A stretch of DNA of 57,697 nt from a virus. The first letter of the stretch is position 1. Every line of letters starts with the position of its first letter. A model generated the notes under the pieces. That model was not told the DNA's origin and searched no databases. It worked only from the letters and a program-made list of their open reading frames with translations. The stretch is from the IMG/VR virus record IMGVR_UViG_3300049255_000548, positions 1-57,697 of that record. One strand, written 5' to 3'. Shown piece after piece: positions 1-57,697 of this stretch. The position numbers and the translations under genes are program-made.

Positions 1-969
1 ATGTCTCTTTCTCCCCGACACACACGCGTTCAGTTCTCCGCTCCCGTCCTCCCTGAAATCGAGGCGCAGAGGGCGCGGTTCAAAAACGCCCAACTCGCCC
101 GCCACACGGTGGTCTCCTACGAGCGCGACTGGCGAACTTTTTGCGCCTGGTGTAAGGCCGCCGGACGCACGCCGCTGCCCGCATCCTCCGAGACCGTCGA
201 ACTCTATGTCACGGACCTGGTCGGCCGTGGCCGTAAGGTAGCCACCGTGGAGCGCCACACGCGGGGTATCCAGCACGCCCACCGCGATGCCGGCCTCGAA
301 AGCCCGTGCGGCGCCGAGCTGCACCGCCTGTTGCGCGGCGCGCGGCGCACGCTCTGCCAGATGCCCGTGCAGAAGGAAGCCGTCACGGTGGCGGAACTCC
401 GCCGCATCGTGAAAGCGATCGGACACCGCACCGCGATCGGCGCGCGCAACTGCGCGATCCTGCTTTTCGGCTTTGCCAGCGCCCTGCGCCGGTCGAGCCT
501 CGCGGCCCTGCGGCGCGAGGACCTCCGCTTCTACCGCGAGGGCATTGTCGTCACGGTCCGGCACGAAAAGCAGGACCGCGCCGGCAAAGGCCGAATCCTG
601 ACTATTCCCAAGGGAAAGTGCCCCGCGCTGTGCCCCGTACGCGCCCTGCGCCGCTGGCTCGAAGTCCGGGGCGGGGAGGATGGTCCGCTCTTCTGCCGCG
701 TCATGCGCGGGCATCCCAACGGCAAGCCGATCCTCGGCAACCGCATCACCCAGATCGTGCAGGAAGCGGTGGACGCCATCGGCCTCGACCGCACCCGCTA
801 CGGCGCACACTCCCTGCGAGCCGGCTTCGTCACGGCAGCTCTGGAGCGCGGCGTCAACGAAATTGCGGTGGCCCGCCACACCGGCCACGCGTCGCTCGAC
901 ATGCTCCGCCTCTACATGCGCTCGCGCCACTCCTGGCGGGGTAATGCCTGCGCGAAGGTGGGGCTGTGA
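1..969 (+). CDS. int: Tyrosine-type site-specific integrase
   Basis: 322-residue phage-integrase/XerC-type recombinase that would cut and rejoin attP and attB. An N-terminal SAM-like DNA-binding domain (about 25-115, with VVSYERDWRTFCAW) precedes the catalytic domain. The catalytic set is complete: Arg163 (ALRRSSL), Lys190 in the beta hairpin (HEKQDR), His270 and Arg273 (GAHSLRAGF), His296 (TGHAS) and the nucleophile Tyr305 (RLYM). The start is the first base of the window, so its promoter and upstream region are not visible. It is transcribed away from the early operon, and the GGTAGCC repeat cluster lies 230 bases past its stop. The intact active site argues for a functional temperate element. 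Confidence 0.95.
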   Translation: MSLSPRHTRVQFSAPVLPEIEAQRARFKNAQLARHTVVSYERDWRTFCAWCKAAGRTPLPASSETVELYVTDLVGRGRKVATVERHTRGIQHAHRDAGLESPCGAELHRLLRGARRTLCQMPVQKEAVTVAELRRIVKAIGHRTAIGARNCAILLFGFASALRRSSLAALRREDLRFYREGIVVTVRHEKQDRAGKGRILTIPKGKCPALCPVRALRRWLEVRGGEDGPLFCRVMRGHPNGKPILGNRITQIVQEAVDAIGLDRTRYGAHSLRAGFVTAALERGVNEIAVARHTGHASLDMLRLYMRSRHSWRGNACAKVGL

Positions 970-983
970 CGTCATGAGCCTAC

Positions 984-1145
984 TTAGCTGACCTTTCGGT
1001 CCTTCAGTTTGATGCCGGCGCGGACGGCCTTCATCCGGTCCGAGCGCTGCTGCGGAGTCAGCTTCCGGAGCTGCTCGGCCTGTTTCTGGCCGCCGCGCCG
1101 GCCGAGCTTCCTTGCAATCTCGCTCAGTTCCGTATTTTGTTCCAT
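984..1145 (-). CDS. Small basic protein with RxGG and TPQQR motifs
   Basis: 53 residues, too short for usual gene callers. It reads MEQNTELSEIARKLGRRGG and then LTPQQRSDRMKAVRAG. The pattern A-R-x-L-G-R-x-GG followed by L-(T/S)-P-x-x-R and a basic A-x-x-A tail is common in tiny basic proteins of GC-rich bacteria and phages. Function is not known; nucleic-acid binding is an inference from charge. It converges on the integrase gene (15 bases between stops). The 65-residue protein at 5318 has a related layout (SRGG, AxKARW). No other reading of this stretch is better. Confidence 0.55.
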   Translation of the reverse strand: MEQNTELSEIARKLGRRGGQKQAEQLRKLTPQQRSDRMKAVRAGIKLKDRKVS

Positions 1146-1198
1146 TTGAAACGAACGATAGCACGCAACGAAGCGGGCTGTGAAGCAAGATTTTCATC

Positions 1199-1264
1199 GG
1201 TAGCCCCTTTACGGCTACTGGTTTTGGAGGGCCGGTAGCCACCCCATGCCTACCGTAGGTAGCC
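1199..1264. repeat. GGTAGCC repeat cluster, possible attP arm sites
   Basis: GGTAGCC occurs as direct copies at 1199-1205, 1234-1240 and 1258-1264, with an inverted GGCTAC at 1213-1218 and a small palindrome CCTACCGTAGG at 1249-1259. The cluster lies in the 1146-1418 non-coding stretch, in which I see no gene on either strand. Short repeats beside an integrase gene are typical of recombinase or excisionase arm sites. An iteron or operator role is also possible. Confidence 0.4.
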
Positions 1265-1338
1265 CTCCCAGGTTGGCGTATTGAGATTAAAGAATTGAGA
1301 TCTGGAGTAGGAACTACTGGATATCTCAGTTACCTTAA

Positions 1339-1380
1339 TCATCATCATCGTCATCCGGGCCGGACCGACGATGATGATGA
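1339..1380 (-). terminator. 14-bp CAT-repeat hairpin after the early operon
   Basis: Left arm TCATCATCATCGTC (1339-1352) is perfectly complementary to GACGATGATGATGA (1367-1380), with a 14-base GC-rich loop. It sits about 40 bases past the stop of the last early gene (Gp157). On the minus strand no good T-run follows (ATTAAGG), so this is either a weak or factor-assisted terminator or an RNA-stabilising hairpin. Confidence 0.4.
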
Positions 1381-1418
1381 CGAAGGATGGGCGAAAAGAA
1401 GTAGCCAGAAATGACTAC

Positions 1419-2066
1419 TTACCCCACTTTGAGGTGATCCCGGAACTCCAGATCCGCTCCCGGCACCTCCGTACCCGCCTTGAGGGCCTGCTTCACGGCC
1501 TCCCTGGAGACGGCCGTCTCGACGTGCAGCGCCGCCACGGCCGCGGCGACGTCGGCCGCAGCCGTGGCCTTCACGGCATCCGCTACGGCCGCCCAGAGCG
1601 GCAAGGGCAGCTTCACCGCCGCCGTTTTGTACTCCGCCGGCACGCTCTCTTCCGCGGTGACGACAACGCCCTCGGACGCCCGCAGGGACAGCGTGCTGAA
1701 CTGGCCTTCGAGCTTGCGCGGCCCTTTCTTCGGCGCCGGGAGCAGCCGTAGCGCCCGGATGCAGTATTGCTCCAGCCGCTCGATCTCTCGCTGGAAGGCC
1801 TGCCGGCGGGCGTAGAGGCGCTCCTCTTCTGCCTTGGCGAGCTGCACCTGGGACGCCCAGTGGCGCAGGCGCCGCGCCGTTGCGTCCACCTTGGCCGGGG
1901 TGAGCTCTTCGTAGTAGCGCGCGATCGCGGCCTCGCATTCGGCGCGCTCCTGGCTGCCCGCCTCGGTCATCTCGACCGAAGCGAGCAGCGCGGCCAGATC
2001 GTCCACCATCTCGTACAGCGTGGCGGAACTGGCGGGCGGCGGGGGAACCACGGCCAGGGCGCTCAT
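1419..2066 (-). CDS. Siphovirus Gp157-family protein
   Basis: 215 residues. It matches the Gp157 family: N-terminal TLYEMVDDLAALL, a long central coiled coil (about 60-120), then a beta-rich tail with FSTLSLR, SVPAEYK and the diagnostic SREAVKQALKAGTEVPGADL. Family members sit beside ERF/Rad52-type annealing proteins, and one was linked to phage resistance; the biochemical role is unsettled. The start at 2066 is chosen because its ATG overlaps the stop of the ERF gene (ATGA); the longer reading upstream is antisense-style sequence inside ERF. It is the last gene of the early operon, followed by the hairpin at 1339-1380. Confidence 0.85.
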   Translation of the reverse strand: MSALAVVPPPPASSATLYEMVDDLAALLASVEMTEAGSQERAECEAAIARYYEELTPAKVDATARRLRHWASQVQLAKAEEERLYARRQAFQREIERLEQYCIRALRLLPAPKKGPRKLEGQFSTLSLRASEGVVVTAEESVPAEYKTAAVKLPLPLWAAVADAVKATAAADVAAAVAALHVETAVSREAVKQALKAGTEVPGADLEFRDHLKVG

Positions 2067-3049
2067 GCGACCCATCCTTCCTGCGCCAGGTGGTGCTCGT
2101 AGGTGGTGGGATCGGATTGGCGGGCCCGGTACTCCTGGGCGGCGCGCCAGAGCTGCTCGTAGCAGGCCCATGCCGTGTTGCCGCTCTTGAACTGATCCGG
2201 CATCTCGACGCCGTGGGCTTCGAGGATTTTGTAAAAGTCGTCGGGCGGCAAGAGCCGCTCCAGGTCCCGGAAGGATTGCAGCCGCTCGGACCGGCCGGCG
2301 GCAAACCAGGCGGCGCGGTCCGGCCCGGCGGGCTTCGGCGCCGGCGCGGATCCACGGTCGCCGGAAGCGGGGGCGGCAGCTCGAGCTGGGGCCGGCGGCG
2401 CGGGTGCCGGGTCGGTTGCCTGTGCCGGCATCGTCGCCGTTCTCGGCGGCTTCGGCCGACTGGCTCTCGGCTCGGGCTTTTCCGGCCGCGGTTCCTCGGC
2501 TTCCGGATCGTCGCCGGTGGGAATCAGGAACGTCGTGGTGAGGTAGTATTTCAGGGCGCCGGTGATGGCCTTGTAGATACCCTTGTCCAGCGGATCGACG
2601 CCGCGGCCGGAGAGCACGCCTTCGACCTGCTCGCCGGTTTCGACGTCGGCAATCGCGAACCGCACCTTGATGGTGGTGACCAGCGTGATTTTGCTATTGC
2701 CGTTCCGGTCCTTCTCTTCCCGGGCTTCGTCCCGGACCTCGTCGATCGACGGCGGCAGCAGAATCAGGCCGTTGGCCACGAACGCCTCGTGCAGGGCGGC
2801 TTTGATGGCCGCCTCGCTGGCATAGCTGTAGCCGTGGAAGGTGTTGCGCTTGTCCTTCTGGATGTAGTTGACCGCCTCGTAGACCTTGGCGATCTTCTGG
2901 TACAGCCGGGCGCGCACCGGGACTTCCGGTTTGCTATCCTTGCCGTTGTCGAAGTGGCTTTCCTGCCTGCCGTTTGGGGCAGGGGGCATGAACGGGGCGG
3001 GTGTGACAGCACCCGCTCCGCCGTTAAGACTTCCGTTCGTTCCTTGCAT
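2063..3049 (-). CDS. erf: ERF-family single-strand-annealing recombinase
   Basis: 328 residues. The ERF superfamily core is at about 45-185: YEAVNYIQKDKRNTFHGYSY, then a hydrophobic FVANGLILLP strand and KAITGALKYYLTTTFLIPTG, the typical end of the domain. ERF proteins anneal complementary single strands to circularise or recombine phage DNA. A Pro/Ala-rich linker (about 190-250) leads to a C-terminal domain (about 255-328; DFYKILEAHGVEMPDQF) that may bind a partner. The start is ATG 3049, preceded by AAAGGAG at good spacing; a longer reading to 3115 overlaps the upstream gene and lacks a ribosome site. It is coupled to Gp157 by an ATGA overlap. Confidence 0.9.
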   Translation of the reverse strand: MQGTNGSLNGGAGAVTPAPFMPPAPNGRQESHFDNGKDSKPEVPVRARLYQKIAKVYEAVNYIQKDKRNTFHGYSYASEAAIKAALHEAFVANGLILLPPSIDEVRDEAREEKDRNGNSKITLVTTIKVRFAIADVETGEQVEGVLSGRGVDPLDKGIYKAITGALKYYLTTTFLIPTGDDPEAEEPRPEKPEPRASRPKPPRTATMPAQATDPAPAPPAPARAAAPASGDRGSAPAPKPAGPDRAAWFAAGRSERLQSFRDLERLLPPDDFYKILEAHGVEMPDQFKSGNTAWACYEQLWRAAQEYRARQSDPTTYEHHLAQEGWVA

Positions 3050-3407
3050 CGTCTTGCTCCTTTCCAAATTCTTCGGGCGTGGCCAGCTTCGCGCCGGGGT
3101 ACGAGGTGAGCACACGCCGTAAATCCGTCAACAGCTTCGCGGCCGTCGCCGTCGGCTTACCGCCCATGAAACCAGCGACCTCCAGGATCTTGCACAGCAG
3201 GTCCACTTCGCGCCAGCGGAGATCCTGTCCTCCTTCACAGCCGAAGTCCAACCCGTTCGAAAGCCCGTAAATCACACCGCCGCATTCCCCGGCGGCTTTG
3301 CATGTCGCGTCGTAATGGGCGTGGGCGCAGCGCTTCAGCAAGTCCACTTCCTCCCGTGTAAACTCGATCTCGAAGATGGGGTCGAACCGCGTATCCAGGT
3401 GCTTCAC
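3024..3407 (-). CDS. Conserved hypothetical early protein
   Basis: 127 residues, unrecognised. An acidic N-terminus (TREEVDLLKRCAHAHYDATC) is followed by a Gly/Cys-rich middle (GECGGVIYGLSNGLDFGCEG) and an amphipathic C-terminal helix. GTG start at 3407: GGAGGA lies four bases upstream and the codon overlaps the stop of the previous gene as GTGA. The 3' end overlaps the ERF start by 26 bases. The place in the operon suggests an early-phase accessory role; nothing identifies an enzyme. Confidence 0.7.
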   Translation of the reverse strand: MKHLDTRFDPIFEIEFTREEVDLLKRCAHAHYDATCKAAGECGGVIYGLSNGLDFGCEGGQDLRWREVDLLCKILEVAGFMGGKPTATAAKLLTDLRRVLTSYPGAKLATPEEFGKEQDDARNERKS

Positions 3408-3622
3408 GACTTCCTCCGTTGCCGCGCCTTCTCTTGCCGGCGCTCCTCCGCTTCGCGCTTGATCGCCACCCACATACAGGCCTCGTAGCTGACGCTGTAG
3501 CGCCGCCTGGTGCCCTTCGCCCGGATCTCCAGGTGCCGAGGGTGCAGGGTGACGATCAGGGGCACTCCACGGTCGGTTGCGGCCGATTCGCGGGTTACGG
3601 GCTTCGTGAGCTTGGTGGTCAT
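3404..3622 (-). CDS. Small basic early protein
   Basis: 72 residues, unrecognised. The middle reads as a beta hairpin (LIVTLHPRHLEIRAKGTRRR, then YSVSYEACMW), followed by a strongly basic helix (KREAEERRQEKARQRRKS) that could contact nucleic acid. The ATG at 3622 overlaps the stop of the preceding gene (ATGA), and its own stop overlaps the next GTG. Both couplings support it being translated. Confidence 0.65.
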   Translation of the reverse strand: MTTKLTKPVTRESAATDRGVPLIVTLHPRHLEIRAKGTRRRYSVSYEACMWVAIKREAEERRQEKARQRRKS

Positions 3623-3873
3623 AGCTTCTCCAGCGATGAACTCTTGAACACCCTGTAAATCACGTCCCGAATGAGCGACTTCCCCGCCTCGGTCGGCTTA
3701 TTCCCACGGTGCGTCCAGCCGGAAGCACAAGACCCGCAAACGCCGGTGTGTCGCTCGAGCGCCCCGAACAACGGGGTGCCGCACTTCTCGGTGACGGTTT
3801 TACGGCTGAGAACCTTGCCCGAGAAGTTTTTGGTAGTGACGCGCTTCGTGCGCTCTACTTCGCAAGTGTTCAC
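3619..3873 (-). CDS. Small Cys-containing early protein
   Basis: 84 residues. GTG start at 3873 inside a GTGA overlap, with AGGAGGT just upstream. A basic N-terminus (TKRVTTKNFSGKVLSRKTVT) precedes a Cys-rich stretch (CGTPLFGALERHTGVCGSC) that could hold a metal ion. The longer reading upstream (to 4269) is antisense-quality sequence. Function is unknown; a small Zn-binding nucleic-acid protein is a fair guess. Confidence 0.6.
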   Translation of the reverse strand: MNTCEVERTKRVTTKNFSGKVLSRKTVTEKCGTPLFGALERHTGVCGSCASGWTHRGNKPTEAGKSLIRDVIYRVFKSSSLEKL

Positions 3874-4208
3874 GCCGCACCTCCTGCCTTCCGCAGCGCC
3901 GCGCAGAAAGTCCCGATGTTGGCGCCGTCGCCGGCAGCAATGATGCCAAAGCCATGGACGAGACTGAGCGATCCGGCCGGCCAGCCGTTGTACTCCACAT
4001 AGCAGTCGCCCGGCTGCACCGTGAACTGAACGCCATCTTTCCGCGCCAGGGCCAGGGGCTCCAGGTGCCCGTTGACCCAGATTTCCCACTGGTCGTCTAA
4101 CCTGCGGTACCAGAGCCCCGGAAGTTTCGAAACCGGAGGGCCGCCGTCGTGTTTGTGCAGCGCGAAGATCAGCGCACGCGCATCGAGATTCGTCTGATTC
4201 GCCATCAT
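3870..4208 (-). CDS. Hypothetical early protein
   Basis: 112 residues, unrecognised. Beta-rich middle with WYRRLDDQWEIWVNGHLEPL and VQPGDCYVEYNGWPAG, then a hydrophobic GFGIIAAGDGANIGTF segment. There are two tandem ATGs (4208 and 4205); GGAGG lies three and six bases away respectively, so initiation at 4205 is slightly better spaced. It is coupled to genes on both sides by overlapping stop and start codons. Confidence 0.7.
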   Translation of the reverse strand: MMANQTNLDARALIFALHKHDGGPPVSKLPGLWYRRLDDQWEIWVNGHLEPLALARKDGVQFTVQPGDCYVEYNGWPAGSLSLVHGFGIIAAGDGANIGTFCAALRKAGGAA

Positions 4209-4414
4209 TCACCTCCCCCAAACCTGCCCTCCGCGCTTTCGATTGCGTCGTCGGCAGTGCGGTAAGCATTATCCAGCTTGCCTTCCACCATCAACAGCCA
4301 TCCCTGCTCCGGGACGCGGATGACGTAGAGCAGCGTGCCATCGAGAAGCAGCTTGCGGTATTCGCTCCGGCCGCGGCGCTTCACCCAACCCGCCGGCAGT
4401 TGTGAGCTTTTCAT
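4205..4414 (-). CDS. Small early protein, beta-rich
   Basis: 69 residues starting MKSSQLPAGWVKRRGRSEYR and ending SAEGRFGGGE. The pattern KLLLDGTLLYVIRVPEQGWL then MVEGKLDNAYRT suggests a small beta sheet. ATG 4414 is chosen because it overlaps the stop of the 24-residue ORF as TGATG; an ATG six bases upstream is possible. The longer reading to 4513 runs antisense-like through the preceding gene. Function is unknown. Confidence 0.6.
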   Translation of the reverse strand: MKSSQLPAGWVKRRGRSEYRKLLLDGTLLYVIRVPEQGWLLMVEGKLDNAYRTADDAIESAEGRFGGGE

Positions 4415-4488
4415 CAGCATGGCCTCTCGCTCTCGCCGCCAAGCACAAGCCCGACACCGTCGCCAGCCATGACGAAGTAGACCTTCAC
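4414..4488 (-). CDS. 24-residue micro-ORF linking two early genes
   Basis: GTG start at 4488 overlaps the stop of the upstream Zn protein as GTGA, and its own TGA overlaps the next ATG as TGATG. The product would be 24 residues, MKVYFVMAGDGVGLVLGGES then ERPC. It fills a 70-base gap between genes that otherwise overlap throughout this operon. It may be a real micropeptide or simply a coupling device that carries ribosomes across the gap. Confidence 0.4.
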   Translation of the reverse strand: MKVYFVMAGDGVGLVLGGESERPC

Positions 4489-4901
4489 GCCACGCCTCCC
4501 ATCGCCTCGGCATACTGCTGCACGGCAGAGCCGGCGGCCCGCATCCGGCAGTTGTAGGCGCTCATGTCGTAGTGCAGCTCGCAGCCCCGCGCGTCGAACA
4601 GGTCCACGTCGGTCTGCTGGCAGGTGCATACCGGCTCCGGCTCTTCGAGGGCCAGGACCGCCGCGCACGCCACGCAGCACTTCAGCGGCCTCGGCGTCCC
4701 GTCCGGGATCTGCACGGCGTGGTCGCTACAGAAGCGTTCCCCGCAGCCGTCGCAGTGGAAGCTGTGGTGTTCCAGGCAGTTCGGGCACAGCCAGGCCGGG
4801 CACGTGGGATCGGCACAGCGCTGGCCGGGCAGCTCCGGGGCGCCATCTTCGTCGCGGTCGCAGTTGTACCGGGCATCGCAGGTGGGGCAGGTGAGTTTCA
4901 T
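4485..4901 (-). CDS. Cys-rich multi-zinc-ribbon protein
   Basis: 138 residues with many Cys pairs: CPTC (about 5-8), CADPTCPAWLCPNC (about 29-42), HCDGCGERFCSDH (about 49-61), CCVAC and CTC. The spacing resembles RING/B-box or FYVE-like cross-braced zinc folds, so two or three metal sites are likely. No catalytic motif is seen. ATG 4901 has AAAGGAG seven bases upstream and overlaps the stop of the preceding gene (ATGA). It is the second gene of the early operon; a host-takeover or nucleic-acid-binding role is inference. Confidence 0.75.
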   Translation of the reverse strand: MKLTCPTCDARYNCDRDEDGAPELPGQRCADPTCPAWLCPNCLEHHSFHCDGCGERFCSDHAVQIPDGTPRPLKCCVACAAVLALEEPEPVCTCQQTDVDLFDARGCELHYDMSAYNCRMRAAGSAVQQYAEAMGGVA

Positions 4902-5224
4902 TGAGTGGCTCCTTTCAATTTGAGGCTCCAGATACGCAGGAAACCGGCAATCAGCGCCGGTATGTCGAGCTGGTGTCGCTCCGCGAAGCCCCGGGGATCG
5001 GCGTCGAAGGCGTCATGGCACTTCCGGCAGAGCGGGATGCAGGAGTAGTCCGAGGACTTCTGCGAGGTCCCGTGCGGCCCGGTGTGGCAGGGATCCACTC
5101 CCCAAGTCTTGCCGCACGCCACGCACGCAAACCGCTTGACGAACCGGCGGTACAAGGGGTCCCGCTCTGGTTTCTTTCCCTGGTAGATCGGCTGCGGTGC
5201 GACTTGGAAGGCTTGCTCGAACAC
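4898..5224 (-). CDS. HNH/DUF968-like Zn-binding nuclease candidate
   Basis: 108 residues. Pattern RFACVACG, then DPCHTGPHG, SSDYSCIPLCRKCHDAFDA and RGFAERH. This is the CxxC - H - LCxxCH layout of HNH-fold Ref/DUF968/NinG-type phage recombination nucleases, but I cannot assign a family with certainty. Start choice: a TTG at 5260 would lie inside the -35 box of the promoter, so the GTG at 5224 is preferred. It falls where transcription should begin, implying a leaderless message. First gene of the early operon. Confidence 0.7.
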   Translation of the reverse strand: MFEQAFQVAPQPIYQGKKPERDPLYRRFVKRFACVACGKTWGVDPCHTGPHGTSQKSSDYSCIPLCRKCHDAFDADPRGFAERHQLDIPALIAGFLRIWSLKLKGATQ

Positions 5225-5230
5225 AAGGCG

Positions 5231-5260
5231 ATTATGCAATAAGAGCTTATTGCATGTCAA
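5231..5260 (-). promoter_or_regulatory. Early operon promoter
   Basis: On the minus strand TTGACA (5255-5260), an 18-base spacer and CATAAT (5231-5236): a perfect -35 and a 5/6 -10 box. The spacer and box edges are the 22-bp palindrome at 5234-5255, so a bound protein would block polymerase. Expected transcription start is at about 5224, the first base of the GTG codon. Confidence 0.75.
5234..5255. promoter_or_regulatory. Operator O1, perfect 22-bp palindrome
   Basis: Half sites ATGCAATAAG and CTTATTGCAT are exact inverted copies around a 2-base centre. It overlaps the -35/-10 region of the leftward early promoter. A dimeric HTH repressor is the natural ligand; its gene is not identified. 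Confidence 0.7.
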
Positions 5261-5272
5261 TGGGAAAGTGCG

Positions 5273-5294
5273 TTGCAGTAAGCGCTTTTTTGAT
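5273..5294. promoter_or_regulatory. Operator O2, degenerate copy of O1
   Basis: Matches O1 at 16 of 22 positions (TTGCAGTAAGCGCTT...), with core AAGCGCTT itself palindromic. Centre-to-centre distance from O1 is 39 bases, close to four helical turns, which would suit cooperative binding on one face of the DNA. It overlaps the rightward promoter. Confidence 0.55.
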
Positions 5295-5302
5295 GCTATG
5301 TT
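5273..5302 (+). promoter_or_regulatory. Rightward promoter for the accessory cluster
   Basis: TTGCAG (5273-5278), an 18-base spacer and TATGTT (5297-5302), weaker than the divergent early promoter. It would drive the basic protein at 5318 and the genes after it. O2 covers its -35 and spacer. Confidence 0.5.
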
Positions 5303-5317
5303 TTAGGAGCGATGGTC

Positions 5318-5515
5318 ATGTCTACGGTAGAGGCCGGGAGTAGGGGCGGAAGGGCCAAGGTCCCGAAGGGCTTGGCTACCATGGACGCGGACCAGAAGGC
5401 CAAAATTATCCGGGCGGGGGCAAAAGCACGATGGGAGAAGTATTACCGTGAGCACCCGGAAAAGCTGAAGGCGAAGAGGGCGCGGGCGCGCAAGAACAAG
5501 AAAAAGGCGGCGTAG
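5318..5515 (+). CDS. Small very basic protein
   Basis: 65 residues starting MSTVEAGSRGGRAKVPKG; IIRAGAKARWEKYYREHP in the middle and an Arg/Lys-rich tail (KRARARKNKKKAA). ATG 5318 is preferred over 5312 because AGGAG lies eight rather than two bases upstream. The GG and A-x-ARW pattern recalls the protein at 984-1145. A DNA- or RNA-binding role is inferred from charge. As the first gene rightward of the paired operators it is positioned like a regulator, though no HTH is evident. Confidence 0.65.
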   Translation: MSTVEAGSRGGRAKVPKGLATMDADQKAKIIRAGAKARWEKYYREHPEKLKAKRARARKNKKKAA

Positions 5516-5517
5516 CA

Positions 5518-6027
5518 GTGCCGAGGTGTAGCATCTGCGGGCGAGAGATTGAATTGGGATCGTCCGCCATCTACGCCTTGGCTGAACAAGAGCGCTTTTT
5601 GACGGGCTCAGTTAGTCCGATGGCCTGTTTCAGGTGCCGGGGCCCAGCTGTCGACGGCTGCGAACCAGAAAATGCGGTGCCATACGCCAAAGAAGTGACT
5701 GGCGTGGCGCCACTAGCACCCGTGCCGATCTCCACTCGAAAGGCGCCTTGCTGGGTTGCCGAACAGTGGGCCACGTTCCGCGAGTATGATCTCAAGCCTT
5801 GGTGGCGCGACCTACGAGGAATAGCGTGGCGCGACGACTTTGCTGATGCCTGGCGGGAACTGCGCGGTCCGGAAAATGGAAGTCCCTACGAGCGCGTGGG
5901 GCGGCTGATCCCGATTGTCAGCGCGTTGCTGTTACTGGCGGTGGTCGCCGTAGCTCAAATCCTCGGGATGCTAGCGGTGGTTTGGAAGGTTCTTGCTTGG
6001 CTGTTCGGCCAAGCCATCTCACACTAG
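5518..6027 (+). CDS. Membrane-anchored zinc-ribbon protein
   Basis: 169 residues, GTG start two bases after the previous stop. N-terminal CSICGREIELG and later CFRC form a CxxC/CxxC site (about residues 4-7 and 37-40). The middle is hydrophilic and Trp-rich. The C-terminus holds a hydrophobic span (IPIVSALLLLAVVAVAQILG, continuing MLAVVWKVLAWLFG) that should enter the membrane, leaving the Zn head in the cytoplasm. No family recognised. The position suggests a lysogenic accessory gene. Confidence 0.65.
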   Translation: MPRCSICGREIELGSSAIYALAEQERFLTGSVSPMACFRCRGPAVDGCEPENAVPYAKEVTGVAPLAPVPISTRKAPCWVAEQWATFREYDLKPWWRDLRGIAWRDDFADAWRELRGPENGSPYERVGRLIPIVSALLLLAVVAVAQILGMLAVVWKVLAWLFGQAISH

Positions 6028-6039
6028 AAGAGGTTTTTC

Positions 6040-6519
6040 ATGCTCCAGCGGATGTTGGTTATCGTTCTCGCAGCAGCAGTAATCCCAGCCATGCCAGCCG
6101 CCAAGAAGGAACGCGCCTGGAAGCTCGGCATGGTACGGGACTCCTCCACCAGCCAGGAGACCTACGCCACCGGCGCCGTCACCAGCACGAACGCCAATGG
6201 GACCGTGAACGCGACGACCACGGGCGGCAACACATCGGGCACGGTGAACGCACGCTCCACCAGCACAACCTCCATTCAGCACGTCACGGTCAAAATCAAC
6301 GAGCTGCTGATCGCGGGGGACGACTACCTGTACATCATCCAGGACTCGCGCCGCCAGGGCGGCCCGATCCTCGCCACCGCCCTCCGCAACCGGAAGCACG
6401 GCTGCCGGTTCATCGTGGGAGAGCAGATCAAGTACGCGCAGGAAAAATCCGATCTCTGGGTGCTGGACGTCGACGGCAAGGAATGCAAAGTCCCGATCCT
6501 CCGGCAGGAAAAACGGTGA
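6040..6519 (+). CDS. Secreted or exported hypothetical protein
   Basis: 159 residues. Clear signal peptide (MLQRMLVIVLAAAVIPAMPA with AMPA-type cleavage), then a Thr/Asn/Gly-rich low-complexity section (about 45-78) and a compact beta domain (VTVKINELLIAGDDYLYIIQ ... CRFIVGEQIKYA ... LWVLDVDGKECKVPILRQ). AGAAGAGG precedes the ATG. It looks more like a bacterial cell-envelope protein than a phage structural gene, so it may be a lysogenic-conversion gene or a captured host gene. A copy of its last codons recurs at 7099. Confidence 0.65.
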   Translation: MLQRMLVIVLAAAVIPAMPAAKKERAWKLGMVRDSSTSQETYATGAVTSTNANGTVNATTTGGNTSGTVNARSTSTTSIQHVTVKINELLIAGDDYLYIIQDSRRQGGPILATALRNRKHGCRFIVGEQIKYAQEKSDLWVLDVDGKECKVPILRQEKR

Positions 6520-6531
6520 ATTGCAGACTGT

Positions 6532-6553
6532 GGCTAAAAGTGACACTTTAGCC
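6532..6553 (+). terminator. Hairpin between accessory genes
   Basis: GGCTAAA and TTTAGCC pair around AGTGACAC, 12 bases after the stop of the secreted protein and before the next ribosome site. No T-run follows, so it may be an RNA-processing or operator element rather than a true terminator. Confidence 0.35.
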
Positions 6554-6587
6554 CAATACACGGAGATCAGGTGCAGGAGGTGTACAA

Positions 6588-7100
6588 GTGAAAGCGACGC
6601 TTAGGCAGCCACCTACGAGATCGGTGGCGGATCTCCTCAAGGAATCGGCCGAGATTGCTCAAAGGGCGATTTTGTTGTACCCCAAAGAGCCCTCCGCCAA
6701 TCTGGTCGACAAGCTGCTGGCAATGGCAGAGCCGGAATTTCTCACGGAGCTCGACGCCTTCCTCCGGACGAAGCACTTCACCGGTGCAATTCGGTCCGAA
6801 CGAGCAAAGGGACGGCGTCAAGACCAGGAATCCGCGTGGCTTTCTCCGCAAGTTCGCGCGGCGGCCATGGCTCTTCCTGCCCGCGTGCCGATCGGCGGGG
6901 GAAAGACCGTTCGGCGCGACGCCTTGGAATACGCCCACATTGATCTCTACCTCAAATACCTGGACGGCCAGCACCGCCAGCGGCGAGAGAACGACGCAAA
7001 GAGGGCGGCCATCGAGGCCATCCGGAAACTCTGGCCCCGGCTGAAAAAGCGACCGCGGCCGATGACCTTGGCCGAGGTAGATTCAGTCCGGGCGAGATAA
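6588..7100 (+). CDS. Hypothetical helical protein
   Basis: 170 residues, GTG start with AGGAGGT seven bases upstream. Almost fully helical: SVADLLKESAEIAQRAI, FLTELDAFLRTKHF, then a basic C-terminal half (HIDLYLKYLDGQHRQRREND, LWPRLKKRPRPM). Unrecognised; charge and helices would fit a DNA-binding or scaffold-like protein. It is bracketed by the 3' end of the secreted-protein gene and a decayed copy of that 3' end, as if inserted by a duplication event. Confidence 0.6.
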   Translation: MKATLRQPPTRSVADLLKESAEIAQRAILLYPKEPSANLVDKLLAMAEPEFLTELDAFLRTKHFTGAIRSERAKGRRQDQESAWLSPQVRAAAMALPARVPIGGGKTVRRDALEYAHIDLYLKYLDGQHRQRRENDAKRAAIEAIRKLWPRLKKRPRPMTLAEVDSVRAR

Positions 7101-7131
7101 GGTCCCGGTTCTCCGGCAGGAAAAACGGTAG
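7099..7131 (+). repeat. Decayed copy of the 3' end of gene 6040-6519
   Basis: Eleven codons, AAG GTC CCG GTT CTC CGG then CAG GAA AAA CGG TAG, read KVPVLRQEKR-stop. They match KVPILRQEKR-stop at 6487-6519 with 28 of 33 bases identical. Only the tail survives. Its last bases supply the AGGA ribosome site of the next gene at 7142. Confidence 0.75.
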
Positions 7132-7141
7132 GAAAAACTCG

Positions 7142-7393
7142 ATGCCTGAAGACGAATCCTACGCGCTGATCGCGATTCTCACTGAACTGGTCCTGGAGGT
7201 CTACGCCGGCCAGATGGCGGTAGTTTCTCTTCTTCGGAAAACTCCCGCAATTGACGCTGCCGCTCTCGATCTCGAAATTCAGCAGGCGCGGCAGGCAATT
7301 GGCCGGCTGCCACTGGTTCAAGACCTTCGCGCACGACGCGATCCATCTCAGCTCGAAGCGCTCGTATCAGCTCTCCGAACCATTCGACAGTAA
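7142..7393 (+). CDS. Small hypothetical protein
   Basis: 83 residues, helical throughout (SYALIAILTELVLEVYAGQM, then DLEIQQARQAIGRLPLVQDL). The ribosome site GTAGGA lies eight bases upstream and derives from the duplicated 3' tail. No family is recognised. Confidence 0.5.
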   Translation: MPEDESYALIAILTELVLEVYAGQMAVVSLLRKTPAIDAAALDLEIQQARQAIGRLPLVQDLRARRDPSQLEALVSALRTIRQ

Positions 7394-7418
7394 GCGGCTC
7401 AGCCATCCATTCACCATT

Positions 7419-7592
7419 ATGGCCGTTCTTTTCAGGCTCCGCCTCGGCGACAAGATTCTGCGATTCCGCCGCGGCAAGTGCTACAGCGCCCGGCTCATTC
7501 GCCCGAAGATCGAGCGCGGGCCGTTCGGTTGCTGGCTGGCATCCTGGAAGTGGGGACAGGTCGGGTGGGAGTTGAAGCGCTGGACGGAGTAG
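7419..7592 (+). CDS. Small basic ORF
   Basis: 57 residues, MAVLFRLRLGDKILRFRRGK then WLASWKWGQVGWELKRWTE. It has no convincing ribosome site and a compressible, Arg/Trp-rich composition, so it may be chance. It fills the otherwise empty gap between 7393 and 7614. Confidence 0.35.
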   Translation: MAVLFRLRLGDKILRFRRGKCYSARLIRPKIERGPFGCWLASWKWGQVGWELKRWTE

Positions 7593-7613
7593 CCCGGCTA
7601 TGATGGGAACTGC

Positions 7614-7820
7614 ATGGACCCCGCAATCGAGCGCCTGGCCGGAAGCAGCCCCGTTACGATTCTCTTAGCCGCAAAGTTCATCGCGATGGCGCAGGAGTGC
7701 GGCGCCTCGCAGCTTGAAGCTTCCGCAGCGCTCGATGTGGTGCGCTCGATTTTGCCCACCCTGCCGATGTCGCTGGTTAACGAGGAGGCTTCCCCGCCCG
7801 GAGTGGCTCCAGCGGCTTGA
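7614..7820 (+). CDS. Small helical hypothetical protein
   Basis: 68 residues (MDPAIERLAGSSPVTILLAA, EASAALDVVRSILPTLPMS). Amphipathic helices, no motif. Its 3' end overlaps the antisense ORF at 7777-7920 by 44 bases. Weak GGGAA upstream. Confidence 0.45.
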   Translation: MDPAIERLAGSSPVTILLAAKFIAMAQECGASQLEASAALDVVRSILPTLPMSLVNEEASPPGVAPAA

Positions 7821-7920
7821 AGTGCGGGTCCTGTGCTTTGGCAACGGACTCAAGCGCGTGCGCGATTCGCGCCAGAAGCTGGACCATCTGGATCGCGTCG
7901 GAATGCGTCATGGGAGACAT
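7777..7920 (-). CDS. Small ORF, helical, possible 3' half of a frameshifted gene
   Basis: 47 residues: MSPMTHSDAIQMVQLLARIA then HALESVAKAQDPHFKPLEPL. Good amphipathic helix and ordinary composition. It overlaps the ORF at 7850-8023 in another frame; the protein-like sequence passes from that frame to this one near 7911, where one base less in a CCC run would join them (RNVS then MTHSDAIQM). Either a coupled overlapping gene or half of a frameshifted one. Confidence 0.45.
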   Translation of the reverse strand: MSPMTHSDAIQMVQLLARIAHALESVAKAQDPHFKPLEPLRAGKPPR

Positions 7921-8023
7921 TCCGACATGCTATCCCAACTCGCTTGTAGCCCGGCAGATCCCAACTGACCAGCTCGTAAATCTCCGGCTCCGGCTGTACC
8001 TCGATGAACCGTAGTGGGCGCAT
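7850..8023 (-). CDS. Small ORF, possible 5' half of a frameshifted gene
   Basis: 57 residues starting MRPLRFIEVQPEPEIYELVS then WDLPGYKRVGIACRNVS, which look protein-like. The last 20 residues (DAFRRDPDGPASGANRARA) look like shadow sequence, consistent with the real frame moving to the ORF at 7777-7920. It lies on the minus strand inside a plus-strand cluster. Confidence 0.45.
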   Translation of the reverse strand: MRPLRFIEVQPEPEIYELVSWDLPGYKRVGIACRNVSHDAFRRDPDGPASGANRARA

Positions 8024-8035
8024 AATGGTCTCCAG

Positions 8036-8230
8036 GTGACGGATCCCGAAGCGGCGAAAATCATCGACGAGCTGATCTGCCTGCTCTCATTCCCCGGAAC
8101 GGAGATTGCCGACTTTTCCATCGTTTCCGATGGCCTGGCATACCTGATGCGCACCCGGAGAGAGCACCCCGAGCATCCGGTGACGGTCTCAATTTTCCGG
8201 GAAATGGCGAAGCGGGGAATGATCTCCTGA
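8036..8230 (+). CDS. Small hypothetical protein
   Basis: 64 residues, GTG start. KIIDELICLLSFPGTEIADF and LAYLMRTRREHPEHPV, ending in FREMAKRGMIS. A five-codon ORF (ATG GTC TCC AGG TGA) ends across its start codon as GTGA, which may couple initiation. No family. Confidence 0.5.
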   Translation: MTDPEAAKIIDELICLLSFPGTEIADFSIVSDGLAYLMRTRREHPEHPVTVSIFREMAKRGMIS

Positions 8231-8233
8231 CCA

Positions 8234-8479
8234 ATGACGACCCTGACACAAGCGGAATCGGCCCTTGTCCGCGAGCGGATTCTAAAGGAGGTCCAGCGTA
8301 TCCGAGCGAGCATCCACGGTTGCGCGCATTGCGCGGCGCTACGGGACCAAGCCGTGCGTCTGCTCAGTCTGATGCCACCCGAGCCGGTCACCACGCCGGT
8401 GGGAACTTTCGTTTACACCGGACCGCTGCCGGACGCGATTCGGCAGTATCTGAATGAAGAACCGCGCGAGGATCGGTAG
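8234..8479 (+). CDS. Small hypothetical protein with CxxC
   Basis: 81 residues. N-terminal helix (AESALVRERILKEVQRIRAS), then HGCAHCAALRDQAVRLLSLM and a Pro/Thr-rich tail ending AIRQYLNEEPREDR. One CxxC pair only. Its TAG stop overlaps the next GTG (TAGTG), so the two genes are translationally coupled. Confidence 0.55.
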   Translation: MTTLTQAESALVRERILKEVQRIRASIHGCAHCAALRDQAVRLLSLMPPEPVTTPVGTFVYTGPLPDAIRQYLNEEPREDR

Positions 8480-8673
8480 TGCCGGAGAAGATCTGCGGGA
8501 ACTGCGAGTATTGGGATGGCGGCGGAGAAGTCGCGGCCAAAACCGCGATCATCGGCGACTGCCACAACCCGCAGAGCCCCTATTTCACACCGCACCGTTC
8601 GTTCACCTGCCCGTACTTCTACCCTGACTCCATCAGATGGCCCGGCCCTAACCGTGTTCCGGCTGAACCCTGA
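8479..8673 (+). CDS. Small Cys-motif phage protein
   Basis: 64 residues, GTG start overlapping the previous stop. CGNCEYWDGG, then GDCHNPQS and FTCPYFYPDS form the C-x2-C-x2-W ... G-x-C-x-N ... F-x-C pattern seen in many tiny phage and plasmid proteins of unknown function, probably a one-metal site. Its 3' end overlaps the tail of the minus-strand gene at 8648-8839 by 26 bases. Confidence 0.65.
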   Translation: MPEKICGNCEYWDGGGEVAAKTAIIGDCHNPQSPYFTPHRSFTCPYFYPDSIRWPGPNRVPAEP

Positions 8674-8839
8674 CCGCCACCGCCGCCGAGTCCTTCCGGA
8701 CGTACTTCAGGTCCACTTCATCCAGCACCCGCTTTTCGCTCTCGAGCTGGGAGACCCGAATCCGCAGGAACAGGAAGAAATTGAGCGCCTCGCCGACGGC
8801 CACAATGATGGCCACAACGGCAACGGAATCGAGCTTCAT
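8648..8839 (-). CDS. Small membrane-anchored coiled-coil protein
   Basis: 63 residues. One transmembrane helix (AVVAIIVAVGEALNFFLFL, about 7-25) followed by a short coiled coil (RVSQLESEKRVLDEVDLKYV). AGGAG seven bases upstream of ATG 8839. It is the last gene of the late module. The shape fits a holin accessory, small spanin or membrane anchor; which one cannot be told. Confidence 0.65.
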   Translation of the reverse strand: MKLDSVAVVAIIVAVGEALNFFLFLRIRVSQLESEKRVLDEVDLKYVRKDSAAVAVRVQPEHG

Positions 8840-8854
8840 GGTGTGTCTCCTGCG

Positions 8855-11800
8855 TTATTGAATTAAGTGCAACTGCCGCATTTCCCGGAGCAGCTTCTGC
8901 TGCTCGACGGCCGGCAAGTTGTCGAATTGCCGGTCGAGCTTCTTCCCCAGCTCGGGCAGAATCTGTTGCTTTTCCTCGGGCGTCGCTACGGCCGCCACCT
9001 GGATGGCCTGCGCCAGCGGCAGCCGTTCGAAGTCGGCCGCCAGACGCCCGACCTCGGCTCGCGCCGCGGCCTGCCGCATATCCTCCAGCGTAACCTTGCC
9101 ACCGCGCAGACCTTCGAGCGCCACCTGCGTGGCTTCCGCGTCGCGCTTGGCGCGGAGCAGCCCCGTCACGCGGTTCTTGATGCGGCTCCGTTCGTCGCTG
9201 GTCCAGCCGCCCGCCGGCCGCGCCTCGTCCTGATAGCGTGAGATCAACTCCTCCGCCGGGGTCTCCGTCACATAGCGCGGAGCTTTCGGAAATCCCGCGA
9301 AGCTGGCGGCCGCGCGCGCGGCTCCCGCGCCTTCCTGCTGCATCCGCTGGAAGCTCTGCCAGGCGATCGGCCGCGGCGCGTAGTTCAGCACGATCTTGAG
9401 CGCTTTTTGGGCCTCGGAGTCGTCGTCGTTCCAGATCTTCTGGTGGAAGTAGTCCTGGTTCTGCAAGACCTCGATGGTTCGCTCCAGCGTACCGCTCACG
9501 CCGCCTGCCGCCCATCGCAGCGGATGCCGGCGCATGGCGTCGTATTCCTTGACGTACGTCGGCGGCGCGACCCGCTGGTTCGGGTCGTTGGCGTCGGTCC
9601 GCGGGTAAAAGACGTCCTTCAGCTCGTGTGGCCACTGGTGGGCAAAAGCGAACGTGATGACGGTGCCGATCGCCGCCGTCAGCCCCGCCATGCCCAGCAG
9701 CCAGGAAAACTCCCGAGTCAGCCGCGGCCGACGCCTCTCTTGCGCCGCGTTCCACAGCTCGCGCACTTGGTTGCCCGGCGCCTTCACGCCCGCGCGCACG
9801 CTGCCTGCCTTCCAGGTTACGGAGCGCATCAGGATCTGCATGGCCGTTTTAAAGGTCCGGTTCCAGAATAAATTGTCGAAGTTCATCTCGCCGAAGCGGT
9901 CCTCGACGAAGTCCCACACCTCGCGGGCGACCTGCGCCCGGCTCACCTTCCCGCTCGCGATCTCCGCCTGCCGCTCCAGCAGTTCGGTGGAGTATTCCTT
10001 CAGAAACACCCCGACCTTCACGCGCGGGATGTACCACTCGAACAGCGGCACCATAACCGCTTCCGCCGCGGCCCCCAGCGAGCGGACGCCGGCGCCCAGG
10101 TAATTCCGCTGGCCCACCGCCTCGCGGAACGCCCGGATGGTGTGCTGCTTGTAATCGTTGTAGACGTCGAGACGTCCGCCGCCCTGAAACAAATCTTCCA
10201 TGAGCTGCCGGGCGTCGGGATACGCTTTCAGCAGCGCCTGCCCCTCGGACGTCTGCGCAAACGCCGCGGGGTCCCGAAGGTATTCTTCCCCCGACTTTCC
10301 CAGTCGCCAGTTTTCCCGTGCTGCCGGCGCCACGCCCAATCCCTTGGCAATGTCCTTCAGCGCGCCGGCGACGTCTCCCAAGTTGACGGCTTTCCGCAGT
10401 CCCAGGCCGATCGAGGAGCCGCCGGACTCCATCGTCTCGAATACCGCGTGGAAGCCGCTGAATCCCAGCTCGACCGCCGTGTAGCCGTTCTTGGCCGCCA
10501 TCACGGCCTGGCCTAGCGTGCCGAGCGCCGTGTCCTGCTCCCGCAGCCGGTCCCGGCTGAGATAGTTGTTCATCAGCCGCGCCATGCCGCGTTCCACGTA
10601 CCACTCGCCCGCATTCACCATCCCCTGCGGTACGGAGAAAAACGTCCGCGCGATGCCGTCGTCCAGTTTCACAAACCCGTCCGGCGGCTTCGACCCGAAC
10701 CGCACGAACACCCGCGCCTTCATCTTCCGGGCTTCTTCCCACCACTTCTGTGCGGTCAAAAACTTCATCACGTCCACGTAATGCCGGGTGAAATTTTCAA
10801 CCGGGTTGTAGTCGAAGGGAACGCCGCCCAACTCGATCCCTTCGCTCATGTTTTGGAACACGTGCCGCTTGAACTGCCCCTTGGAACCCTGCAATGGCCG
10901 CTGCCCCACGCCCTTAAAGCTGTCCGTCTTACTGCCCGGAATCGTCTTCCACATCACCCGCTGGTGATTCTCCAGCCAGGCCACGTTGCGGTATTGGGTC
11001 TGGGCCTTGTAGAGGCCGTCATCCGCCTGGCGCAAAAAGTCGGCGGTGTTTTGCAGCTCCGGGGTGAGCTGCCGCTGGCCGGTTTTGATCCGGTCCATGA
11101 AATCCACCTGGAACGCCTGGAGCGGGGTGAGTCCCTTGGCCTTCAGGTCCGGCCGGGCCGCCGCCACCTGGGCAACCACTGCGGGGTCGGCCTTCGCTCC
11201 CACGGAATCCGCAAACTGCTGCGCCGCCGCGCGGAACAGAAACTCTTCTTTGTCCCGGTCGCCTTTCAGCTTGTAGATGGAATCGAGCGCCTTGCTCGAT
11301 ACGCCCACCTTCGGCAGGATGGTTTCCACCAGTCCCTTGACGAGGGTCTTGGCGCCTTCCTTGGCGCCCTTCAGCGTGGGGATCAGGTCCTGCTCGATGA
11401 ACTCCGGAACGCCCAGCGCCTTACCCGCGGCCGTAAGCGGAGTCGTGAGGATGGAAGCGTTGACGAACCCGCGCTCTCCGGCGCGGCCTACCGGGGCGGA
11501 TTCTGCGGATCGTACCGGGCGGTCCGGAGCGGCGCCGGGTGGAGTTCCTCCAGCGCGTGGCTGTGGGGTAGCCCCGCGAGCGGAACTTTCCGGAAGTCCG
11601 GCGAGCTCGCCGGCGTTCCCGGATATAAGCGATCCAGTTCCGCCTGAAGGCCCGCCTCTCCCTGCCGGTCCAGCGCCTCCAGCGCGCGATGGGTATTCTC
11701 CGCCGCCAGGTCGATCTCCGCGTCGGAAAGCGGTCTGGATTCGTCCGGCAATCTCTCGGGTCTCTGGGACACGGCCATATTCCTTTCGCAGCGTGCGGAG

Positions 11801-14800
11801 GTAAAGCGCCGCCAGTCTCCGCGCCTGCCCGTATTGTAGGCTCAATTCGGCGAAACGGCCAGGGGCCATCAGCCGCACTCCGATTTCGGCCGCCATCTGG
11901 CCGGCGGAAACATCCCCGTAGCCGCGCCCGGCCAGTGCGCGCGCCGCAGCCCGGGCGTCCCCGTCCTCGAAGAACGTCGCCTGCGAGCCCTCGATGTGGG
12001 CGTTTAAATCGCCGCCCGACGCCGAAGCCTGGATCGCGTGTCCGATCTCCTCGTCGAGCGACACCTGCCGCATGGCGTCGGGCATCTGCGCGTGATCCTT
12101 GACCAGCACCAGCGACTTGCCCGCCCGCGCGGCGCCCTCCGTAGCTTCCCGTAACTGCCGCAATCCCGGCCGGCCGCCGCGCTCCATCTCCCTGTCGATC
12201 CGGGCCAGCAGCGTCCATGTATCTTGCGGGGCGACGGTGATTCCGCCGTAGTGCAGTGCGGCATAGTCCGCGGGAAGGCCCGGGCTGCCGATGCGGCCCA
12301 GCAATTCGATACCGCTGGGATTCGCCAAATAGGCGTGCGCGTACGGCGCTTCCTGTGGATCGAGCGGAATCGCTTCTAGCCGCGCTTGCGCCGCGTGCCA
12401 GCCCAAACCCGCGCCCGTATAGTAGACTTGGTCCCGGACCGCCATGCGGGGCGCCACCGACGCGGAAAACAGGCTGCCCTGCTCCGGCCCTTCCTCCTCG
12501 AACAGCCCGCGGTTCTCTGCCGGCCGGAGCTTCGCTGCCGCCGGGTCGGCGGACCTCATTACATCTTCGTAATGAGTGCGGCGGGCCCACTCCTTTCCTT
12601 CGTCCGTTCCCAGAAATTCAGGTAAGGGCCTGCCGGTTGCCTGATGTAGCACTTTCTCCAATGCCCCAGCATCGGCGTGCTCTCGCACCCCCAGGGCGCC
12701 CCGAACGGTGCGCTGCTCCACTTGAAACTGGCCGCGGTCAATCGCATCGTGAAGGGCCTGGATTTCGGATGCCGTCGCGTCACGCGATGTCGAAGCGTAC
12801 CCGCGCCCGCGGCCCATATGCGTGGAGTGCAGCACCTGGATCTTACCGCCACGCATTCCAAACCTTCCGAGGCCCGGCACGTAGCCTTCGATGCTGGCAC
12901 GTGGAGGTTGCGGCCCTTCCGCAAGGGCACGCCAGGCTTGATAAATCTCGCGGCCGGTTTGGCCCAGCGAAGGAGGCGCAGCGCGGGCCGCCGCCGGCGC
13001 CTCGGCTGGAATCGGTTCCGTGCTCCGCGGCGGCGCATCTTCGAGCGCCCCTGCAGCGATCGTTCCTGCCGGCCTCGCCGGACCTAATTGGGCCGCCAGT
13101 CTCGGCGCCTCTTGAGCGGGCGGCGCGGCGCCGCCCGAAAACTGGGGTCGAGGCGGTGGCGGCGTCGCTCCCGGCGGCAGCGCCGGCGCGGCAGGCCTCT
13201 GCGGCTCCGCCGGCACCGGCCCGTGATAATTCTCGCCCGCTCTCAGGCCGAGCCGCGTTTCGATTCCGGGCGGCGCCTCCACGTGACGGCCGTTTTTCAG
13301 AAACTGCAATCGAAACGGTTGCCTTCCCGGCTCGACCGCACTCATGAAATCGTCCGCCCGCAGCTTCTCGATCTGAAGCTGGTCCGGTCCCATGTCGGGG
13401 AAGAATGCCTGCCGGATCTCCTCGGCGCCGACAGGGCGCAGCGACCGCACCACCATACGCGCCGGGGAGGCAAAACCGCCGCGCCCTGCCACGAAATCCT
13501 GAAGGACAACGGGCTCCCTGGCCACCTCTGCCGGCGGGCGTGGCGGCGCCATTTCCCCGCGCCTCGCCGGGCCGACCTCCGCCGGGGCCTGCGCCGCCGG
13601 AAGCGGCGGCGGGTTGCCCGCAATGTTCAGCGGAGCCGGCGGAGCACCGGCGGGCCCGGCCGCCACTTCCGGCGCCTGCGGCCGCGTGGATATCGGGCCG
13701 CCGGAGCCGGCGGCCAGGTCCCGCGATCGCGTGGCGGCGGTTCCAGCGTCCGGCGCGCCGCCCAGCGGAATCTCGACCCGTCGCCCGTCCTTGCCGGAGA
13801 ACACGACGGAGCCGATCCGCACCGTCCGCCCCGTTACTCCCGGAATGGCCGCCCTGTCGTACCGCCCCGAGATCGCCGCGTCCGGCTTCAGATAGGCGAT
13901 AGTGGCGTGTGGCTGGTAATCCGGATGCTTGTCGCCGTTGGGAAGCTGGGCAATCTTCGCGTTCAGCCGGTGTAGGTCTGTGGAATCGACGTCCACCTTC
14001 AGTACATGGGCATCGTCGTTGCGGAACAGCGAAGCCCGCCCCAAGGTCGCCGTAATCGGCGGCTCGGACCGCAGCAGTTCCGCAACCGCGTCCGGGTCCG
14101 CTCCATGCAGCCCGTACTTGACGGTGATGTGCGGCTCGCTCTCGCGGCCGTCCCCGGCCAGATCCTGGTCCGGGATCTGGTCGCCATACTGCATCAGCGG
14201 GTTGGCGACGTCCGGAGGCAGTTGGACCTGGGTCGAGGAAAACTCATGTGCCGGCGGCTGTGCCTCGCCGATCGCGCCGCCCTGATTCCACTCCGTCTCC
14301 CCGTGCCGCACCAGGTAGATGCCCGGCTGGCTGCTGTCGGTCGCGGGCTCGATCTTCCAGGGCCCGGCCGGCGCCGGAGTCATGGGCATTCCAGGCGGCC
14401 ACGCCGGCCGCATCCATTGCACCGGCCGGTACAGCCGCACGAACTGCCCCGGCTCCGGCACCGGCGCGTCCAGCAGGTTCTTGTCGATCCCGTTCGGATC
14501 GGCCGGCATGCCGGATTCCACCCAGGCCCGCAGCACGCGCGCATCCCGCGAATGGCTCACCACCGCAAATCGCTGTTCCGGATTCCGCATCCAGTCAGCC
14601 AGGATCGGCTGCATGGCCCCGGTGAAGTTCCGGATGAACTGGTTGTGGGACTCGCCCGGATACTGCGAGAGCGGCCCCTGCCCCGGCGGCGCGACGTCGG
14701 GCGCCTCCTTCATCAGCCGCTCGACGGTATCTTTCGTGTCGGCGTGCGGCTGCCCTTCCAGCTCGCCCAGCGCCCACGGCCGCAGCCCCGGCACCGTCTC

Positions 14801-16441
14801 CATCGGTGCGCCGTTGGCGTCCGCGATGGCCTGGCCCATCTCCTGGGTGCGCGCCAGCGGCCCCGCAAATACCTTGTCGATGCCCTCCAGCTTCTCCGCC
14901 GCCTCGGCTTCCTGCTCCCGTCCCTCCGGGGTAACCGGAATCTCCGACGTTCCGCGCGTGATTTCCTCGCCGCCGTTGGCCGCCGACAGGCGGTGTGCGA
15001 TCTCGTGCTCCGGCGGCTCGACTTCCACCGACCCGCCCTCCGGCGTGAGCTTCTGGGTCTGTGCGATGGTTTCGGGCAGGTGCGCCTGATCCGTCACCGT
15101 CGACTGCACGGTCTCGCCCGAGGCGTCCTTCGCCGTCACCGCCACCGTCGTGCTGTCGTCGAGCTGCGTCTTGTCCGGGGCGCCCGTACCGCCGTCGGTC
15201 GCGCCCAGCAGCTCGTTGAGACGGTTCTGCGCCACGGCCTGGTCGATCGACTGAACGTTTGCCAGCGCCGGATTGTAGTAGAACGTGTTGCCGAAAGAAT
15301 CCTGGTAGACCTTCATCCCCTTGGGCCGGCGCGTGAGTGCCGTTCCCTTCGGGAACATGACGGCGCGGCGGGCGCCGGACCGGAGCTGCTCCACCTGCGC
15401 CTGCATCGTCCCGGGCGCTTCTGGCACGGTCGCCGCCGCGGCGGTGGGCGCGGGCGTTGCGGGCGAGGGTGCAGCGGGCGACGGCGCCGCGGCGGTCGCC
15501 GATTCCGGCGGCGCAGGACTGGCGCCCGCCATCCCTCGCTCGGCCTGCCGCCGCGCTGCCTCCTGGACGATCTGTTCCTTTTGCCAGCGGTAGTTCTTCG
15601 GCGGATTCTGCTCGATGGCGTTGGCCTGCGCCACCAGCTCCTCGTCCGTCATGTCGCGGAACGCCTTGGGCTCCTCGAAGGTGCCGCCAAACTTGACCTC
15701 CGGTGAGCCCGCCGCTACATACGCCCTCCGGATCAGGTATCCGGCGCCCCCTGCGCCCGCCAGCAGCCCCGCTACGTTGCCCACGAATTCGGAGACCTCC
15801 GGACTCGCGCCGGCTGCGCTGGCCGCCGCGCTCGCGCCTTTCTGTGCCACCGCGGCGCCGACCATCGTGGCGGCGGTGCCGATCGGCGCCGTCACGCCGC
15901 CCACTACGGCCAGCGGCGTCGCCACCTCACCCAAACCGCCGATGATCTTCGAGCCGCCCAGTGCTTTCTGCTGCAGGCCAGGTTCGGCGGTCTGTTCCAC
16001 GCCCTCGGCGATGTGCCGTACACCGCTCACGGGAGCATCGAGCACGGGGAAGGTGCCCTGCGGGGTGGTCTGGTAGAGCTGGCCCGTCCTGGAGCGCCGT
16101 AGCGGTTGCTGCGCGCGGGTTTCCTGGTCGGTGAGAAGTCCGGGGGGCTTGGGAGGCGGGGGAACTCCCGGCGGGACGCCGCCCAGCTTTTCCATTCCCG
16201 GCACGGGCGCCGGCGGAGGGGGTGGCACGCCTGGCTCTTGATCCGCAACAGTCAAGCCATGCTTCTGCGCAAGAGCGTTGTAATCCGGAGGGGACTGTGT
16301 AAGAGGGCCCTCAGAAAAGGTCAGACCATGCTTCTGCGCAAGAGAACTATAATCGGGCACAACGGGAGTAGGTGGCTCGTCGGAGAGCTGGATGCCGTGC
16401 TTTTGAGCAAGGCTGTCGTAATCGATAGTTTGATCGGCCAC
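8855..16441 (-). CDS. 2528-residue polyvalent internal-virion protein
   Basis: Giant multidomain protein, GTG start five bases past the preceding stop. In order: three N-terminal repeats DYxxLAQKHGL (about 8-66); hydrophobic Ala/Gly segments (about 165-240) that could insert in membrane; a histidine-phosphatase-like domain (about 475-630; PVTPEGREQEAEAAEKL, then VVSHSRDARVL) with a degenerate N-terminal RHG; a second canonical YLVRHGETEWNQ near 708 with little of a domain after it; a 2H phosphoesterase domain (about 735-890; HITVKYG near 768 and HATIAYL near 843); Pro/Ala-rich linkers; a zincin-like EEIGHA near 1461 lacking the first His; and a long conserved helical C-terminus (about 1700-2528) with a membrane span near 2245. 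This is the polyvalent-protein design: one polypeptide packaged in the head and ejected with DNA, carrying enzymes aimed at host defences or metabolism. Confidence 0.85.
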   Translation of the reverse strand: MADQTIDYDSLAQKHGIQLSDEPPTPVVPDYSSLAQKHGLTFSEGPLTQSPPDYNALAQKHGLTVADQEPGVPPPPPAPVPGMEKLGGVPPGVPPPPKPPGLLTDQETRAQQPLRRSRTGQLYQTTPQGTFPVLDAPVSGVRHIAEGVEQTAEPGLQQKALGGSKIIGGLGEVATPLAVVGGVTAPIGTAATMVGAAVAQKGASAAASAAGASPEVSEFVGNVAGLLAGAGGAGYLIRRAYVAAGSPEVKFGGTFEEPKAFRDMTDEELVAQANAIEQNPPKNYRWQKEQIVQEAARRQAERGMAGASPAPPESATAAAPSPAAPSPATPAPTAAAATVPEAPGTMQAQVEQLRSGARRAVMFPKGTALTRRPKGMKVYQDSFGNTFYYNPALANVQSIDQAVAQNRLNELLGATDGGTGAPDKTQLDDSTTVAVTAKDASGETVQSTVTDQAHLPETIAQTQKLTPEGGSVEVEPPEHEIAHRLSAANGGEEITRGTSEIPVTPEGREQEAEAAEKLEGIDKVFAGPLARTQEMGQAIADANGAPMETVPGLRPWALGELEGQPHADTKDTVERLMKEAPDVAPPGQGPLSQYPGESHNQFIRNFTGAMQPILADWMRNPEQRFAVVSHSRDARVLRAWVESGMPADPNGIDKNLLDAPVPEPGQFVRLYRPVQWMRPAWPPGMPMTPAPAGPWKIEPATDSSQPGIYLVRHGETEWNQGGAIGEAQPPAHEFSSTQVQLPPDVANPLMQYGDQIPDQDLAGDGRESEPHITVKYGLHGADPDAVAELLRSEPPITATLGRASLFRNDDAHVLKVDVDSTDLHRLNAKIAQLPNGDKHPDYQPHATIAYLKPDAAISGRYDRAAIPGVTGRTVRIGSVVFSGKDGRRVEIPLGGAPDAGTAATRSRDLAAGSGGPISTRPQAPEVAAGPAGAPPAPLNIAGNPPPLPAAQAPAEVGPARRGEMAPPRPPAEVAREPVVLQDFVAGRGGFASPARMVVRSLRPVGAEEIRQAFFPDMGPDQLQIEKLRADDFMSAVEPGRQPFRLQFLKNGRHVEAPPGIETRLGLRAGENYHGPVPAEPQRPAAPALPPGATPPPPRPQFSGGAAPPAQEAPRLAAQLGPARPAGTIAAGALEDAPPRSTEPIPAEAPAAARAAPPSLGQTGREIYQAWRALAEGPQPPRASIEGYVPGLGRFGMRGGKIQVLHSTHMGRGRGYASTSRDATASEIQALHDAIDRGQFQVEQRTVRGALGVREHADAGALEKVLHQATGRPLPEFLGTDEGKEWARRTHYEDVMRSADPAAAKLRPAENRGLFEEEGPEQGSLFSASVAPRMAVRDQVYYTGAGLGWHAAQARLEAIPLDPQEAPYAHAYLANPSGIELLGRIGSPGLPADYAALHYGGITVAPQDTWTLLARIDREMERGGRPGLRQLREATEGAARAGKSLVLVKDHAQMPDAMRQVSLDEEIGHAIQASASGGDLNAHIEGSQATFFEDGDARAAARALAGRGYGDVSAGQMAAEIGVRLMAPGRFAELSLQYGQARRLAALYLRTLRKEYGRVPETREIAGRIQTAFRRGDRPGGGEYPSRAGGAGPAGRGGPSGGTGSLISGNAGELAGLPESSARGATPQPRAGGTPPGAAPDRPVRSAESAPVGRAGERGFVNASILTTPLTAAGKALGVPEFIEQDLIPTLKGAKEGAKTLVKGLVETILPKVGVSSKALDSIYKLKGDRDKEEFLFRAAAQQFADSVGAKADPAVVAQVAAARPDLKAKGLTPLQAFQVDFMDRIKTGQRQLTPELQNTADFLRQADDGLYKAQTQYRNVAWLENHQRVMWKTIPGSKTDSFKGVGQRPLQGSKGQFKRHVFQNMSEGIELGGVPFDYNPVENFTRHYVDVMKFLTAQKWWEEARKMKARVFVRFGSKPPDGFVKLDDGIARTFFSVPQGMVNAGEWYVERGMARLMNNYLSRDRLREQDTALGTLGQAVMAAKNGYTAVELGFSGFHAVFETMESGGSSIGLGLRKAVNLGDVAGALKDIAKGLGVAPAARENWRLGKSGEEYLRDPAAFAQTSEGQALLKAYPDARQLMEDLFQGGGRLDVYNDYKQHTIRAFREAVGQRNYLGAGVRSLGAAAEAVMVPLFEWYIPRVKVGVFLKEYSTELLERQAEIASGKVSRAQVAREVWDFVEDRFGEMNFDNLFWNRTFKTAMQILMRSVTWKAGSVRAGVKAPGNQVRELWNAAQERRRPRLTREFSWLLGMAGLTAAIGTVITFAFAHQWPHELKDVFYPRTDANDPNQRVAPPTYVKEYDAMRRHPLRWAAGGVSGTLERTIEVLQNQDYFHQKIWNDDDSEAQKALKIVLNYAPRPIAWQSFQRMQQEGAGAARAAASFAGFPKAPRYVTETPAEELISRYQDEARPAGGWTSDERSRIKNRVTGLLRAKRDAEATQVALEGLRGGKVTLEDMRQAAARAEVGRLAADFERLPLAQAIQVAAVATPEEKQQILPELGKKLDRQFDNLPAVEQQKLLREMRQLHLIQ

Positions 16442-16445
16442 GATG

Positions 16446-18164
16446 CTATCGAGAACTGATCTTCAGGCCCGCCTCGGCGGCGAAGGCATCAATTTGTTCC
16501 CGTGTTCCAGTGACGAACTTCCCATTGGGGAGCTTGACGGTAATCTTCGCGTTAGGATCTCCTGCCGGCTTCGGGCCGGCGGCCTGTGGCGGAGTAGGGG
16601 CAGGCTTCGGCGCGGGCGCGGGCGGTGCGGAACCTCGAGGGGCGCCGTTCCCGGCGGCCGGTGCCGGCGGAGCGCCGCGGCCACCTCCACCCGATGGCGC
16701 GGAGGGAGCTCCGCCACGTCCGCCAGTAGCAGAGATCGGATTTCCGTTGGCATCCACAAGCGTTCCAGCAAACGCCCCGCCGGCGTTCTTCGCTTTGTCG
16801 GCCTGGGCCTGCCGCAGCTCCGGAGTGATCCCCGATATTTTCCACGCGTTCAACTGGGCAATCACGTCGTCGCGGTTCTCCTGCATCTCCGTTTCGTCCG
16901 GCCCCGTGTAAAACTGCTGCACGTTGCGGATCGCATCGTCGTAGGTCGAACCGCCGCCCGCTCTGCTGTCGTTCATGGCGCGCTGCGCGAGCTGCCGCAC
17001 GGTGTCTTTGTGCTGCTGCGCGAGCTGCTGCGCGGATGGTTCCTTTGGCTGCCTCAACGCCAAAGCCTTGGCGACTTCATCCTGCTGCTGGTCCGCCAGC
17101 GCCTTGGCGATGTCTCCATTGTTCTTATCGAGGTAAGCCTGGAAATGCGGGTCGTACTTGGCTGGCTTCTCCTGATTGATTGCGCTGGCCCCGGCCGTTT
17201 TCTGCGCCTGCTTAAACTCGCTCCACGGGATCATGTCGCCGATCTTGCGGCCGGCCACGTACGGGGCCAGGTCATCGGTGACTTTCATCCACGCTGGTGG
17301 CGTGGCCCATCCCCATCCCGTCCGTTTCGGATCGGGAACGAACCCGTAGCCAGCCGGGCGCGGATCGGATTCTTGCTGATACTGGGAATCCGACTTACGT
17401 CCGGCGAGCTGATCCTCCAGGAATTTCTGGTTCGTCGCAGACTGCTGATCGTCAATCCGCTGCTGGGTTGCCTTGGCGCGGTCCGCTTCCGCTTTCGCGG
17501 CCACGTCCGCCTGACTTTTCCGCCACTCGGCCGTCGCCTCCCGCTGCTCTTCAAGCGCCTGCTGCTGCTGCTCCTGAAGATCCAGGCTCGCCTGGCCTTG
17601 CAGGTCCGCCCGCTGCTGCTCGTACTGCGCGCGCTTCTGCGCGTAGCCCGGCGCGAGAATGTTCTGTTCTCCTTGCTGCACCTGCGCCGGCGGAATGTAG
17701 GACCGTCCTGCCGCGTTCACATATCCGGCAGCGCCGCCAAGCGCCGCCGCCGCGAGGCGCTGGTACCACTTCGGCTTGGTGGAGGCGTCATCCACCAGGT
17801 TGCCGTTCGCATCGTACGACTTTCCCGGCGGCGCGGGCGGTTTCAGCGCGCGGAGCTGCGTCAAGGCGGGAGAAACCGGCGGCGCCACCTGCTTGGCACC
17901 ATTCCACGACGCATCGGGCGAGGGCGCCGGCGGCGGTGCCGTCACCACCTGGCGCGCCGGCCCCGTGGTGGCTAAGGGAGTGGGCGGCGGAATCGGTGTT
18001 GGTGTCGGCAGCGCGTCCGTGTTCGGCTGCATGTCCGAATACATGGTGCCGGTCGAGTCGCCAAGCGTAGAGAAGTCCGGGACCGCGAGTACAGGGGCGA
18101 GCATGTCCTGTCCAGGCAGCCCCTTATATCGCTTCGCCGGATCAAGCGCATCGTATATGGCCAT
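16446..18164 (-). CDS. Coiled-coil internal-virion protein
   Basis: 572 residues. Pro/Thr-rich N-terminus, a long Gln/Ala/Glu coiled coil (about 165-260; QEQQQQALEEQREATAEW, RAKATQQRIDDQQSA), further helices, then a Gly/Pro/Ala-rich linker and a compact C-terminal beta-alpha unit (ITVKLPNGKFVTGTREQIDA, then FAAEAGLK). It lies directly before the polyvalent protein (four bases between stop and GTG), so the two are probably made and packaged together. No enzyme motif. An internal core or ejection protein of a short-tailed virion is the best reading. Confidence 0.7.
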   Translation of the reverse strand: MAIYDALDPAKRYKGLPGQDMLAPVLAVPDFSTLGDSTGTMYSDMQPNTDALPTPTPIPPPTPLATTGPARQVVTAPPPAPSPDASWNGAKQVAPPVSPALTQLRALKPPAPPGKSYDANGNLVDDASTKPKWYQRLAAAALGGAAGYVNAAGRSYIPPAQVQQGEQNILAPGYAQKRAQYEQQRADLQGQASLDLQEQQQQALEEQREATAEWRKSQADVAAKAEADRAKATQQRIDDQQSATNQKFLEDQLAGRKSDSQYQQESDPRPAGYGFVPDPKRTGWGWATPPAWMKVTDDLAPYVAGRKIGDMIPWSEFKQAQKTAGASAINQEKPAKYDPHFQAYLDKNNGDIAKALADQQQDEVAKALALRQPKEPSAQQLAQQHKDTVRQLAQRAMNDSRAGGGSTYDDAIRNVQQFYTGPDETEMQENRDDVIAQLNAWKISGITPELRQAQADKAKNAGGAFAGTLVDANGNPISATGGRGGAPSAPSGGGGRGAPPAPAAGNGAPRGSAPPAPAPKPAPTPPQAAGPKPAGDPNAKITVKLPNGKFVTGTREQIDAFAAEAGLKISSR

Positions 18165-18167
18165 GGG

Positions 18168-18500
18168 TTACACCGCGAGCATCGCCCAGACTGCTTTGCA
18201 GATGACGTGCAGTAGCTGGTCGGTCTTGAAGTCGAACCACCCCGCGCACTTGCCGTAGTCGACCGCCATGTGCACGACGAATTCGGCCCCTCCGAGCGGT
18301 AGGCTCCCAGTAACCAGCGCGACCGCGCCCCCATGGATGAGCGCGTGGGCCGCTAGGCAGATCCACCAGGGCACGCCGGGAATCGGCGCCTCGTGATTCT
18401 TTCCCCGCGCCAGAAAATCACCCTGCAGCGGAAAATCGCAGACCGCGTGTCCGAGCAGCAGCCCACAGAAGATCGCTATATTCGTCTGGTCGTTCAGCAT
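18168..18500 (-). CDS. DUF3307-family membrane protein
   Basis: 110 residues with three or four membrane helices and the DUF3307 signature: LLLGHAVCDFPLQGDFLARG (H-x3-DF-x-LQ), AAHALIHGG, VVHMAVDYGK and TDQLLHVICK. These conserved His/Asp residues lie at membrane edges; the family's function is unknown. ATG 18500 is chosen for the GGAGGAG seven bases upstream; the longer readings upstream are shadow sequence. Its place after the hydrolase at 18605 allows a lysis-linked role. Confidence 0.8.
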   Translation of the reverse strand: MLNDQTNIAIFCGLLLGHAVCDFPLQGDFLARGKNHEAPIPGVPWWICLAAHALIHGGAVALVTGSLPLGGAEFVVHMAVDYGKCAGWFDFKTDQLLHVICKAVWAMLAV

Positions 18501-18531
18501 TGGGTTCTCCTCCCTGCGCCGTAGGCGATTG

Positions 18532-18632
18532 ACAGCACCGGAACCGCGGCGTGCCAGCGCCGCTGAAAGTCTGAAGGAAACTTCGCGAAGTTTCCGGGAA
18601 AGTCCTACAGCACCGGAACCGCGGCCTGCCAG
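18532..18632. repeat. 26-bp direct repeat flanking a 20-bp palindrome
   Basis: Copies at 18532-18557 and 18607-18632 match at 25 of 26 bases, 75 bases apart. The second copy is the 3' end of the hydrolase gene (WQAAVPVL-stop); the first is an orphan that would read WHAAVPVL without a stop. Between them GGAAACTTCG and CGAAGTTTCC form a perfect palindrome (18576-18595) that as RNA folds into a tight hairpin. This is the whole 104-base gap between the two genes. Confidence 0.8.
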
Positions 18633-19285
18633 ATCGGCATGTCGAGCAGGTCCTGCGGCGCGCATCCGATGGGCTGCCCCGCGACGGGCTCGACCTTCGG
18701 CAGCCACGCAATCCCGGCCGCCTTCGCCTTCGCGTCCACGCCGCCCGCCTGCATCAGCAGCCCGGCGCACTCCGAGCACACCAGGCCGTGATCCTGCTGC
18801 GCCAGCAGGCCGAGAATCCCGGCCACGGGCAAGGCCGCAAAGGCGAGATTCCGCTCCGTCGCATCCGCGAAAAGCCGCTTCACCGAATAGTGCAGCGTGC
18901 CCGCCTTCACCTGGGCCATCAACTGCTGCGCCGCCGTCCAGACGCCGCTCCACTCCGGCGCGAATTCCGGCTGGAAGCGCAAGAGCGCGGCGTGGCCGCC
19001 CCGGGCGGCGTAGTCGATCTGCAATCGCGGGCCGAGCTCGTTGAACTGCGGCCCCGAGACCTTTCCCCAGATCGTCGATTCCACGATCCACGGCTTTCCA
19101 TCGGGCCAGTAGGAAGCCGGGAGAACCAGCGCGACGTGAGAGGACTTCGAGTGCGTCAGTTCCTCGATGGCGCCGCTCAGCAGAGCCCCCACCAAACCGG
19201 CCTTGGCGGGGTCCGTCCCGCCCGAGAAGGACATCAGCCCGCCGGCGGCGAACACGGCGGGATCGAGAGCGATCGCGGGCGTCAT
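18605..19285 (-). CDS. Permuted NlpC/P60 (YiiX/C92-like) cysteine hydrolase
   Basis: 226 residues. The catalytic elements appear in permuted papain-like order: SHVALVLP (His50), then WIVESTIWGKVSG (Glu69), and the nucleophile late in HGLVCSECAGLL (Cys170). Such enzymes act as amidases or peptidases on cell wall or acyl groups; in a phage a muralytic (endolysin or virion lysin) role is likely but not proven. A hydrophobic N-terminus (about 10-40) could contact the membrane. ATG 19285 overlaps the stop of a small membrane protein (ATGA). The DUF3307 gene follows. Confidence 0.75.
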   Translation of the reverse strand: MTPAIALDPAVFAAGGLMSFSGGTDPAKAGLVGALLSGAIEELTHSKSSHVALVLPASYWPDGKPWIVESTIWGKVSGPQFNELGPRLQIDYAARGGHAALLRFQPEFAPEWSGVWTAAQQLMAQVKAGTLHYSVKRLFADATERNLAFAALPVAGILGLLAQQDHGLVCSECAGLLMQAGGVDAKAKAAGIAWLPKVEPVAGQPIGCAPQDLLDMPIWQAAVPVL

Positions 19286-19455
19286 TTCGGCTGGCCTCCC
19301 TTATCGAAGTTCGCGAGCATGTTCTGGGCGAACCGGTAGAAGAATCCGTACAGGCGCGAGCCCGTTGGCAGCGGCTCCGGCAGCGCTCGCGCCGCGGCCG
19401 AAAGGAGCAGCGCCAGTCCTCCGCCGGCTGCCCAATGGGCAAGGTATTGTTTCAC
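19282..19455 (-). CDS. Small membrane protein, holin-like
   Basis: 57 residues, GTG start overlapping the upstream stop (GTGA). One hydrophobic helix (HWAAGGGLALLLSAAARALP) and a short charged C-terminus (FFYRFAQNMLANFDKGGQPK). Position between a secreted protein and a cell-wall-type hydrolase fits a holin or a membrane partner of the hydrolase. The longer in-frame reading upstream is shadow sequence. Confidence 0.6.
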   Translation of the reverse strand: MKQYLAHWAAGGGLALLLSAAARALPEPLPTGSRLYGFFYRFAQNMLANFDKGGQPK

Positions 19456-20003
19456 GGCAGCTTCTCCATAAAGGCCTGGACCTGGCTGGGCAGCGAATAG
19501 AACAGCGCCGAGCCCGCGCCGTTCGCGCCCAGCTTGAGTTCGCCCGCCAGCAGCTCGGCGGCAATCGCAGGGTCGGGCGTCGCCGGCACTTCCTTTTGCA
19601 GGTAGGGCAAGAGAATCGCCGCCACTCCCGCGCCCACCATGGCGCCGTTCTGGATCCTGCTGGAGGTCGTGGACGATACCACGCCCTGGTTCTTGACGAC
19701 GGTGGCCACCGCCGCCAGTGCCGACGCCGCTCCCAGGAACTTCACCCCGATGGCCAGCGGCGACCTTCCCGCGGCCGTGGAGAGAATCGTCTGCGCCAGC
19801 GTGGCGTCCACGTGCCCCACTCCGTGCGAGGCCGCCACGGCGTAAATCTGCGCCGCCGGCACCGAAGCCTGGCCGGGAGCCGAGACGTCCACCGCCCACA
19901 AGGTCAGTTGTCCGCCTTTTGCGGACACCTGCTGCGGCGAGAACGCGATGGTCTGGGCGGCGAGGGACAGGGCCGCCGCGGCCCACAGGATCGCCAGTCG
20001 CAT
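19452..20003 (-). CDS. Signal-peptide-bearing membrane or virion protein
   Basis: 183 residues. N-terminal signal sequence (MRLAILWAAAALSLAAQTIA), an Ala/Val-rich beta section, then a hydrophobic GAMVGAGVAAILLPYLQKEV (about 120-140) that could span the membrane. No family recognised. It precedes the small membrane protein and hydrolase in a run of overlapping genes, so a channel or envelope role during entry or lysis is plausible. Confidence 0.6.
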   Translation of the reverse strand: MRLAILWAAAALSLAAQTIAFSPQQVSAKGGQLTLWAVDVSAPGQASVPAAQIYAVAASHGVGHVDATLAQTILSTAAGRSPLAIGVKFLGAASALAAVATVVKNQGVVSSTTSSRIQNGAMVGAGVAAILLPYLQKEVPATPDPAIAAELLAGELKLGANGAGSALFYSLPSQVQAFMEKLP

Positions 20004-20012
20004 CGGTCGCTC

Positions 20013-20357
20013 CTACCGCCCCGCGTTCGGGTTCGTGACGTTGCGCGTACCGGGCACGGGATTCGTGCAGCCGTCCGGCACCTGGCCGGGAGGATCGACG
20101 ACGACGTCGTACTGCTCACCTCCGCAGCTCACATTCACCAGGTGGCCCTTGGGCGTCACGACGATATCGAACGCCCAGACCGGCAGACCCCACACCGAAG
20201 GGGAGTTCGCCAGAAAGGCGGCGGCGCCGGCCTGATAGGTCTTGAGGTCGTCATTGCCGATCGCACCCAGCATCTGGGAAGCGGCGGCCGTCCGCGCCGC
20301 TACCGCTGCGGCGGAAAACGCGATGGAAAAATCGTTGGAAGTAAATGCCGGAAACAT
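20013..20357 (-). CDS. Hypothetical virion-module protein
   Basis: 114 residues; AAAGGA seven bases upstream of ATG. N-terminal helix rich in Ala (FSIAFSAAAVAARTAAASQM), then a beta domain (WAFDIVVTPKGHLVNVSCGG, EQYDVVVDPPGQVPDGCTNP). Unrecognised. Neighbours are internal-virion and lysis-type genes. Confidence 0.6.
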   Translation of the reverse strand: MFPAFTSNDFSIAFSAAAVAARTAAASQMLGAIGNDDLKTYQAGAAAFLANSPSVWGLPVWAFDIVVTPKGHLVNVSCGGEQYDVVVDPPGQVPDGCTNPVPGTRNVTNPNAGR

Positions 20358-20384
20358 GTGTGAGTCCTTTCGTCTGTTGATCGG

Positions 20385-22916
20385 TTACCGGTACGCGGGC
20401 GAGGGATGCAGCGGTACGAGCGGCCGGATCGGCCCGTGCGGTCCGGCCGGCCCGGTCGGGCGGCGATAGCGGCTGCGCACCAGTTGCATCGCGCTCGCCG
20501 GCATTTTCGTGGTCGAGGTCCGATTGAAGGGCACCACGGCATCGGTCTTGCCTTTGTCGCCCAGCGCCACCAGCGTAGGCCTCGTGACGATGGCGCCGCC
20601 GCCCGGTGTCGGGGTGACTCCCGGCATCGGTTGGCTGGTTCCCCCGTCCGCCAGCAGGGCCGCCGCTACCGTGCCGGCCGCTTTGCCGATACCCGAATAG
20701 GTGTCCACCGGGCTCCAGGGCCGTGTTCCGCCGCCGTTTCCCTGCTGCCCCTGTGTCTGCGCGCGGTAGCGCTGCCAGAAGCCCGGGTTCTTTTGTGTGG
20801 CCAGGGAGTTCGGGCCGATTCCCCCCGTCGGTGCACCCATCCCCTGGCTTGCGTCGTACCGGGCAAAATCCCCCAGCGCGGCGCTCAGATCGTCTCCGTT
20901 GCTGTTGACGGATCCGCCGTCGTCGTACATCTGCGGCGCTTGCGGCGCGGAGGCCGAAGACGAAGAGCCGCCGGAGCTCCCGCTCGACCGGCTCGATCCG
21001 CTGCCGCTCCCCTGGTTCGGCGCGCCCCACGCACTGGAGTTGCGGCTCTTCTGCCCATAGCGGGCCGGCTGCTGGCGGCTTTGCCAGCCGGAGGGCGCCT
21101 GCGCCTGCACCGGTGCGGCCGAAGTCGCCGAGGCCGGCGGCGGCGCCGGCATTGCCGGCTGCATGGTGGAAGCCGGAGCCCCGGGCGATCCCGCGCCGAA
21201 CGGCGGCTGATAGGTCGGCGGCTGCGGCGCGGCGGGCTGCGGCGCGGGCTGCGTGCCCGGCTGGAGCATCGAGACCGTCGGCGGCGCGCCGCCGTATCGC
21301 GGAATGTTCCCGGCGGCGGAACCGGGGGCCATCCCGCCGTCTTCGAGCGGCCCCACCCACTCCGGCCCGTGTTCCCCGACGATTGCGAGCTTGCCCTTCT
21401 TTCCCGCCCCGCCGTCCTCGAGCGCGCTGATCGCGCCCGTGATCCCCCCAATGATCTTGTCGGCCGTTCCCGGCTGCCCGTTCGCGTTCACCGCCGTCGA
21501 GGTCGCCTGGTTGGTCGCGCCCATCTGGGTACCGTACGCGCTCGTCTGCCCGCCGTACGCCCCGATCTGCTGGCCCCTTGCCGTCTGCGAGGCGTTCAGC
21601 ATCGTATTCGACTGGCCGCCCAGATACTGCCGGTACGTGTTCTGCCCCGCGATCCGCTCATTCGCGACCGTCTGCCCCGCCTGCGACCCCGCCTCCGCCG
21701 TTTGCATGCCCTGGTTGTACTGCGTATTCTGCACGTTCCCCGTGGTGGCCTGCCGGTTGGTCGCCAGCGTCGTGGCGCGTTGCGAGGCCTCCTGGTCCGC
21801 CGTGCCGGCCAGCGTCTGCCCCGTCTGCTGCTCCTGCTGCGCCAGCGCCACGTCGCTCGCCGACGTCCGCGCCGCCGTCGAGAGCGCCGCCTCGCCCCCT
21901 TCGGAGGCCGCATTCATGGCGGCCTGCTCCTGCGCCAGGTCGTTCTGCTGCCCCTGCTGGCCGTAGGTCTCCGCGGCCTGGATCTGGGTGTTGCCGAGTG
22001 TGGTGGCGTTCTGCTGCTCCCGCGAGCTGATGTCCTGCGCCGTCCCCAGCCGCATCTGTTCTTCGGTCTGCGACCGCTGCGCCGCCGCGTTCGAGGCGTC
22101 GATCCGCGCCTCGGTCATGGCGTCGCCCGCGCTCGCCGCCGAGTCCCGGTCCATCTGCTCCGTCATGGCCGCTACCGCCGCGGGCGAGGTATTGCCCTGC
22201 GCCGCGGCCTGCCGCTGAATCTGGTCTTCCGAGGCGCGGAACTGGTTGCCGGCCGTCGTGCCGGCAGCGGTGACCATATCCTGCTGCTGCCCGGGCGTCA
22301 TCAGGTAGTTGGAAGAGAAGCCTTGGGACAGGCCGAGCTGGGACGGATCGACCGCGGCCTTCAGCCCTGCGCTCTCGTCCCCGAAAGCGCTCACCAGGCT
22401 GCTTCCCTCGTTGGTCAGCGTCCGGTCCGCCGCGCTCGCCCCCGCCTGCTGCGCTCCGGTCAGGTTGCCCTGCAGGTTCTGCGTCGCATCGTCCTGGATC
22501 TGGTCTCCGTGCTGCTCGAACTGGGTCAACTGCGATGGGTCGTAATACCCCATCGCCGCGGCGGGGTTGCCCGCGATCGCGTTCTGCTCGGCCCCGGTCA
22601 GGTACTGCTGATTCAGCGCGTCCGAGCCCGTCTGGTACTGCGCGAAGTTCGGGTCGATCTGCGCCGCTTCCTGGTCGGTGTAGCCGGGCGTCTGCTGGAG
22701 CTGGCCATAGGCCTGGTCGGCCTGGTCCTGATATCCCTTTTGCTGGTCGCTGTAGTAGTCGGTGTTGGACCCGGTCTCGTTGTAGAGCGTCTGCCCCTCG
22801 TTCTGGAGCTGGCCGCCCTCCTGTAAGGCGATATTGCGATTGTCCTGGGCGGTTTGCACCAGGCCGTTGTCGGCGAAGGAGGCGCCGCGGTATCGCGCCG
22901 GTCGGTTACTGGCCAT
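20385..22916 (-). CDS. Tape-measure-like internal-virion protein
   Basis: 843 residues. The first 480 are almost pure Gln/Ala/Asn/Thr helix with dozens of Q-x-x-A steps; the rest is Pro/Gly/Ser-rich. Two copies of a motif common near the C-termini of phage tape-measure proteins occur: LAIVGEHGPEWVGP (about 525) and TLVALGDKGKTDAVVPF (about 785). Together with the two proteins that follow it looks like the ejection-protein set of a short-tailed phage rather than a true tape measure, since no long-tail genes exist here. Its start overlaps the end of the gene at 22906 by 11 bases. Confidence 0.7.
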   Translation of the reverse strand: MASNRPARYRGASFADNGLVQTAQDNRNIALQEGGQLQNEGQTLYNETGSNTDYYSDQQKGYQDQADQAYGQLQQTPGYTDQEAAQIDPNFAQYQTGSDALNQQYLTGAEQNAIAGNPAAAMGYYDPSQLTQFEQHGDQIQDDATQNLQGNLTGAQQAGASAADRTLTNEGSSLVSAFGDESAGLKAAVDPSQLGLSQGFSSNYLMTPGQQQDMVTAAGTTAGNQFRASEDQIQRQAAAQGNTSPAAVAAMTEQMDRDSAASAGDAMTEARIDASNAAAQRSQTEEQMRLGTAQDISSREQQNATTLGNTQIQAAETYGQQGQQNDLAQEQAAMNAASEGGEAALSTAARTSASDVALAQQEQQTGQTLAGTADQEASQRATTLATNRQATTGNVQNTQYNQGMQTAEAGSQAGQTVANERIAGQNTYRQYLGGQSNTMLNASQTARGQQIGAYGGQTSAYGTQMGATNQATSTAVNANGQPGTADKIIGGITGAISALEDGGAGKKGKLAIVGEHGPEWVGPLEDGGMAPGSAAGNIPRYGGAPPTVSMLQPGTQPAPQPAAPQPPTYQPPFGAGSPGAPASTMQPAMPAPPPASATSAAPVQAQAPSGWQSRQQPARYGQKSRNSSAWGAPNQGSGSGSSRSSGSSGGSSSSASAPQAPQMYDDGGSVNSNGDDLSAALGDFARYDASQGMGAPTGGIGPNSLATQKNPGFWQRYRAQTQGQQGNGGGTRPWSPVDTYSGIGKAAGTVAAALLADGGTSQPMPGVTPTPGGGAIVTRPTLVALGDKGKTDAVVPFNRTSTTKMPASAMQLVRSRYRRPTGPAGPHGPIRPLVPLHPSPAYR

Positions 22917-23133
22917 TTTTGTGCTCCTGCTGCCCGCTTTCGGGTGCCGGGCCGGGCTCCGCTGCGGCTTTCGTCTCCTGGGTGCCGCGGCGCGACTGGA
23001 TCAGCTCTTGCACCTGCTTGCGCTTGAGCTGCTCCGCGAGAGCGCTCGCGCCGGCCACAAAGCCGTCCAGGTGTTCCGCCAGCACGCGGTATTGGCTCAG
23101 TTCTTCGGTCGTCAATTGAATCGTCTGCATCAT
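22906..23133 (-). CDS. Small hydrophilic virion-module protein
   Basis: 75 residues: TIQLTTEELSQYRVLAEHLD, a helical middle and a charged Pro/Gly/Gln tail. ATG 23133 has GGAGAG eight bases upstream; an ATG at 23148 with a weaker site is possible. No motif. It is coupled to the tape-measure-like protein by overlap and may be its chaperone. Confidence 0.55.
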   Translation of the reverse strand: MMQTIQLTTEELSQYRVLAEHLDGFVAGASALAEQLKRKQVQELIQSRRGTQETKAAAEPGPAPESGQQEHKNGQ

Positions 23134-23161
23134 CGGACTTCTCTCCATTTCGTTCCCGGCG

Positions 23162-25360
23162 CTACGTGCCGATAATTCCGGTGGTCATCAGATCGGTCAC
23201 CAGAGCGGCCAGCGTTTCGAGCACCTGCGTCGCGGTCGAAGAGTTGGTCAATCCGGAGCGGGAGAGCGTCGCGGTCGGAATCGTCCATCCGGTCCGGCGC
23301 GATCCCACCACCTGCGTGCCGCCCACCAGGTAAGCACCGCTCGCATTGATGCTTCCGGTGGCATCCACCGGATAGGCCGCCGACGTGTTGCCGCCGAATC
23401 CCGCAAATCCCGTGCTCAACTGGATAGTCACCGCCGTCGTGAAGACTACGGGGCTTCCTACCGTCAGTCCGCTGGCCGCCTGGAAGCTCAGGTTGCCGGC
23501 GTTTTCGACAATTCGCGCCGCGGCTGTATTTGCTGCCAGCAACGATCCCGCGCTGCGGTAGGCATCGAAGAGGAGCTGTACGTTGCCGGCACTGAGGACC
23601 TGCGCCGACAGCGCGCCGGCCCCGTTCGCCTGCAACAGAACGTGCGAGTACTGCGTGGACGTCCCTGGATCGAGATGCATCGGACCGATGGAAGAAATAC
23701 ATCCGGTCCCGCTCGGAGTGAGAACGATGTTCTGGTTGCTGCCCGCCGCCGCAATGGTGATTTGCCCGCTGGCATTCGGAGTCAGGGAGGGAGTGTGGGT
23801 GGTCCCGAGCAGCAATCCGCCGGTGGCCAGGAAGATGCCCGCCCCTGGATCGGCGGTGGATCCGAGAGCCATGCCGCCCGAGCCGAACAGGCGCAGCACC
23901 TCGGCAGTCGAACTGCCGCCGCTGGGCGTTGTTTGGAAGGTCAGATACGCGCCATGGTTGCTCGCCGTCCAGTTCTCCGCCGCCACCACGTAAATCGCCG
24001 CCGCGCCCAGCGTCGACGTACCGTATCCGTTGACGATCCACCCGCCCACCGTGTCGCCGCTCTGGGTCGCGCCAGGCGAGGTCGCCGTCCCCCGCGCCTG
24101 GTTGATGGTGAAGATCGGTCCGTAGCCGGTCGCCTGCGTATAAGCCGAGAGCGTAACCTGGTTCGAGCGCGCGAAAGTGTCGGCGTTGCCCACAACCTGG
24201 ATCTGCGAGCTGCCGGTACCCGAGGTCAGGAGCACCTGGTATCCATTGGTGTCGTCTCCCTCGACCTGTACCTGCCCGGGAGTGATGGCGACCAGCGGCA
24301 CGCCAATCGGCGTCCCCGCAATCCCCACTACAATCTCCCCTGAGTCGATCAGCACCTCGTTGCCCGAAGAGACCGACGTGATCCGCGCATTTTGCAGCAG
24401 CAGCGACCCGTCGCCCTGCGCCAGCAGCTTTGCCGTGGGCCAGTTGATCGCGATCCCTCCGGACGTGTATAACCCGGAGAACTCGCTGCCCTGAAGGTCC
24501 ACCGTATTGGCGTCGATCACCGTCGCCAGAAACGGCCCGTTCGCCCCCGGCACCCCTCCGACGTTCGAAACCACCAGCGCGTAACCGGTGGCGTATCCGT
24601 GGCTCGGGATGGTCAGCCGCACCAGGCCCGATCCGTTGTTCGCCGCGTTCGTGATCCGCTGCCCGGCTGCCACCGCCAGGGTCTCGAACGCTCCTCCGCC
24701 GAAAAACCGGTTGACGGTTCCTCCGGACGTGTATGCCCCGGAGAAAGTCGAGCCCAGCAGGTCGAAATGGTTGGCGTCGTACACCGAGATCAGCCACTGC
24801 CCGGTGGCGTTCGGCACGCCCCCCACGCTCGCCACGTTGACCCAGTCCCCGTTCCGGTAGCCGTGTCCCGTGACCGTCAGCCGGATCGCCCCCGTGGCCG
24901 CCACGGCGCCGCTCACGTTCTGGCTGCCTTCGCTCTGGGTGCCAAGCCAGGCCCCTGTGTTGCCGTAAGCGTCGAGCACAAAGACCTGGCCGTTCTGCCC
25001 CACCACCACGCGCCCGGAGGTGTCCGCGAAGAAGGGCGCCGTCGCCGGGCTGCCGCCGCCGACATAAAGCTGCTTAAACCAGCCGCCGAGGAATTGCTGG
25101 CTGCCGACCAGCCGGTTGCCGATCCAGGCAATCAGCGCTCCCGATTGATCCGTGATCCCGAATTGCTGCGGCGCCGGGAGCGGCGAAGTCAGGGTCGCGA
25201 AAATCTGGTCGAGCGCCGCTTGCGTCTGGTCGAGCGCGTCCGCCACCGTGTTGCCGCCCGGCGTGCGCAGCGCGCGCAGACTCTGCGCGTGCGGGCGCAC
25301 GTTCACCGGGTAGCGCGTGTTCTGGATCGGCGCGCTCGAAACCTGGAAGATGCCGGCCAT
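23162..25360 (-). CDS. Tail fibre-like protein with FCCH-type repeats
   Basis: 732 residues. N-terminus (about 1-130) probably attaches to the tail. Then two tandem beta units of about 65 residues each: HGYRNGDWVNVASVGGVPNA and HGYATGYALVVSNVGGVPGA, each followed by VxDANxxDLxGSxFSGxYTSGG. This is the phage version of the FCCH-like beta fold. The rest is Gly/Ser/Thr-rich fibre with TPSGTG and DATGSINASGAYLVGG repeats, ending in a short helical tip (QVLETLAALVTDLM). The start overlaps the stop of the hub gene (TGATG). Likely host-recognition fibre. Confidence 0.75.
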   Translation of the reverse strand: MAGIFQVSSAPIQNTRYPVNVRPHAQSLRALRTPGGNTVADALDQTQAALDQIFATLTSPLPAPQQFGITDQSGALIAWIGNRLVGSQQFLGGWFKQLYVGGGSPATAPFFADTSGRVVVGQNGQVFVLDAYGNTGAWLGTQSEGSQNVSGAVAATGAIRLTVTGHGYRNGDWVNVASVGGVPNATGQWLISVYDANHFDLLGSTFSGAYTSGGTVNRFFGGGAFETLAVAAGQRITNAANNGSGLVRLTIPSHGYATGYALVVSNVGGVPGANGPFLATVIDANTVDLQGSEFSGLYTSGGIAINWPTAKLLAQGDGSLLLQNARITSVSSGNEVLIDSGEIVVGIAGTPIGVPLVAITPGQVQVEGDDTNGYQVLLTSGTGSSQIQVVGNADTFARSNQVTLSAYTQATGYGPIFTINQARGTATSPGATQSGDTVGGWIVNGYGTSTLGAAAIYVVAAENWTASNHGAYLTFQTTPSGGSSTAEVLRLFGSGGMALGSTADPGAGIFLATGGLLLGTTHTPSLTPNASGQITIAAAGSNQNIVLTPSGTGCISSIGPMHLDPGTSTQYSHVLLQANGAGALSAQVLSAGNVQLLFDAYRSAGSLLAANTAAARIVENAGNLSFQAASGLTVGSPVVFTTAVTIQLSTGFAGFGGNTSAAYPVDATGSINASGAYLVGGTQVVGSRRTGWTIPTATLSRSGLTNSSTATQVLETLAALVTDLMTTGIIGT

Positions 25361-27303
25361 CAGCGTTGCGGTGCCGCCACCGTGTAGTACTGCTTCAATG
25401 CGCTCAGGATGAAATAGGCGTCCACGGCGTTAGTCGAAAGCTGCACGCTCGCCCACTCCGATTGCAGGAAATATTTGAACAGCAGCTCCGCGCCGGGTGA
25501 CGCCGCAAGGCTCAGAGGACTCGCTGCCGGTACCACGCTCCGCAGATGGTCGAGCCCCCAGATCGTGAGCGCCAGGCTGCCCGCTCCTCTCACCCGCAGA
25601 TGGTTGCCGTGAAAGAAGTGCATCTGGCCCCGCAGCGCGTCGAGCCCGGGCAGCAGCGCGCTTTCGTAGAGCGCGGAGATCGCCTTGGCCGTCGTGCCCG
25701 CCGTATCCACGTCCCGGTAGGGGTTGGTCTCCGATCCGTCGTTCTGCCGCAGAATGGCGCCGGCTGAGGACGGCCCCAGCCAGATCTCCTGCTTGCGCGT
25801 CTGGGGATTCGCCACTACCGCAATCGCTCCCATCGCGTACCCGTTCAGGCTTTGCAAGGAATACTTGGCGGTCTCGGGGTCCGTCCCCCCCGTGTAATCC
25901 CACGTGAGGCGGTGGGTCGGGCTGGTCGCGCCGTCGAGCGGCGCCAGCACCTCGACGCGTTTGTTGTTCTTGTCGTCCGCCACCTGGACGCATCCGGCAT
26001 ACGCCCAGTTGATGCGGTTCCAGTCCGGGGTCTGGTAGTAGGAGATCGGGCGCTCCGGGTACACACCGCCCTCGAATAGATATAGGCCGCCCTCGTCCGC
26101 CACCCAGGCAAACCCCTGCGAGGCATTCAGCGCAATTCCGCTGGGAGAGAGCGTCCCGATCGCGCCGTCGACGAGCTGCGCGTCCGCCCAGGTCGCCGGC
26201 ACGCCGCCGTTGTCGGCCACCGCGTAGGTCCAGTGCGGCCCGAGCAGATAGGCCACGCCGCGCAAGGCGAATCCGGCGATCTGTTGCAGGTTTCCCGGCA
26301 GGTACACGCCCGACGTCGCCGCGTTGACGGCCTGATAGTCGCTCGAATCGCTGAAATAACACACCGGAAAATTGAAAGAATCCCGCGTGATGTAACCGCA
26401 CCGCTCGCCGTAGAGAAACAGGGCCGCGGGCTCGAACGGCGGGTTGCCGGACTGATCTTGCGTCAGCCGGTTCTCGTACGGCGCCGCATCCGTCCCGGTC
26501 GCCGCCAGGTCGTCGTCGGAGATGTTGATGTCCGGAAACGTCACGCCGGCATTGGTGGCATGTACCGTGCAGCCCGGCACCAGGTAGTACCGGTTCAGGT
26601 TGGCGGCGGTGGTCATGATGACCTGCAGCAGCCCGGCGTACGCGGGAAACGAGAACGCGCCGATCGAGAGGCGCAATGTCTTGCCTCCGGATGCCGTGAA
26701 CGAAAACGGCGAGAACGCGTTCGCCGGGGTCACCGGGCACCAGGCCGTGGTGAAGCCCGAGCGGCTCTGGAGCAAATAGCCAATGCGGTGGACCCCCGCG
26801 GTCACATTGCCGCTGCCTGGCTCGGTAGACGTCGCAAAGCCAGCCTGGATGGGCGCCGCGAACATCGGATCGGCGGCGCCACTAGCCCGGTCGTAGACCT
26901 GGCCGCCCGCGATTCCCACGCCGTCGAGATTGCGGAAGCCGCAGTATAACCGGCTGCCGATCCCCAGCATCGCGGCCGCCTGCGCCGTGCCCTGCGAGAT
27001 CAGCGTGGTGGCCCCCGCCCCTATGTCCTGGAGGTCGATGAAGCGGATACCGGTGCCGGTCGCGTAGTACACCAGCCAGTTCTGGTTGGCGCCGTTGTAG
27101 AGCGGCAGCCAGTTCAGCATGGCCGTGATGGCGTCGCCGGGAGTCACCATCGGGGTGTGGCCGTAGCGAGTGGCCACCTGTCCGGGCAGGTACCGCACGT
27201 TCTGCGCGGCCAGCGCGTTTTCCACCGGCACGGCTTCCGGGTCGAGCAGCGGCCAGGGTCCGTTGAACGTCCGCACTTCCCGGCTCGGCATCCCTGGGAT
27301 CAT
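25360..27303 (-). CDS. Tail hub or stabilisation protein, beta-propeller type
   Basis: 647 residues, beta-rich. The opening FNGPWPLLDPEAVPVENAL then AAQNVRYLPGQVATRYGHTP is typical of podovirus tail-tube or stabilisation proteins (PLxxPxxAxxxxNVxxxPGxVxxRxG). Repeated blade-like stretches follow (LFLYGERCGYITR, LGPHWTYAVADNGGVP, GFAWVADEGGLYLFEGGVYP). Position between adaptor-side genes and the fibre agrees with a distal tail hub. It defines this phage as short-tailed. Follows the transglycosylase by four bases. Confidence 0.75.
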   Translation of the reverse strand: MIPGMPSREVRTFNGPWPLLDPEAVPVENALAAQNVRYLPGQVATRYGHTPMVTPGDAITAMLNWLPLYNGANQNWLVYYATGTGIRFIDLQDIGAGATTLISQGTAQAAAMLGIGSRLYCGFRNLDGVGIAGGQVYDRASGAADPMFAAPIQAGFATSTEPGSGNVTAGVHRIGYLLQSRSGFTTAWCPVTPANAFSPFSFTASGGKTLRLSIGAFSFPAYAGLLQVIMTTAANLNRYYLVPGCTVHATNAGVTFPDINISDDDLAATGTDAAPYENRLTQDQSGNPPFEPAALFLYGERCGYITRDSFNFPVCYFSDSSDYQAVNAATSGVYLPGNLQQIAGFALRGVAYLLGPHWTYAVADNGGVPATWADAQLVDGAIGTLSPSGIALNASQGFAWVADEGGLYLFEGGVYPERPISYYQTPDWNRINWAYAGCVQVADDKNNKRVEVLAPLDGATSPTHRLTWDYTGGTDPETAKYSLQSLNGYAMGAIAVVANPQTRKQEIWLGPSSAGAILRQNDGSETNPYRDVDTAGTTAKAISALYESALLPGLDALRGQMHFFHGNHLRVRGAGSLALTIWGLDHLRSVVPAASPLSLAASPGAELLFKYFLQSEWASVQLSTNAVDAYFILSALKQYYTVAAPQR

Positions 27304-27307
27304 TGGG

Positions 27308-27733
27308 CTAGAGAATCTTCGTGAGGTAGTTCGCGGTCTCGACCGGCAGCCGGTTCCTCCAGTCGGCCGGGAAATCGTTCAGCAGCTTCGCGAGGTTGCC
27401 CGAGCCCCAGTTATAGGCCGCCAGCATCTTGGCGGGGTCGCCGCCGAATTGCCGGAAGAGCTGCCCGTCGAGCTTCACGCCCCCGAAGACGTTCTCGTGC
27501 CAGCGCCGCGGATCGACGCCCAGGCTGCGCGCCGTCGCCGGCATCAACTGCATCAGCCCGATCGCTCCCGAGCTCGGATTGACCGCGTTCGGCTGGAAGC
27601 TCGATTCCTGCTGGCACTGCCGCACCGCCAGGTCCGGATCGAGGCCTTCGGCCGTCGCCAGCAGGCGGAGCAGGGTTTCAGCGTCCGCGCGGGTGAACCC
27701 CGACGCGCTTGGAGAATTGTTTAAGGAATTCAT
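27308..27733 (-). CDS. Virion-associated lytic transglycosylase
   Basis: 141 residues, soluble SLT/goose-lysozyme fold. Catalytic Glu43 in CQQESSFQPNAVNPSSGAIG, followed by GLMQLMPATARSLGV, FGGVKLDGQLFRQFGGD and MLAAYNWGSG: all four SLT motifs. It cleaves peptidoglycan to an anhydro-muramyl product. No signal peptide, so it is more likely carried in the tail to open the wall during DNA entry than secreted. ATG 27733 overlaps the stop of the gene upstream (ATGA). Confidence 0.9.
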   Translation of the reverse strand: MNSLNNSPSASGFTRADAETLLRLLATAEGLDPDLAVRQCQQESSFQPNAVNPSSGAIGLMQLMPATARSLGVDPRRWHENVFGGVKLDGQLFRQFGGDPAKMLAAYNWGSGNLAKLLNDFPADWRNRLPVETANYLTKIL

Positions 27734-27972
27734 CGCAGTCCTTCATGGCTCCCCAGCCGCTCGCCGCGAATGGAATAGAGGTAATTCCAGCGGTGGCCGG
27801 GCATTTGAATCCACACCCGCGTGTGCCACCAGGCGGTGGGGTCTTCGCGCGGGTGAACTTCCTGGCAGGTGCAGCCGGCCGCGGTCGCCCTGGCGAGCTC
27901 CGCCGGCCACGGCACACGGCCGGCGCCCCGCGCGGAGAGGATCGCGAGGAGCGCCAGCCCGAGCCGTCTCAC
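27730..27972 (-). CDS. Small exported protein, possible lipoprotein
   Basis: 80 residues, GTG start overlapping the preceding TAG (TAGTG). N-terminal MRRLGLALLAILSARGAG looks like a short signal sequence; ATAAGCTCQEVHP contains Cys but no strict lipobox. Trp/Arg-rich C-terminus (WWHTRVWIQMPGHRWNYLY). Coupled to the transglycosylase, so perhaps part of the entry machinery. The longer in-frame readings are shadows of the structural genes. Confidence 0.5.
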   Translation of the reverse strand: MRRLGLALLAILSARGAGRVPWPAELARATAAGCTCQEVHPREDPTAWWHTRVWIQMPGHRWNYLYSIRGERLGSHEGLR

Positions 27973-28640
27973 TATGCCGGGATTTCTTCCCAGGTAATCG
28001 AGTAGCCGCACAGCAGGGACGTGCCGGCGGCGCTCCACAGCGGCAGCCACCCGGCGCCCTGGGGAATGATGAGGCTCCCGTCGAGCGCGTCTTCGGCGGC
28101 CACCAGGTTCACGGAGGCCTGCGCCGTGTTGGTCGAGCCGAAGTTCGCAAGCATGTGGGTGACCGGAGCCAGGCCGCCGGTCAGCGCTGTGCCGCCGGCC
28201 GTCGCGTAGGTCAGCGCGACCGAAGCCGGCGCGGCGCTCAGGATGTTGCTGCGGATGTTGCCCGTGGGGGTCGCGCTCGGTACGTTGCCGATGTACCCGT
28301 GAAACACCGGGCCGCCTCCCGGGGTGCCGGAGATCACTGCCAGCCGGAATTTGGTGAGCACCAGCAGCTTTCCCGAGTTCGTCGGGTTGAAGAGGGCGAA
28401 GTTGGTCGAGGCCGCGGCGGCGGCCCCAATGATGTTGCCCGCCGCCACGCCCGTGGTGGTGGCGGAGAGGGTAAGGCTGAAAACGTTGCCCCGCGAAACG
28501 GGCTCCTGATAGGGCGCGTGACCGTGCGCCACAATCAGGCTCCCGGATTTTTCCATGCGGAAGCGCGTCTGCGCGCCGTCCGCATTGACCTGCGGCCCGA
28601 CCGTTCCTTCCGCGAACCAGTGCCCGACGTCGGTATTCAT
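27972..28640 (-). CDS. Beta-rich virion structural protein
   Basis: 222 residues; AAAGGAG before ATG 28640. Beta-sandwich-like sequence with SGSLIVAHGHAPYQEPVSRG, FRLAVISGTPGGGPVFHGYI and PQGAGWLPLWSAAGTSLL, resembling phage minor capsid or decoration proteins. No strict family call. Neighbouring gene 28698 has similar short beta motifs. Confidence 0.6.
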   Translation of the reverse strand: MNTDVGHWFAEGTVGPQVNADGAQTRFRMEKSGSLIVAHGHAPYQEPVSRGNVFSLTLSATTTGVAAGNIIGAAAAASTNFALFNPTNSGKLLVLTKFRLAVISGTPGGGPVFHGYIGNVPSATPTGNIRSNILSAAPASVALTYATAGGTALTGGLAPVTHMLANFGSTNTAQASVNLVAAEDALDGSLIIPQGAGWLPLWSAAGTSLLCGYSITWEEIPA

Positions 28641-28697
28641 AGAGAAAGGCTCCTTTGAAATTCTGAAAAGGGGTGTGAAGGGTTTGGGTAGCGGGAG

Positions 28698-30032
28698 CTA
28701 CCGGGGAATCAGGGATACCGTGATCGCCACGTTCGCGATCGATTGCGCCGTTCCGGTGTGCTTCAGCCCGAGCCGGTCTCCAGCCGCGAGTAGCCGGTTG
28801 CGCAGCGTGTTGAGCGTTCCGATCTGCACCGTATTGCCGGTGGCGTTCAGATCGAAGCCCGCCGAGGTGTTGTCGGTGTGGACCGCGTTCCCCGCGCCTG
28901 GCGCCGTGGTGCCTTTGTCGATGGTGACCAGCAGCTTGGCCGCGCCTCCGGCCGCCGTGGCGAACGTGCAGGACAGATCGACCACCTCGTAGTCGCGGTC
29001 CGCCGCAAAGAAGCACTGGTCCACCTGCTGCTGCCCGTTCGGGCCGAGCTGCCAGGTGACCTCTTTGCGCTTGTAAATCGGCTGCAAGACCACCGCCAGG
29101 CACACATCTGCGCCCGTCGTCGTCGCCGAATACTTGATGGCCAGGCGGTCGCCGGCCCGCAGCGTGAACGGCCCCGTCCCCAGCGTGAGGGCATTGGTGG
29201 TTTGCGCCGCAAGCGTCGAGCCGTCCACCGTTACCGCCGCCGAGAGAATCGAGCTGCCGGCGCCCGGCGCGTTGGTGGACGTGTCCTGCGTGCAGTCGAT
29301 GGTGATGGCCGCACCGAACGCCGTCCCGAAGTAGAGGTACGCCCCCTTCACCAGGAAGTCCCGGTTTGCCACGAAGAACGTCTGCGTCGAGAGGTCTGCG
29401 TTGGCATGCACGAAGTAGCTGGCGATCTCCGACTTGCAGCCCGGCGTCAGGTAGACGGTCACCACCACGCCGGCCAGCGCGGTCAGCGTCCCCGACGTCT
29501 TGAAGCTCAGGCGGTCGCCGGGGTTCAGCACCAGCACCGGATCGAGCGGCGCATTGACCGTGCCGTTGAGCGTCGCGCTCTGCACCGTGTTGGCGGTGCC
29601 CTTCAGGTTGAAGGTGTTGCTCATCAGCGCCGTGCCCGCGCCGGGAGCCAGCACGCCGCGCTCGCGGGTGATGACCGCGGTCACGGCCGACCCGTCCGAG
29701 CCGGCAGTCTTGTGGACCTCCGTAATGCCCTGCACGTAGTAAGTGCGGTCGGCGATGAAAAAAGTCGTCGCCCCGATCGAGCCGTTGGCCGCGATGTTGA
29801 AGGTATAGGCCTGGCCCTGCGGGTTGATGGCCTCCTGCCCGAACAGCAGCGTGTTGTCGGAATCCACCGAGTCGGCCAGAACATCGGCCGTGTCGGCGGC
29901 GTTCGAATACCGCTGGGCGAAGCCGTTGTCGTACGAATAGTCGATGAGGTTGGGGTTTTGCGCCAGGCCGAACCGTTTGCTAAACGGAGCGCGAATGGCG
30001 GCGGTGAGCGTCTTAAACGACGTACGAGCCAT
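28698..30032 (-). CDS. Structural protein with three internal beta repeats
   Basis: 444 residues. After an N-terminal arm (FKTLTAAIRAPFSKRFGLAQ), three copies of an about 130-residue unit begin TTFFIADRTYYVQGITEVHK (about 90), TQTFFVANRDFLVKGAYLYF (about 215) and QCFFAADRDYEVVDLSCTFA (about 340). Each contains a (T/S)xAPGAGxxxx step and ends LxxGDRLxxKxxGT. Such threefold repeats suit a trimeric-symmetry decoration, tail-knob or fibre-base protein. Strong ribosome site AAAAGGAG. Sits just after the tail adaptor. Confidence 0.7.
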   Translation of the reverse strand: MARTSFKTLTAAIRAPFSKRFGLAQNPNLIDYSYDNGFAQRYSNAADTADVLADSVDSDNTLLFGQEAINPQGQAYTFNIAANGSIGATTFFIADRTYYVQGITEVHKTAGSDGSAVTAVITRERGVLAPGAGTALMSNTFNLKGTANTVQSATLNGTVNAPLDPVLVLNPGDRLSFKTSGTLTALAGVVVTVYLTPGCKSEIASYFVHANADLSTQTFFVANRDFLVKGAYLYFGTAFGAAITIDCTQDTSTNAPGAGSSILSAAVTVDGSTLAAQTTNALTLGTGPFTLRAGDRLAIKYSATTTGADVCLAVVLQPIYKRKEVTWQLGPNGQQQVDQCFFAADRDYEVVDLSCTFATAAGGAAKLLVTIDKGTTAPGAGNAVHTDNTSAGFDLNATGNTVQIGTLNTLRNRLLAAGDRLGLKHTGTAQSIANVAITVSLIPR

Positions 30033-30050
30033 TGTCTTTCTCTCCTTTTG

Positions 30051-30977
30051 TCAGGTCCACAGATAGTCGAACTGTGTGCGCTTCTTCCGGAAGGGCCGGC
30101 GGCGCCGCTGCGTGCGCTGCATCTTCTTCACCTGGATGTTGGTGAAGTCGCGCAGAAACCCGCCCGATCCGTCGCGGGTGCCCTGCCCCAGGGCAAGGAT
30201 GTTCAGCTTGTTGAACATCGAGTCCCAGCCCTTCGATCCGGCCGCCAGCGCGGCGGTGTAGCAGCCCAGGAAGTTCAGGCAGTTATCCACGCCGATGGTG
30301 GTGCTGGTGTTGGTGGGCGGCGTGCCGGAGGCCACGTACTGCACGCGGAGCTGCACCGGCTGGGTGCAGCCGCGGAACTTGAACACGTTCTCTTCCCAGG
30401 TGTAATCGCGCAGCGCGTCGGAGATGTCCCGGTCGGTGAGCGAGTCGAGGGCGTCCATCTCCGTGAACTTCGTGGACGACGTGGACGCCACGCCGCCCGT
30501 GCCGGCGTTGCCGTCCGACACCGATCCGTTCAGCGTGAAATTGTTGGCATCGACGACTGTGATAAACCACCGGCCCCACGGCGCCTGGGTGCCCGCAACC
30601 TCGCTGACAATCACGTCCGCGTAGTTCGAGTAGCCGTGCCCCGTCAGGCTCACCTGGATGGGGCTGGCCGTGTTGGTCGAGCCGATCGTTTGGGCCGTTA
30701 CGCTGCCCCGTTCGGACAGGAACTCCGGTTCCTCCATGTCGAGTACGCCGATGGCGCTCGGCACCAGCAGCGTCGTGTAAGCCGGCAGCAGGTGGTAGAA
30801 CTCGCGGCGGATCTTGGCGCTCCCCAGGTTCGCCATCGCGTCGTACATCTTCCGGTAGGCGGTCGCGAAGTGCGGCTGCAACACGGCGTTGGTGTAGCTC
30901 TCGCCCGCCGCCACCAGCCCGTTGTCGGAAAGCCAACTGCGGGCGGCGTCGTAGACGTTCTGGAGGGTGGGCTGCAT
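30051..30977 (-). CDS. Head-tail or tail-tube adaptor protein with FCCH insert
   Basis: 308 residues. The helical N-terminus (LQNVYDAARSWLSDNG, HFATAYRKMYDAMANLGSAK, REFYHLLPAYTTLLVPSAIG) resembles the podovirus tubular-A/gp4-type adaptor. A single FCCH-like beta unit is inserted at about 95-165 (HGYSNYADVIVSEVAGTQ, VVDANNFTLNG), like those in the fibre gene at 23162. The C-terminus is basic (QRTQRRRRPFRKKRTQ). Position between capsid genes and tail hub supports the assignment. Confidence 0.65.
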   Translation of the reverse strand: MQPTLQNVYDAARSWLSDNGLVAAGESYTNAVLQPHFATAYRKMYDAMANLGSAKIRREFYHLLPAYTTLLVPSAIGVLDMEEPEFLSERGSVTAQTIGSTNTASPIQVSLTGHGYSNYADVIVSEVAGTQAPWGRWFITVVDANNFTLNGSVSDGNAGTGGVASTSSTKFTEMDALDSLTDRDISDALRDYTWEENVFKFRGCTQPVQLRVQYVASGTPPTNTSTTIGVDNCLNFLGCYTAALAAGSKGWDSMFNKLNILALGQGTRDGSGGFLRDFTNIQVKKMQRTQRRRRPFRKKRTQFDYLWT

Positions 30978-31028
30978 CGGTCAGAGGCCCCGCTTGACAC
31001 CGGCGCCGTTTTCGGCGACGCTGCACCT

Positions 31029-31946
31029 ATGGCTTATCCAGGCGGAAAGTCCGGGCCGGGAGTCTTCCAGGCCCTCATTAACCTCATGCCGCCCCACGAG
31101 GTGTACATCGAGCCCTTTCTCGGCGGGGGCGCGGTCATGCGCCTCAAACGGCCGGCGCGCCTGAATATCGGCATCGACCGCGACGAGCAGGTCATCGCAT
31201 CCTGGCTCGCGGGCGAGGGCGATCGCCTGACGCCCGAAATGGCGGCGGCGGCCGTCGGCGCGCAAAATGGCGTCTCCGCCGGCAGGGTCGCTGCTGCCGG
31301 CGCGGCGCGCCGGCAGCAGCCGCCCGAGCTGGCGCCGCTGGCCACCGGCGCCGCTTCCGGCGGCTCCGAATTTCAATTCCTCGTCGGCGACGGCATCGAG
31401 TTTCTCCGCGCCTATCCGTTCACCGGCCGCGAGCTGGTTTACTGCGACCCGCCCTACCTGCTCTCGACGCGCGCCTCCGGCAGCCGCTATCGCTACGAGC
31501 TGAGCGATCGCGACCACCAGGAGCTGCTGGCGGTGATTCAACGCTTGCCGTGCCATGTGATGATCTCGGGGTACTCCTCCGCCATGTACGCCAAGGCGCT
31601 CCGCAAGTGGAGCGTCTATTCCTTCCAGGCCGCCACCCGCGGCAAGCCGGCGGCCGAATGGGTCTGGTGCAATTTCCCCCGGCCGGTCGAGCTCCACGAC
31701 TATCGCTTCCTCGGCGACAACAAGCGCGAGCGCGAGCGGATCCGCCGCAGACAGCGGCGGTGGACCGCGCGCCTTCGCCTGATGGAGCCCATCGAGCGGC
31801 AGGCGCTTCTGGCCGCGATCGCGGAGGTCGCCGGATCGGGCGTCCCCACCAGGCCGGCCGCTACGGCCGGCGCCGCGCCTCGGGCTGCAGGGCCGCGAGC
31901 TCCGGCGGCAGCTTCTTCAGCACCGTCCCGCAGCTCGGGCAGATGA
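31029..31946 (+). CDS. DNA adenine N6-methyltransferase, Dam/D12 class
   Basis: 305 residues. YPGGKSG (3-9) and EPFLGGGAVM (28-37) bind AdoMet; the catalytic motif is DPPYLLS (140-146); target-recognition region between. A low-complexity insert (about 83-112, AAGAARRQQPPELAPLATGA) is unusual for Dam. It methylates adenine in a short site, probably shielding phage DNA from restriction or marking replication. It is the only plus-strand gene in the 40-kb late module; its 3' end overlaps the tail of the minus-strand gene at 31861 by 86 bases. A TTGACA at 30994-30999 lies upstream with a poor -10. Confidence 0.9.
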   Translation: MAYPGGKSGPGVFQALINLMPPHEVYIEPFLGGGAVMRLKRPARLNIGIDRDEQVIASWLAGEGDRLTPEMAAAAVGAQNGVSAGRVAAAGAARRQQPPELAPLATGAASGGSEFQFLVGDGIEFLRAYPFTGRELVYCDPPYLLSTRASGSRYRYELSDRDHQELLAVIQRLPCHVMISGYSSAMYAKALRKWSVYSFQAATRGKPAAEWVWCNFPRPVELHDYRFLGDNKRERERIRRRQRRWTARLRLMEPIERQALLAAIAEVAGSGVPTRPAATAGAAPRAAGPRAPAAASSAPSRSSGR

Positions 31947-32505
31947 ACGCGTGTACCGAGATCGGCGTGGTACAGGCCGGGCAAGGAACGTTTCCCTCCT
32001 TGCGCGGGTCTCGCGCCCACACTTCTTCGAGACCCAGGTACTCGGCCGCCATCCGGTGATGCCGGTTGATGCCGCGCCAGTCCTGGTTCTGCGCCATCCG
32101 CATTCCCTCGTGGTACAGGTATTCGAACAGCAGGTTCTGCCGCGCAGTGAGAATCGCGATTTCCTCTTCGGTCGGCGTCTCTTCGGCGATGAGCCCAATC
32201 CCTGGCCCGGAGCCGGGCGGCGCGCCGATCGGCGTGGCGGCCCAGTGCCGCAGCAGATCGTCCGCCACTTGCTCGCAGAAGATGAGGCTTTCGTTGACCA
32301 CTTCCCGGTTGAGCGGATCCTTGGTGAACTGCACCGCGTCCTGCACCCGGATCAGCACGGGCTTTTCGCCTTTCTTGCAGGCGCCGATTTGGTAGCGAGT
32401 CCAGCCGTCGAACGGCCGCTCCACTACCGGCGGCGTGTCCGGATAGACCGACGCGATCACGACGTGGCCGCGAGTGATGCGGCGGGAAAGCAAAGTGTCC
32501 TTCAT
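31861..32505 (-). CDS. Capsid-module protein with C-terminal zinc ribbon
   Basis: 214 residues. The middle is helical (LTARQNLLFEYLYHEGMRMA, HHRMAAEYLGLEEVW); the end carries CPACTTPIS then CPSC, a zinc ribbon. The N-terminal half is beta-rich (VERPFDGWTRYQIGACKKGE, KPVLIRVQDAVQF). No family recognised; a gene of the connector neighbourhood. The last 86 bases overlap the Dam gene tail to tail. Confidence 0.6.
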   Translation of the reverse strand: MKDTLLSRRITRGHVVIASVYPDTPPVVERPFDGWTRYQIGACKKGEKPVLIRVQDAVQFTKDPLNREVVNESLIFCEQVADDLLRHWAATPIGAPPGSGPGIGLIAEETPTEEEIAILTARQNLLFEYLYHEGMRMAQNQDWRGINRHHRMAAEYLGLEEVWARDPRKEGNVPCPACTTPISVHAFICPSCGTVLKKLPPELAALQPEARRRP

Positions 32506-32518
32506 GAGTTTCCTTTTT

Positions 32519-33178
32519 CTACGGCAGGATGAGCTTGCCGGCCTCGACGCCGGTAGCGGAGGTTTCTTTTGCCGGCAGGCTGACTCCGCCCATTCGCGCC
32601 CCCGGTTTGGCGTTGCCGAACGCCGTGCAGGCGTCCGAGATCATGGCGTCCAGGCGCGATTCGTCTCGCCGCTCCTTCAGGGCCAGGGCGTCCTCGGTCT
32701 CCTGAAGCCAGTCCACATAGGACTTCTTGCGGTCCGCCCGGATCTTGTGGATCAGCTCCCACGTCACCGCCCGGTCCGGCACTTCTCCGTGCCCCAGGCA
32801 CGCGTTAGTCGGGACGCGCCAGCCGGTGGCGCTCCAGCGCAACCGCGTGCCGAATTCCTTCAGCCAGTCATCGAGCGTGCCGCAGGAGGTCCACAGCAGC
32901 GCCACCCACTGTTCTTTCAACTGGGGGCAAAGCTTCCGCTCGATGTAGCGCGGCTTGGCAATCGAGATCTTGCAGGACGCAGCGTGCACGGTCTTGTTCA
33001 CACCGCACTGGCATTCGTAGTCGAAAATGGGCCGCCCGGTGTGGGGATCGAGGGCCTGCATGTAGTGGGTCAGGTCCTCGGACCAGCCCCACTCATACAG
33101 TGGCTCGCCGAACGGGTTGCGCCCCAGCTCGGCGCCCAGCAGCTCGTTGAGCTTCGCAACTTTGGTTTTCCACCACAT
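32519..33178 (-). CDS. Conserved hypothetical capsid-module protein
   Basis: 219 residues. Opens WWKTKVAKLNELLGAELGRN PFG with LYEWGWSEDLTHYMQALDPH; several Cys in DYECQCGVNKTVHAASCKIS, then KLCPQLKEQWVALLW. Basic helical C-terminal half. Unrecognised. The Cys/His pattern could hold a metal ion. Close packing with neighbours (three bases from the gene upstream) fits one virion-assembly operon. Confidence 0.6.
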   Translation of the reverse strand: MWWKTKVAKLNELLGAELGRNPFGEPLYEWGWSEDLTHYMQALDPHTGRPIFDYECQCGVNKTVHAASCKISIAKPRYIERKLCPQLKEQWVALLWTSCGTLDDWLKEFGTRLRWSATGWRVPTNACLGHGEVPDRAVTWELIHKIRADRKKSYVDWLQETEDALALKERRDESRLDAMISDACTAFGNAKPGARMGGVSLPAKETSATGVEAGKLILP

Positions 33179-33181
33179 CGG

Positions 33182-33985
33182 CTAAGCCTCGTGCCCGGGC
33201 GTCGGCGGGTCGCCCATCATCCGTTCCAGTTCCCGGATTTCGTCGGAGCTGGGCGGGACCAGGTCCTGAGGACGGATCTCCGTGCCGCTGAGGAGCGAGA
33301 GAACTTCCGCCGTAATGGCCTCCGCCAGATCGCCGTCCATTTCCTTGCTGGCGTTGGCCGGATGACACCAGCCCCGCGCCACGGCGCCGCGGACCTCCTG
33401 CACCTCGACCGGCTGGGCGCATTCGCGAAACAGCGCCTCCACCAGCTCCGGCACTTTCGCCACCAGGATGTCTTCCTGGACGCTGCCGTCGTCCGACGTG
33501 CGCGCCGCCAGGCCGAACAACTTGCCGATGCGAACCACCAGGCCGCGGTAGTAATCCGTGTTCCGCTGGCACTGTTCGGCCGTCTCGCGCCAGGCGGCGG
33601 CTTCCCGGTTCCTTTCCGCCTCCTCTTCCAGGGGCAGCGTTCCCTTCAACTGCGCCTCCGCTTCGTCCGCCGCGGCTTGGGGCGTGAGAGGAGGGACGAA
33701 CAGAAGCTCCAGGTCCAGGCCCGCCGGCCGCCAGGCCTGAGCGGCTCTCCAGACGGCGGTGGCCAGCTCCCGCGCCCGGTCTTCCGACTCGCCCACGAAA
33801 TAGGTGAGGAGGCGGATATGGAGGTGCGACGGCACGCTCACCGCGAAGGCGTCTCCCGCCGTGGTGGAGGCGGCGGGATTGGGGACGGGCTGGTCGCCGG
33901 CCTGGTCCGGCCGCACCCCGGTGGCGCGATACAGGACTTCTTCGAACTCGGCGCTGTAGCCCGAGTATTTCACGATGACGTTCAC
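33182..33985 (-). CDS. Hypothetical capsid-module protein
   Basis: 267 residues, GTG start with GGAGG upstream. Beta start (NVIVKYSGYSAEFEEVLYRA), a section SHLHIRLLTYFVGESEDRA that reads like a sensor or binding domain, and a long helical Ala/Glu-rich middle (AADEAEAQLKGTLPLEEEAE). The C-terminus is acidic (PPSSDEIRELERMMGDP). No family. It lies two genes downstream of the major capsid protein. Confidence 0.55.
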   Translation of the reverse strand: MNVIVKYSGYSAEFEEVLYRATGVRPDQAGDQPVPNPAASTTAGDAFAVSVPSHLHIRLLTYFVGESEDRARELATAVWRAAQAWRPAGLDLELLFVPPLTPQAAADEAEAQLKGTLPLEEEAERNREAAAWRETAEQCQRNTDYYRGLVVRIGKLFGLAARTSDDGSVQEDILVAKVPELVEALFRECAQPVEVQEVRGAVARGWCHPANASKEMDGDLAEAITAEVLSLLSGTEIRPQDLVPPSSDEIRELERMMGDPPTPGHEA

Positions 33986-34051
33986 AAGACCTCCAAAAGA
34001 GCTGGGCGGCGTTTCACCGCCCGGCGCGTTTCAGCCCGCGCTGGCATTTCG

Positions 34052-34357
34052 TTACAGCCGGGACTGGATGGCGTCCAGCCGGGAAATTGCCTCGTTGAGC
34101 AGAAAGTGCGCGCGGTGGACCAGTTGTTCGAGCGGCAGTTCGCCCTCGGGATTGCCGGGTAGCGGCTCCGATTTGCCGTGCTCGCCGTCTCCGAAAAGCC
34201 GGCCGCTCAGGTGAGCCAGCCGGTCGTTGAGTTCGAGGCCCTGGCCAACAAGTGCCTGGGCGAACTCGGATGGACGTTGGGCAGGCGGCCGGGGGCCGGT
34301 GCCGGAAAGGGTGGGGCTGCTTTGAATCGGTTGGTGGCTAGCGACTTTGTTATACAT
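34052..34357 (-). CDS. Small hydrophilic protein after the major capsid gene
   Basis: 101 residues from ATG 34357: MYNKVASHQPIQSSPTLSGT, then QALVGQGLELNDRLAHLSGR and EQLVHRAHFLLNEAISRLDA. Two amphipathic helices. The longer reading to GTG 34423 would start inside the terminator hairpin, so it is rejected. No motif. Only transcripts that read through the capsid terminator would express it. Confidence 0.5.
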   Translation of the reverse strand: MYNKVASHQPIQSSPTLSGTGPRPPAQRPSEFAQALVGQGLELNDRLAHLSGRLFGDGEHGKSEPLPGNPEGELPLEQLVHRAHFLLNEAISRLDAIQSRL

Positions 34358-34389
34358 AGCGGCGCCCAGAGGCGCATATAAAATCAGGC

Positions 34390-34421
34390 GGACCCGCGGA
34401 GCCTTTCGGCCCCGCAGGTCC
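34390..34421 (-). terminator. GAAA-capped terminator hairpin after the capsid gene
   Basis: On the minus strand GGACCTGCGGGGCC pairs over all 14 positions (two as G-T) with GGCTCCGCGGGTCC around a GAAA tetraloop, followed by GCCTGATTTTAT. It lies 60 bases past the capsid stop. Stable stem plus TTTT fits a partial intrinsic terminator that raises capsid mRNA over downstream genes. Confidence 0.7.
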
Positions 34422-34480
34422 ACGCCGCCGGCTTGCCAGCGGGGAGGCTGAAGCCCGCGCTCGCCGTGCGGCGTCTCGGG

Positions 34481-35812
34481 CTAATAGCCCGAAGGCAGAG
34501 AGAGGCCGGTGATGATGCCGCCGGCGCCGGGGTCCACACAATACACGTTCTCGCTCTGGATGAGGTAGAACGTCATGCCCGCCTTGGGGAACCCGGTCGA
34601 GGCCGAGCGCAGCTCGAAGATGCGGCGCCCTTCCACCTCGTGGAACTTCAGGTCGTGCAGCATCGCGCGCCCCCAGTTCTTGGGGATGATCCAGTCGATG
34701 CGGCTCCGGTCCTGCTTCTTGCTGACGTAGTGCTTCACGCCCGTCCAGGTGAACGTCGTGGACTGCTTGATGTCGGCCGGAACGATGTCGATCATCTTGT
34801 CCGACCCGCCGCGGTGCCACTCCGAGATCGCGATCCCGGTGAAGTACACCGCCGCCCGCTGCGCCTGGTGCGCGATCCCGACCATGCCCGCCAGCGCTTC
34901 TTCGTCGCGCCGCTGGATGATCTGGTCGTTGAGCAGCAGGCCGTGCGCCGGCACCAGCGCCGTCGAGCCGGCGGCCACGTTCGGGGTGACCACTTCGGGC
35001 ACCGTGGCGCGGTTCAGGCCGAGCGTGGTGCCCGAGGTCGCCGAGTTGTTGAAGGTGTAGAGCCCCAGCTTCCAGGAGCCCACCGACACCGTGGGAGACA
35101 TGCCGCGGAAGCAGATCTTGTCGGTGTTGGTGGTGCCGGAGAGCGTCACGCTGCCGGGGAAGGTGAACGTCGCGGTCTTGCCCACCAGGTCGTAGGAGCT
35201 GACCCGCACCGGGCCGCCCGAGTTGCGCTGGGTGGTCAGGTCGTTCGAGAAGATATCGACCGGCTGGTTGTAGCGCAGCCGCTGCGGCCCGAACGAGGTG
35301 TCCAGGTTGTAGGTGCAGGGCGAGGAGGTGCCGGGTGTGCCGGTGCCGTTGCCCGTGGCCAGGACGCCCGTGCCGTCCTGGTGGTAGCCCGTGTCCTCGT
35401 ATTGCTGCATCTCCTTCATCGACTTCTTCAGGTGGTACTTGAAGACGTCCACCACGGCCTGCTCCGAGCTGGCGGTGGCTTCCTTCGCGAGGGAGGAGAT
35501 TTCGACGGCGTATTCGGCGGGGAAGTACCCGATGGTCATGAAGTCCACGCGCATCGAGCTGCCGCCGCCCAGGTCGCCTTCGTCGTAGCTGAAGGTGCCG
35601 TAGTCGCCGCCCACGTAGCGCATCAGCGGAACGCGGAAGGCCGAGAGAGTAGTGCCGCCGGAGAGCGTCTGGGTCCAGGCGGAGATCTTGTGCGATTCGG
35701 AGGCTTTGCGGATCAGCCCCGAGACCAGCGTGGTCGTTTCGTACCACTCCTGGAGCTTGGGGCGGACCTTTTCAAACTGGCCGCCGACCACATCGGCGTT
35801 GGTTGCGGACAT
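34481..35812 (-). CDS. Major capsid protein
   Basis: 443 residues; AAAGGA before ATG. N-terminal helix (FEKVRPKLQEWYETTTLVSG), a long beta-rich core with IGYFPAEYAVEISSLAKEA, VVDVFKYHLKKSMKEMQQYE (spine-helix-like), then SSYDLVGKTATFTFPGSVTL and a C-terminal region naming a well-formed P-domain (FRGMSPTVSVGSWKLGLYTF). Order portal-scaffold-this gene and absence of a protease domain support a podovirus-type capsid protein with HK97 fold. It is followed by a strong hairpin at 34390-34421. Confidence 0.85.
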   Translation of the reverse strand: MSATNADVVGGQFEKVRPKLQEWYETTTLVSGLIRKASESHKISAWTQTLSGGTTLSAFRVPLMRYVGGDYGTFSYDEGDLGGGSSMRVDFMTIGYFPAEYAVEISSLAKEATASSEQAVVDVFKYHLKKSMKEMQQYEDTGYHQDGTGVLATGNGTGTPGTSSPCTYNLDTSFGPQRLRYNQPVDIFSNDLTTQRNSGGPVRVSSYDLVGKTATFTFPGSVTLSGTTNTDKICFRGMSPTVSVGSWKLGLYTFNNSATSGTTLGLNRATVPEVVTPNVAAGSTALVPAHGLLLNDQIIQRRDEEALAGMVGIAHQAQRAAVYFTGIAISEWHRGGSDKMIDIVPADIKQSTTFTWTGVKHYVSKKQDRSRIDWIIPKNWGRAMLHDLKFHEVEGRRIFELRSASTGFPKAGMTFYLIQSENVYCVDPGAGGIITGLSLPSGY

Positions 35813-35827
35813 TGGAAATCCTTTCGG

Positions 35828-37099
35828 TTAGATGCCCATGTCGGCGTCGATCTTTTCGTCCAGCGACATTTCGGTACGCTGCTTCGTACTGGCGATGGAA
35901 CGCTTCACCGGCGCGCCGGGTGCGGCGGAGCCCCTTCGGTCGGCTCCGCGCTGCTGCCGGGCGTGTTCCGTCTGGTTCTGTTGCACCAGCTTGGCGGTGG
36001 CCTGGCGGATGAGCGGCGCGGCTTTCGCGGTGAGGATCTGATCGGCCTTGGCGAGGTAGCTGTTTACCAGCGCTTGGCGGTCGCCCGGAGACATGGTGCG
36101 CCGGGCGCCGCGGAAATCGAGATTGAAATTACGGAGCCACTCCTGGTCCTGTTCCACCCCCTGAATCACCTGGAGGCGGATCTGGTTGCGGAGCGCGTTA
36201 AAAAGTTCGGGCGTGTCGGCGAATTTGGCTTTCACATCGCCCAGCATCTGGTCGATGCGGCCGTTGAGGCCCCCGCCGATCGCGTCGTGGGTGCCCTTGT
36301 TCCAGTTGGCCCACTGGCGCTCGGCCTGTTGCTGCTGGGTCTGCTGCAAGGCCTGCTCCCGCCGCTCCACGTCACGCAGGCGGCTGGCCACCGGATCGGG
36401 CTTGGCGGGCGCCTCGGTGCGGTACTGCCCGGTGTGGCTCCACTCGAACATGCGCGCCCGGTAAAGGTCGTTGGGGTCGCCGGTCTCGGCGGCCCTCGAG
36501 TAGAGATCGTCGGCCTTGCTGGTGAGGAACCCGGACGCCATCTGCTCCCGGATGGCCGCGGGGGCGCGCTCCACGGCGCGGGCCGCCATGGCGGCGAATC
36601 CCTCGGGCGATTGCGACTCCCAGTAGTTCAGGAACTCGTCGATGTTCTGCGGGTCGCCCGACGTGAAGTCCGCGTGCATGTGCCGGAGATCGTTGGCGCG
36701 CAGATACTGTTGCTGCGCCTCCTGCACCGTCGGCGCGAACTGCTGCACCTCCTGCGCGAACTTGTGACCCGCGTAGATACTGTTCCAGCGCGGCACCTCG
36801 ATGTTGATGCGCTTGCCGTCCTGCGACATCTGCGCGCCTTCGGGCAGATTCGCGCCGGCGGCCGGCGCCGGAGCCGGCGGCCCTGCCGGCGTGGCGGGCT
36901 GCGGAGGAGCCTGGTCGTCGGGTTCGCCGGCGGCGGCCGTCGTGGGGTCCTCGACCGTCTCTTCGGCCGGCTCGGGCGCCGGCGGGGCCCCGCCGCCCGT
37001 TCCGGCGTCCGGCGCCGGCGGCTCGGGGGAAAAGAAAGAATCCATGGACGAGTCCAGGCTCGGACTCGGATCGGCGATCATTTCGGCTGCTGGAGACAT
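35828..37099 (-). CDS. Scaffold protein
   Basis: 423 residues, acidic and helical. Pro/Ala/Glu-rich N-terminus (about 1-85), then coiled coil (AQEVQQFAPTVQEAQQQYLR, RREQALQQTQQQQAERQWAN) and a basic C-terminus (KLVQQNQTEHARQQRGADRR ... SIASTKQRTEMSLDEKI), the charge layout of phage scaffolds that bind capsid through a basic tail. Sits between portal and major capsid, as in podoviruses. AAGGA six bases before ATG. Confidence 0.8.
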   Translation of the reverse strand: MSPAAEMIADPSPSLDSSMDSFFSPEPPAPDAGTGGGAPPAPEPAEETVEDPTTAAAGEPDDQAPPQPATPAGPPAPAPAAGANLPEGAQMSQDGKRINIEVPRWNSIYAGHKFAQEVQQFAPTVQEAQQQYLRANDLRHMHADFTSGDPQNIDEFLNYWESQSPEGFAAMAARAVERAPAAIREQMASGFLTSKADDLYSRAAETGDPNDLYRARMFEWSHTGQYRTEAPAKPDPVASRLRDVERREQALQQTQQQQAERQWANWNKGTHDAIGGGLNGRIDQMLGDVKAKFADTPELFNALRNQIRLQVIQGVEQDQEWLRNFNLDFRGARRTMSPGDRQALVNSYLAKADQILTAKAAPLIRQATAKLVQQNQTEHARQQRGADRRGSAAPGAPVKRSIASTKQRTEMSLDEKIDADMGI

Positions 37100-37115
37100 G
37101 AGGTTCCTTTTCGCG

Positions 37116-39599
37116 TCATTGCACGTTGACCGGCTGCGCCCCCATCGGACCGGGCGGCGGCGGCATCCCGCCCATATCGACGCCGCCGGGCGGAGGCCCT
37201 GCGGGCGGAGGAGGACCGGCCGGAGCCGGCGGAGCGCCTGGCTGCGCGCCGGGCGCCGGCGGGGCTCCGGCGAGGTTGAAGTCCGCTAGCACCGCGCGTT
37301 GCGTGTTAGGGTCGAGCTCCGGCAGCTTGGCCGTGATGCTTAGGCTGGGCTGCGGAGGAGGAGGCGGCGGGGGAGGCGGAGGGTTCAGCATCTTTTGATA
37401 CTGAGTGCCGTATGCGATCACGTTGGCGTATCCCTCCGGATTCATCTGCCGCGCGCGCCGGCCCGCCGGCGATTGCGCCCATGCCTTCACCAGGTCCACC
37501 ACGAGCTGCGCATCGTCTTCGAAGCTGTCCGCCGGGATACTGGGCTGCAGGTCGATCGAGCCGTCCGGATTCGGCTTCTGGATGGGCTGCGCCTTTTGCA
37601 GCCGGCCGATGGTGTCCATTACCTTGTCGCGCTCGTTGAGCCCCGGCGTGTACCACCCGGTCATGCCGAGCAGCGACTGCATCTTGGCGATGTTCATGGG
37701 GTGGCCGTAACCCCACGCCTGCAATACCTGCGGCGGCTTCTCCATCATGAACATGAGCAGGTCCCGCATCTGGCCCCAGCTCATCGGGATGGCCTCTTCC
37801 GCCTCGAAATGCCAGCCGTCCTCCTTCAGCTCGGCCACGTTGAGCATCAGGCTCTCGAAGCCCTGCGCGCCTTCTTTCACCGCCCGCATCATGCCGGCGC
37901 CGTAGCGCGCGAGCTGCTTCACCCCGTTGGTCTGCACCGCGGCGTGGAACTTGCGCATGTTCAGCCAGGGCACGCCCAATTGCTGCAACGCGGCGTTCTT
38001 CTTGATTTCGGCTTCCCGGGCGGTCTGGGACCCGTCGTCGCCGCCGTAGATCACCGGGTTGCAGCCGACCACGTCGCGCGCTTCCGCGACCGTTGCTTCC
38101 ACCCACGGCTGCATCTGGTCGCTGAACCGCGCGGCCTGGGTCTGGAAGAAGTTGTCGCCCAGGTTGGAGCCGACCGCGGGAGTCGCCGGCATAATCTCGC
38201 AGGGCACAGACTGCGTCTGGGTCCACTGCTCGGTATCGACGGTGTCCGGGTGGACGAAGGTGATGGGCAGGCCGCGCTCCAGGGTCTCCGCCGCGATGTT
38301 CAGCATGTCGTTCTTGAGATCCTGAATCTGGAGCATGTCCTGCCCCATCGGATCGGCGAAGATGTACTCCGAGGTCTCCGGCTTACACATCGCCCATACA
38401 TCTTGCAGCCGCTCGTTTTCGAGCTGGACGATCTTGCCTTGCACGAGCGTGACCTTGAGGCCGTCCGGGTAGAACTGCTGAAGGCCGGTGCGCAGCTTCC
38501 CGTCCGGCACGTACCCGCCGATCGCGTCGCTCACCTGGCTGTCCTCGATCGACTCGTACATTTCCGGCTTCAGCCAGATCCGCGTGTAGCGCCACCGCGA
38601 GGTCCGCCGCGGCGTCGGCACTCCCATGGGCGAGGCGGCCGTGTCCCGCACGATACTGCCCACGCCCGACGAAGCCGAGTCGTCGCCGAAGTTCTCAAGC
38701 GACCCCTGCTCGCGGAGCTCCGGGTGCGCCGCCAGCAGCCGTCCCTTGTACTCGTCGTATTCATAAGTGAGCCAGGGCGTGTCTTCGAGGTCATGGGCAA
38801 AAAACGGCGTCGTGACGGTGAAGATGTTGCAGAGGTGAAATTCCACCGCGCCGTTGTCGTATTGTGCCTGGCCCACGACCTCGGGTACGTCGGTGGTCTC
38901 CGGTTCCACGCGATTCTCGGGGCCGAGCTGCCGGCCGCATTGCGGGCAGTTTGCGACGGGCTGGCCCTGGTCGGGCGTCTTGGCCCCGCAGCCCGGGCAC
39001 GCGTAGACCGGCGGTCCCAGCGGCACCTGGCGCGCTTCTACGCGCGGCTGGGTGGTCTTGCCGTATTTGCCGCCGTTGGTGATGTATGGCGTGTAGCCGA
39101 ACGTGGTGCCTGACTTCCACAGGTGCATCGCCAGTTCGAGGTTGCGTTGGTCGATGTCCCACTTGGCGCGCAGGATCTGCGCGGCCGTGTCCGCCATGCG
39201 CGTACGGCGCTGGGAGTCTTCGTCCTCCGGATCGTCCGGCACGGCCTTGACGTTGGGAGCCCGCAGGCCGATCGCGCCGATGAACTTCCGGCCGTAGCCG
39301 CGGTAGATGTTCTGGACGTAATCGTAGAGCCCTGTCGCGCCGCGCTGGGGCTCCGTCGAGGCGAGCGGCGTCCCCACGCTCGAAAACATCGCCAGGCCGC
39401 CCTCGAAAAGGGCTGGCGACACGTATTGCAGCCCGCGCCAGTAGAGGTCCGCCTTGGACGCCTGCCGGTACTGCCATAGCTTTTCCGGCTCGGCGTCCAG
39501 GGGGACGTCTTCCTTGATGATTTTCGCAACCGATTCCCGGAAGATTTCGAGCAACTGCTTCTTGTCGGGCGGCTGTGGCGCGGGGGCAATGACTTGCAA
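37116..39599 (-). CDS. Portal protein with embedded zinc ribbon
   Basis: 827 residues. Typical portal features: a helical N-terminus, DLYWRGLQYVSPALFEGGLA, a long stem, IYGGDDGSQTAREAEIKKNA (about 530-550, the conserved portal helix region) and a Pro-rich tail with ten consecutive prolines. Unusual is a Cys4 zinc ribbon at 201-221 (CPGC, CPQC) inserted in the wing. TTG start (39599) just after the previous stop, suggesting re-initiation. The portal forms the dodecameric gate for DNA packaging. The scaffold and capsid genes follow. Confidence 0.85.
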   Translation of the reverse strand: MQVIAPAPQPPDKKQLLEIFRESVAKIIKEDVPLDAEPEKLWQYRQASKADLYWRGLQYVSPALFEGGLAMFSSVGTPLASTEPQRGATGLYDYVQNIYRGYGRKFIGAIGLRAPNVKAVPDDPEDEDSQRRTRMADTAAQILRAKWDIDQRNLELAMHLWKSGTTFGYTPYITNGGKYGKTTQPRVEARQVPLGPPVYACPGCGAKTPDQGQPVANCPQCGRQLGPENRVEPETTDVPEVVGQAQYDNGAVEFHLCNIFTVTTPFFAHDLEDTPWLTYEYDEYKGRLLAAHPELREQGSLENFGDDSASSGVGSIVRDTAASPMGVPTPRRTSRWRYTRIWLKPEMYESIEDSQVSDAIGGYVPDGKLRTGLQQFYPDGLKVTLVQGKIVQLENERLQDVWAMCKPETSEYIFADPMGQDMLQIQDLKNDMLNIAAETLERGLPITFVHPDTVDTEQWTQTQSVPCEIMPATPAVGSNLGDNFFQTQAARFSDQMQPWVEATVAEARDVVGCNPVIYGGDDGSQTAREAEIKKNAALQQLGVPWLNMRKFHAAVQTNGVKQLARYGAGMMRAVKEGAQGFESLMLNVAELKEDGWHFEAEEAIPMSWGQMRDLLMFMMEKPPQVLQAWGYGHPMNIAKMQSLLGMTGWYTPGLNERDKVMDTIGRLQKAQPIQKPNPDGSIDLQPSIPADSFEDDAQLVVDLVKAWAQSPAGRRARQMNPEGYANVIAYGTQYQKMLNPPPPPPPPPPQPSLSITAKLPELDPNTQRAVLADFNLAGAPPAPGAQPGAPPAPAGPPPPAGPPPGGVDMGGMPPPPGPMGAQPVNVQ

Positions 39600-39602
39600 G
39601 GC

Positions 39603-39881
39603 TTACTCGACGAAGTTGAATTGCGGCTCGACGGAAATGTTGAGCGTATTCACATAGCCTGAGGCCCCGCCGCCTTTGTAGTTGGTGGACTGGCTGCCGG
39701 AGGCGCGGACTTTCACGACGGCGCCTTCGCTCTGGGCCGCAAGCACGGCGGCGATAGTGGTCCGCGCCTGCTGCCGGATGGTTTCCTCGGGCTCCTGGTA
39801 TCCCGAGGATTGCGCGAACTGAAGCTCGACGGCCTGTGCGACCGCGGGCACTTTTCCGATGGCTTCCACGTACCACGACAT
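39603..39881 (-). CDS. Small hypothetical protein before the portal
   Basis: 92 residues from ATG 39881 (GGAGAG ten bases upstream): SWYVEAIGKVPAVAQAVELQ, EETIRQQARTTIAAVLAAQS, AVVKVRASGSQSTNYKGGGA, ending NTLNISVEPQFNFVE. An alternating beta-alpha layout. Unrecognised. Stop lies three bases before the portal TTG. Confidence 0.6.
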   Translation of the reverse strand: MSWYVEAIGKVPAVAQAVELQFAQSSGYQEPEETIRQQARTTIAAVLAAQSEGAVVKVRASGSQSTNYKGGGASGYVNTLNISVEPQFNFVE

Positions 39882-39888
39882 GTTGTGT

Positions 39889-40413
39889 TTACTCTCCTGG
39901 TTTGGATTGGCGCGGCCGGCTCTGTTCGGCCATCGCCTTTTCGAAATTGGCTTCCGCGAGTTGCACGGCCACGCGCGCCTGCATCCGCGGCTTGGGTACC
40001 GGCTGCGGGTGCGTGGACTGCTCCGGCAGGGCAGGCCCCTTGCCGAAGATGCTGCGCCCGAAGGTTCGCTGTGCGATCCAGTCGGCGACGGTCTCGCGCG
40101 ATGCAATGGCGTCGGCATTGGCGGCCTCGAATTGCTGCTGCCAGTGCTCCGCTTTCGCTTGCCAGCCCTTCGCGCGTTCGTTGGCGTCGTAGCGCTCGGC
40201 GGCCAGTCGTTCGAGGTCCTTGCCCTGTTGGAGCAGTTCGCCGTTGCGCTCTTTGAGCATCGCAATCGACTGGTCGAGCGTCTGGGTCAAATTGGAGTTC
40301 TCCGCCGCCAGACGCGCCCGCTCGCGCTGGGTCCGCTTCCACGCCCAGGCGCCGACGCCACAGGCGAGGAGCGCCGGCAGGATGGCGGCAATGGCTTCCA
40401 ATTCAGGCCACAT
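39889..40413 (-). CDS. Rz-like membrane-anchored coiled-coil protein
   Basis: 174 residues. An N-terminal membrane helix (IAAILPALLACGVGAWAWKR, about 8-27) is followed by a long coiled coil (RARLAAENSNLTQTLDQSIA, MLKERNGELLQQGKDLERLA ... ) and a Pro-rich C-terminal part (PALPEQSTHPQPVPKPRM). This is the layout of inner-membrane spanins (Rz), which fuse inner and outer membranes at lysis, though no partner (Rz1) gene is seen. A virion or packaging role is possible because it sits before the portal. Confidence 0.55.
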   Translation of the reverse strand: MWPELEAIAAILPALLACGVGAWAWKRTQRERARLAAENSNLTQTLDQSIAMLKERNGELLQQGKDLERLAAERYDANERAKGWQAKAEHWQQQFEAANADAIASRETVADWIAQRTFGRSIFGKGPALPEQSTHPQPVPKPRMQARVAVQLAEANFEKAMAEQSRPRQSKPGE

Positions 40414-40717
40414 TTCCCTGTCCCGGTGCCGCCGGCTCGAAGCCCGCCAGGCAGTGGCCGTCCGGACTGACGCTGAAGTGATATTTCGAGCAGTCGCCGT
40501 CCTGGCCCAGGTGCGCACAGTCTTGGCAGCGGTCTCCCGATCCATACCCCACCTCGGCGGGCGTCAGGCCCTCGTCGTCATCGTCCGGCTCCTGAGCGGG
40601 CGCGCCGGTTATCGTTGGCGGCGGCATTTCGCGGCGCTTCCCTTTGCCCGGTGCTTTGGGCGGCGGCATGGATTTCCCGTTGCTTTTTCCGGGGGCGATA
40701 ACGACTAACGCTGGCAT
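40403..40717 (-). CDS. Small Cys-motif protein
   Basis: 104 residues; AAGGAG before ATG. A basic, Pro-rich N-terminus (KSMPPPKAPGKGKRREMPPP), an acidic run (EPDDDDEGL) and a C-terminal Cys domain (GDRCQDCAHLGQDGDCSKYH, then GHCLAGFEP). The C-x2-C ... C ... C layout resembles the small protein at 8479. The gene end overlaps the next start by 11 bases. Confidence 0.6.
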   Translation of the reverse strand: MPALVVIAPGKSNGKSMPPPKAPGKGKRREMPPPTITGAPAQEPDDDDEGLTPAEVGYGSGDRCQDCAHLGQDGDCSKYHFSVSPDGHCLAGFEPAAPGQGNVA

Positions 40718-40745
40718 TGGTAGACTCCTTGCGTGGTGGGCGGCT

Positions 40746-42647
40746 TCATTGCGAAAGATCGAGCCACTGGGTTCCGTCGTAGACGAGCGCGATGACTCCT
40801 CCGGCGGCGTAGGCGGTGCCGATGTTGTTGCTGGCGTTGCGCGAGCTCTTGATGCTCTTGGCCGCGCCTCCGTTGAGTGCGAAAGTGTTGGCTCCGGCCT
40901 GCAGGGTGTGGGCCAGCTTCACCGTCACCTTCAGCGCCGCGGCCAGCGCGACCGCCGTACCGGCCGGATCTGTGAGAGCGCCGGCAATCGCATTGTTTGC
41001 CCCGGTCTCCGAAGCGATGTAGTTTTCGGTCTGCCCGGCGGTGACTGCCGCGGTGCCGACAGCTCCCGCAGTCATGGAGTTCGGATACTGGGCGGTCACT
41101 CCCGTGAATCGAACGTTGTCCGCCCCCCACGCGGTTTTGGCGCCCACGATCGCTCCCGCTCCTCCGCCGCCGTCGTTGGCGGCGATGACGTGGTCAACGT
41201 TGTCGATAGCCTGAATCTGAATGGAGTAGCCCGTCCCGATGTCGCTCCACATGTTGCCGCAGATCGAGGCGCGCACGGTTGCGGTCCCGTTTTGCACCAG
41301 CACGGACTGGGTGCTGTAGTTGGTGTTGGTGGCGCGATAAAAGCCGCAGGCGTGAATCCGCAGCGTCGCCGTCCCGGAGTAGGGGCTGACGCCGATCGCC
41401 TGCACGGCAATCGCATCCGCCGTCGAATAAAAATCGCAGTCCACCAGGGAAGCCCGCACGAACGGCACCGCCGTGGTGGTCCCGGCCGCCTGCATCAGAT
41501 ACGCGCGTCCGGATCCGTCGAACTCGCAGGCCATTACCCTTACCTGGCCCTTCAAATGGGAAATGCCGACGACCGAGGCTGTGGGTAGAATCTGGCACCC
41601 CATGATGGTGATTGCGCCATCGAATACCGCAACCCCTCCCATGTCCATCCAGGTGGACATGATGATGGCGGCGCAGGCATCGCCGTCGCTGCCCGTGTTG
41701 AAGGTGCCGAACTTGATAGACATTGAACAGGCCGTCACGTGCAGGCCGTCAATGGACCCGGCTGAAAGAAACGTGATGTCGTTCGACTGCGTGAGCCAGG
41801 CGGTGAACTGGTCACCCTGCAGCCCGAGCGTCGAGGCGATACAGCCCTCGACGAAGACGTCGTCGTAGCAGTGCCCCGTCGTCTCCAAATCGAACATCCG
41901 GTGGAAGCAGGAAGCGCGCAAATCCTGGAACGTGGCACCGTTGTTGTTTCCGTCCAACATAAAGCCGGTCCAGCCCTGGATCACATCGACGCGCTCGACC
42001 GTCGGGTGGTAGTTGCCGTTGGCATAGAATGCGGGTGGCCAGTGTGTGTAGGATGCGATGGACGATCCTTGGTTGGTCGGCTGGCTGAACAATACCGTGA
42101 AGTCGGAGATACCGCCTTCGGTCGTGCCCAGGCCGTCCCCGGGGCTCCAGTCGAAGACGCCTTTTGCCGATAGGTCGAAGTCCGCCGCGATGGCGAAAAT
42201 GGTGGCCTGGCGGCCCGCCCCTTGCACCCAGAGCGGGACGCCGAAGCGCCGCTTGATGGGTGCGTGAAGAGAGATGGTTTCGGCTGGCGCCAACACAACC
42301 CCTCCGCTGCTGGGCAGTTGGCAGATGGCTTCCTGGACGCCTCCCGTGGCGCTGGCGATAGTCCACGCACCCGTGTGGGTGTACGCGCAGATGATGGTCA
42401 CCTGGCTCGCGGCGGTGTCGACGGCGGTCACCGTCACGGCTTCCGCTGTGCCTACTCCGCCGGACAAGTAGAGGCGTAACACGTTCGGCGAATTGGCGTT
42501 GATGCCTGGCGGCAGGCCACGCGGGAACGTGATTGTATTGCTGCCCACCGTGAGGCTGCCGCCTGGCGCCAGCGCAGCAAAGTCGTAGTTGCGCGGGTCC
42601 TCGGCCGGCTTGCGGGCAATTTCGGTAGGCCAATCGAGTTGGGGCAT
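40746..42647 (-). CDS. Tailspike-like beta-helix protein
   Basis: 633 residues. N-terminal attachment part (about 1-150; SLTVGSNTITFPRGLPPGIN), then repeated turns of a right-handed beta helix (VFVEGCIASTLGLQG, GLHVTACSMSIKFGTFNTG, GVAVFDGAITIMGCQILPTA, VRVMACEFDGSGRAYLMQAA, LRIHACGFYRATNTNYSTQS). C-terminal NTFALNGGAAKSIKSSRNAS ... VIALVYDGTQWLDLSQ is a small trimer-tip domain seen in many fibres. Likely a receptor-binding or polysaccharide-cutting spike. Start overlaps the stop of the gene upstream (TGATG). Confidence 0.75.
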   Translation of the reverse strand: MPQLDWPTEIARKPAEDPRNYDFAALAPGGSLTVGSNTITFPRGLPPGINANSPNVLRLYLSGGVGTAEAVTVTAVDTAASQVTIICAYTHTGAWTIASATGGVQEAICQLPSSGGVVLAPAETISLHAPIKRRFGVPLWVQGAGRQATIFAIAADFDLSAKGVFDWSPGDGLGTTEGGISDFTVLFSQPTNQGSSIASYTHWPPAFYANGNYHPTVERVDVIQGWTGFMLDGNNNGATFQDLRASCFHRMFDLETTGHCYDDVFVEGCIASTLGLQGDQFTAWLTQSNDITFLSAGSIDGLHVTACSMSIKFGTFNTGSDGDACAAIIMSTWMDMGGVAVFDGAITIMGCQILPTASVVGISHLKGQVRVMACEFDGSGRAYLMQAAGTTTAVPFVRASLVDCDFYSTADAIAVQAIGVSPYSGTATLRIHACGFYRATNTNYSTQSVLVQNGTATVRASICGNMWSDIGTGYSIQIQAIDNVDHVIAANDGGGGAGAIVGAKTAWGADNVRFTGVTAQYPNSMTAGAVGTAAVTAGQTENYIASETGANNAIAGALTDPAGTAVALAAALKVTVKLAHTLQAGANTFALNGGAAKSIKSSRNASNNIGTAYAAGGVIALVYDGTQWLDLSQ

Positions 42648-43084
42648 CAGGTATTCAGAAAGCTAAACGGTGCCGAGAAAAATTCCCACGCGGTGCCGTT
42701 CCACTCGATCGGTAGGATCGTGCAGGAGTTGGCCCGGCTGTCGATCGCGTAGTTGTTGTCCACTTTGAGGTTGGCTGGAAAAGCGAAGGTACGGCCTCCG
42801 GTGCTGTCCTGCAAGAGCCGCAGGTAAATCTGCGTGCCCTGGGTCGGGTTTCCACCGCCCGAGGTGAGGCTGCTCGATGTCACCGCGCCGCTGAGGGTAA
42901 GCGTTAACACCTGGCCGAGCGCCGCATCGAAGATGGGCGTGGCGGAGAAGGTTACCGTGGCCCATTGCAGCGGATCGGGCTGGTTGTCGATCCATGAGAG
43001 ATCGTCGCTCCCGCGAAACAGCCCGAAGCGCCCCAAATTGCGTTTGCGGCCGGCAGCCAGGAAATTTCGGAAGACGAGAGACAT
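42647..43084 (-). CDS. Small receptor-binding or fibre-tip protein
   Basis: 145 residues. N-terminal FRNFLAAGRKRNLGRFGLFR then beta domain SWIDNQPDPLQWATVTFSAT ... TLTLSGAVTSSSLTSGGG ... IYLRLLQDSTGGRTFAFPAN, ending ILPIEWNGTAWEFFSAPF. The end is the same tip pattern (xxWxGTxWxxxS) as in the spike gene at 40746. Probably a short fibre or a paralogous tip used for receptor switching. Start overlaps the terminase stop (TAATG). Confidence 0.65.
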   Translation of the reverse strand: MSLVFRNFLAAGRKRNLGRFGLFRGSDDLSWIDNQPDPLQWATVTFSATPIFDAALGQVLTLTLSGAVTSSSLTSGGGNPTQGTQIYLRLLQDSTGGRTFAFPANLKVDNNYAIDSRANSCTILPIEWNGTAWEFFSAPFSFLNT

Positions 43085-44847
43085 TATGTCCTCGCCCGCC
43101 CGATGCGGGAAAAGTTCCAGCCGGTGCGCTTCCCGAACTGCCGCTCGTAGTCGGCCTCGGCCTTGGCGGCCACATTGTGGATCTGGGTGGCGTCGGCGTC
43201 CGGATTGCGGCGGCGCAGATCGAGAATGCGCTGGGCGGTAAAGACTTCGACGGGCGGCCGGATCTCAGCGTGCTCCCGGTATCCCAAAATGCCGGCGAGC
43301 AGGGCTTCGCCGCAAAGCGATGGGGCGGCCAGGTCGATCTTTTTTTCATCCCGGGTGAGGCTGGGAAGCTCTGCGATCATGGACTGGCAGGAGTCGTGAA
43401 TCACCAGCCCGGGAAGCGGCTCCGCGGGCTTTTCTCCGGCGACGTGGCGCATATATTCGTCGAACCGCGCCTGGCCGTCCGGTTCGTCGAGGAGCTTCTT
43501 TGCGGTCTCCCGGTCGTAGGGAATGGGCTCGGCGGTGCTGAGGGACCACCAGCGCAGCAGACCGCGAATGTGCTCCCATCCGCCCGCTCGGTCTCCGGTC
43601 GCTCCTTTGAGGAGGATGCTCGCCTTCTGCGCTTTGCGGCGCCGCGTTTCCAGGGACAGCCATGCCTGATCGGCCGTCATGGCGCGTTCGGCGTCGGTGA
43701 AGGCGTAGGTGAAGGTGGCGTCGCGCCCGGCGACGTTTTCGATGCCCTTGGCTATTTCGCCTGCAATGGGCTTGCCCGTCACGTGCGCATCGAAGCAGTC
43801 GGGTTGTAGAAACAGGACCAGGCTGCGAGTATTTTGCAGCTCCTCGATCGACGCCTCGGCGATGGCGACGCCCGCCTCTTCGGCGGTGCCGCGGCATTCG
43901 ATTTCGCGGTAGACGTGAAGCTGCTGGTCCGGGCGCAGACAGAACCAAGCCGCGTAGCAGACGCCGGCCTGCCAGCTCGCGGCCACCCAGTGCAGCCACC
44001 AGCCGTCCAGCGCGTGGGACCGCACGACGTGGCAGGCCTCGGCCGGCTCGCCCTCGCGGTTGTGTGCGCGGAACTCGGGCAGCAGACGCATTATCTCGGC
44101 CTTGTTCAGCCGGTTGAGCGCCTGGGACATCGCGTCGACCTGGTCGTCGTTGGCGCCGCGCGGAAACGCGGCGCATTCGTTGATGAAGGCCGGCACCCAC
44201 TCCGCGATCGCCGGGTGCGGCAAAAAGACATTTCCAGCTTCGACCTGCGGGCTGATGGCGGATGCGCGCGCCTCTTTCGAGCCAATCGGGACGATGGCGA
44301 TGATGCCCGGCACCTGCGCTTCGAGCGCCCAGATGATGGCCGGACCGTTAGCGGCGTTCTCGATCAGCTTCGCGCCGGCGGGCCGCTCCTCGGCCAGTTT
44401 CTTGACCTCGCTGGCGGTTCGCGAGAAGTCCCAGCGTCCTTTGACCTGGTGCAATAGGAATTTGCGGGCCGCGGCACGGCCCCAGTGCTGGCCCACCACG
44501 AAGTCGGATTCTTTCAGGTCGCGGTAGCTCATGTCCCAGGAGTGGAGCGTTTCGTCCAGCGGCGGCAGCGTGATGGGCTCGATCGAGCGAAATGTCCCAT
44601 CGGGCTGCTTGACCGGGATCGGCGGCAGACTGGCGCCGGCCGGTTGCCAAAAGCGCCACCAGTGCCGCTGGAACACGCCGCCGGTGGCGGGAGACGGCCG
44701 CTGCTGGAGCTGCCCGGCGGCGCCGAACGGTCCCAGCGATTTCTTCAGTTCTTCCAGCTCGGGAGGGCCGAACCGCTCCGGCCACAACAGTTCTCCCGGC
44801 TTGGTTCGCGGGTCGGACCAGCCTATGGACGTCGTGTGTTTGGGCAA
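43084..44847 (-). CDS. terL: Large terminase, C-terminal polypeptide (nuclease)
   Basis: 587 residues if read from TTG 44847 (an ATG at 44931 is possible). It continues the broken terminase: GWSDPRTKPGELLWPERF, GQLQQRPSPATGGVFQRHWW, then an RNase-H-fold nuclease with Asp105 (SWDMSYRD), Glu163 (LIENAANGPA) and Asp235/238 (RGANDDQVDAM), the TIGR01630 type that cuts DNA concatemers during packaging. Residues about 265-525 look like a second, degenerate terminase nuclease domain (HALDGWWLHWVAAS, QLHVYREIECRGTAEEAGVA, VIHDSCQSMIAELPSL). The ATPase half is at 45530-46297. Confidence 0.8.
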   Translation of the reverse strand: MPKHTTSIGWSDPRTKPGELLWPERFGPPELEELKKSLGPFGAAGQLQQRPSPATGGVFQRHWWRFWQPAGASLPPIPVKQPDGTFRSIEPITLPPLDETLHSWDMSYRDLKESDFVVGQHWGRAAARKFLLHQVKGRWDFSRTASEVKKLAEERPAGAKLIENAANGPAIIWALEAQVPGIIAIVPIGSKEARASAISPQVEAGNVFLPHPAIAEWVPAFINECAAFPRGANDDQVDAMSQALNRLNKAEIMRLLPEFRAHNREGEPAEACHVVRSHALDGWWLHWVAASWQAGVCYAAWFCLRPDQQLHVYREIECRGTAEEAGVAIAEASIEELQNTRSLVLFLQPDCFDAHVTGKPIAGEIAKGIENVAGRDATFTYAFTDAERAMTADQAWLSLETRRRKAQKASILLKGATGDRAGGWEHIRGLLRWWSLSTAEPIPYDRETAKKLLDEPDGQARFDEYMRHVAGEKPAEPLPGLVIHDSCQSMIAELPSLTRDEKKIDLAAPSLCGEALLAGILGYREHAEIRPPVEVFTAQRILDLRRRNPDADATQIHNVAAKAEADYERQFGKRTGWNFSRIGRART

Positions 44848-44851
44848 GGAA

Positions 44852-45142
44852 TTACTTGGTTCGCCGCCTGGTGACCGCGGCGAGCTGCGCCGGCAGATCC
44901 CGGTATTCCCGGCTCCAGTGATCCTCAGCATTGCGCCAGGCCTGCGCCAGTTCGTCGGCGGAGACGTTGACTTGCTCGCGATGCGCTTGCAGGTGCCACT
45001 CGACCTGGAGGTACGATGCGGGATCTTCTACGGCCGGCGGCGGATTGGGCTGAGCCGGCGTGGGCCGCGGCATGAACACGGCAGAGCCCGCAGCCGCGCG
45101 GACCAGGAGCCTGCGGAGAAGATCGCGAAAGCGGCGTTTCAT
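44852..45142 (-). CDS. Terminase-splitting cassette ORF 3
   Basis: 96 residues from ATG 45142 (ATGA overlap). Basic start (MKRRFRDLLRRLLVRAAAGS), Pro-rich linker, then helix DELAQAWRNAEDHWSREYRD. Stop is four bases before the TTG of the terminase C-half. No nuclease or recombinase motif, so it does not look like a homing endonuclease. Confidence 0.6.
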   Translation of the reverse strand: MKRRFRDLLRRLLVRAAAGSAVFMPRPTPAQPNPPPAVEDPASYLQVEWHLQAHREQVNVSADELAQAWRNAEDHWSREYRDLPAQLAAVTRRRTK

Positions 45143-45300
45143 TTGCGGTTTTTCCAAAGGCCAGATGCGGTTTGAATGCGTTGGGCGTCGGCCAATTCCG
45201 CGCTCCAGAACTCGCGGTTGAGCGCGTCGATTTCGTCGAGCACTTCCGTGAGCGCTTTGCGCGCCAGGGTTCCGATTCGGTCGGCTTCTTCGTCCGTCAT
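45139..45300 (-). CDS. Terminase-splitting cassette ORF 2
   Basis: 53 residues from ATG 45300 (ATGA overlap): MTDEEADRIGTLARKALTEV, then LDEIDALNREFWSAELADAQ. Acidic helical hairpin, no family. Lies between the two halves of terminase with overlaps on both sides. Confidence 0.6.
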   Translation of the reverse strand: MTDEEADRIGTLARKALTEVLDEIDALNREFWSAELADAQRIQTASGLWKNRK

Positions 45301-45533
45301 CGCGGTGTTCCGATGTTCGTGATGAGAATCGTGTTTTTCGGGCAGCGGTAGTCCACGACGAGCTTCATTCCGGCAAACGTGTCGCGCCGAAGTGTTTCTC
45401 GGAGCCCGCACCATTGGCACCAGTGCTGGACGGAGCCGTCTTCGAGGTGCGAGGTGGTGACGTGGTGCCAGCCATGCCGGTGCGCCAAGCGCATTAACGG
45501 GCGATAAAAGAGACGCCGCAAAATCGATTTCAT
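45297..45533 (-). CDS. Terminase-splitting cassette ORF 1
   Basis: 78 residues; the ATG 45533 overlaps the stop of the terminase ATPase half (ATGA). Basic start (MKSILRRLFYRPLMRLAHRH), then HVTTSHLEDGSVQHWCQWCG (CxxC) and VDYRCPKNTILITNIG. Unknown; one metal site is possible. Confidence 0.6.
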   Translation of the reverse strand: MKSILRRLFYRPLMRLAHRHGWHHVTTSHLEDGSVQHWCQWCGLRETLRRDTFAGMKLVVDYRCPKNTILITNIGTPR

Positions 45534-46297
45534 GCTTCGTACTCCGCCGGCAGGCAAAGATGTTCCCAGCTGCCGCGCTCCAACAAATGCCCCGAGAGGT
45601 CGTATTCGTGCGAGCGCTGCTGTACTACCACCTTCGCCACCGTTTTGGGATCGTTGCCGCGAGTGGACATGACCTCGTCCCACCACTGGTTGACCTCTTC
45701 GCGGGCCGCTTCGCTCTCGCGTTCCTTCACGTTGTTGGGGTCGTCGCCGACCAGGACGTCGCCGCCCTCGCCGATGATCGTTCCGCGGACGCCGGCCGCG
45801 ATCCGCACGCCGGTTGCCGTATTGTCGTACCGCCGCTTTTCGTTCTGGTCGCCGGTGAGCTGGAACCGGTCGCCCCAGTTACGCTGATACCAGGGCGACT
45901 GAATCAGGCGCCGGCATTTGACTGAGTCCCGGATGGACAGCGGCTCGGCATAAGACGTGAAGATCCAGCGGCGATGAGGCCGCGTGGTCCATTCCCAGCA
46001 GGGCCAGAAGACCGCCACCGAGAGCGACTTCATGTGCCGTGGCGGGATGTTGATGAGCAGATTGCGGATCCACCCTTTGCTCACCGCTTCGAGATGCCGG
46101 CACATGGCGTCGATGTGCCAGCCATGGACATAGGGAGTCGCCGGCTCCAGAACGTGCCACGCCTGGCGGCTGAACTCGGCCAGGCTGGCTTCCGCTTTGA
46201 GCCGCAGCTCCGCGCGCCTCTCCCGGTATTGTGCAGCCTGCCGGATCAGCTTGAGTTCCCGCTGAAGCCGCAAGTCCGATTCGGCGAGCGCTTTCAT
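45530..46297 (-). CDS. terL: Large terminase, N-terminal polypeptide (ATPase)
   Basis: 255 residues. Walker A-like NIPPRHMKS (83-91), Walker B-like GDVLVGDDPNN (179-189) and the coupling motif VVVQQRSHEYDLSGHL (224-239): the ATPase engine of TIGR01630-type terminases. It stops at HLCLPAEYEA, precisely where the family normally runs on into xxGWxDPRxxxGELLWPERF, which here begins in the separate gene 690 bases downstream. So ATP hydrolysis and nuclease sit on different chains. ATG 46297 overlaps the stop of the upstream gene. Confidence 0.85.
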   Translation of the reverse strand: MKALAESDLRLQRELKLIRQAAQYRERRAELRLKAEASLAEFSRQAWHVLEPATPYVHGWHIDAMCRHLEAVSKGWIRNLLINIPPRHMKSLSVAVFWPCWEWTTRPHRRWIFTSYAEPLSIRDSVKCRRLIQSPWYQRNWGDRFQLTGDQNEKRRYDNTATGVRIAAGVRGTIIGEGGDVLVGDDPNNVKERESEAAREEVNQWWDEVMSTRGNDPKTVAKVVVQQRSHEYDLSGHLLERGSWEHLCLPAEYEA

Positions 46298-46470
46298 TCA
46301 TTTCGGTTTTCCGGCACCCGGTATCTGCCTGGACCTTTGCGCTGCGGCAATTCCTTCATCTGGCGGCCGCTCATGTTATTGACGACCTCGCGCGCAAATT
46401 TCCGGTCGCCCTTAGCATCGCCTTCGAGGACGGCGTGTGCCCATCTGACCTGCGCCTGAGAATCCGGCAT
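46294..46470 (-). CDS. Small basic packaging-module protein
   Basis: 58 residues (MPDSQAQVRWAHAVLEGDAK, then KFAREVVNNMSGRQMKELPQ). The N-terminal WAHAVLEGxAKGD step recurs in small phage proteins beside terminase. Stop overlaps the terminase ATG (ATGA). No motif for function. It is below the usual length cut-off. Confidence 0.6.
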   Translation of the reverse strand: MPDSQAQVRWAHAVLEGDAKGDRKFAREVVNNMSGRQMKELPQRKGPGRYRVPENRNE

Positions 46471-46473
46471 GGC

Positions 46474-46578
46474 TTAATTGCAGGAAAGCATCGTATGAAT
46501 GATGATTCCCTCGCGGTCCGGCTGCCCGTACCACGGCAGATAGAGCCGGGTGCAGAAATAGCGCATGCCCTCCCTCAT
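46474..46578 (-). CDS. 34-residue ORF beside small terminase
   Basis: MREGMRYFCTRLYLPWYGQP then DREGIIIHTMLSCN. ATG 46578 overlaps the small-terminase stop (ATGA), and its stop is three bases before the next ATG. Sequence looks ordinary and the coupling is clean. No function known. Confidence 0.5.
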   Translation of the reverse strand: MREGMRYFCTRLYLPWYGQPDREGIIIHTMLSCN

Positions 46579-47132
46579 CTGCGCACCGCCTCCGCGCCGA
46601 AGCGGCGCTCTCCGTCCTTCACCATGGCGTCGAGCTCGTCGTCGCTCAGATCCTCGACGCTTCGCACCAGCGCACGCGCGCTCTTGTCGATCCGCTGCCC
46701 CAGCTCGCGCGCCACCTCTTCCTGGATCGCGAGGCGCGCCCGGAGCAGCGCCGTGTTGAGCCGGTATTCGGTGCCGGCGGTGGTCACCCGCTCCGTGACT
46801 AAGCCTGTGCTCGCGCCGGCGATTACGATCTTGTGTTTCTTTTCGACGGCTCGCAGGAACGCGGCCTGCTCTTTTTGAATGCGGTCGAGCGCCAGCCAGT
46901 CGGCGTTGAGCTGCGCTACCCGCCGTTTCTTGTCGGAGACCGCGCATTCGACCACCTGCTGCTCGGCCGCGCGCTGGATCCGCTGCACCTCGGCGCGAAA
47001 CGCGGCCAGTTTTTTCCAGTTGTCGACCGTCCGGCGCGCCACCTTGCACTTCTTCGCAATCTCCGTGTTGGTTAGCCGGTCCTCGGCCACGAGTTGGGCT
47101 GCGCGAAGCTGATTGACCGTCAGGGGTTTCAT
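46575..47132 (-). CDS. terS: Terminase small subunit, HTH type
   Basis: 185 residues from ATG 47132. N-terminal HTH (LTVNQLRAAQLVAEDRLTNT, then EIAKKCKVARRTVDNWKKL, about 1-45) that would bind the pac or cos site; a long central coiled coil (AEVQRIQRAAEQQVVECAVS) for ring assembly; a C-terminal helical tail (SVEDLSDDELDAMVKDGERR). The longer reading to 47258 has no ribosome site. Placed just before the large terminase. Confidence 0.8.
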   Translation of the reverse strand: MKPLTVNQLRAAQLVAEDRLTNTEIAKKCKVARRTVDNWKKLAAFRAEVQRIQRAAEQQVVECAVSDKKRRVAQLNADWLALDRIQKEQAAFLRAVEKKHKIVIAGASTGLVTERVTTAGTEYRLNTALLRARLAIQEEVARELGQRIDKSARALVRSVEDLSDDELDAMVKDGERRFGAEAVRR

Positions 47133-47133
47133 G

Positions 47134-47325
47134 CTACTCAAAGTGGTGCGGACACCCGTCATCGGACATGCGGTGATAATCGGGCTCGTCGGGTTCCGAG
47201 ATGGGGAAACGGAGCGGCGGCCGTGCCGGCGGGGCCGCCTGTGGGGCTCCGTCTTCACGCGAGGCCTGTTGCCGCAGGCTCGCGAGAAATTTGCCGCCGG
47301 CCCTCGATGATCTGCGGGCTTTCAT
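47134..47325 (-). CDS. Small Pro-rich protein
   Basis: 63 residues: MKARRSSRAGGKFLASLRQQ, a Pro/Ala-rich middle, then RFPISEPDEPDYHRMSDDG. Ends two bases before the terS ATG. Low complexity and an unclear ribosome site leave it uncertain, but the spacing fits the gene string. Confidence 0.4.
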   Translation of the reverse strand: MKARRSSRAGGKFLASLRQQASREDGAPQAAPPARPPLRFPISEPDEPDYHRMSDDGCPHHFE

Positions 47326-47329
47326 CGCT

Positions 47330-47782
47330 TCACCGACCGTAGAACGCGGCCTCCTCCAGCGGAATGAAACGGAATGTATAGACGCCCCGCACGTTGGGTT
47401 CGAGCGGATGGCGCGGGTGTACGACGCCGTCCGGATCGGTCCAGGTCTCGGAGACCTCGTGGCAGTGGATGTAGCGTGTGCCGGCGTGCGGCCGGGATGG
47501 ACCCTCCCGCAACACGGCGCCGTCCAGGCGGCTGCCTTTGCCGAATGACTTAGCGGCACCTCCCCGTACGAGCTGGCGGATTTCTTCCGCAGTGGCAAGA
47601 TACGCCAGGCCGCCGCCGGGCCTGAGAACGGGGAGACGCCGCGAAGCTGGGCGCTGCTGGACGGTCCGGTGGGATACCGGCCGCGGGGAGGCAACGCCGG
47701 CAAAGTTGCGGCAGTTTCGGTTCAGGCACCCCGAGTCCCCCGCGATATGGCGGCAGAGGATGCAAGACGCCAGTGCGCTCAC
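47330..47782 (-). CDS. Protein with CxxC-x8-C-x4-C zinc motif, copy A
   Basis: 150 residues. N-terminal CILCRHIAGDSGCLNRNC (C-x2-C-x8-C-x4-C), a basic linker, then a compact domain LAYLATAEEIRQLVRGGAAK and IHCHEVSETWTDPDGVVHPR ... YTFRFIPLEEAAFYGR. The ATG overlaps the stop of the gene upstream, whose product has the same Cys spacing. Unknown function. Confidence 0.6.
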   Translation of the reverse strand: MSALASCILCRHIAGDSGCLNRNCRNFAGVASPRPVSHRTVQQRPASRRLPVLRPGGGLAYLATAEEIRQLVRGGAAKSFGKGSRLDGAVLREGPSRPHAGTRYIHCHEVSETWTDPDGVVHPRHPLEPNVRGVYTFRFIPLEEAAFYGR

Positions 47783-48009
47783 TTCTCGCGTCTCCGGGTG
47801 GCTCGCGCCTGCCGGCAGTTCTTCGCGGCCCGCGCCGGCCGTCGGCGCGGCCAGGCGGACTGTCGGGTTTTGCGGTCGAGACTGAGAAGGCGCTCATCGC
47901 GGATCTGCCGCTGGCCGGGGAAGGCCTGGCACATGCGGTTGAGACAGGCGCCACGCGAAAGGGGCACGTGGCATGCCAGACATGCGGGTGGTGATCCGAT
48001 GAACAACAT
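47779..48009 (-). CDS. Protein with CxxC-x8-C-x4-C zinc motif, copy B
   Basis: 76 residues. CLACHVPLSRGACLNRMC repeats the motif of the gene after it with the same spacing and the same CLNRxC ending. The rest is Arg/Ala/Gln-rich. The two genes overlap (ATGA) and probably arose by duplication of a Zn-knuckle segment. No clear ribosome site upstream. Confidence 0.5.
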   Translation of the reverse strand: MLFIGSPPACLACHVPLSRGACLNRMCQAFPGQRQIRDERLLSLDRKTRQSAWPRRRPARAAKNCRQARATRRREK

Positions 48010-48091
48010 AGCTATCCGGTCGTGAACTCCGGGAGCCAGGCTTTCGGCCGCCTGCCAGGGCTGATGCCCGCCCGGTACGGGCTAATGCTTT

Positions 48092-48487
48092 CTACGCCGC
48101 CTTGGCGAGCCGGCCGGGAAGGTATTTCCACTCCCGGCGGCCAGTGCGGCTGCTGCTGGTAACCCCTTCGACAAACTCCTTGGGTAGAGCCTTGTCGAGC
48201 TCGCCGAGCGGCACACGGCTCAGATCGAGGTAACGGTCGCGGCCGAGGGCTGTGAAGATCGCCAGCTTGTCGGTGACTTCCCGGTCGATGGCCTGTATCC
48301 CGACCAGCGCGGTGAACTCCGTGCCGCTGACCGTACGCTCCTGGTCCGGCTTAAGCGCCAGCGCCGCAATAATTTCGCCCTGGATGAGCTTGAGTTTTTC
48401 TTCTTTGCCGCGGAGGGCGGCAATTTCTTTCTTGAGCCGGCCGGCCTGGTCCACGAGCGCAGCGACGTTGACTTTCGGGGCTTTCAA
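48092..48487 (-). CDS. Hypothetical coiled-coil protein
   Basis: 131 residues, TTG start. Coiled coil at 10-55 (VDQAGRLKKEIAALRGKEEK) followed by a beta section (TVSGTEFTALVGIQAIDREV) and a Leu-rich end (YLDLSRVPLGELDKALP). The layout (coiled coil then beta tail) resembles Gp157 but no signature fits. A CATAAT eight bases upstream of the TTG could be its -10 box. First gene of the leftward late module; a 78-base gap separates it from the divergent LuxR-type gene. Confidence 0.6.
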   Translation of the reverse strand: MKAPKVNVAALVDQAGRLKKEIAALRGKEEKLKLIQGEIIAALALKPDQERTVSGTEFTALVGIQAIDREVTDKLAIFTALGRDRYLDLSRVPLGELDKALPKEFVEGVTSSSRTGRREWKYLPGRLAKAA

Positions 48488-48513
48488 TCGACTCGATTAT
48501 GGACCTGTAGGCC

Positions 48514-48542
48514 TTGTGCTAAATAGGGTTAAATTCTATACT
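48514..48542 (+). promoter_or_regulatory. Promoter of the LuxR-type HTH gene
   Basis: TTGTGC (48514-48519), a 17-base AT-rich spacer, TATACT (48537-48542): good match to a housekeeping promoter. The AT-rich patch stands out in GC-rich surroundings. Transcription should start near 48549, 18 bases before the GTG. Confidence 0.65.
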
Positions 48543-48566
48543 TTTCGGTGAGTACCAGGTAAATCC

Positions 48567-48902
48567 GTGGTTCTAGCCAGAAAACCCGCAAAATCGGAGG
48601 ATAACCCGGAGAAGCCGCGAGTGATCCTGTCCCGCGCGCGTCGGGAGACCCTCCGGCTGCTCTGCCGCGGCCTGGCGAGCAAGGAGATTGCGGACGAGTT
48701 GGAGGTCGCGGTCTCGACCGTGGATAACCGGATCCAGGCCATGACGGCCGCTGCCGGCGTCAACGGCCGCCTGCAACTGGTGCTGTGGGCTTTGCAGAAC
48801 GACGGCGCCCTGACCCGCGAGGGTGCGCCGCCCGGCCTTCACCCGCCGGACTGCCTCTGCGGTTCCGCCGGCTGCGAGGCGATGCGGCGGCGCGTGGCCT
48901 AG
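48567..48902 (+). CDS. LuxR-type HTH protein
   Basis: 111 residues, GTG start. LuxR/FixJ-type HTH at 37-62: LSRARRETLRLLCRGLASKE, IADELEVAVSTVDNRIQAMT. A short Cys-containing tail (PPDCLCGSAGCEAM). No receiver or ligand domain, so it is a bare DNA-binding unit. It is divergent from the whole late module and has its own good promoter, so it is a strong candidate for a late-gene activator or lysogeny regulator. Confidence 0.75.
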   Translation: MVLARKPAKSEDNPEKPRVILSRARRETLRLLCRGLASKEIADELEVAVSTVDNRIQAMTAAAGVNGRLQLVLWALQNDGALTREGAPPGLHPPDCLCGSAGCEAMRRRVA

Positions 48903-49251
48903 AACCATCTTTTGGCAGCTCGAATAGTAAGAACCGTAAGTGCGAGCGCTGCTTGTCCAGGAAAGACTGCATTTCCGATGCAGCGGGTCTGTTCCACGCG
49001 ATATTCGTCCACCAGAGGGGCAGTCCCATATGAGGACCTTCTTCGCCGTTTGGGCAAAATGGTCCTTGGGTTCGTAGCCCCCCATGTGACGCCGCCTCCA
49101 TCGCCTTTCCCACTACACCGTCGAACTTCTCCCACGATCCGTAGGCAAGCATCGTCATAATGTCGCGCCCCATCCAGTATTCCACCCCTGTTTTCGTCGT
49201 CCTCTTCTTCTCATCAAGCGATTTTGAAAAATGCTCGTAATCAAGTTCCAC
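48899..49251 (-). pseudogene. Decayed DinD-like gene (BRO-N-like)
   Basis: The start (GTG 49251) reads ELDYEHFSKSLDEK and VEYWMGRDIMTMLAYGSWEK, the opening of DinD-type DNA-damage-inducible proteins. The frame then breaks at a run of six G; KDHFAQTAKKVLI continues in a second frame and LVDEYRVEQTRCIGNAV in a third before a stop. A full DinD is about 270 residues; here only fragments remain. It overlaps the LuxR-type gene by four bases at the 3' end. Two frameshifts make it a pseudogene. Confidence 0.7.
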
Positions 49252-49609
49252 GTTTCACTCTCCACGGGGCCGCATCCCAAATAATTCGTCGTATGTAAGG
49301 CCAGAGGTGCCGCGGGTCGTGTTCTCCCCGGCGCAGTCCGGCGACGCTGAACGGCTGGCAGGGGTAGCCTGCAATGAGAAGGTCCATGCAGCCGTGAAAC
49401 TCCGCTGCTGGGAAGGTGTCAACTCGATCCCAGACAGGAGCCGGATCCAGGGCCGCTCCTTCCATCCGGGCCACGAGAGCGGCTGCCGCGTAGCTATCCC
49501 GCTCGCATAGCACCACAATTCGGGATCGTCGGAGGGCGATCTTAATTCCCAGGTCGAGCCCTCCAATACCCGAGCAGAAACTTCCGATTCGGATGGGATG
49601 TAGAGCCAC
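49241..49609 (-). pseudogene. Truncated C5-cytosine methyltransferase (Dcm type)
   Basis: 122 residues, GTG start. Motif I (IGSFCSGIGGLDLGIK, 8-23) and catalytic GYPCQPFSVAG (81-91, nucleophile Cys84) are intact; the chain ends at HLWPYIRRIIWDAAPW, before the ENV motif, target-recognition domain and motifs IX-X. It cannot methylate DNA as it stands. The end runs straight into the DinD remnant, so a deletion has removed the C-terminal two thirds. Confidence 0.75.
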
Positions 49610-49619
49610 ATGGCACCCT

Positions 49620-49811
49620 TTAAGAAGGCCAGCCCCTGCCTCCGCGGCAACGGCGAAAATACTCTTCCAGCTCCCGCGTCGCTTCCTCCCGCTGCTCATC
49701 CGTGAGCCGGTAGAGGGACGGATCGATCGGCGGCGCCTTCGGCCGCCGGAAACGCACGACGGCGGCAAGCACGGCCGCCGCGCCAAGCAAACACCACAGA
49801 ACGATTCGCAT
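49620..49811 (-). CDS. Small membrane protein
   Basis: 63 residues. One transmembrane helix (MRIVLWCLLGAAAVLAAVVR) then a charged helix (LTDEQREEATRELEEYFRRC). ATG follows the HNH gene stop directly. Single-pass anchor; unknown role. Confidence 0.55.
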   Translation of the reverse strand: MRIVLWCLLGAAAVLAAVVRFRRPKAPPIDPSLYRLTDEQREEATRELEEYFRRCRGGRGWPS

Positions 49812-50303
49812 CTATTTCTCCTGTAACAGCGGCCGCGCGGCATCCTTGCGCGCGCTCCGGGTTTGTTTGTGCTGCGCCTGATCGTGGCGCAGATGACACC
49901 ATTGGCACCAGGCGCGTAGGTTCTCGTCACGGTCGTCCCCGGCCACGCCGTTGACGTGCGCGACACCGATTTGCAGCTTGACGCGCCGAACAAGCTTCCA
50001 CTGCTCCCCCCGAAGCCGCAGCGGCGTTCGCTGCCCGCCCGAAACGCACGACCTCCACAATTGCCCGTCGCCCTTAACCAGGGAGAAGTACTGATCGACG
50101 AGGAGCATGTCGAAGTTCACGGTGCGCATGGACAACACCCAGTACCGCCTCCGGTCGACGCGGCCGCACTGCTCGCACTTCGCACCGCCGCGATACTTCC
50201 CCAGGTCGTCGAAGCATCCGCCCGCGCGAGTGAGAATGCGCTGGCGCACCGCCTGCCAGGCCGGGCCGTGGTAAAAGGGGCGAAGATCAGGACGGATCGG
50301 CAT
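49812..50303 (-). CDS. HNH endonuclease-like protein
   Basis: 163 residues. The opening FYHGPAWQAVRQRILTRAGG and CEQCGR, then VAHVNGVAGDDRDENLRAWC and WCHLRHDQAQH follow the HNH plan: Zn-binding Cys pairs, H-x-N and C-x2-CH. Similar small proteins occur in many phages, often near terminase, where HNH proteins help packaging; here it lies in the accessory block. It nicks or cuts DNA if active. The TAA stop is adjacent to the next ATG. Confidence 0.8.
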   Translation of the reverse strand: MPIRPDLRPFYHGPAWQAVRQRILTRAGGCFDDLGKYRGGAKCEQCGRVDRRRYWVLSMRTVNFDMLLVDQYFSLVKGDGQLWRSCVSGGQRTPLRLRGEQWKLVRRVKLQIGVAHVNGVAGDDRDENLRAWCQWCHLRHDQAQHKQTRSARKDAARPLLQEK

Positions 50304-50517
50304 GAGTTTGCTCCCTGGCTTCGACGAGCGTCACATTCTTCGCCGAAAAACTTCGACGTCTTGGCTTGCCATCGGAGCAGTCGCGGAACACGACAACTAC
50401 CGGCCGTTGGCAGCAGCGTTTCACCCGGACAACCTCGCCCACCCCTAAAAACTCGCTGTAGCGGCTCTCCGGATAATAGTCGCGGTACATGACCCGATCT
50501 CCTGGGCGAAAGGACAT
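50287..50517 (-). CDS. Small SH3/KOW-like beta-barrel protein
   Basis: 76 residues from ATG 50517. MSFRPGDRVMYRDYYPESRY, then GVGEVVRVKRCCQRPVVVVF and KNVTLVEAREQ. G-D-x-V ... G-x-V-x-V spacing is that of a single KOW or SH3 barrel, usually a nucleic-acid or protein contact. It overlaps the HNH gene start by 17 bases. Confidence 0.55.
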   Translation of the reverse strand: MSFRPGDRVMYRDYYPESRYSEFLGVGEVVRVKRCCQRPVVVVFRDCSDGKPRRRSFSAKNVTLVEAREQTHADPS

Positions 50518-50533
50518 GGATTGCTCACCGTAA

Positions 50534-50626
50534 CTAGCCACGACCCACACCTCCAAGCCGTTTGTAGACGGCGTATATCGTCTTCCGTCTCCCCCACCGC
50601 AGAATAAGCTTCTCTATTCCGGTCAT
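50534..50626 (-). CDS. 30-residue basic ORF
   Basis: MTGIEKLILRWGRRKTIYAV then YKRLGGVGRG. ATG overlaps the stop of the gene upstream (ATGA). Strong basic helix; no other evidence. Confidence 0.4.
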   Translation of the reverse strand: MTGIEKLILRWGRRKTIYAVYKRLGGVGRG

Positions 50627-50832
50627 GAGTTTAAGCTCCGCAGCGATTCCCCTTCTCGACGGCCGATATCCATTGCCCAGCGCAAAAAGTCGTTCCATGC
50701 GGGCGCCGGTTCCGGCTCGTCGAGCTCGTAGGGCGGTTCGTCGTTTGGCGGCACCGGGAAAAGGCCTATCCGTGCTCGATGCGCGCACCAATCCGCCAGA
50801 TCATTTGCCCACCGCCATTCGTAACTAGCCAC
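50623..50832 (-). CDS. EWRWA paralog, copy 2
   Basis: 69 residues, GTG start with AGGAGGAG eight bases upstream. YEWRWANDLADWCAHRARIG, then PPNDEPPYELDEPEPAPAWN and DFLRWAMDIGRREGESLR. Near-identical in plan to the C-terminal 70 residues of the gene at 51082-51465, so a tandem duplication. Unknown function. Confidence 0.65.
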   Translation of the reverse strand: MASYEWRWANDLADWCAHRARIGLFPVPPNDEPPYELDEPEPAPAWNDFLRWAMDIGRREGESLRSLNS

Positions 50833-51085
50833 GCTCGGCTCCTCCTTGCATTGACTTTGGCCGAGAAAGCTCCGGCGGCTGCATGTCGTCAATCACGCCT
50901 CCGTGCGAAGCCGCGAGGACGTCAAGCGCGATCTCCGCCACGCGCTGGATCGCCGGCAGCTTCGGGCGGCGTCCGCCGGCTGCAATCTCCTGTATCTGGC
51001 GCAAGGCGGATACGGCCACGCTCAACCGCTGGAGCGTCTGGCCGTGCTGATAAGCCTCTTGCGCCAGTGAATCGTCGAACCTCAT
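50825..51085 (-). CDS. Helical protein between the two paralogs
   Basis: 86 residues from ATG 51085 (ATGA overlap). MRFDDSLAQEAYQHGQTLQR, LSVAVSALRQIQEIAAGGRR, IQRVAEIALDVLAASHGGVI. Helical, unrecognised. Overlaps the next GTG by eight bases. Confidence 0.55.
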   Translation of the reverse strand: MRFDDSLAQEAYQHGQTLQRLSVAVSALRQIQEIAAGGRRPKLPAIQRVAEIALDVLAASHGGVIDDMQPPELSRPKSMQGGAERG

Positions 51086-51465
51086 CTTGCGCCTCCCGTG
51101 CTCCGCAACCATTCGCCTTCCCGCCGGCCGATATCCATCGCCCATCGCAAGAAGCCGTTCCATGGAGGGGCCGGTGTGTCGTCGTCGAGTTCGAAGGGCG
51201 GCTCATCGTCCCGATCCGGCGGGAAAAGGTCCACAAGCGCTCGCCGCGCGCAGTGATCGGCCAACATCTCCGCCCACCGCCATTCATATTCGGTGCTGCT
51301 CAAGCCGTCACGTCCAGGCGATTCGGCATGCGAAAAAATAATCGTGCAGTTCTGCGCACTCTGGGCGGCCGGGCGCGGCCGGCGGCCCGTCCCGCCGAAA
51401 TTCCCCACCTCAAGATCCGGCGCGAGTCGTGTCAAAACGGCCGTTTTGGCACAGAAAATTTCCAT
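51082..51465 (-). CDS. EWRWA paralog, copy 1 (long form)
   Basis: 127 residues; ATG 51465 has AAGGAG seven bases upstream, the best ribosome site in this block. A 57-residue N-terminal extension (MEIFCAKTAVLTRLAPDLEV) precedes YEWRWAEMLADHCARRALVD ... GFLRWAMDIGRREGEWLRS. Matches copy 2 at most positions. Function unknown. Confidence 0.6.
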   Translation of the reverse strand: MEIFCAKTAVLTRLAPDLEVGNFGGTGRRPRPAAQSAQNCTIIFSHAESPGRDGLSSTEYEWRWAEMLADHCARRALVDLFPPDRDDEPPFELDDDTPAPPWNGFLRWAMDIGRREGEWLRSTGGAR

Positions 51466-51483
51466 TTTCTAACTCCTTTATTT

Positions 51484-52209
51484 TCAATGCCCCTTCGCCG
51501 CAGCCCGCGAGGGGGTTTTTGACACACCCTTTTTCGGGCCATTTTTCGACGCCTTTTCCAGTGCTCGGCGAATGCTCGCCTGGGGAACTTTCAGCAGCTT
51601 CTCAATCGTGCGCCAACTTGCGCCGTCCTGCCGTAGCTCCCGCGCCTGGTCGATCCGAAACACCTTCCCTGGCCGCCCCAGCTTCTTCCCTTCGCCCCGC
51701 AACCGCTCGAGCGCCGCCTTCGTGCGGTCGGAGATCCGCGCCCGCTCCATCTTCGCGATCGTCGCCGCCAGCGCGATCATCACCTCGCCAAACGGACCGG
51801 CGGTGCGAAACTGCGGCTCGGTGTAAGACTCGAACCCGCAGCCAAAATCCATCAGCCGTTTGAGGTGTGCGAAAGTCTCGGACACGCCCTCGCGGGTAAA
51901 CCGGTCGAGAGCCCACACCACCACCATGCCGATCTCGCGCCGCGACGCCGCCGAGAAGACCTGCTGCATCGCCGCCCGCCGAGCGTGCTTTCCGGTCTCG
52001 TAATCGACGAAGTCCCGTGTCTCCCATCCCTGGGCGCGCGCGTAGGTCCGCAACGGGCCGAGCTGGTTCTGCGGGTCCTGCCCCTCGTACCGCCGGCACG
52101 TACACCTCAAGCGCTCGCAACGACCCTTCCCTTTCGAGTGGTCCGTCTTGGCGTGGCCACACGCGTCGCACTTGTCTTTCGAGACCCGGACATATAGAGC
52201 GGCGAGCAT
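51484..52209 (-). CDS. Serine recombinase (resolvase/invertase) with Cys-rich insert
   Basis: 241 residues from ATG 52209. Catalytic Ser10 in LYVRVSKD; then an insert holding Cys14, Cys17, His24, Cys31, Cys36 and Cys38 (CDACGHAKTDH, CERLRCTC); then the normal fold: QDPQNQLGPLRTYARAQGWE, MVVVWALDRFTREG, IALAATIAKMERARISDRTK, and a C-terminal HTH (ELRQDGASWRTIEKLLKVPQ). Resolvase-size, not the large integrase type. It may resolve dimers or invert a segment. A zinc site after the catalytic Ser is unusual. Inverted repeat 52224-52248 overlaps its ribosome site. Confidence 0.85.
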   Translation of the reverse strand: MLAALYVRVSKDKCDACGHAKTDHSKGKGRCERLRCTCRRYEGQDPQNQLGPLRTYARAQGWETRDFVDYETGKHARRAAMQQVFSAASRREIGMVVVWALDRFTREGVSETFAHLKRLMDFGCGFESYTEPQFRTAGPFGEVMIALAATIAKMERARISDRTKAALERLRGEGKKLGRPGKVFRIDQARELRQDGASWRTIEKLLKVPQASIRRALEKASKNGPKKGVSKTPSRAAAKGH

Positions 52210-52223
52210 CCTCAAATTCCTCT

Positions 52224-52248
52224 TGACACAAAAACTGCTATTGTGACA
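52224..52248. promoter_or_regulatory. Inverted repeat upstream of serine recombinase
   Basis: TGACACAA (52224-52231) and TTGTGACA (52241-52248) are inverted with one mismatch around nine bases. It lies in the divergent gap between the recombinase and the plus-strand gene at 52323, directly upstream of the recombinase ribosome site. Good candidate for an operator or a recombinase binding site. Confidence 0.5.
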
Positions 52249-52322
52249 TCCTCGAACTGCGGCAAGAAGTAGAGGCCGCCGCTTTCCCGGCGATACAGGG
52301 ATAAGAGGAAAAGGAGTAGGCA

Positions 52323-52691
52323 ATGCAACTGTATGACGTGTTCTACAAGGGCCGCGCGATGGACTGTGATGTGCCACTTCCGCCGGCCGCGCCAGATATC
52401 GACCGAGTCGTCAACACTAACTGGGATCACCGCACCCTTCGCCCCGTCAAGGTGGGCGGGTCCTACGACTGGACGCGCGAGATCGTCACCCGCAAACTCT
52501 ATGCGCCGACCGGGATCTCCAGCACGTCCCCCGAGGGGCAGTCGGGCACGCTGGAGGCGCTCGGCTTGATGCGCCTGATCTCCTCGGAGCGCAAATACGC
52601 ATGGGGCCCGGTCGCGACCGTCATCATGCGCGTCGAAGACGAGGAGACCAATCGCGCCGCCCTGCTGGATGGCTGGAGGCTGGAGGCGTAA
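52323..52691 (+). CDS. Hypothetical protein divergent from the recombinase
   Basis: 122 residues; AAAAGGAG seven bases before ATG. MQLYDVFYKGRAMDCDVPLP, DRVVNTNWDHRTLRPVKVGG, TLEALGLMRLISSERKYAWG. Mixed alpha-beta, no family recognised. Transcribed away from the recombinase as a two-gene plus-strand unit with the next Zn protein. Confidence 0.65.
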   Translation: MQLYDVFYKGRAMDCDVPLPPAAPDIDRVVNTNWDHRTLRPVKVGGSYDWTREIVTRKLYAPTGISSTSPEGQSGTLEALGLMRLISSERKYAWGPVATVIMRVEDEETNRAALLDGWRLEA

Positions 52692-52693
52692 CC

Positions 52694-52864
52694 ATGAAGT
52701 GTCCCCACTGCCGGAGAGCGATCCCCGATGAAGACGTGCGGTCGGAGGCCGCACGTCTCCAAGCCGCGTTGCGCGCGAATCCGGGGCGCAAGCCTGTGTT
52801 GCGGACCTGCCCCAAGTGCGGCAAGTCTCACTCGGCGAGGGAAATGCGGAAATGCAAGGGATAG
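52694..52864 (+). CDS. Small zinc-ribbon protein
   Basis: 56 residues: MKCPHCRRAIPDEDVRSEAA, then LRTCPKCGKSHSAREMRKCK. Two CxxC pairs 37 residues apart form a ribbon. ATG is two bases after the preceding stop. Ends three bases before the converging minus gene. Confidence 0.65.
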   Translation: MKCPHCRRAIPDEDVRSEAARLQAALRANPGRKPVLRTCPKCGKSHSAREMRKCKG

Positions 52865-52867
52865 GCA

Positions 52868-53131
52868 TCAGTTCGACCGCTTCTTGCACTCGACCGTGAC
52901 GCTGATCGGATCGTCCGGCCGCCCCGCCGCCGTCACCGCGATCGACATCGGGCACCGGTCGCAGCGAATGATCCACATGCCGCACTCCGGCGCCGGATAC
53001 GGCAGCGCGATAGTGCACGTCTCCGCTCCCGGCCGTGCAACATTCAAAGCAACGCCGTTCGGATATTCCGGATCGGGTGCGCAGCGCGCCTGGCCGCGAC
53101 CCGAGCGAACAAACTCCACCCGTGCCGGCAT
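52868..53131 (-). CDS. Cys-motif phage conserved protein
   Basis: 87 residues. FVRSGRGQARCAPDPEYPNG, CTIALPYPAPECGMWIIRCD, then RCPMSIAVTAAGRPDDPISV and TVECKK. The block CGxWxIRCxxCxxSxAVTAAGRxDDPxSVTxxC recurs across temperate phages, unknown function, probably one zinc. ATG overlaps the stop of the gene upstream (T-A-ATG-type). Confidence 0.65.
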   Translation of the reverse strand: MPARVEFVRSGRGQARCAPDPEYPNGVALNVARPGAETCTIALPYPAPECGMWIIRCDRCPMSIAVTAAGRPDDPISVTVECKKRSN

Positions 53132-53370
53132 TAGTGGAACCCCTCTATCCAGCGGCGCACCGCAGCCTCGTCATGGCTAGCGCCGAAGAACATCGGCGCG
53201 ATTCTTAACCAGACGTGATTCTTTAATTCCGGGTGCTTGCCGAGGTCAGACATCATCGAAGTCATGGCCTCCAAAGGATCGTGCGGCAGGTGCGCCAGCG
53301 CCCGCTCTTTTGCCCTCTGCAAAAACTCACCCCGGCTTATTTCCCTTCCGCCTATCCCGACCATGTCCAT
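53131..53370 (-). CDS. Conserved small phage protein
   Basis: 79 residues. REISRGEFLQRAKERALAHL, then MTSMMSDLGKHPELKNH and AAVRRWIEGFH. The pattern SRxEFLxRAKxRAL ... ASMxSDLxKHPE ... FIEGF is common in phages of several hosts, function unknown. GGGAG upstream of ATG 53370 (53364 also possible). Confidence 0.65.
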   Translation of the reverse strand: MDMVGIGGREISRGEFLQRAKERALAHLPHDPLEAMTSMMSDLGKHPELKNHVWLRIAPMFFGASHDEAAVRRWIEGFH

Positions 53371-53383
53371 CCTGTGTCTCCCT

Positions 53384-53461
53384 TCAAGAGATGGCCGGCG
53401 CGTTCTCGTGCCGAACGCACCGGCCGCGCAGCTCGCCGTGGAAAGACTTCTTCACTGACAT
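53384..53461 (-). CDS. 25-residue ORF after the HerA-type gene
   Basis: MSVKKSFHGELRGRCVRHEN then APAIS. Starts 14 bases past the HerA stop with no clear ribosome site. It fills the gap to the gene at 53131; may be chance. Confidence 0.3.
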   Translation of the reverse strand: MSVKKSFHGELRGRCVRHENAPAIS

Positions 53462-53475
53462 GAGCTGCGAACTCG

Positions 53476-55221
53476 TCAATCCCTCAACTCCCTCGCCAGG
53501 CGGACCGCGCCCGCCCCACGCGCCTCCAGATACCCGTACCGCAGCAAGCGCGCAAATGCCGTCGACACCGGCCCGCTGTCGGCGTAACCCGCCGCCTCAC
53601 GCGCCGCGCCTTTGCGCACCGCGTCCCCGCCAGCTTCGACCACCGCGCGCAGCAGCGCCTTTTCGACCTTGGAAAGTTTTTCGCCGGCAAGCAGAAGTTC
53701 GAGGAGGGCGCTCCCGGTCGGCAGCGGCTCGAATGGGCCCAACACCGCAATGCCCTCGGACGTAATCCTCACCAGGCGCCCGTCCGTTTGAGTCCAGCAG
53801 TTCCGCTGGAACTCAGCGAACGCGGTCGAAACGGGGCCGCTATCGGCGTACCCGGCATGAAGGCGCACCTGCGCTTTGGTAAGGCCCGCCGGATGCTGCG
53901 CCAGCGCGGAAAGCATCGCGCGGTGCATCGCCGGTAGCGCCCCACCGCCGTTACGGCCGCCGCCGGAACTAACGGCCCTGCCGGCGGCCCCGGCCCGCGC
54001 CGGCGCCGGCCGCTCGATCCGGCGGCCCTCGATCGACGGCGACGCCCGGAGCCGGCGCGGCTCGGTAATCGTATCGACGAACCGGGCCAGGTGCTGCGCC
54101 TGAACCAGCGCCTCGTTCAGCTTGTCCGCGGCATCGGCGATTGCAAGAATAATCTCGCCGTAATCCCGATGGACGGAGCGCGCCGCTTCCTTCCGGACCT
54201 CCGATTCCCGGGCGGCCGTCAGTTCGGGGTTCGCGGCCTGCGCTCTCCCCATCTCGGCCCTCAGCCGCGCCACCTCCGCGCGGAGCAGTTTCGGGTCATT
54301 CTCCCGGGCGCGCTCAATCGTGGCTGACATCCGCTGGCGGAGCGCCGCCAAATCGACATCGGCCAGGCGCTTTGGCTGTACCCGCTTCTCCCCGGGCCTG
54401 GGCGTGGCGCCGCTATCGAACGTCTCAATCGGCAGCACGTGGACGCGCCGGAAGATCCCCGCCTCAGTGGGCCAGCCGGGAGACCAGAACCAGGCGTCCC
54501 CGATGGGCAGGGACGGCAGTGATTCCATCAGGATCTTCCGCTGTTCCGACGTGCCGTGTTTCTCGATCCAGGCGTCCATCGCCTCCATGTCCTGCGGGGC
54601 GATGGTCCGCAGGGCGACCAGCACCTCACTCTGCGTCAGGACGTTCTTGTTCAGCACCGCCGAACGCTGCGTCACGAGCATGGTGCCGATGCCGCGCTGT
54701 CCGCCGCGGCGCACGATATCCTCCGCCGCACCCAGCATGCGCTCCTCGCCGCGGTACGGCTTCTGCGGCGCGATTGCGTCGGCTTCGTCGAGGATCAGCA
54801 TCACCGGAGTTCGGTACCGCTCCTGCGCCTTCAGCCGGTACAGCGTTTCGAGAAAGGCAGCCATGAACGTCGCCACCTCGTGCTTGCGGAAGGCCGATAC
54901 GTCCAGGAGCAGGCGCACGTTCTCCTCCACCGCTACGCTCGCCACCAGCTCGCCCGCGCCGGGTTCGAGTGGCGCATCACCGTGCTCCCCGCCCAAAATC
55001 GTAATAGGCAGGCCGGCCGACTTCCCATCTCCGCTCGACCGCATGCCCCACCAGTCCCCCTTCGGGTCCACGACGATCACCTGCTGGCCGATGCGGAAGA
55101 GCTGCTCGGCGAACCGGCGCGCCGTGTAGCTTTTGCCGGCACGGCGCTTGGCCAGAACTGCAATCGTCTGCGTTACCGCGTCCGGGGGAAGGCTGAAGTC
55201 CTTCGCCAATTCGAGCTTCAT
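53476..55221 (-). CDS. HerA/FtsK-type DNA-translocating ATPase
   Basis: 581 residues from ATG 55221 (ATGA). Walker A VLAKRRAGKSYTARRF (Lys30), PKGDWWGM (DPK-type HerA motif), Walker B VMLILDEADAIAP (Asp145/Glu146), sensor LVTQRSAVLNKNVLTQSEVL; DUF87/HerA family. A central coiled coil (EVARLRAEMGRAQAANPELT) leads to two C-terminal winged helices with the same phrase (YADSGPVSTAFAEF and YADSGPVSTAFARL). Hexameric HerA pumps DNA with NurA nuclease or in defence systems; neither partner is apparent here. The coupled 137-residue gene upstream may be the partner. Confidence 0.85.
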   Translation of the reverse strand: MKLELAKDFSLPPDAVTQTIAVLAKRRAGKSYTARRFAEQLFRIGQQVIVVDPKGDWWGMRSSGDGKSAGLPITILGGEHGDAPLEPGAGELVASVAVEENVRLLLDVSAFRKHEVATFMAAFLETLYRLKAQERYRTPVMLILDEADAIAPQKPYRGEERMLGAAEDIVRRGGQRGIGTMLVTQRSAVLNKNVLTQSEVLVALRTIAPQDMEAMDAWIEKHGTSEQRKILMESLPSLPIGDAWFWSPGWPTEAGIFRRVHVLPIETFDSGATPRPGEKRVQPKRLADVDLAALRQRMSATIERARENDPKLLRAEVARLRAEMGRAQAANPELTAARESEVRKEAARSVHRDYGEIILAIADAADKLNEALVQAQHLARFVDTITEPRRLRASPSIEGRRIERPAPARAGAAGRAVSSGGGRNGGGALPAMHRAMLSALAQHPAGLTKAQVRLHAGYADSGPVSTAFAEFQRNCWTQTDGRLVRITSEGIAVLGPFEPLPTGSALLELLLAGEKLSKVEKALLRAVVEAGGDAVRKGAAREAAGYADSGPVSTAFARLLRYGYLEARGAGAVRLARELRD

Positions 55222-55631
55222 CGAGCCTCCTGCCCTGCAGGGGCGCCGGTTTCGGCGTCGGCGGCCGTGGAGCTCTTCGCCCCGCCGCGCTTCGCCCGGC
55301 GGCGTGGCGCGTCGGGCGGTTGCGCCGCGATCACTTCCGCCCAGTGCTGTTCGATCGCCGCGTCGGTCAAGTCTCCCCGGAACAGTTGGAGTTGAGGGCG
55401 GTTCTGATGAAAGCGCTTCGGGAACCGCTCCCACGGAATATCCGCCGCGCGAAACCCGAACGCCTCAATTGCGTCGATGATCGCCTTCCGGGTTGGCCTA
55501 CCGGTGGTTAAATTTATCATCCCGCCAGGCAGAAATTTGTACGCGGTCAGCGCAATCTCCAACAGCCGCATGACGCGTTCGTCGCCGCCGAGAATCTCCA
55601 GAACCTTCGCGTCGTCGTTCCCCTCGGTCAC
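55218..55631 (-). CDS. HerA-coupled hypothetical protein
   Basis: 137 residues, GTG start (GTGA overlap; GGAGG eight bases away). ILGGDERVMRLLEIALTAYK, FLPGGMINLTTGRPTRKAII, DAIEAFGFRAADIPWERFPK, a basic C-terminus. Short alpha-beta domain, no NurA or nuclease motif. Tight coupling to HerA suggests joint function. Confidence 0.6.
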   Translation of the reverse strand: MTEGNDDAKVLEILGGDERVMRLLEIALTAYKFLPGGMINLTTGRPTRKAIIDAIEAFGFRAADIPWERFPKRFHQNRPQLQLFRGDLTDAAIEQHWAEVIAAQPPDAPRRRAKRGGAKSSTAADAETGAPAGQEAR

Positions 55632-55885
55632 AGCTTCAACCTCCCCTCCACCGCCGCCGCGTGCAGCGGGCAATAGTCGATATCGGGCTCCCGGTGAACC
55701 GCGCAGGCCTTGCACAGCACGGCGTCGCACGTCCTTGGCTTCCCGGAGGCGAACCCGGTCCGGTAGTCGCACAGCCTGTAATCGGCGGTCTTGCGTTTGC
55801 AAACCGAGCAGCTCCGCGCGCGTGTCGGTGCCATCCGGACCATCGCGTGCGCTCCACCGGGCAGCGTGATGTGCTTGCAGGGCAT
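55628..55885 (-). CDS. Cys-rich conserved phage protein
   Basis: 85 residues. MPCKHITLPGGAHAMVRM, then CSVCKRKTADYRLCDYRTG, RTCDAVLCKACAVHREPDID and YCPLH. The order C-x2-C ... LCDxR ... TCDxxLCxxCAxH ... D-x-CPxH is a recurrent phage zinc protein. ATG overlaps the upstream stop (TAATG). Confidence 0.7.
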   Translation of the reverse strand: MPCKHITLPGGAHAMVRMAPTRARSCSVCKRKTADYRLCDYRTGFASGKPRTCDAVLCKACAVHREPDIDYCPLHAAAVEGRLKL

Positions 55886-56169
55886 TAGTAGAAAAACCTC
55901 ATGTCATAGGCGTTGGGACCGCAGAGGAGTTTTGAGGCCCGCCGCGCGGGCTCATACCCTTCCGGCAATCTGATTCTCGTGTCGTCGTCCAGGCGGATCG
56001 GCACGCCACGGGTGGCCACATTGCGCGCAACCTCGTCCCTGGGCGAGCCGAACTTCCGCGCCAGGTGGTCGATTAGCGCATCCTGCTGCTGGCGGGTCAG
56101 CGCGTGGACATCGAGCATAACGACGGCAACGTCGCTCTGAATGCGCGGATCGTTCGGCGCCCCACCCAA
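55885..56169 (-). CDS. Hypothetical protein, probable 3' part of a frameshifted gene
   Basis: 94 residues as read from TTG 56169: DVAVVMLDVHALTRQQQDAL, IDHLARKFGSPRDEVARNVA, TRGVPIRLDDDTRIRLPEGY. A plausible small protein, but the natural start seems to be ATG 56278 in another frame; one G fewer in a TGGGGC run near 56164 would join them into one 131-residue protein. See finding. Confidence 0.55.
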   Translation of the reverse strand: MGGAPNDPRIQSDVAVVMLDVHALTRQQQDALIDHLARKFGSPRDEVARNVATRGVPIRLDDDTRIRLPEGYEPARRASKLLCGPNAYDMRFFY

Positions 56170-56278
56170 GACTCACCCGGGACGTCGCCGGGTCCAGGAT
56201 CGCAAACGTCCTGGCCCCCAGCACACTTTCCCACTCCTCGCCACGGCTGCCCGAGAACGTGATGGTCGGCGCGCTCAT
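55952..56278 (-). CDS. Hypothetical ORF, probable 5' part of the same gene
   Basis: ATG 56278 overlaps the stop of the gene upstream (ATGA). The first 40 residues look real (MSAPTITFSGSRGEEWESVL, GARTFAILDPATSRVSLG); after that the Arg/Cys-rich sequence is a shadow of the other frame. Confidence 0.45.
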   Translation of the reverse strand: MSAPTITFSGSRGEEWESVLGARTFAILDPATSRVSLGWGAERSAHSERRCRRYARCPRADPPAAGCANRPPGAEVRLAQGRGCAQCGHPWRADPPGRRHENQIAGRV

Positions 56279-56517
56279 GCCCGCAACCCTCCCCGCCGAA
56301 TCGCCTTGCGCGCAGCCTCGATCTGAGATGCGCTGGGGTAGGTCGCATTCAGGTGCTCCGGCGTCGCGGAAATGGGCAGCGGAAACGTGCCGCCCGTCGC
56401 AGCGACGTGACGCTCCAGGCAGAGCGCCCGCTCCGGCGGCAGTTCCCAGCCCATTTTTTCCCACCCATAGCGGGTGAGCTTCCAGCCTCGGGACTTCAGA
56501 TAATCGGCGCAGCTCAT
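56275..56517 (-). CDS. Small hypothetical protein
   Basis: 80 residues. MSCADYLKSRGWKLTRYGWE, KMGWELPPERALCLERHVAA, SQIEAARKAIRRGGLRA. Aromatic N-terminus, helical C-terminus. Coupled both sides by ATGA overlaps. Unrecognised. Confidence 0.6.
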   Translation of the reverse strand: MSCADYLKSRGWKLTRYGWEKMGWELPPERALCLERHVAATGGTFPLPISATPEHLNATYPSASQIEAARKAIRRGGLRA

Positions 56518-56768
56518 GACAAGTTCACCTGTAACGGCATCACCATGCCCCAGGGATCGGTTCCGAATCGCAGGAACCGCTCGTTGGGATCGGGCTCGTC
56601 GAGAAACTCGATCTCGATCATGTGCATCGGCGAGGACGCCAGCACCTCGGCGTGCTTCCTCGCCAGGCTCGGAAGAAGCGAATCGAGCTCGGACTCCGCC
56701 GCATCGACCACTTCCTCAAAAACGCGAACTCTGCCTGCGAAACCGCGGATGGCCACACGCAACCGCAT
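56514..56768 (-). CDS. Small hypothetical protein
   Basis: 84 residues. RVRVFEEVVDAAESELDSLL, PSLARKHAEVLASSPMHMIE, EPDPNERFLRFGTDPWGMVM. Helix then two beta strands; the last segment (NERFLRFGTDPxGMV) is a phrase seen in other phage proteins of unknown function. Confidence 0.6.
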   Translation of the reverse strand: MRLRVAIRGFAGRVRVFEEVVDAAESELDSLLPSLARKHAEVLASSPMHMIEIEFLDEPDPNERFLRFGTDPWGMVMPLQVNLS

Positions 56769-57104
56769 TCAGCTTTTCCTCCCCGGCACCAAATCCTCGG
56801 GCGCCAGGTTGTCGAGGTCGAACCGGCGCACCTTGACGCGGCCGTCGTTCGCGGCCCGCAGCACGCCGGCCTCGATCAGGCCGTAGATAAACCCCTCCCG
56901 CAGCCCCACATACTTCGCCGCTTCCCGTATCGTGAGGTACTGCGGCAGCCGTTGCGCCGCCGCCTGCTCGATCAGCCAGGCGAACACCCTCGCGGAATCC
57001 CCCGGCGCGGGCATGACGGGCTGGGCAGGTTCTTCGAGCGGCACGCGGCGCGCCAGGGCGGAGTCCGCCGCAGCCCGGCTGCGGCGAACCAGGGCGCGGC
57101 TCAC
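56769..57104 (-). CDS. Excisionase/AlpA-type winged-HTH protein
   Basis: 111 residues. C-terminal HTH at about 57-95: YLTIREAAKYVGLREGFIYG, LIEAGVLRAANDGRVKVRR. This MerR/AlpA-type fold is used by excisionases and phage regulators. N-terminus is Arg/Ala-rich. Its ATG overlaps the stop of the gene upstream. A regulator or directionality factor for one of the recombinases is plausible. Confidence 0.7.
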   Translation of the reverse strand: MSRALVRRSRAAADSALARRVPLEEPAQPVMPAPGDSARVFAWLIEQAAAQRLPQYLTIREAAKYVGLREGFIYGLIEAGVLRAANDGRVKVRRFDLDNLAPEDLVPGRKS

Positions 57105-57697
57105 TTCTTCTTCCTCCCCGTTTTGACGTCGGTTTTCGCGGCCTTGGCCTCGGCCTTCACCAGCACCTTGCGAACATCGAGGTCGCCCAGGTCTTCGCGC
57201 CGCACCTTCAGCTTGCGCTTGTCTCGCACGGCATCGAGCGCTTCCAGCCGGACCAGCTTGCGCAGGAGGTCCGCCGACAGCCCGGTGACCTCTGCCGCCT
57301 GATCGAGCGACGTCCAGATCGGCGGAGGCTCGCGGCCGGCCTCCGCCAGCGCGATCAGCCGGCCCACCTTCGCGAGCACCGCCTCATGCTCCGCCAGGCG
57401 CAGATGAATCGTCTCGGCCGCCAGCGACGGCCCGCCCGCGTGCTCAGGTCTTGCCAGTTCCGCCGTCCCTGGCGACACTGGCGGCATCACCCGCATGGGC
57501 GCCGGCGCCATGCGGGCATTGACCTCCTCCGGATCGAACACTCGCTGCGGACGCATCCGCTCCCGTTTGCGGAACTGGGGATGGAGTCTCTTATCCTCTA
57601 CCTCGCGGTAAAGCGACCGCGAGCTGATGCCCAGCCGGGCGCAGACTTCCGCGTCGGTTAGCCAGTTCGACAGATCGAGTCCGGTGGTTGCAGTCAT
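57101..57697 (-). CDS. Double winged-HTH regulator
   Basis: 198 residues starting on the last base of the window. Two HTH units: WLTDAEVCARLGISSRSLYR (about 12-60) and SLDQAAEVTGLSADLLRKLV (about 128-175), each followed by a basic wing, with a Pro/Ala linker and a Lys-rich tail. Two DNA-binding heads on one chain fit an operator- or arm-site-bridging regulator. The stop overlaps the next ATG. Its promoter lies outside the window. Confidence 0.7.
   Translation of the reverse strand: MTATTGLDLSNWLTDAEVCARLGISSRSLYREVEDKRLHPQFRKRERMRPQRVFDPEEVNARMAPAPMRVMPPVSPGTAELARPEHAGGPSLAAETIHLRLAEHEAVLAKVGRLIALAEAGREPPPIWTSLDQAAEVTGLSADLLRKLVRLEALDAVRDKRKLKVRREDLGDLDVRKVLVKAEAKAAKTDVKTGRKKK

Follow-up and report, generated by a model that had tools for sequence, protein, structure and literature searches.

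A circularly permuted histidine-phosphatase domain, with its nucleophile strand apparently moved to the C-terminal end, in a giant phage protein that is probably injected into bacteria

A histidine phosphatase in swapped order

A giant protein encoded by an uncultivated phage contains a histidine-phosphatase domain in circularly permuted order. Judged by its sequence, the domain (residues 479-730) has been rearranged such that the strand bearing the catalytic nucleophile now lies at its C-terminal end. Histidine phosphatases are among the largest and best-studied enzyme superfamilies, and an RHG motif at the N-terminus is the mark by which they are recognized. A permutant that occurs naturally with a C-terminal nucleophile breaks this rule and shows that the histidine-phosphatase fold tolerates a cut beside the active site. 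It also extends the set of enzymes that may enter bacteria on polyvalent proteins by a phosphatase. A conserved circular permutation of this fold is apparently undescribed. We found no mention of a circularly permuted histidine phosphatase in open-access full texts, and neither 'histidine phosphatase' nor 'phosphoglycerate mutase' occurs in the main text of Iyer et al. 2017 (PMC5512222).

The protein is encoded in a 57.7-kb virus record, which was analyzed over its whole length of 57,697 nucleotides (the window). The original prediction described one 2528-residue ORF, and our analysis confirmed it; the strand, which had been left unstated, is minus (16441 to 8855). The ORF lies at the end of the virion gene cluster. 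Other genes in the record code for an integrase, ERF, Gp157, a terminase nuclease, a portal protein, and a transglycosylase. PADLOC identified no defence family. The protein places several enzymatic domains, of types typical of polyvalent proteins, on one long phage polypeptide. The features needed to describe the phosphatase are as follows.

8855..16441, minus strand: ORF for a multi-domain polyvalent-type protein, 2528 aa, GTG start
14252..15007, minus strand: circularly permuted histidine-phosphatase domain, residues 479-730
14510..14968, minus strand: phosphatase body, residues 492-644, equivalent to PF00300 positions 14-160; contains the second Arg (R531) and second His (H630)
14285..14323, minus strand: relocated catalytic strand GIYLVRHGETEWN, residues 707-719, equivalent to the N-terminal positions of PF00300; contains R712 and the nucleophile H713

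The domain scores 79.8 bits with the His_Phos_1 profile (cut-off 21.7; E 2.8e-22), which assigns it to branch 1 of the superfamily. The PF00300 match falls into two swapped blocks, with positions 14-160 of the profile at residues 492-644 and positions 1-19 at residues 707-725. A 42-residue piece containing the catalytic strand LVRHGETEWN scored 22.8 bits on its own, which is also above the cut-off of 21.7. Solved structures gave the same picture. Chain residues 21-90 of the phosphatase 5zkk match the start of the domain and residues 4-20 match its end, and this swapped order was also seen against solved phosphoglycerate-mutase-family and PhoE-type phosphatases. The presence of a histidine-phosphatase domain had been predicted correctly, but its extent had been given as about residues 475-630 rather than about 479-730 in permuted order. 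The prediction had also treated the RHGETEWN motif at residue 712 as an orphan. This view does not hold, because the motif matches PF00300 positions 1-19 of the same domain. The domain is complete. Its chain has been opened behind RHGxTxxN and its former ends connected, which makes the "orphan" the domain's own first strand.

The cut lies in the loop that follows RHGxTxxN, and the domain accordingly starts with the (I)RG-x-x-D-x-PLT segment and ends with the catalytic strand LVRHGETEWN. This terminal strand would enter the centre of the sheet last, completing a phosphate pocket formed by R712-H713, R531, and H630. The completed pocket would be that of an active phosphomonoesterase.

Recurrence of the permuted order

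We collected relatives through searches of IMG/VR and GTDB, followed by a profile scan. An IMG/VR search with the phosphatase segment of the window alone gave no match, and relatives were reached only through loci carrying the 2H domain described below. Ten distinct permuted domains were identified, one in the window and nine in other uncultivated phage lineages: L023 (= L158), L029 (= L113), L030, L101 (= L145), L102, L103 (= L142), L104/L105, L110, and L140. L140 (JAGWFS010000009.1) is a phage-like contig in a GenBank MAG labelled Thaumarchaeota, and is probably mis-binned or a provirus. Among 33 near-complete domains with a recognizable RHG strand, the strand was exclusively C-terminal in 10 and exclusively N-terminal in 23, and no domain carried it at both ends. 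Eight aligned members share about 24-36% identity with the permuted domain of the window, and the permuted copies are 27-42% identical to that of L103. The recurrence of the permuted order in nine other lineages indicates that it did not arise by chance. No permuted phosphatase was found in reference phages.

Four of the ten permuted copies are small genes, and three of these start or end at or near the cut point. The L142 gene (6004-6666) is 221 aa long, begins with an ATG at 6004, reads MPVDTIRGSSDLPL, and ends YLIRHGATDWNG-stop. It overlaps the end of the portal gene and sits between the portal gene and a head protein gene. This gene offers enzymologists a small, clean test protein. The small gene of L104/L105 starts MEKFRGSADVPLT and continues to CRHEKTPWN, and the L102 gene ends YFIRHFMTGWNK-stop.

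The permutation could also be reversed computationally. Using a profile built from canonical phage relatives, moving the terminal strand to the front raised the score of all ten permuted domains, by a mean of 7.9 bits. Shuffled tails gave a mean change of +0.5 bits and a maximum of +1.4 among 200 runs. The profile-profile score (hhalign) rose from 320.7 to 355.4 after rotation, and the alignment covered positions 3-194 of 201.

Catalytic residues and predicted fold

The catalytic residues of the superfamily are largely retained in permuted order. The nucleophile His of the RHG motif, the Thr that follows, and the second Arg are present in 10/10 permuted members. Seven of the ten retain the RHG Arg and seven the second His, and all four catalytic residues are present in six members, including the window (R712, H713, R531, and H630). 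Because three members lack the RHG Arg and three lack the second His, some permuted members may be non-catalytic. The general-acid Glu of the LRE motif is absent, and the window has Pro555 at this site. The general acid is also a residue other than Glu in 21/23 canonical relatives, which marks this substitution as a trait of the phage subfamily and not an effect of permutation.

AlphaFold2, run with a nine-row alignment, gave the permuted domain a pLDDT of 86.9 and a pTM of 0.83, and the relocated segment was predicted as a confident strand with local pLDDT values of 93-96. The top PDB matches from Foldseek were all histidine phosphatases (probability 1.00, TM about 0.55); a TM of this size is expected for a permuted domain since the aligner is bound to chain order. 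BFVD contained no full-length match to the permuted phosphatase.

We compared the domain to its canonical counterparts. It resembles branch-1 phosphatases (PF00300; PhoE-type 1h2e, the phosphoglycerate mutase family, and CobC) in its body, its RHG nucleophile His, its second Arg and His, and its predicted fold. It differs from them in the C-terminal position of the RHG strand, which is the N-terminal strand (beta-1) of branch-1 enzymes, and in having Pro where they have the general-acid Glu, a residue that most canonical phage relatives lack too. The position of the strand makes the domain a permuted variant and not one of the canonical members. Its nearest canonical relatives are phage phosphatases of the phrog_12933 type (L107, L109, L121, and others). 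These share the LRPW-x-x-G, GESFN-D/Q-F-K, and AW motifs with the permuted domains but carry the RHG motif at the N-terminus in 23/23 cases tested. Annotation based on motifs or their order labels such permuted domains truncated or "orphan", so more of them may be hidden in phage genomes.

Origin of the permuted module

The nearest whole-protein relative of the window protein, L001 (61% identity in the C-terminus), contains the segment that flanks the phosphatase.

14987..15463, minus strand: segment 327-485, common to L001

In L001 this flank is joined almost directly to the 2H domain with no phosphatase between them. The clean absence of the phosphatase indicates that the domain is a cargo module that was gained or lost. 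In a tree of the permuted set, a single origin was not rejected (AU p 0.26), and the set was not shown as one group.

The permuted order could in principle reflect a problem with the data, since the window is a single metagenomic record. An assembly, binning, or frame artefact is nevertheless refuted by the same order in nine other lineages, which come from independent IMG/VR contigs and one GenBank MAG contig, and we regard its probability as negligible. In the textbook case, a circular permutation arises from a duplication that is later truncated. The domain might therefore be a dead fossil of a tandem duplication, in which the N-terminal strand of the first copy was lost and the second copy is now a truncated remnant, leaving the C-terminal RHG as debris. 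Some members, such as L029 and L030, are indeed degenerate. Debris is hard to reconcile with an order kept in ten lineages with an invariant nucleophile His and Thr, with four small stand-alone genes of which three end or start at the cut, or with the high confidence with which AlphaFold2 folds the terminal strand. We consider such a fossil very improbable.

The neighbouring 2H phosphoesterase domain

The phosphatase is followed by a second enzymatic domain.

13751..14248, minus strand: 2H phosphoesterase domain, residues 732-897 (PF13563 E 3.7e-10, AlphaFold2, Foldseek)
14123..14131, minus strand: first HxT motif, H771/T773, invariant in 46 homologues
13901..13909, minus strand: second HxT motif, H845/T847, invariant in 46 homologues

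This 2H phosphoesterase is real but ordinary. The predicted motif pair (HITVKYG at 771 and HATIAYL at 845) was borne out, as was the 2H fold: AlphaFold2 gave a pLDDT of 93.4 and a pTM of 0.86, and Foldseek matched 2H enzymes with probability 1.00. The domain thus combines two HxT motifs with the bilobal fold of the superfamily, and the model bears a strand-rich C-terminal extension. The family is common in phages, where it was found at 549 or more loci; among 80 ORFs examined, 44 were 1000 aa or longer. One example is gp321 of Tunturiibacter phage Tunturi_5 (L015 1486-5574), a giant protein annotated as a MutT/NUDIX hydrolase that holds a 2H domain of the same family. Its gene adjoins a head-tail connector gene, and this isolated phage is a possible laboratory model.

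The comparison with Acb1 gave a mixed result. Acb1 was the best match in a sequence-profile search of the PDB (9q2g, E 5.8e-8), and the window domain shares the 2H fold with Acb1 from FBB1 (7t26) and Burkholderia phage BCSR5 (9q2g). Foldseek matches were spread over LigT-type CPDases, Usb1, a plant cyclic phosphodiesterase (best TM 0.68), and Acb1, with the first three ahead of or level with Acb1. Membership in the Acb1 family was rejected at 20.1 bits against the curated PF23474 cut-off of 27. The segment around the second HxT motif is the only part that aligns to FBB1 Acb1, and the C-terminal half of the window domain is longer. The homologous 2H domain of L030 (residues about 1092-1196) passes the Pfam cut-off for Acb1 (35.3 vs 27 bits), and by this score it appears to be a better Acb1 candidate than that of the window.

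A conserved carrier with exchangeable cargo

The remainder of the protein contains a zincin-like module and a long C-terminal region.

8867..11401, minus strand: conserved C-terminal carrier region, residues 1681-2525
9647..9703, minus strand: predicted membrane span, residues 2247-2265
11642..12439, minus strand: module 1335-1600, common to L029; degenerate zincin-like EEIGHA at 1464 (12035-12052)
27308..27733, minus strand: separate SLT transglycosylase gene

A conserved C-terminus with a membrane span had been predicted, and both were recovered. The C-terminus is present in 14 loci (L001-L014; about 11 distinct proteins) and has one hydrophobic span. It matched nothing in Pfam, the PDB, or reference phages. 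It also gave no match to LPD38 (PF18857), a search in which the controls were silent as well. Different proteins carry different cargo on this C-terminus, including PBECR1 (L001), an SLT transglycosylase (L006), a RadC-like domain (L009), and ddrB-ParB (L011). Together with the phosphatase and 2H domains of the window, this variety supports the polyvalent architecture that had been proposed and, indirectly, ejection from the virion. In L029, phosphatase, 2H, and zincin-like modules follow one another as they do in the window but this C-terminus is absent, indicating that cargo moves between carriers. On these comparisons, the phosphatase and 2H domains are exchangeable cargo of a large virion-type protein, and its conserved C-terminus serves as the carrier.

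The SLT fusion in L006 places a homologue of the window SLT gene at the N-terminus of the same carrier protein. A fused transglycosylase is a typical feature of ejected internal virion proteins, and this fusion supports, but does not prove, ejection. The location of the window ORF where the virion gene cluster ends points the same way, also indirectly. The giant protein is probably injected into bacteria. The zincin-like motif was degenerate as predicted: EEIGHA lacks the first His of HExxH, and the L029 homologue reads EELHHA. With this His absent in both proteins, we rejected a zincin role.

Possible functions at phage entry

We think it probable that the permuted branch-1 phosphatase is, with the 2H domain, swappable cargo of an ejected virion-type carrier, and that these hydrolases act at entry. 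The protein would be packaged and ejected with the DNA, and its hydrolases would act on phosphate-bearing molecules of the host. A cyclic or internucleotide phosphodiester would first be opened by the 2H domain; the phosphomonoester thus exposed on a nucleotide signal or a damaged RNA end would then be removed by the phosphatase. We infer catalysis, ejection, substrates, and cooperation from the architecture, and a two-step phosphodiesterase-phosphatase reaction on such a signal or RNA end is a reasonable supposition. In four ORFs (those of the window, L023, L029, and L030), the permuted phosphatase lies upstream of a 2H domain, although this association (4/10) was partly found through 2H searches; the DNA examined around the other six permuted lineages contained no 2H domain.

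Two alternatives were weighed. The original prediction was of an ejected anti-CBASS or anti-Thoeris weapon; on this view the 2H domain would be an Acb1-type anti-CBASS nuclease delivered at entry, which would make the phosphatase incidental. The profile matches to Acb1 structures and the score of the L030 homologue favour this idea, but the window domain itself falls below the Acb1 cut-off, CPDase, Usb1, and LigT rank ahead of or level with Acb1 in the fold search, and the strand-rich extension sets the domain apart. We find an Acb1-type role unlikely. A counter-signalling role would in any case not be a new idea. Iyer et al. (2017, PMC5512222) described 2H domains with two HxT motifs in giant multi-domain phage proteins, suggested that they degrade RNA or nucleotide signals, and predicted that they counter nucleotide-activated immunity; the window 2H domain differs from theirs in its pairing with a permuted phosphatase. 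Somewhat less doubtful, though still not the reading we favour, is RNA-end processing. Here, metal-independent RNases, such as host anticodon nucleases or PBECR-type cargo on related proteins, would leave 2',3'-cyclic phosphates that the 2H domain opens, and the remaining phosphate would be removed by the phosphatase. This chemistry is standard for 2H enzymes (PMC5512222, PMC7824862), the fold matches to LigT, CPDase, and Usb1 are consistent with it, and L001 bears PBECR1 and 2H in one protein. Against it, Iyer et al. remark that polyvalent 2H domains are not associated with RNA ligases (PMC5512222), and no ligase turned up in those genes of the window that were scanned.

Our preferred reading, hydrolase cargo acting at entry, can be extended in a way that we regard as a long shot. 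The phosphatases would constitute the first natural permutant family of histidine phosphatases and would act after 2H, as the second enzyme in an ejected system that destroys a signal in two steps, 2H opening the cyclic signal and the phosphatase removing the exposed phosphate. With the nucleophile strand at its end, the domain would stay inactive until refolded in the host.

Other features of the record

The terminase large-subunit ORF of the window (43084-44931, minus strand) matches at about residues 34-283, mostly the RNaseH-like nuclease half; the more than 300 residues that follow have no match. In L142, the terminase ORF (311 aa) likewise gave a partial match. The ATPase half of the terminase may be encoded by a gene of its own. 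At 53476-55434 on the minus strand, away from the virion cluster, lies a gene for a HerA-like or terminase-like ATPase (DUF87, HerA_C, phrog_2666). The record also contains a resolvase-type serine recombinase (51484-52377, minus strand) and a tyrosine integrase (1-969, plus strand).
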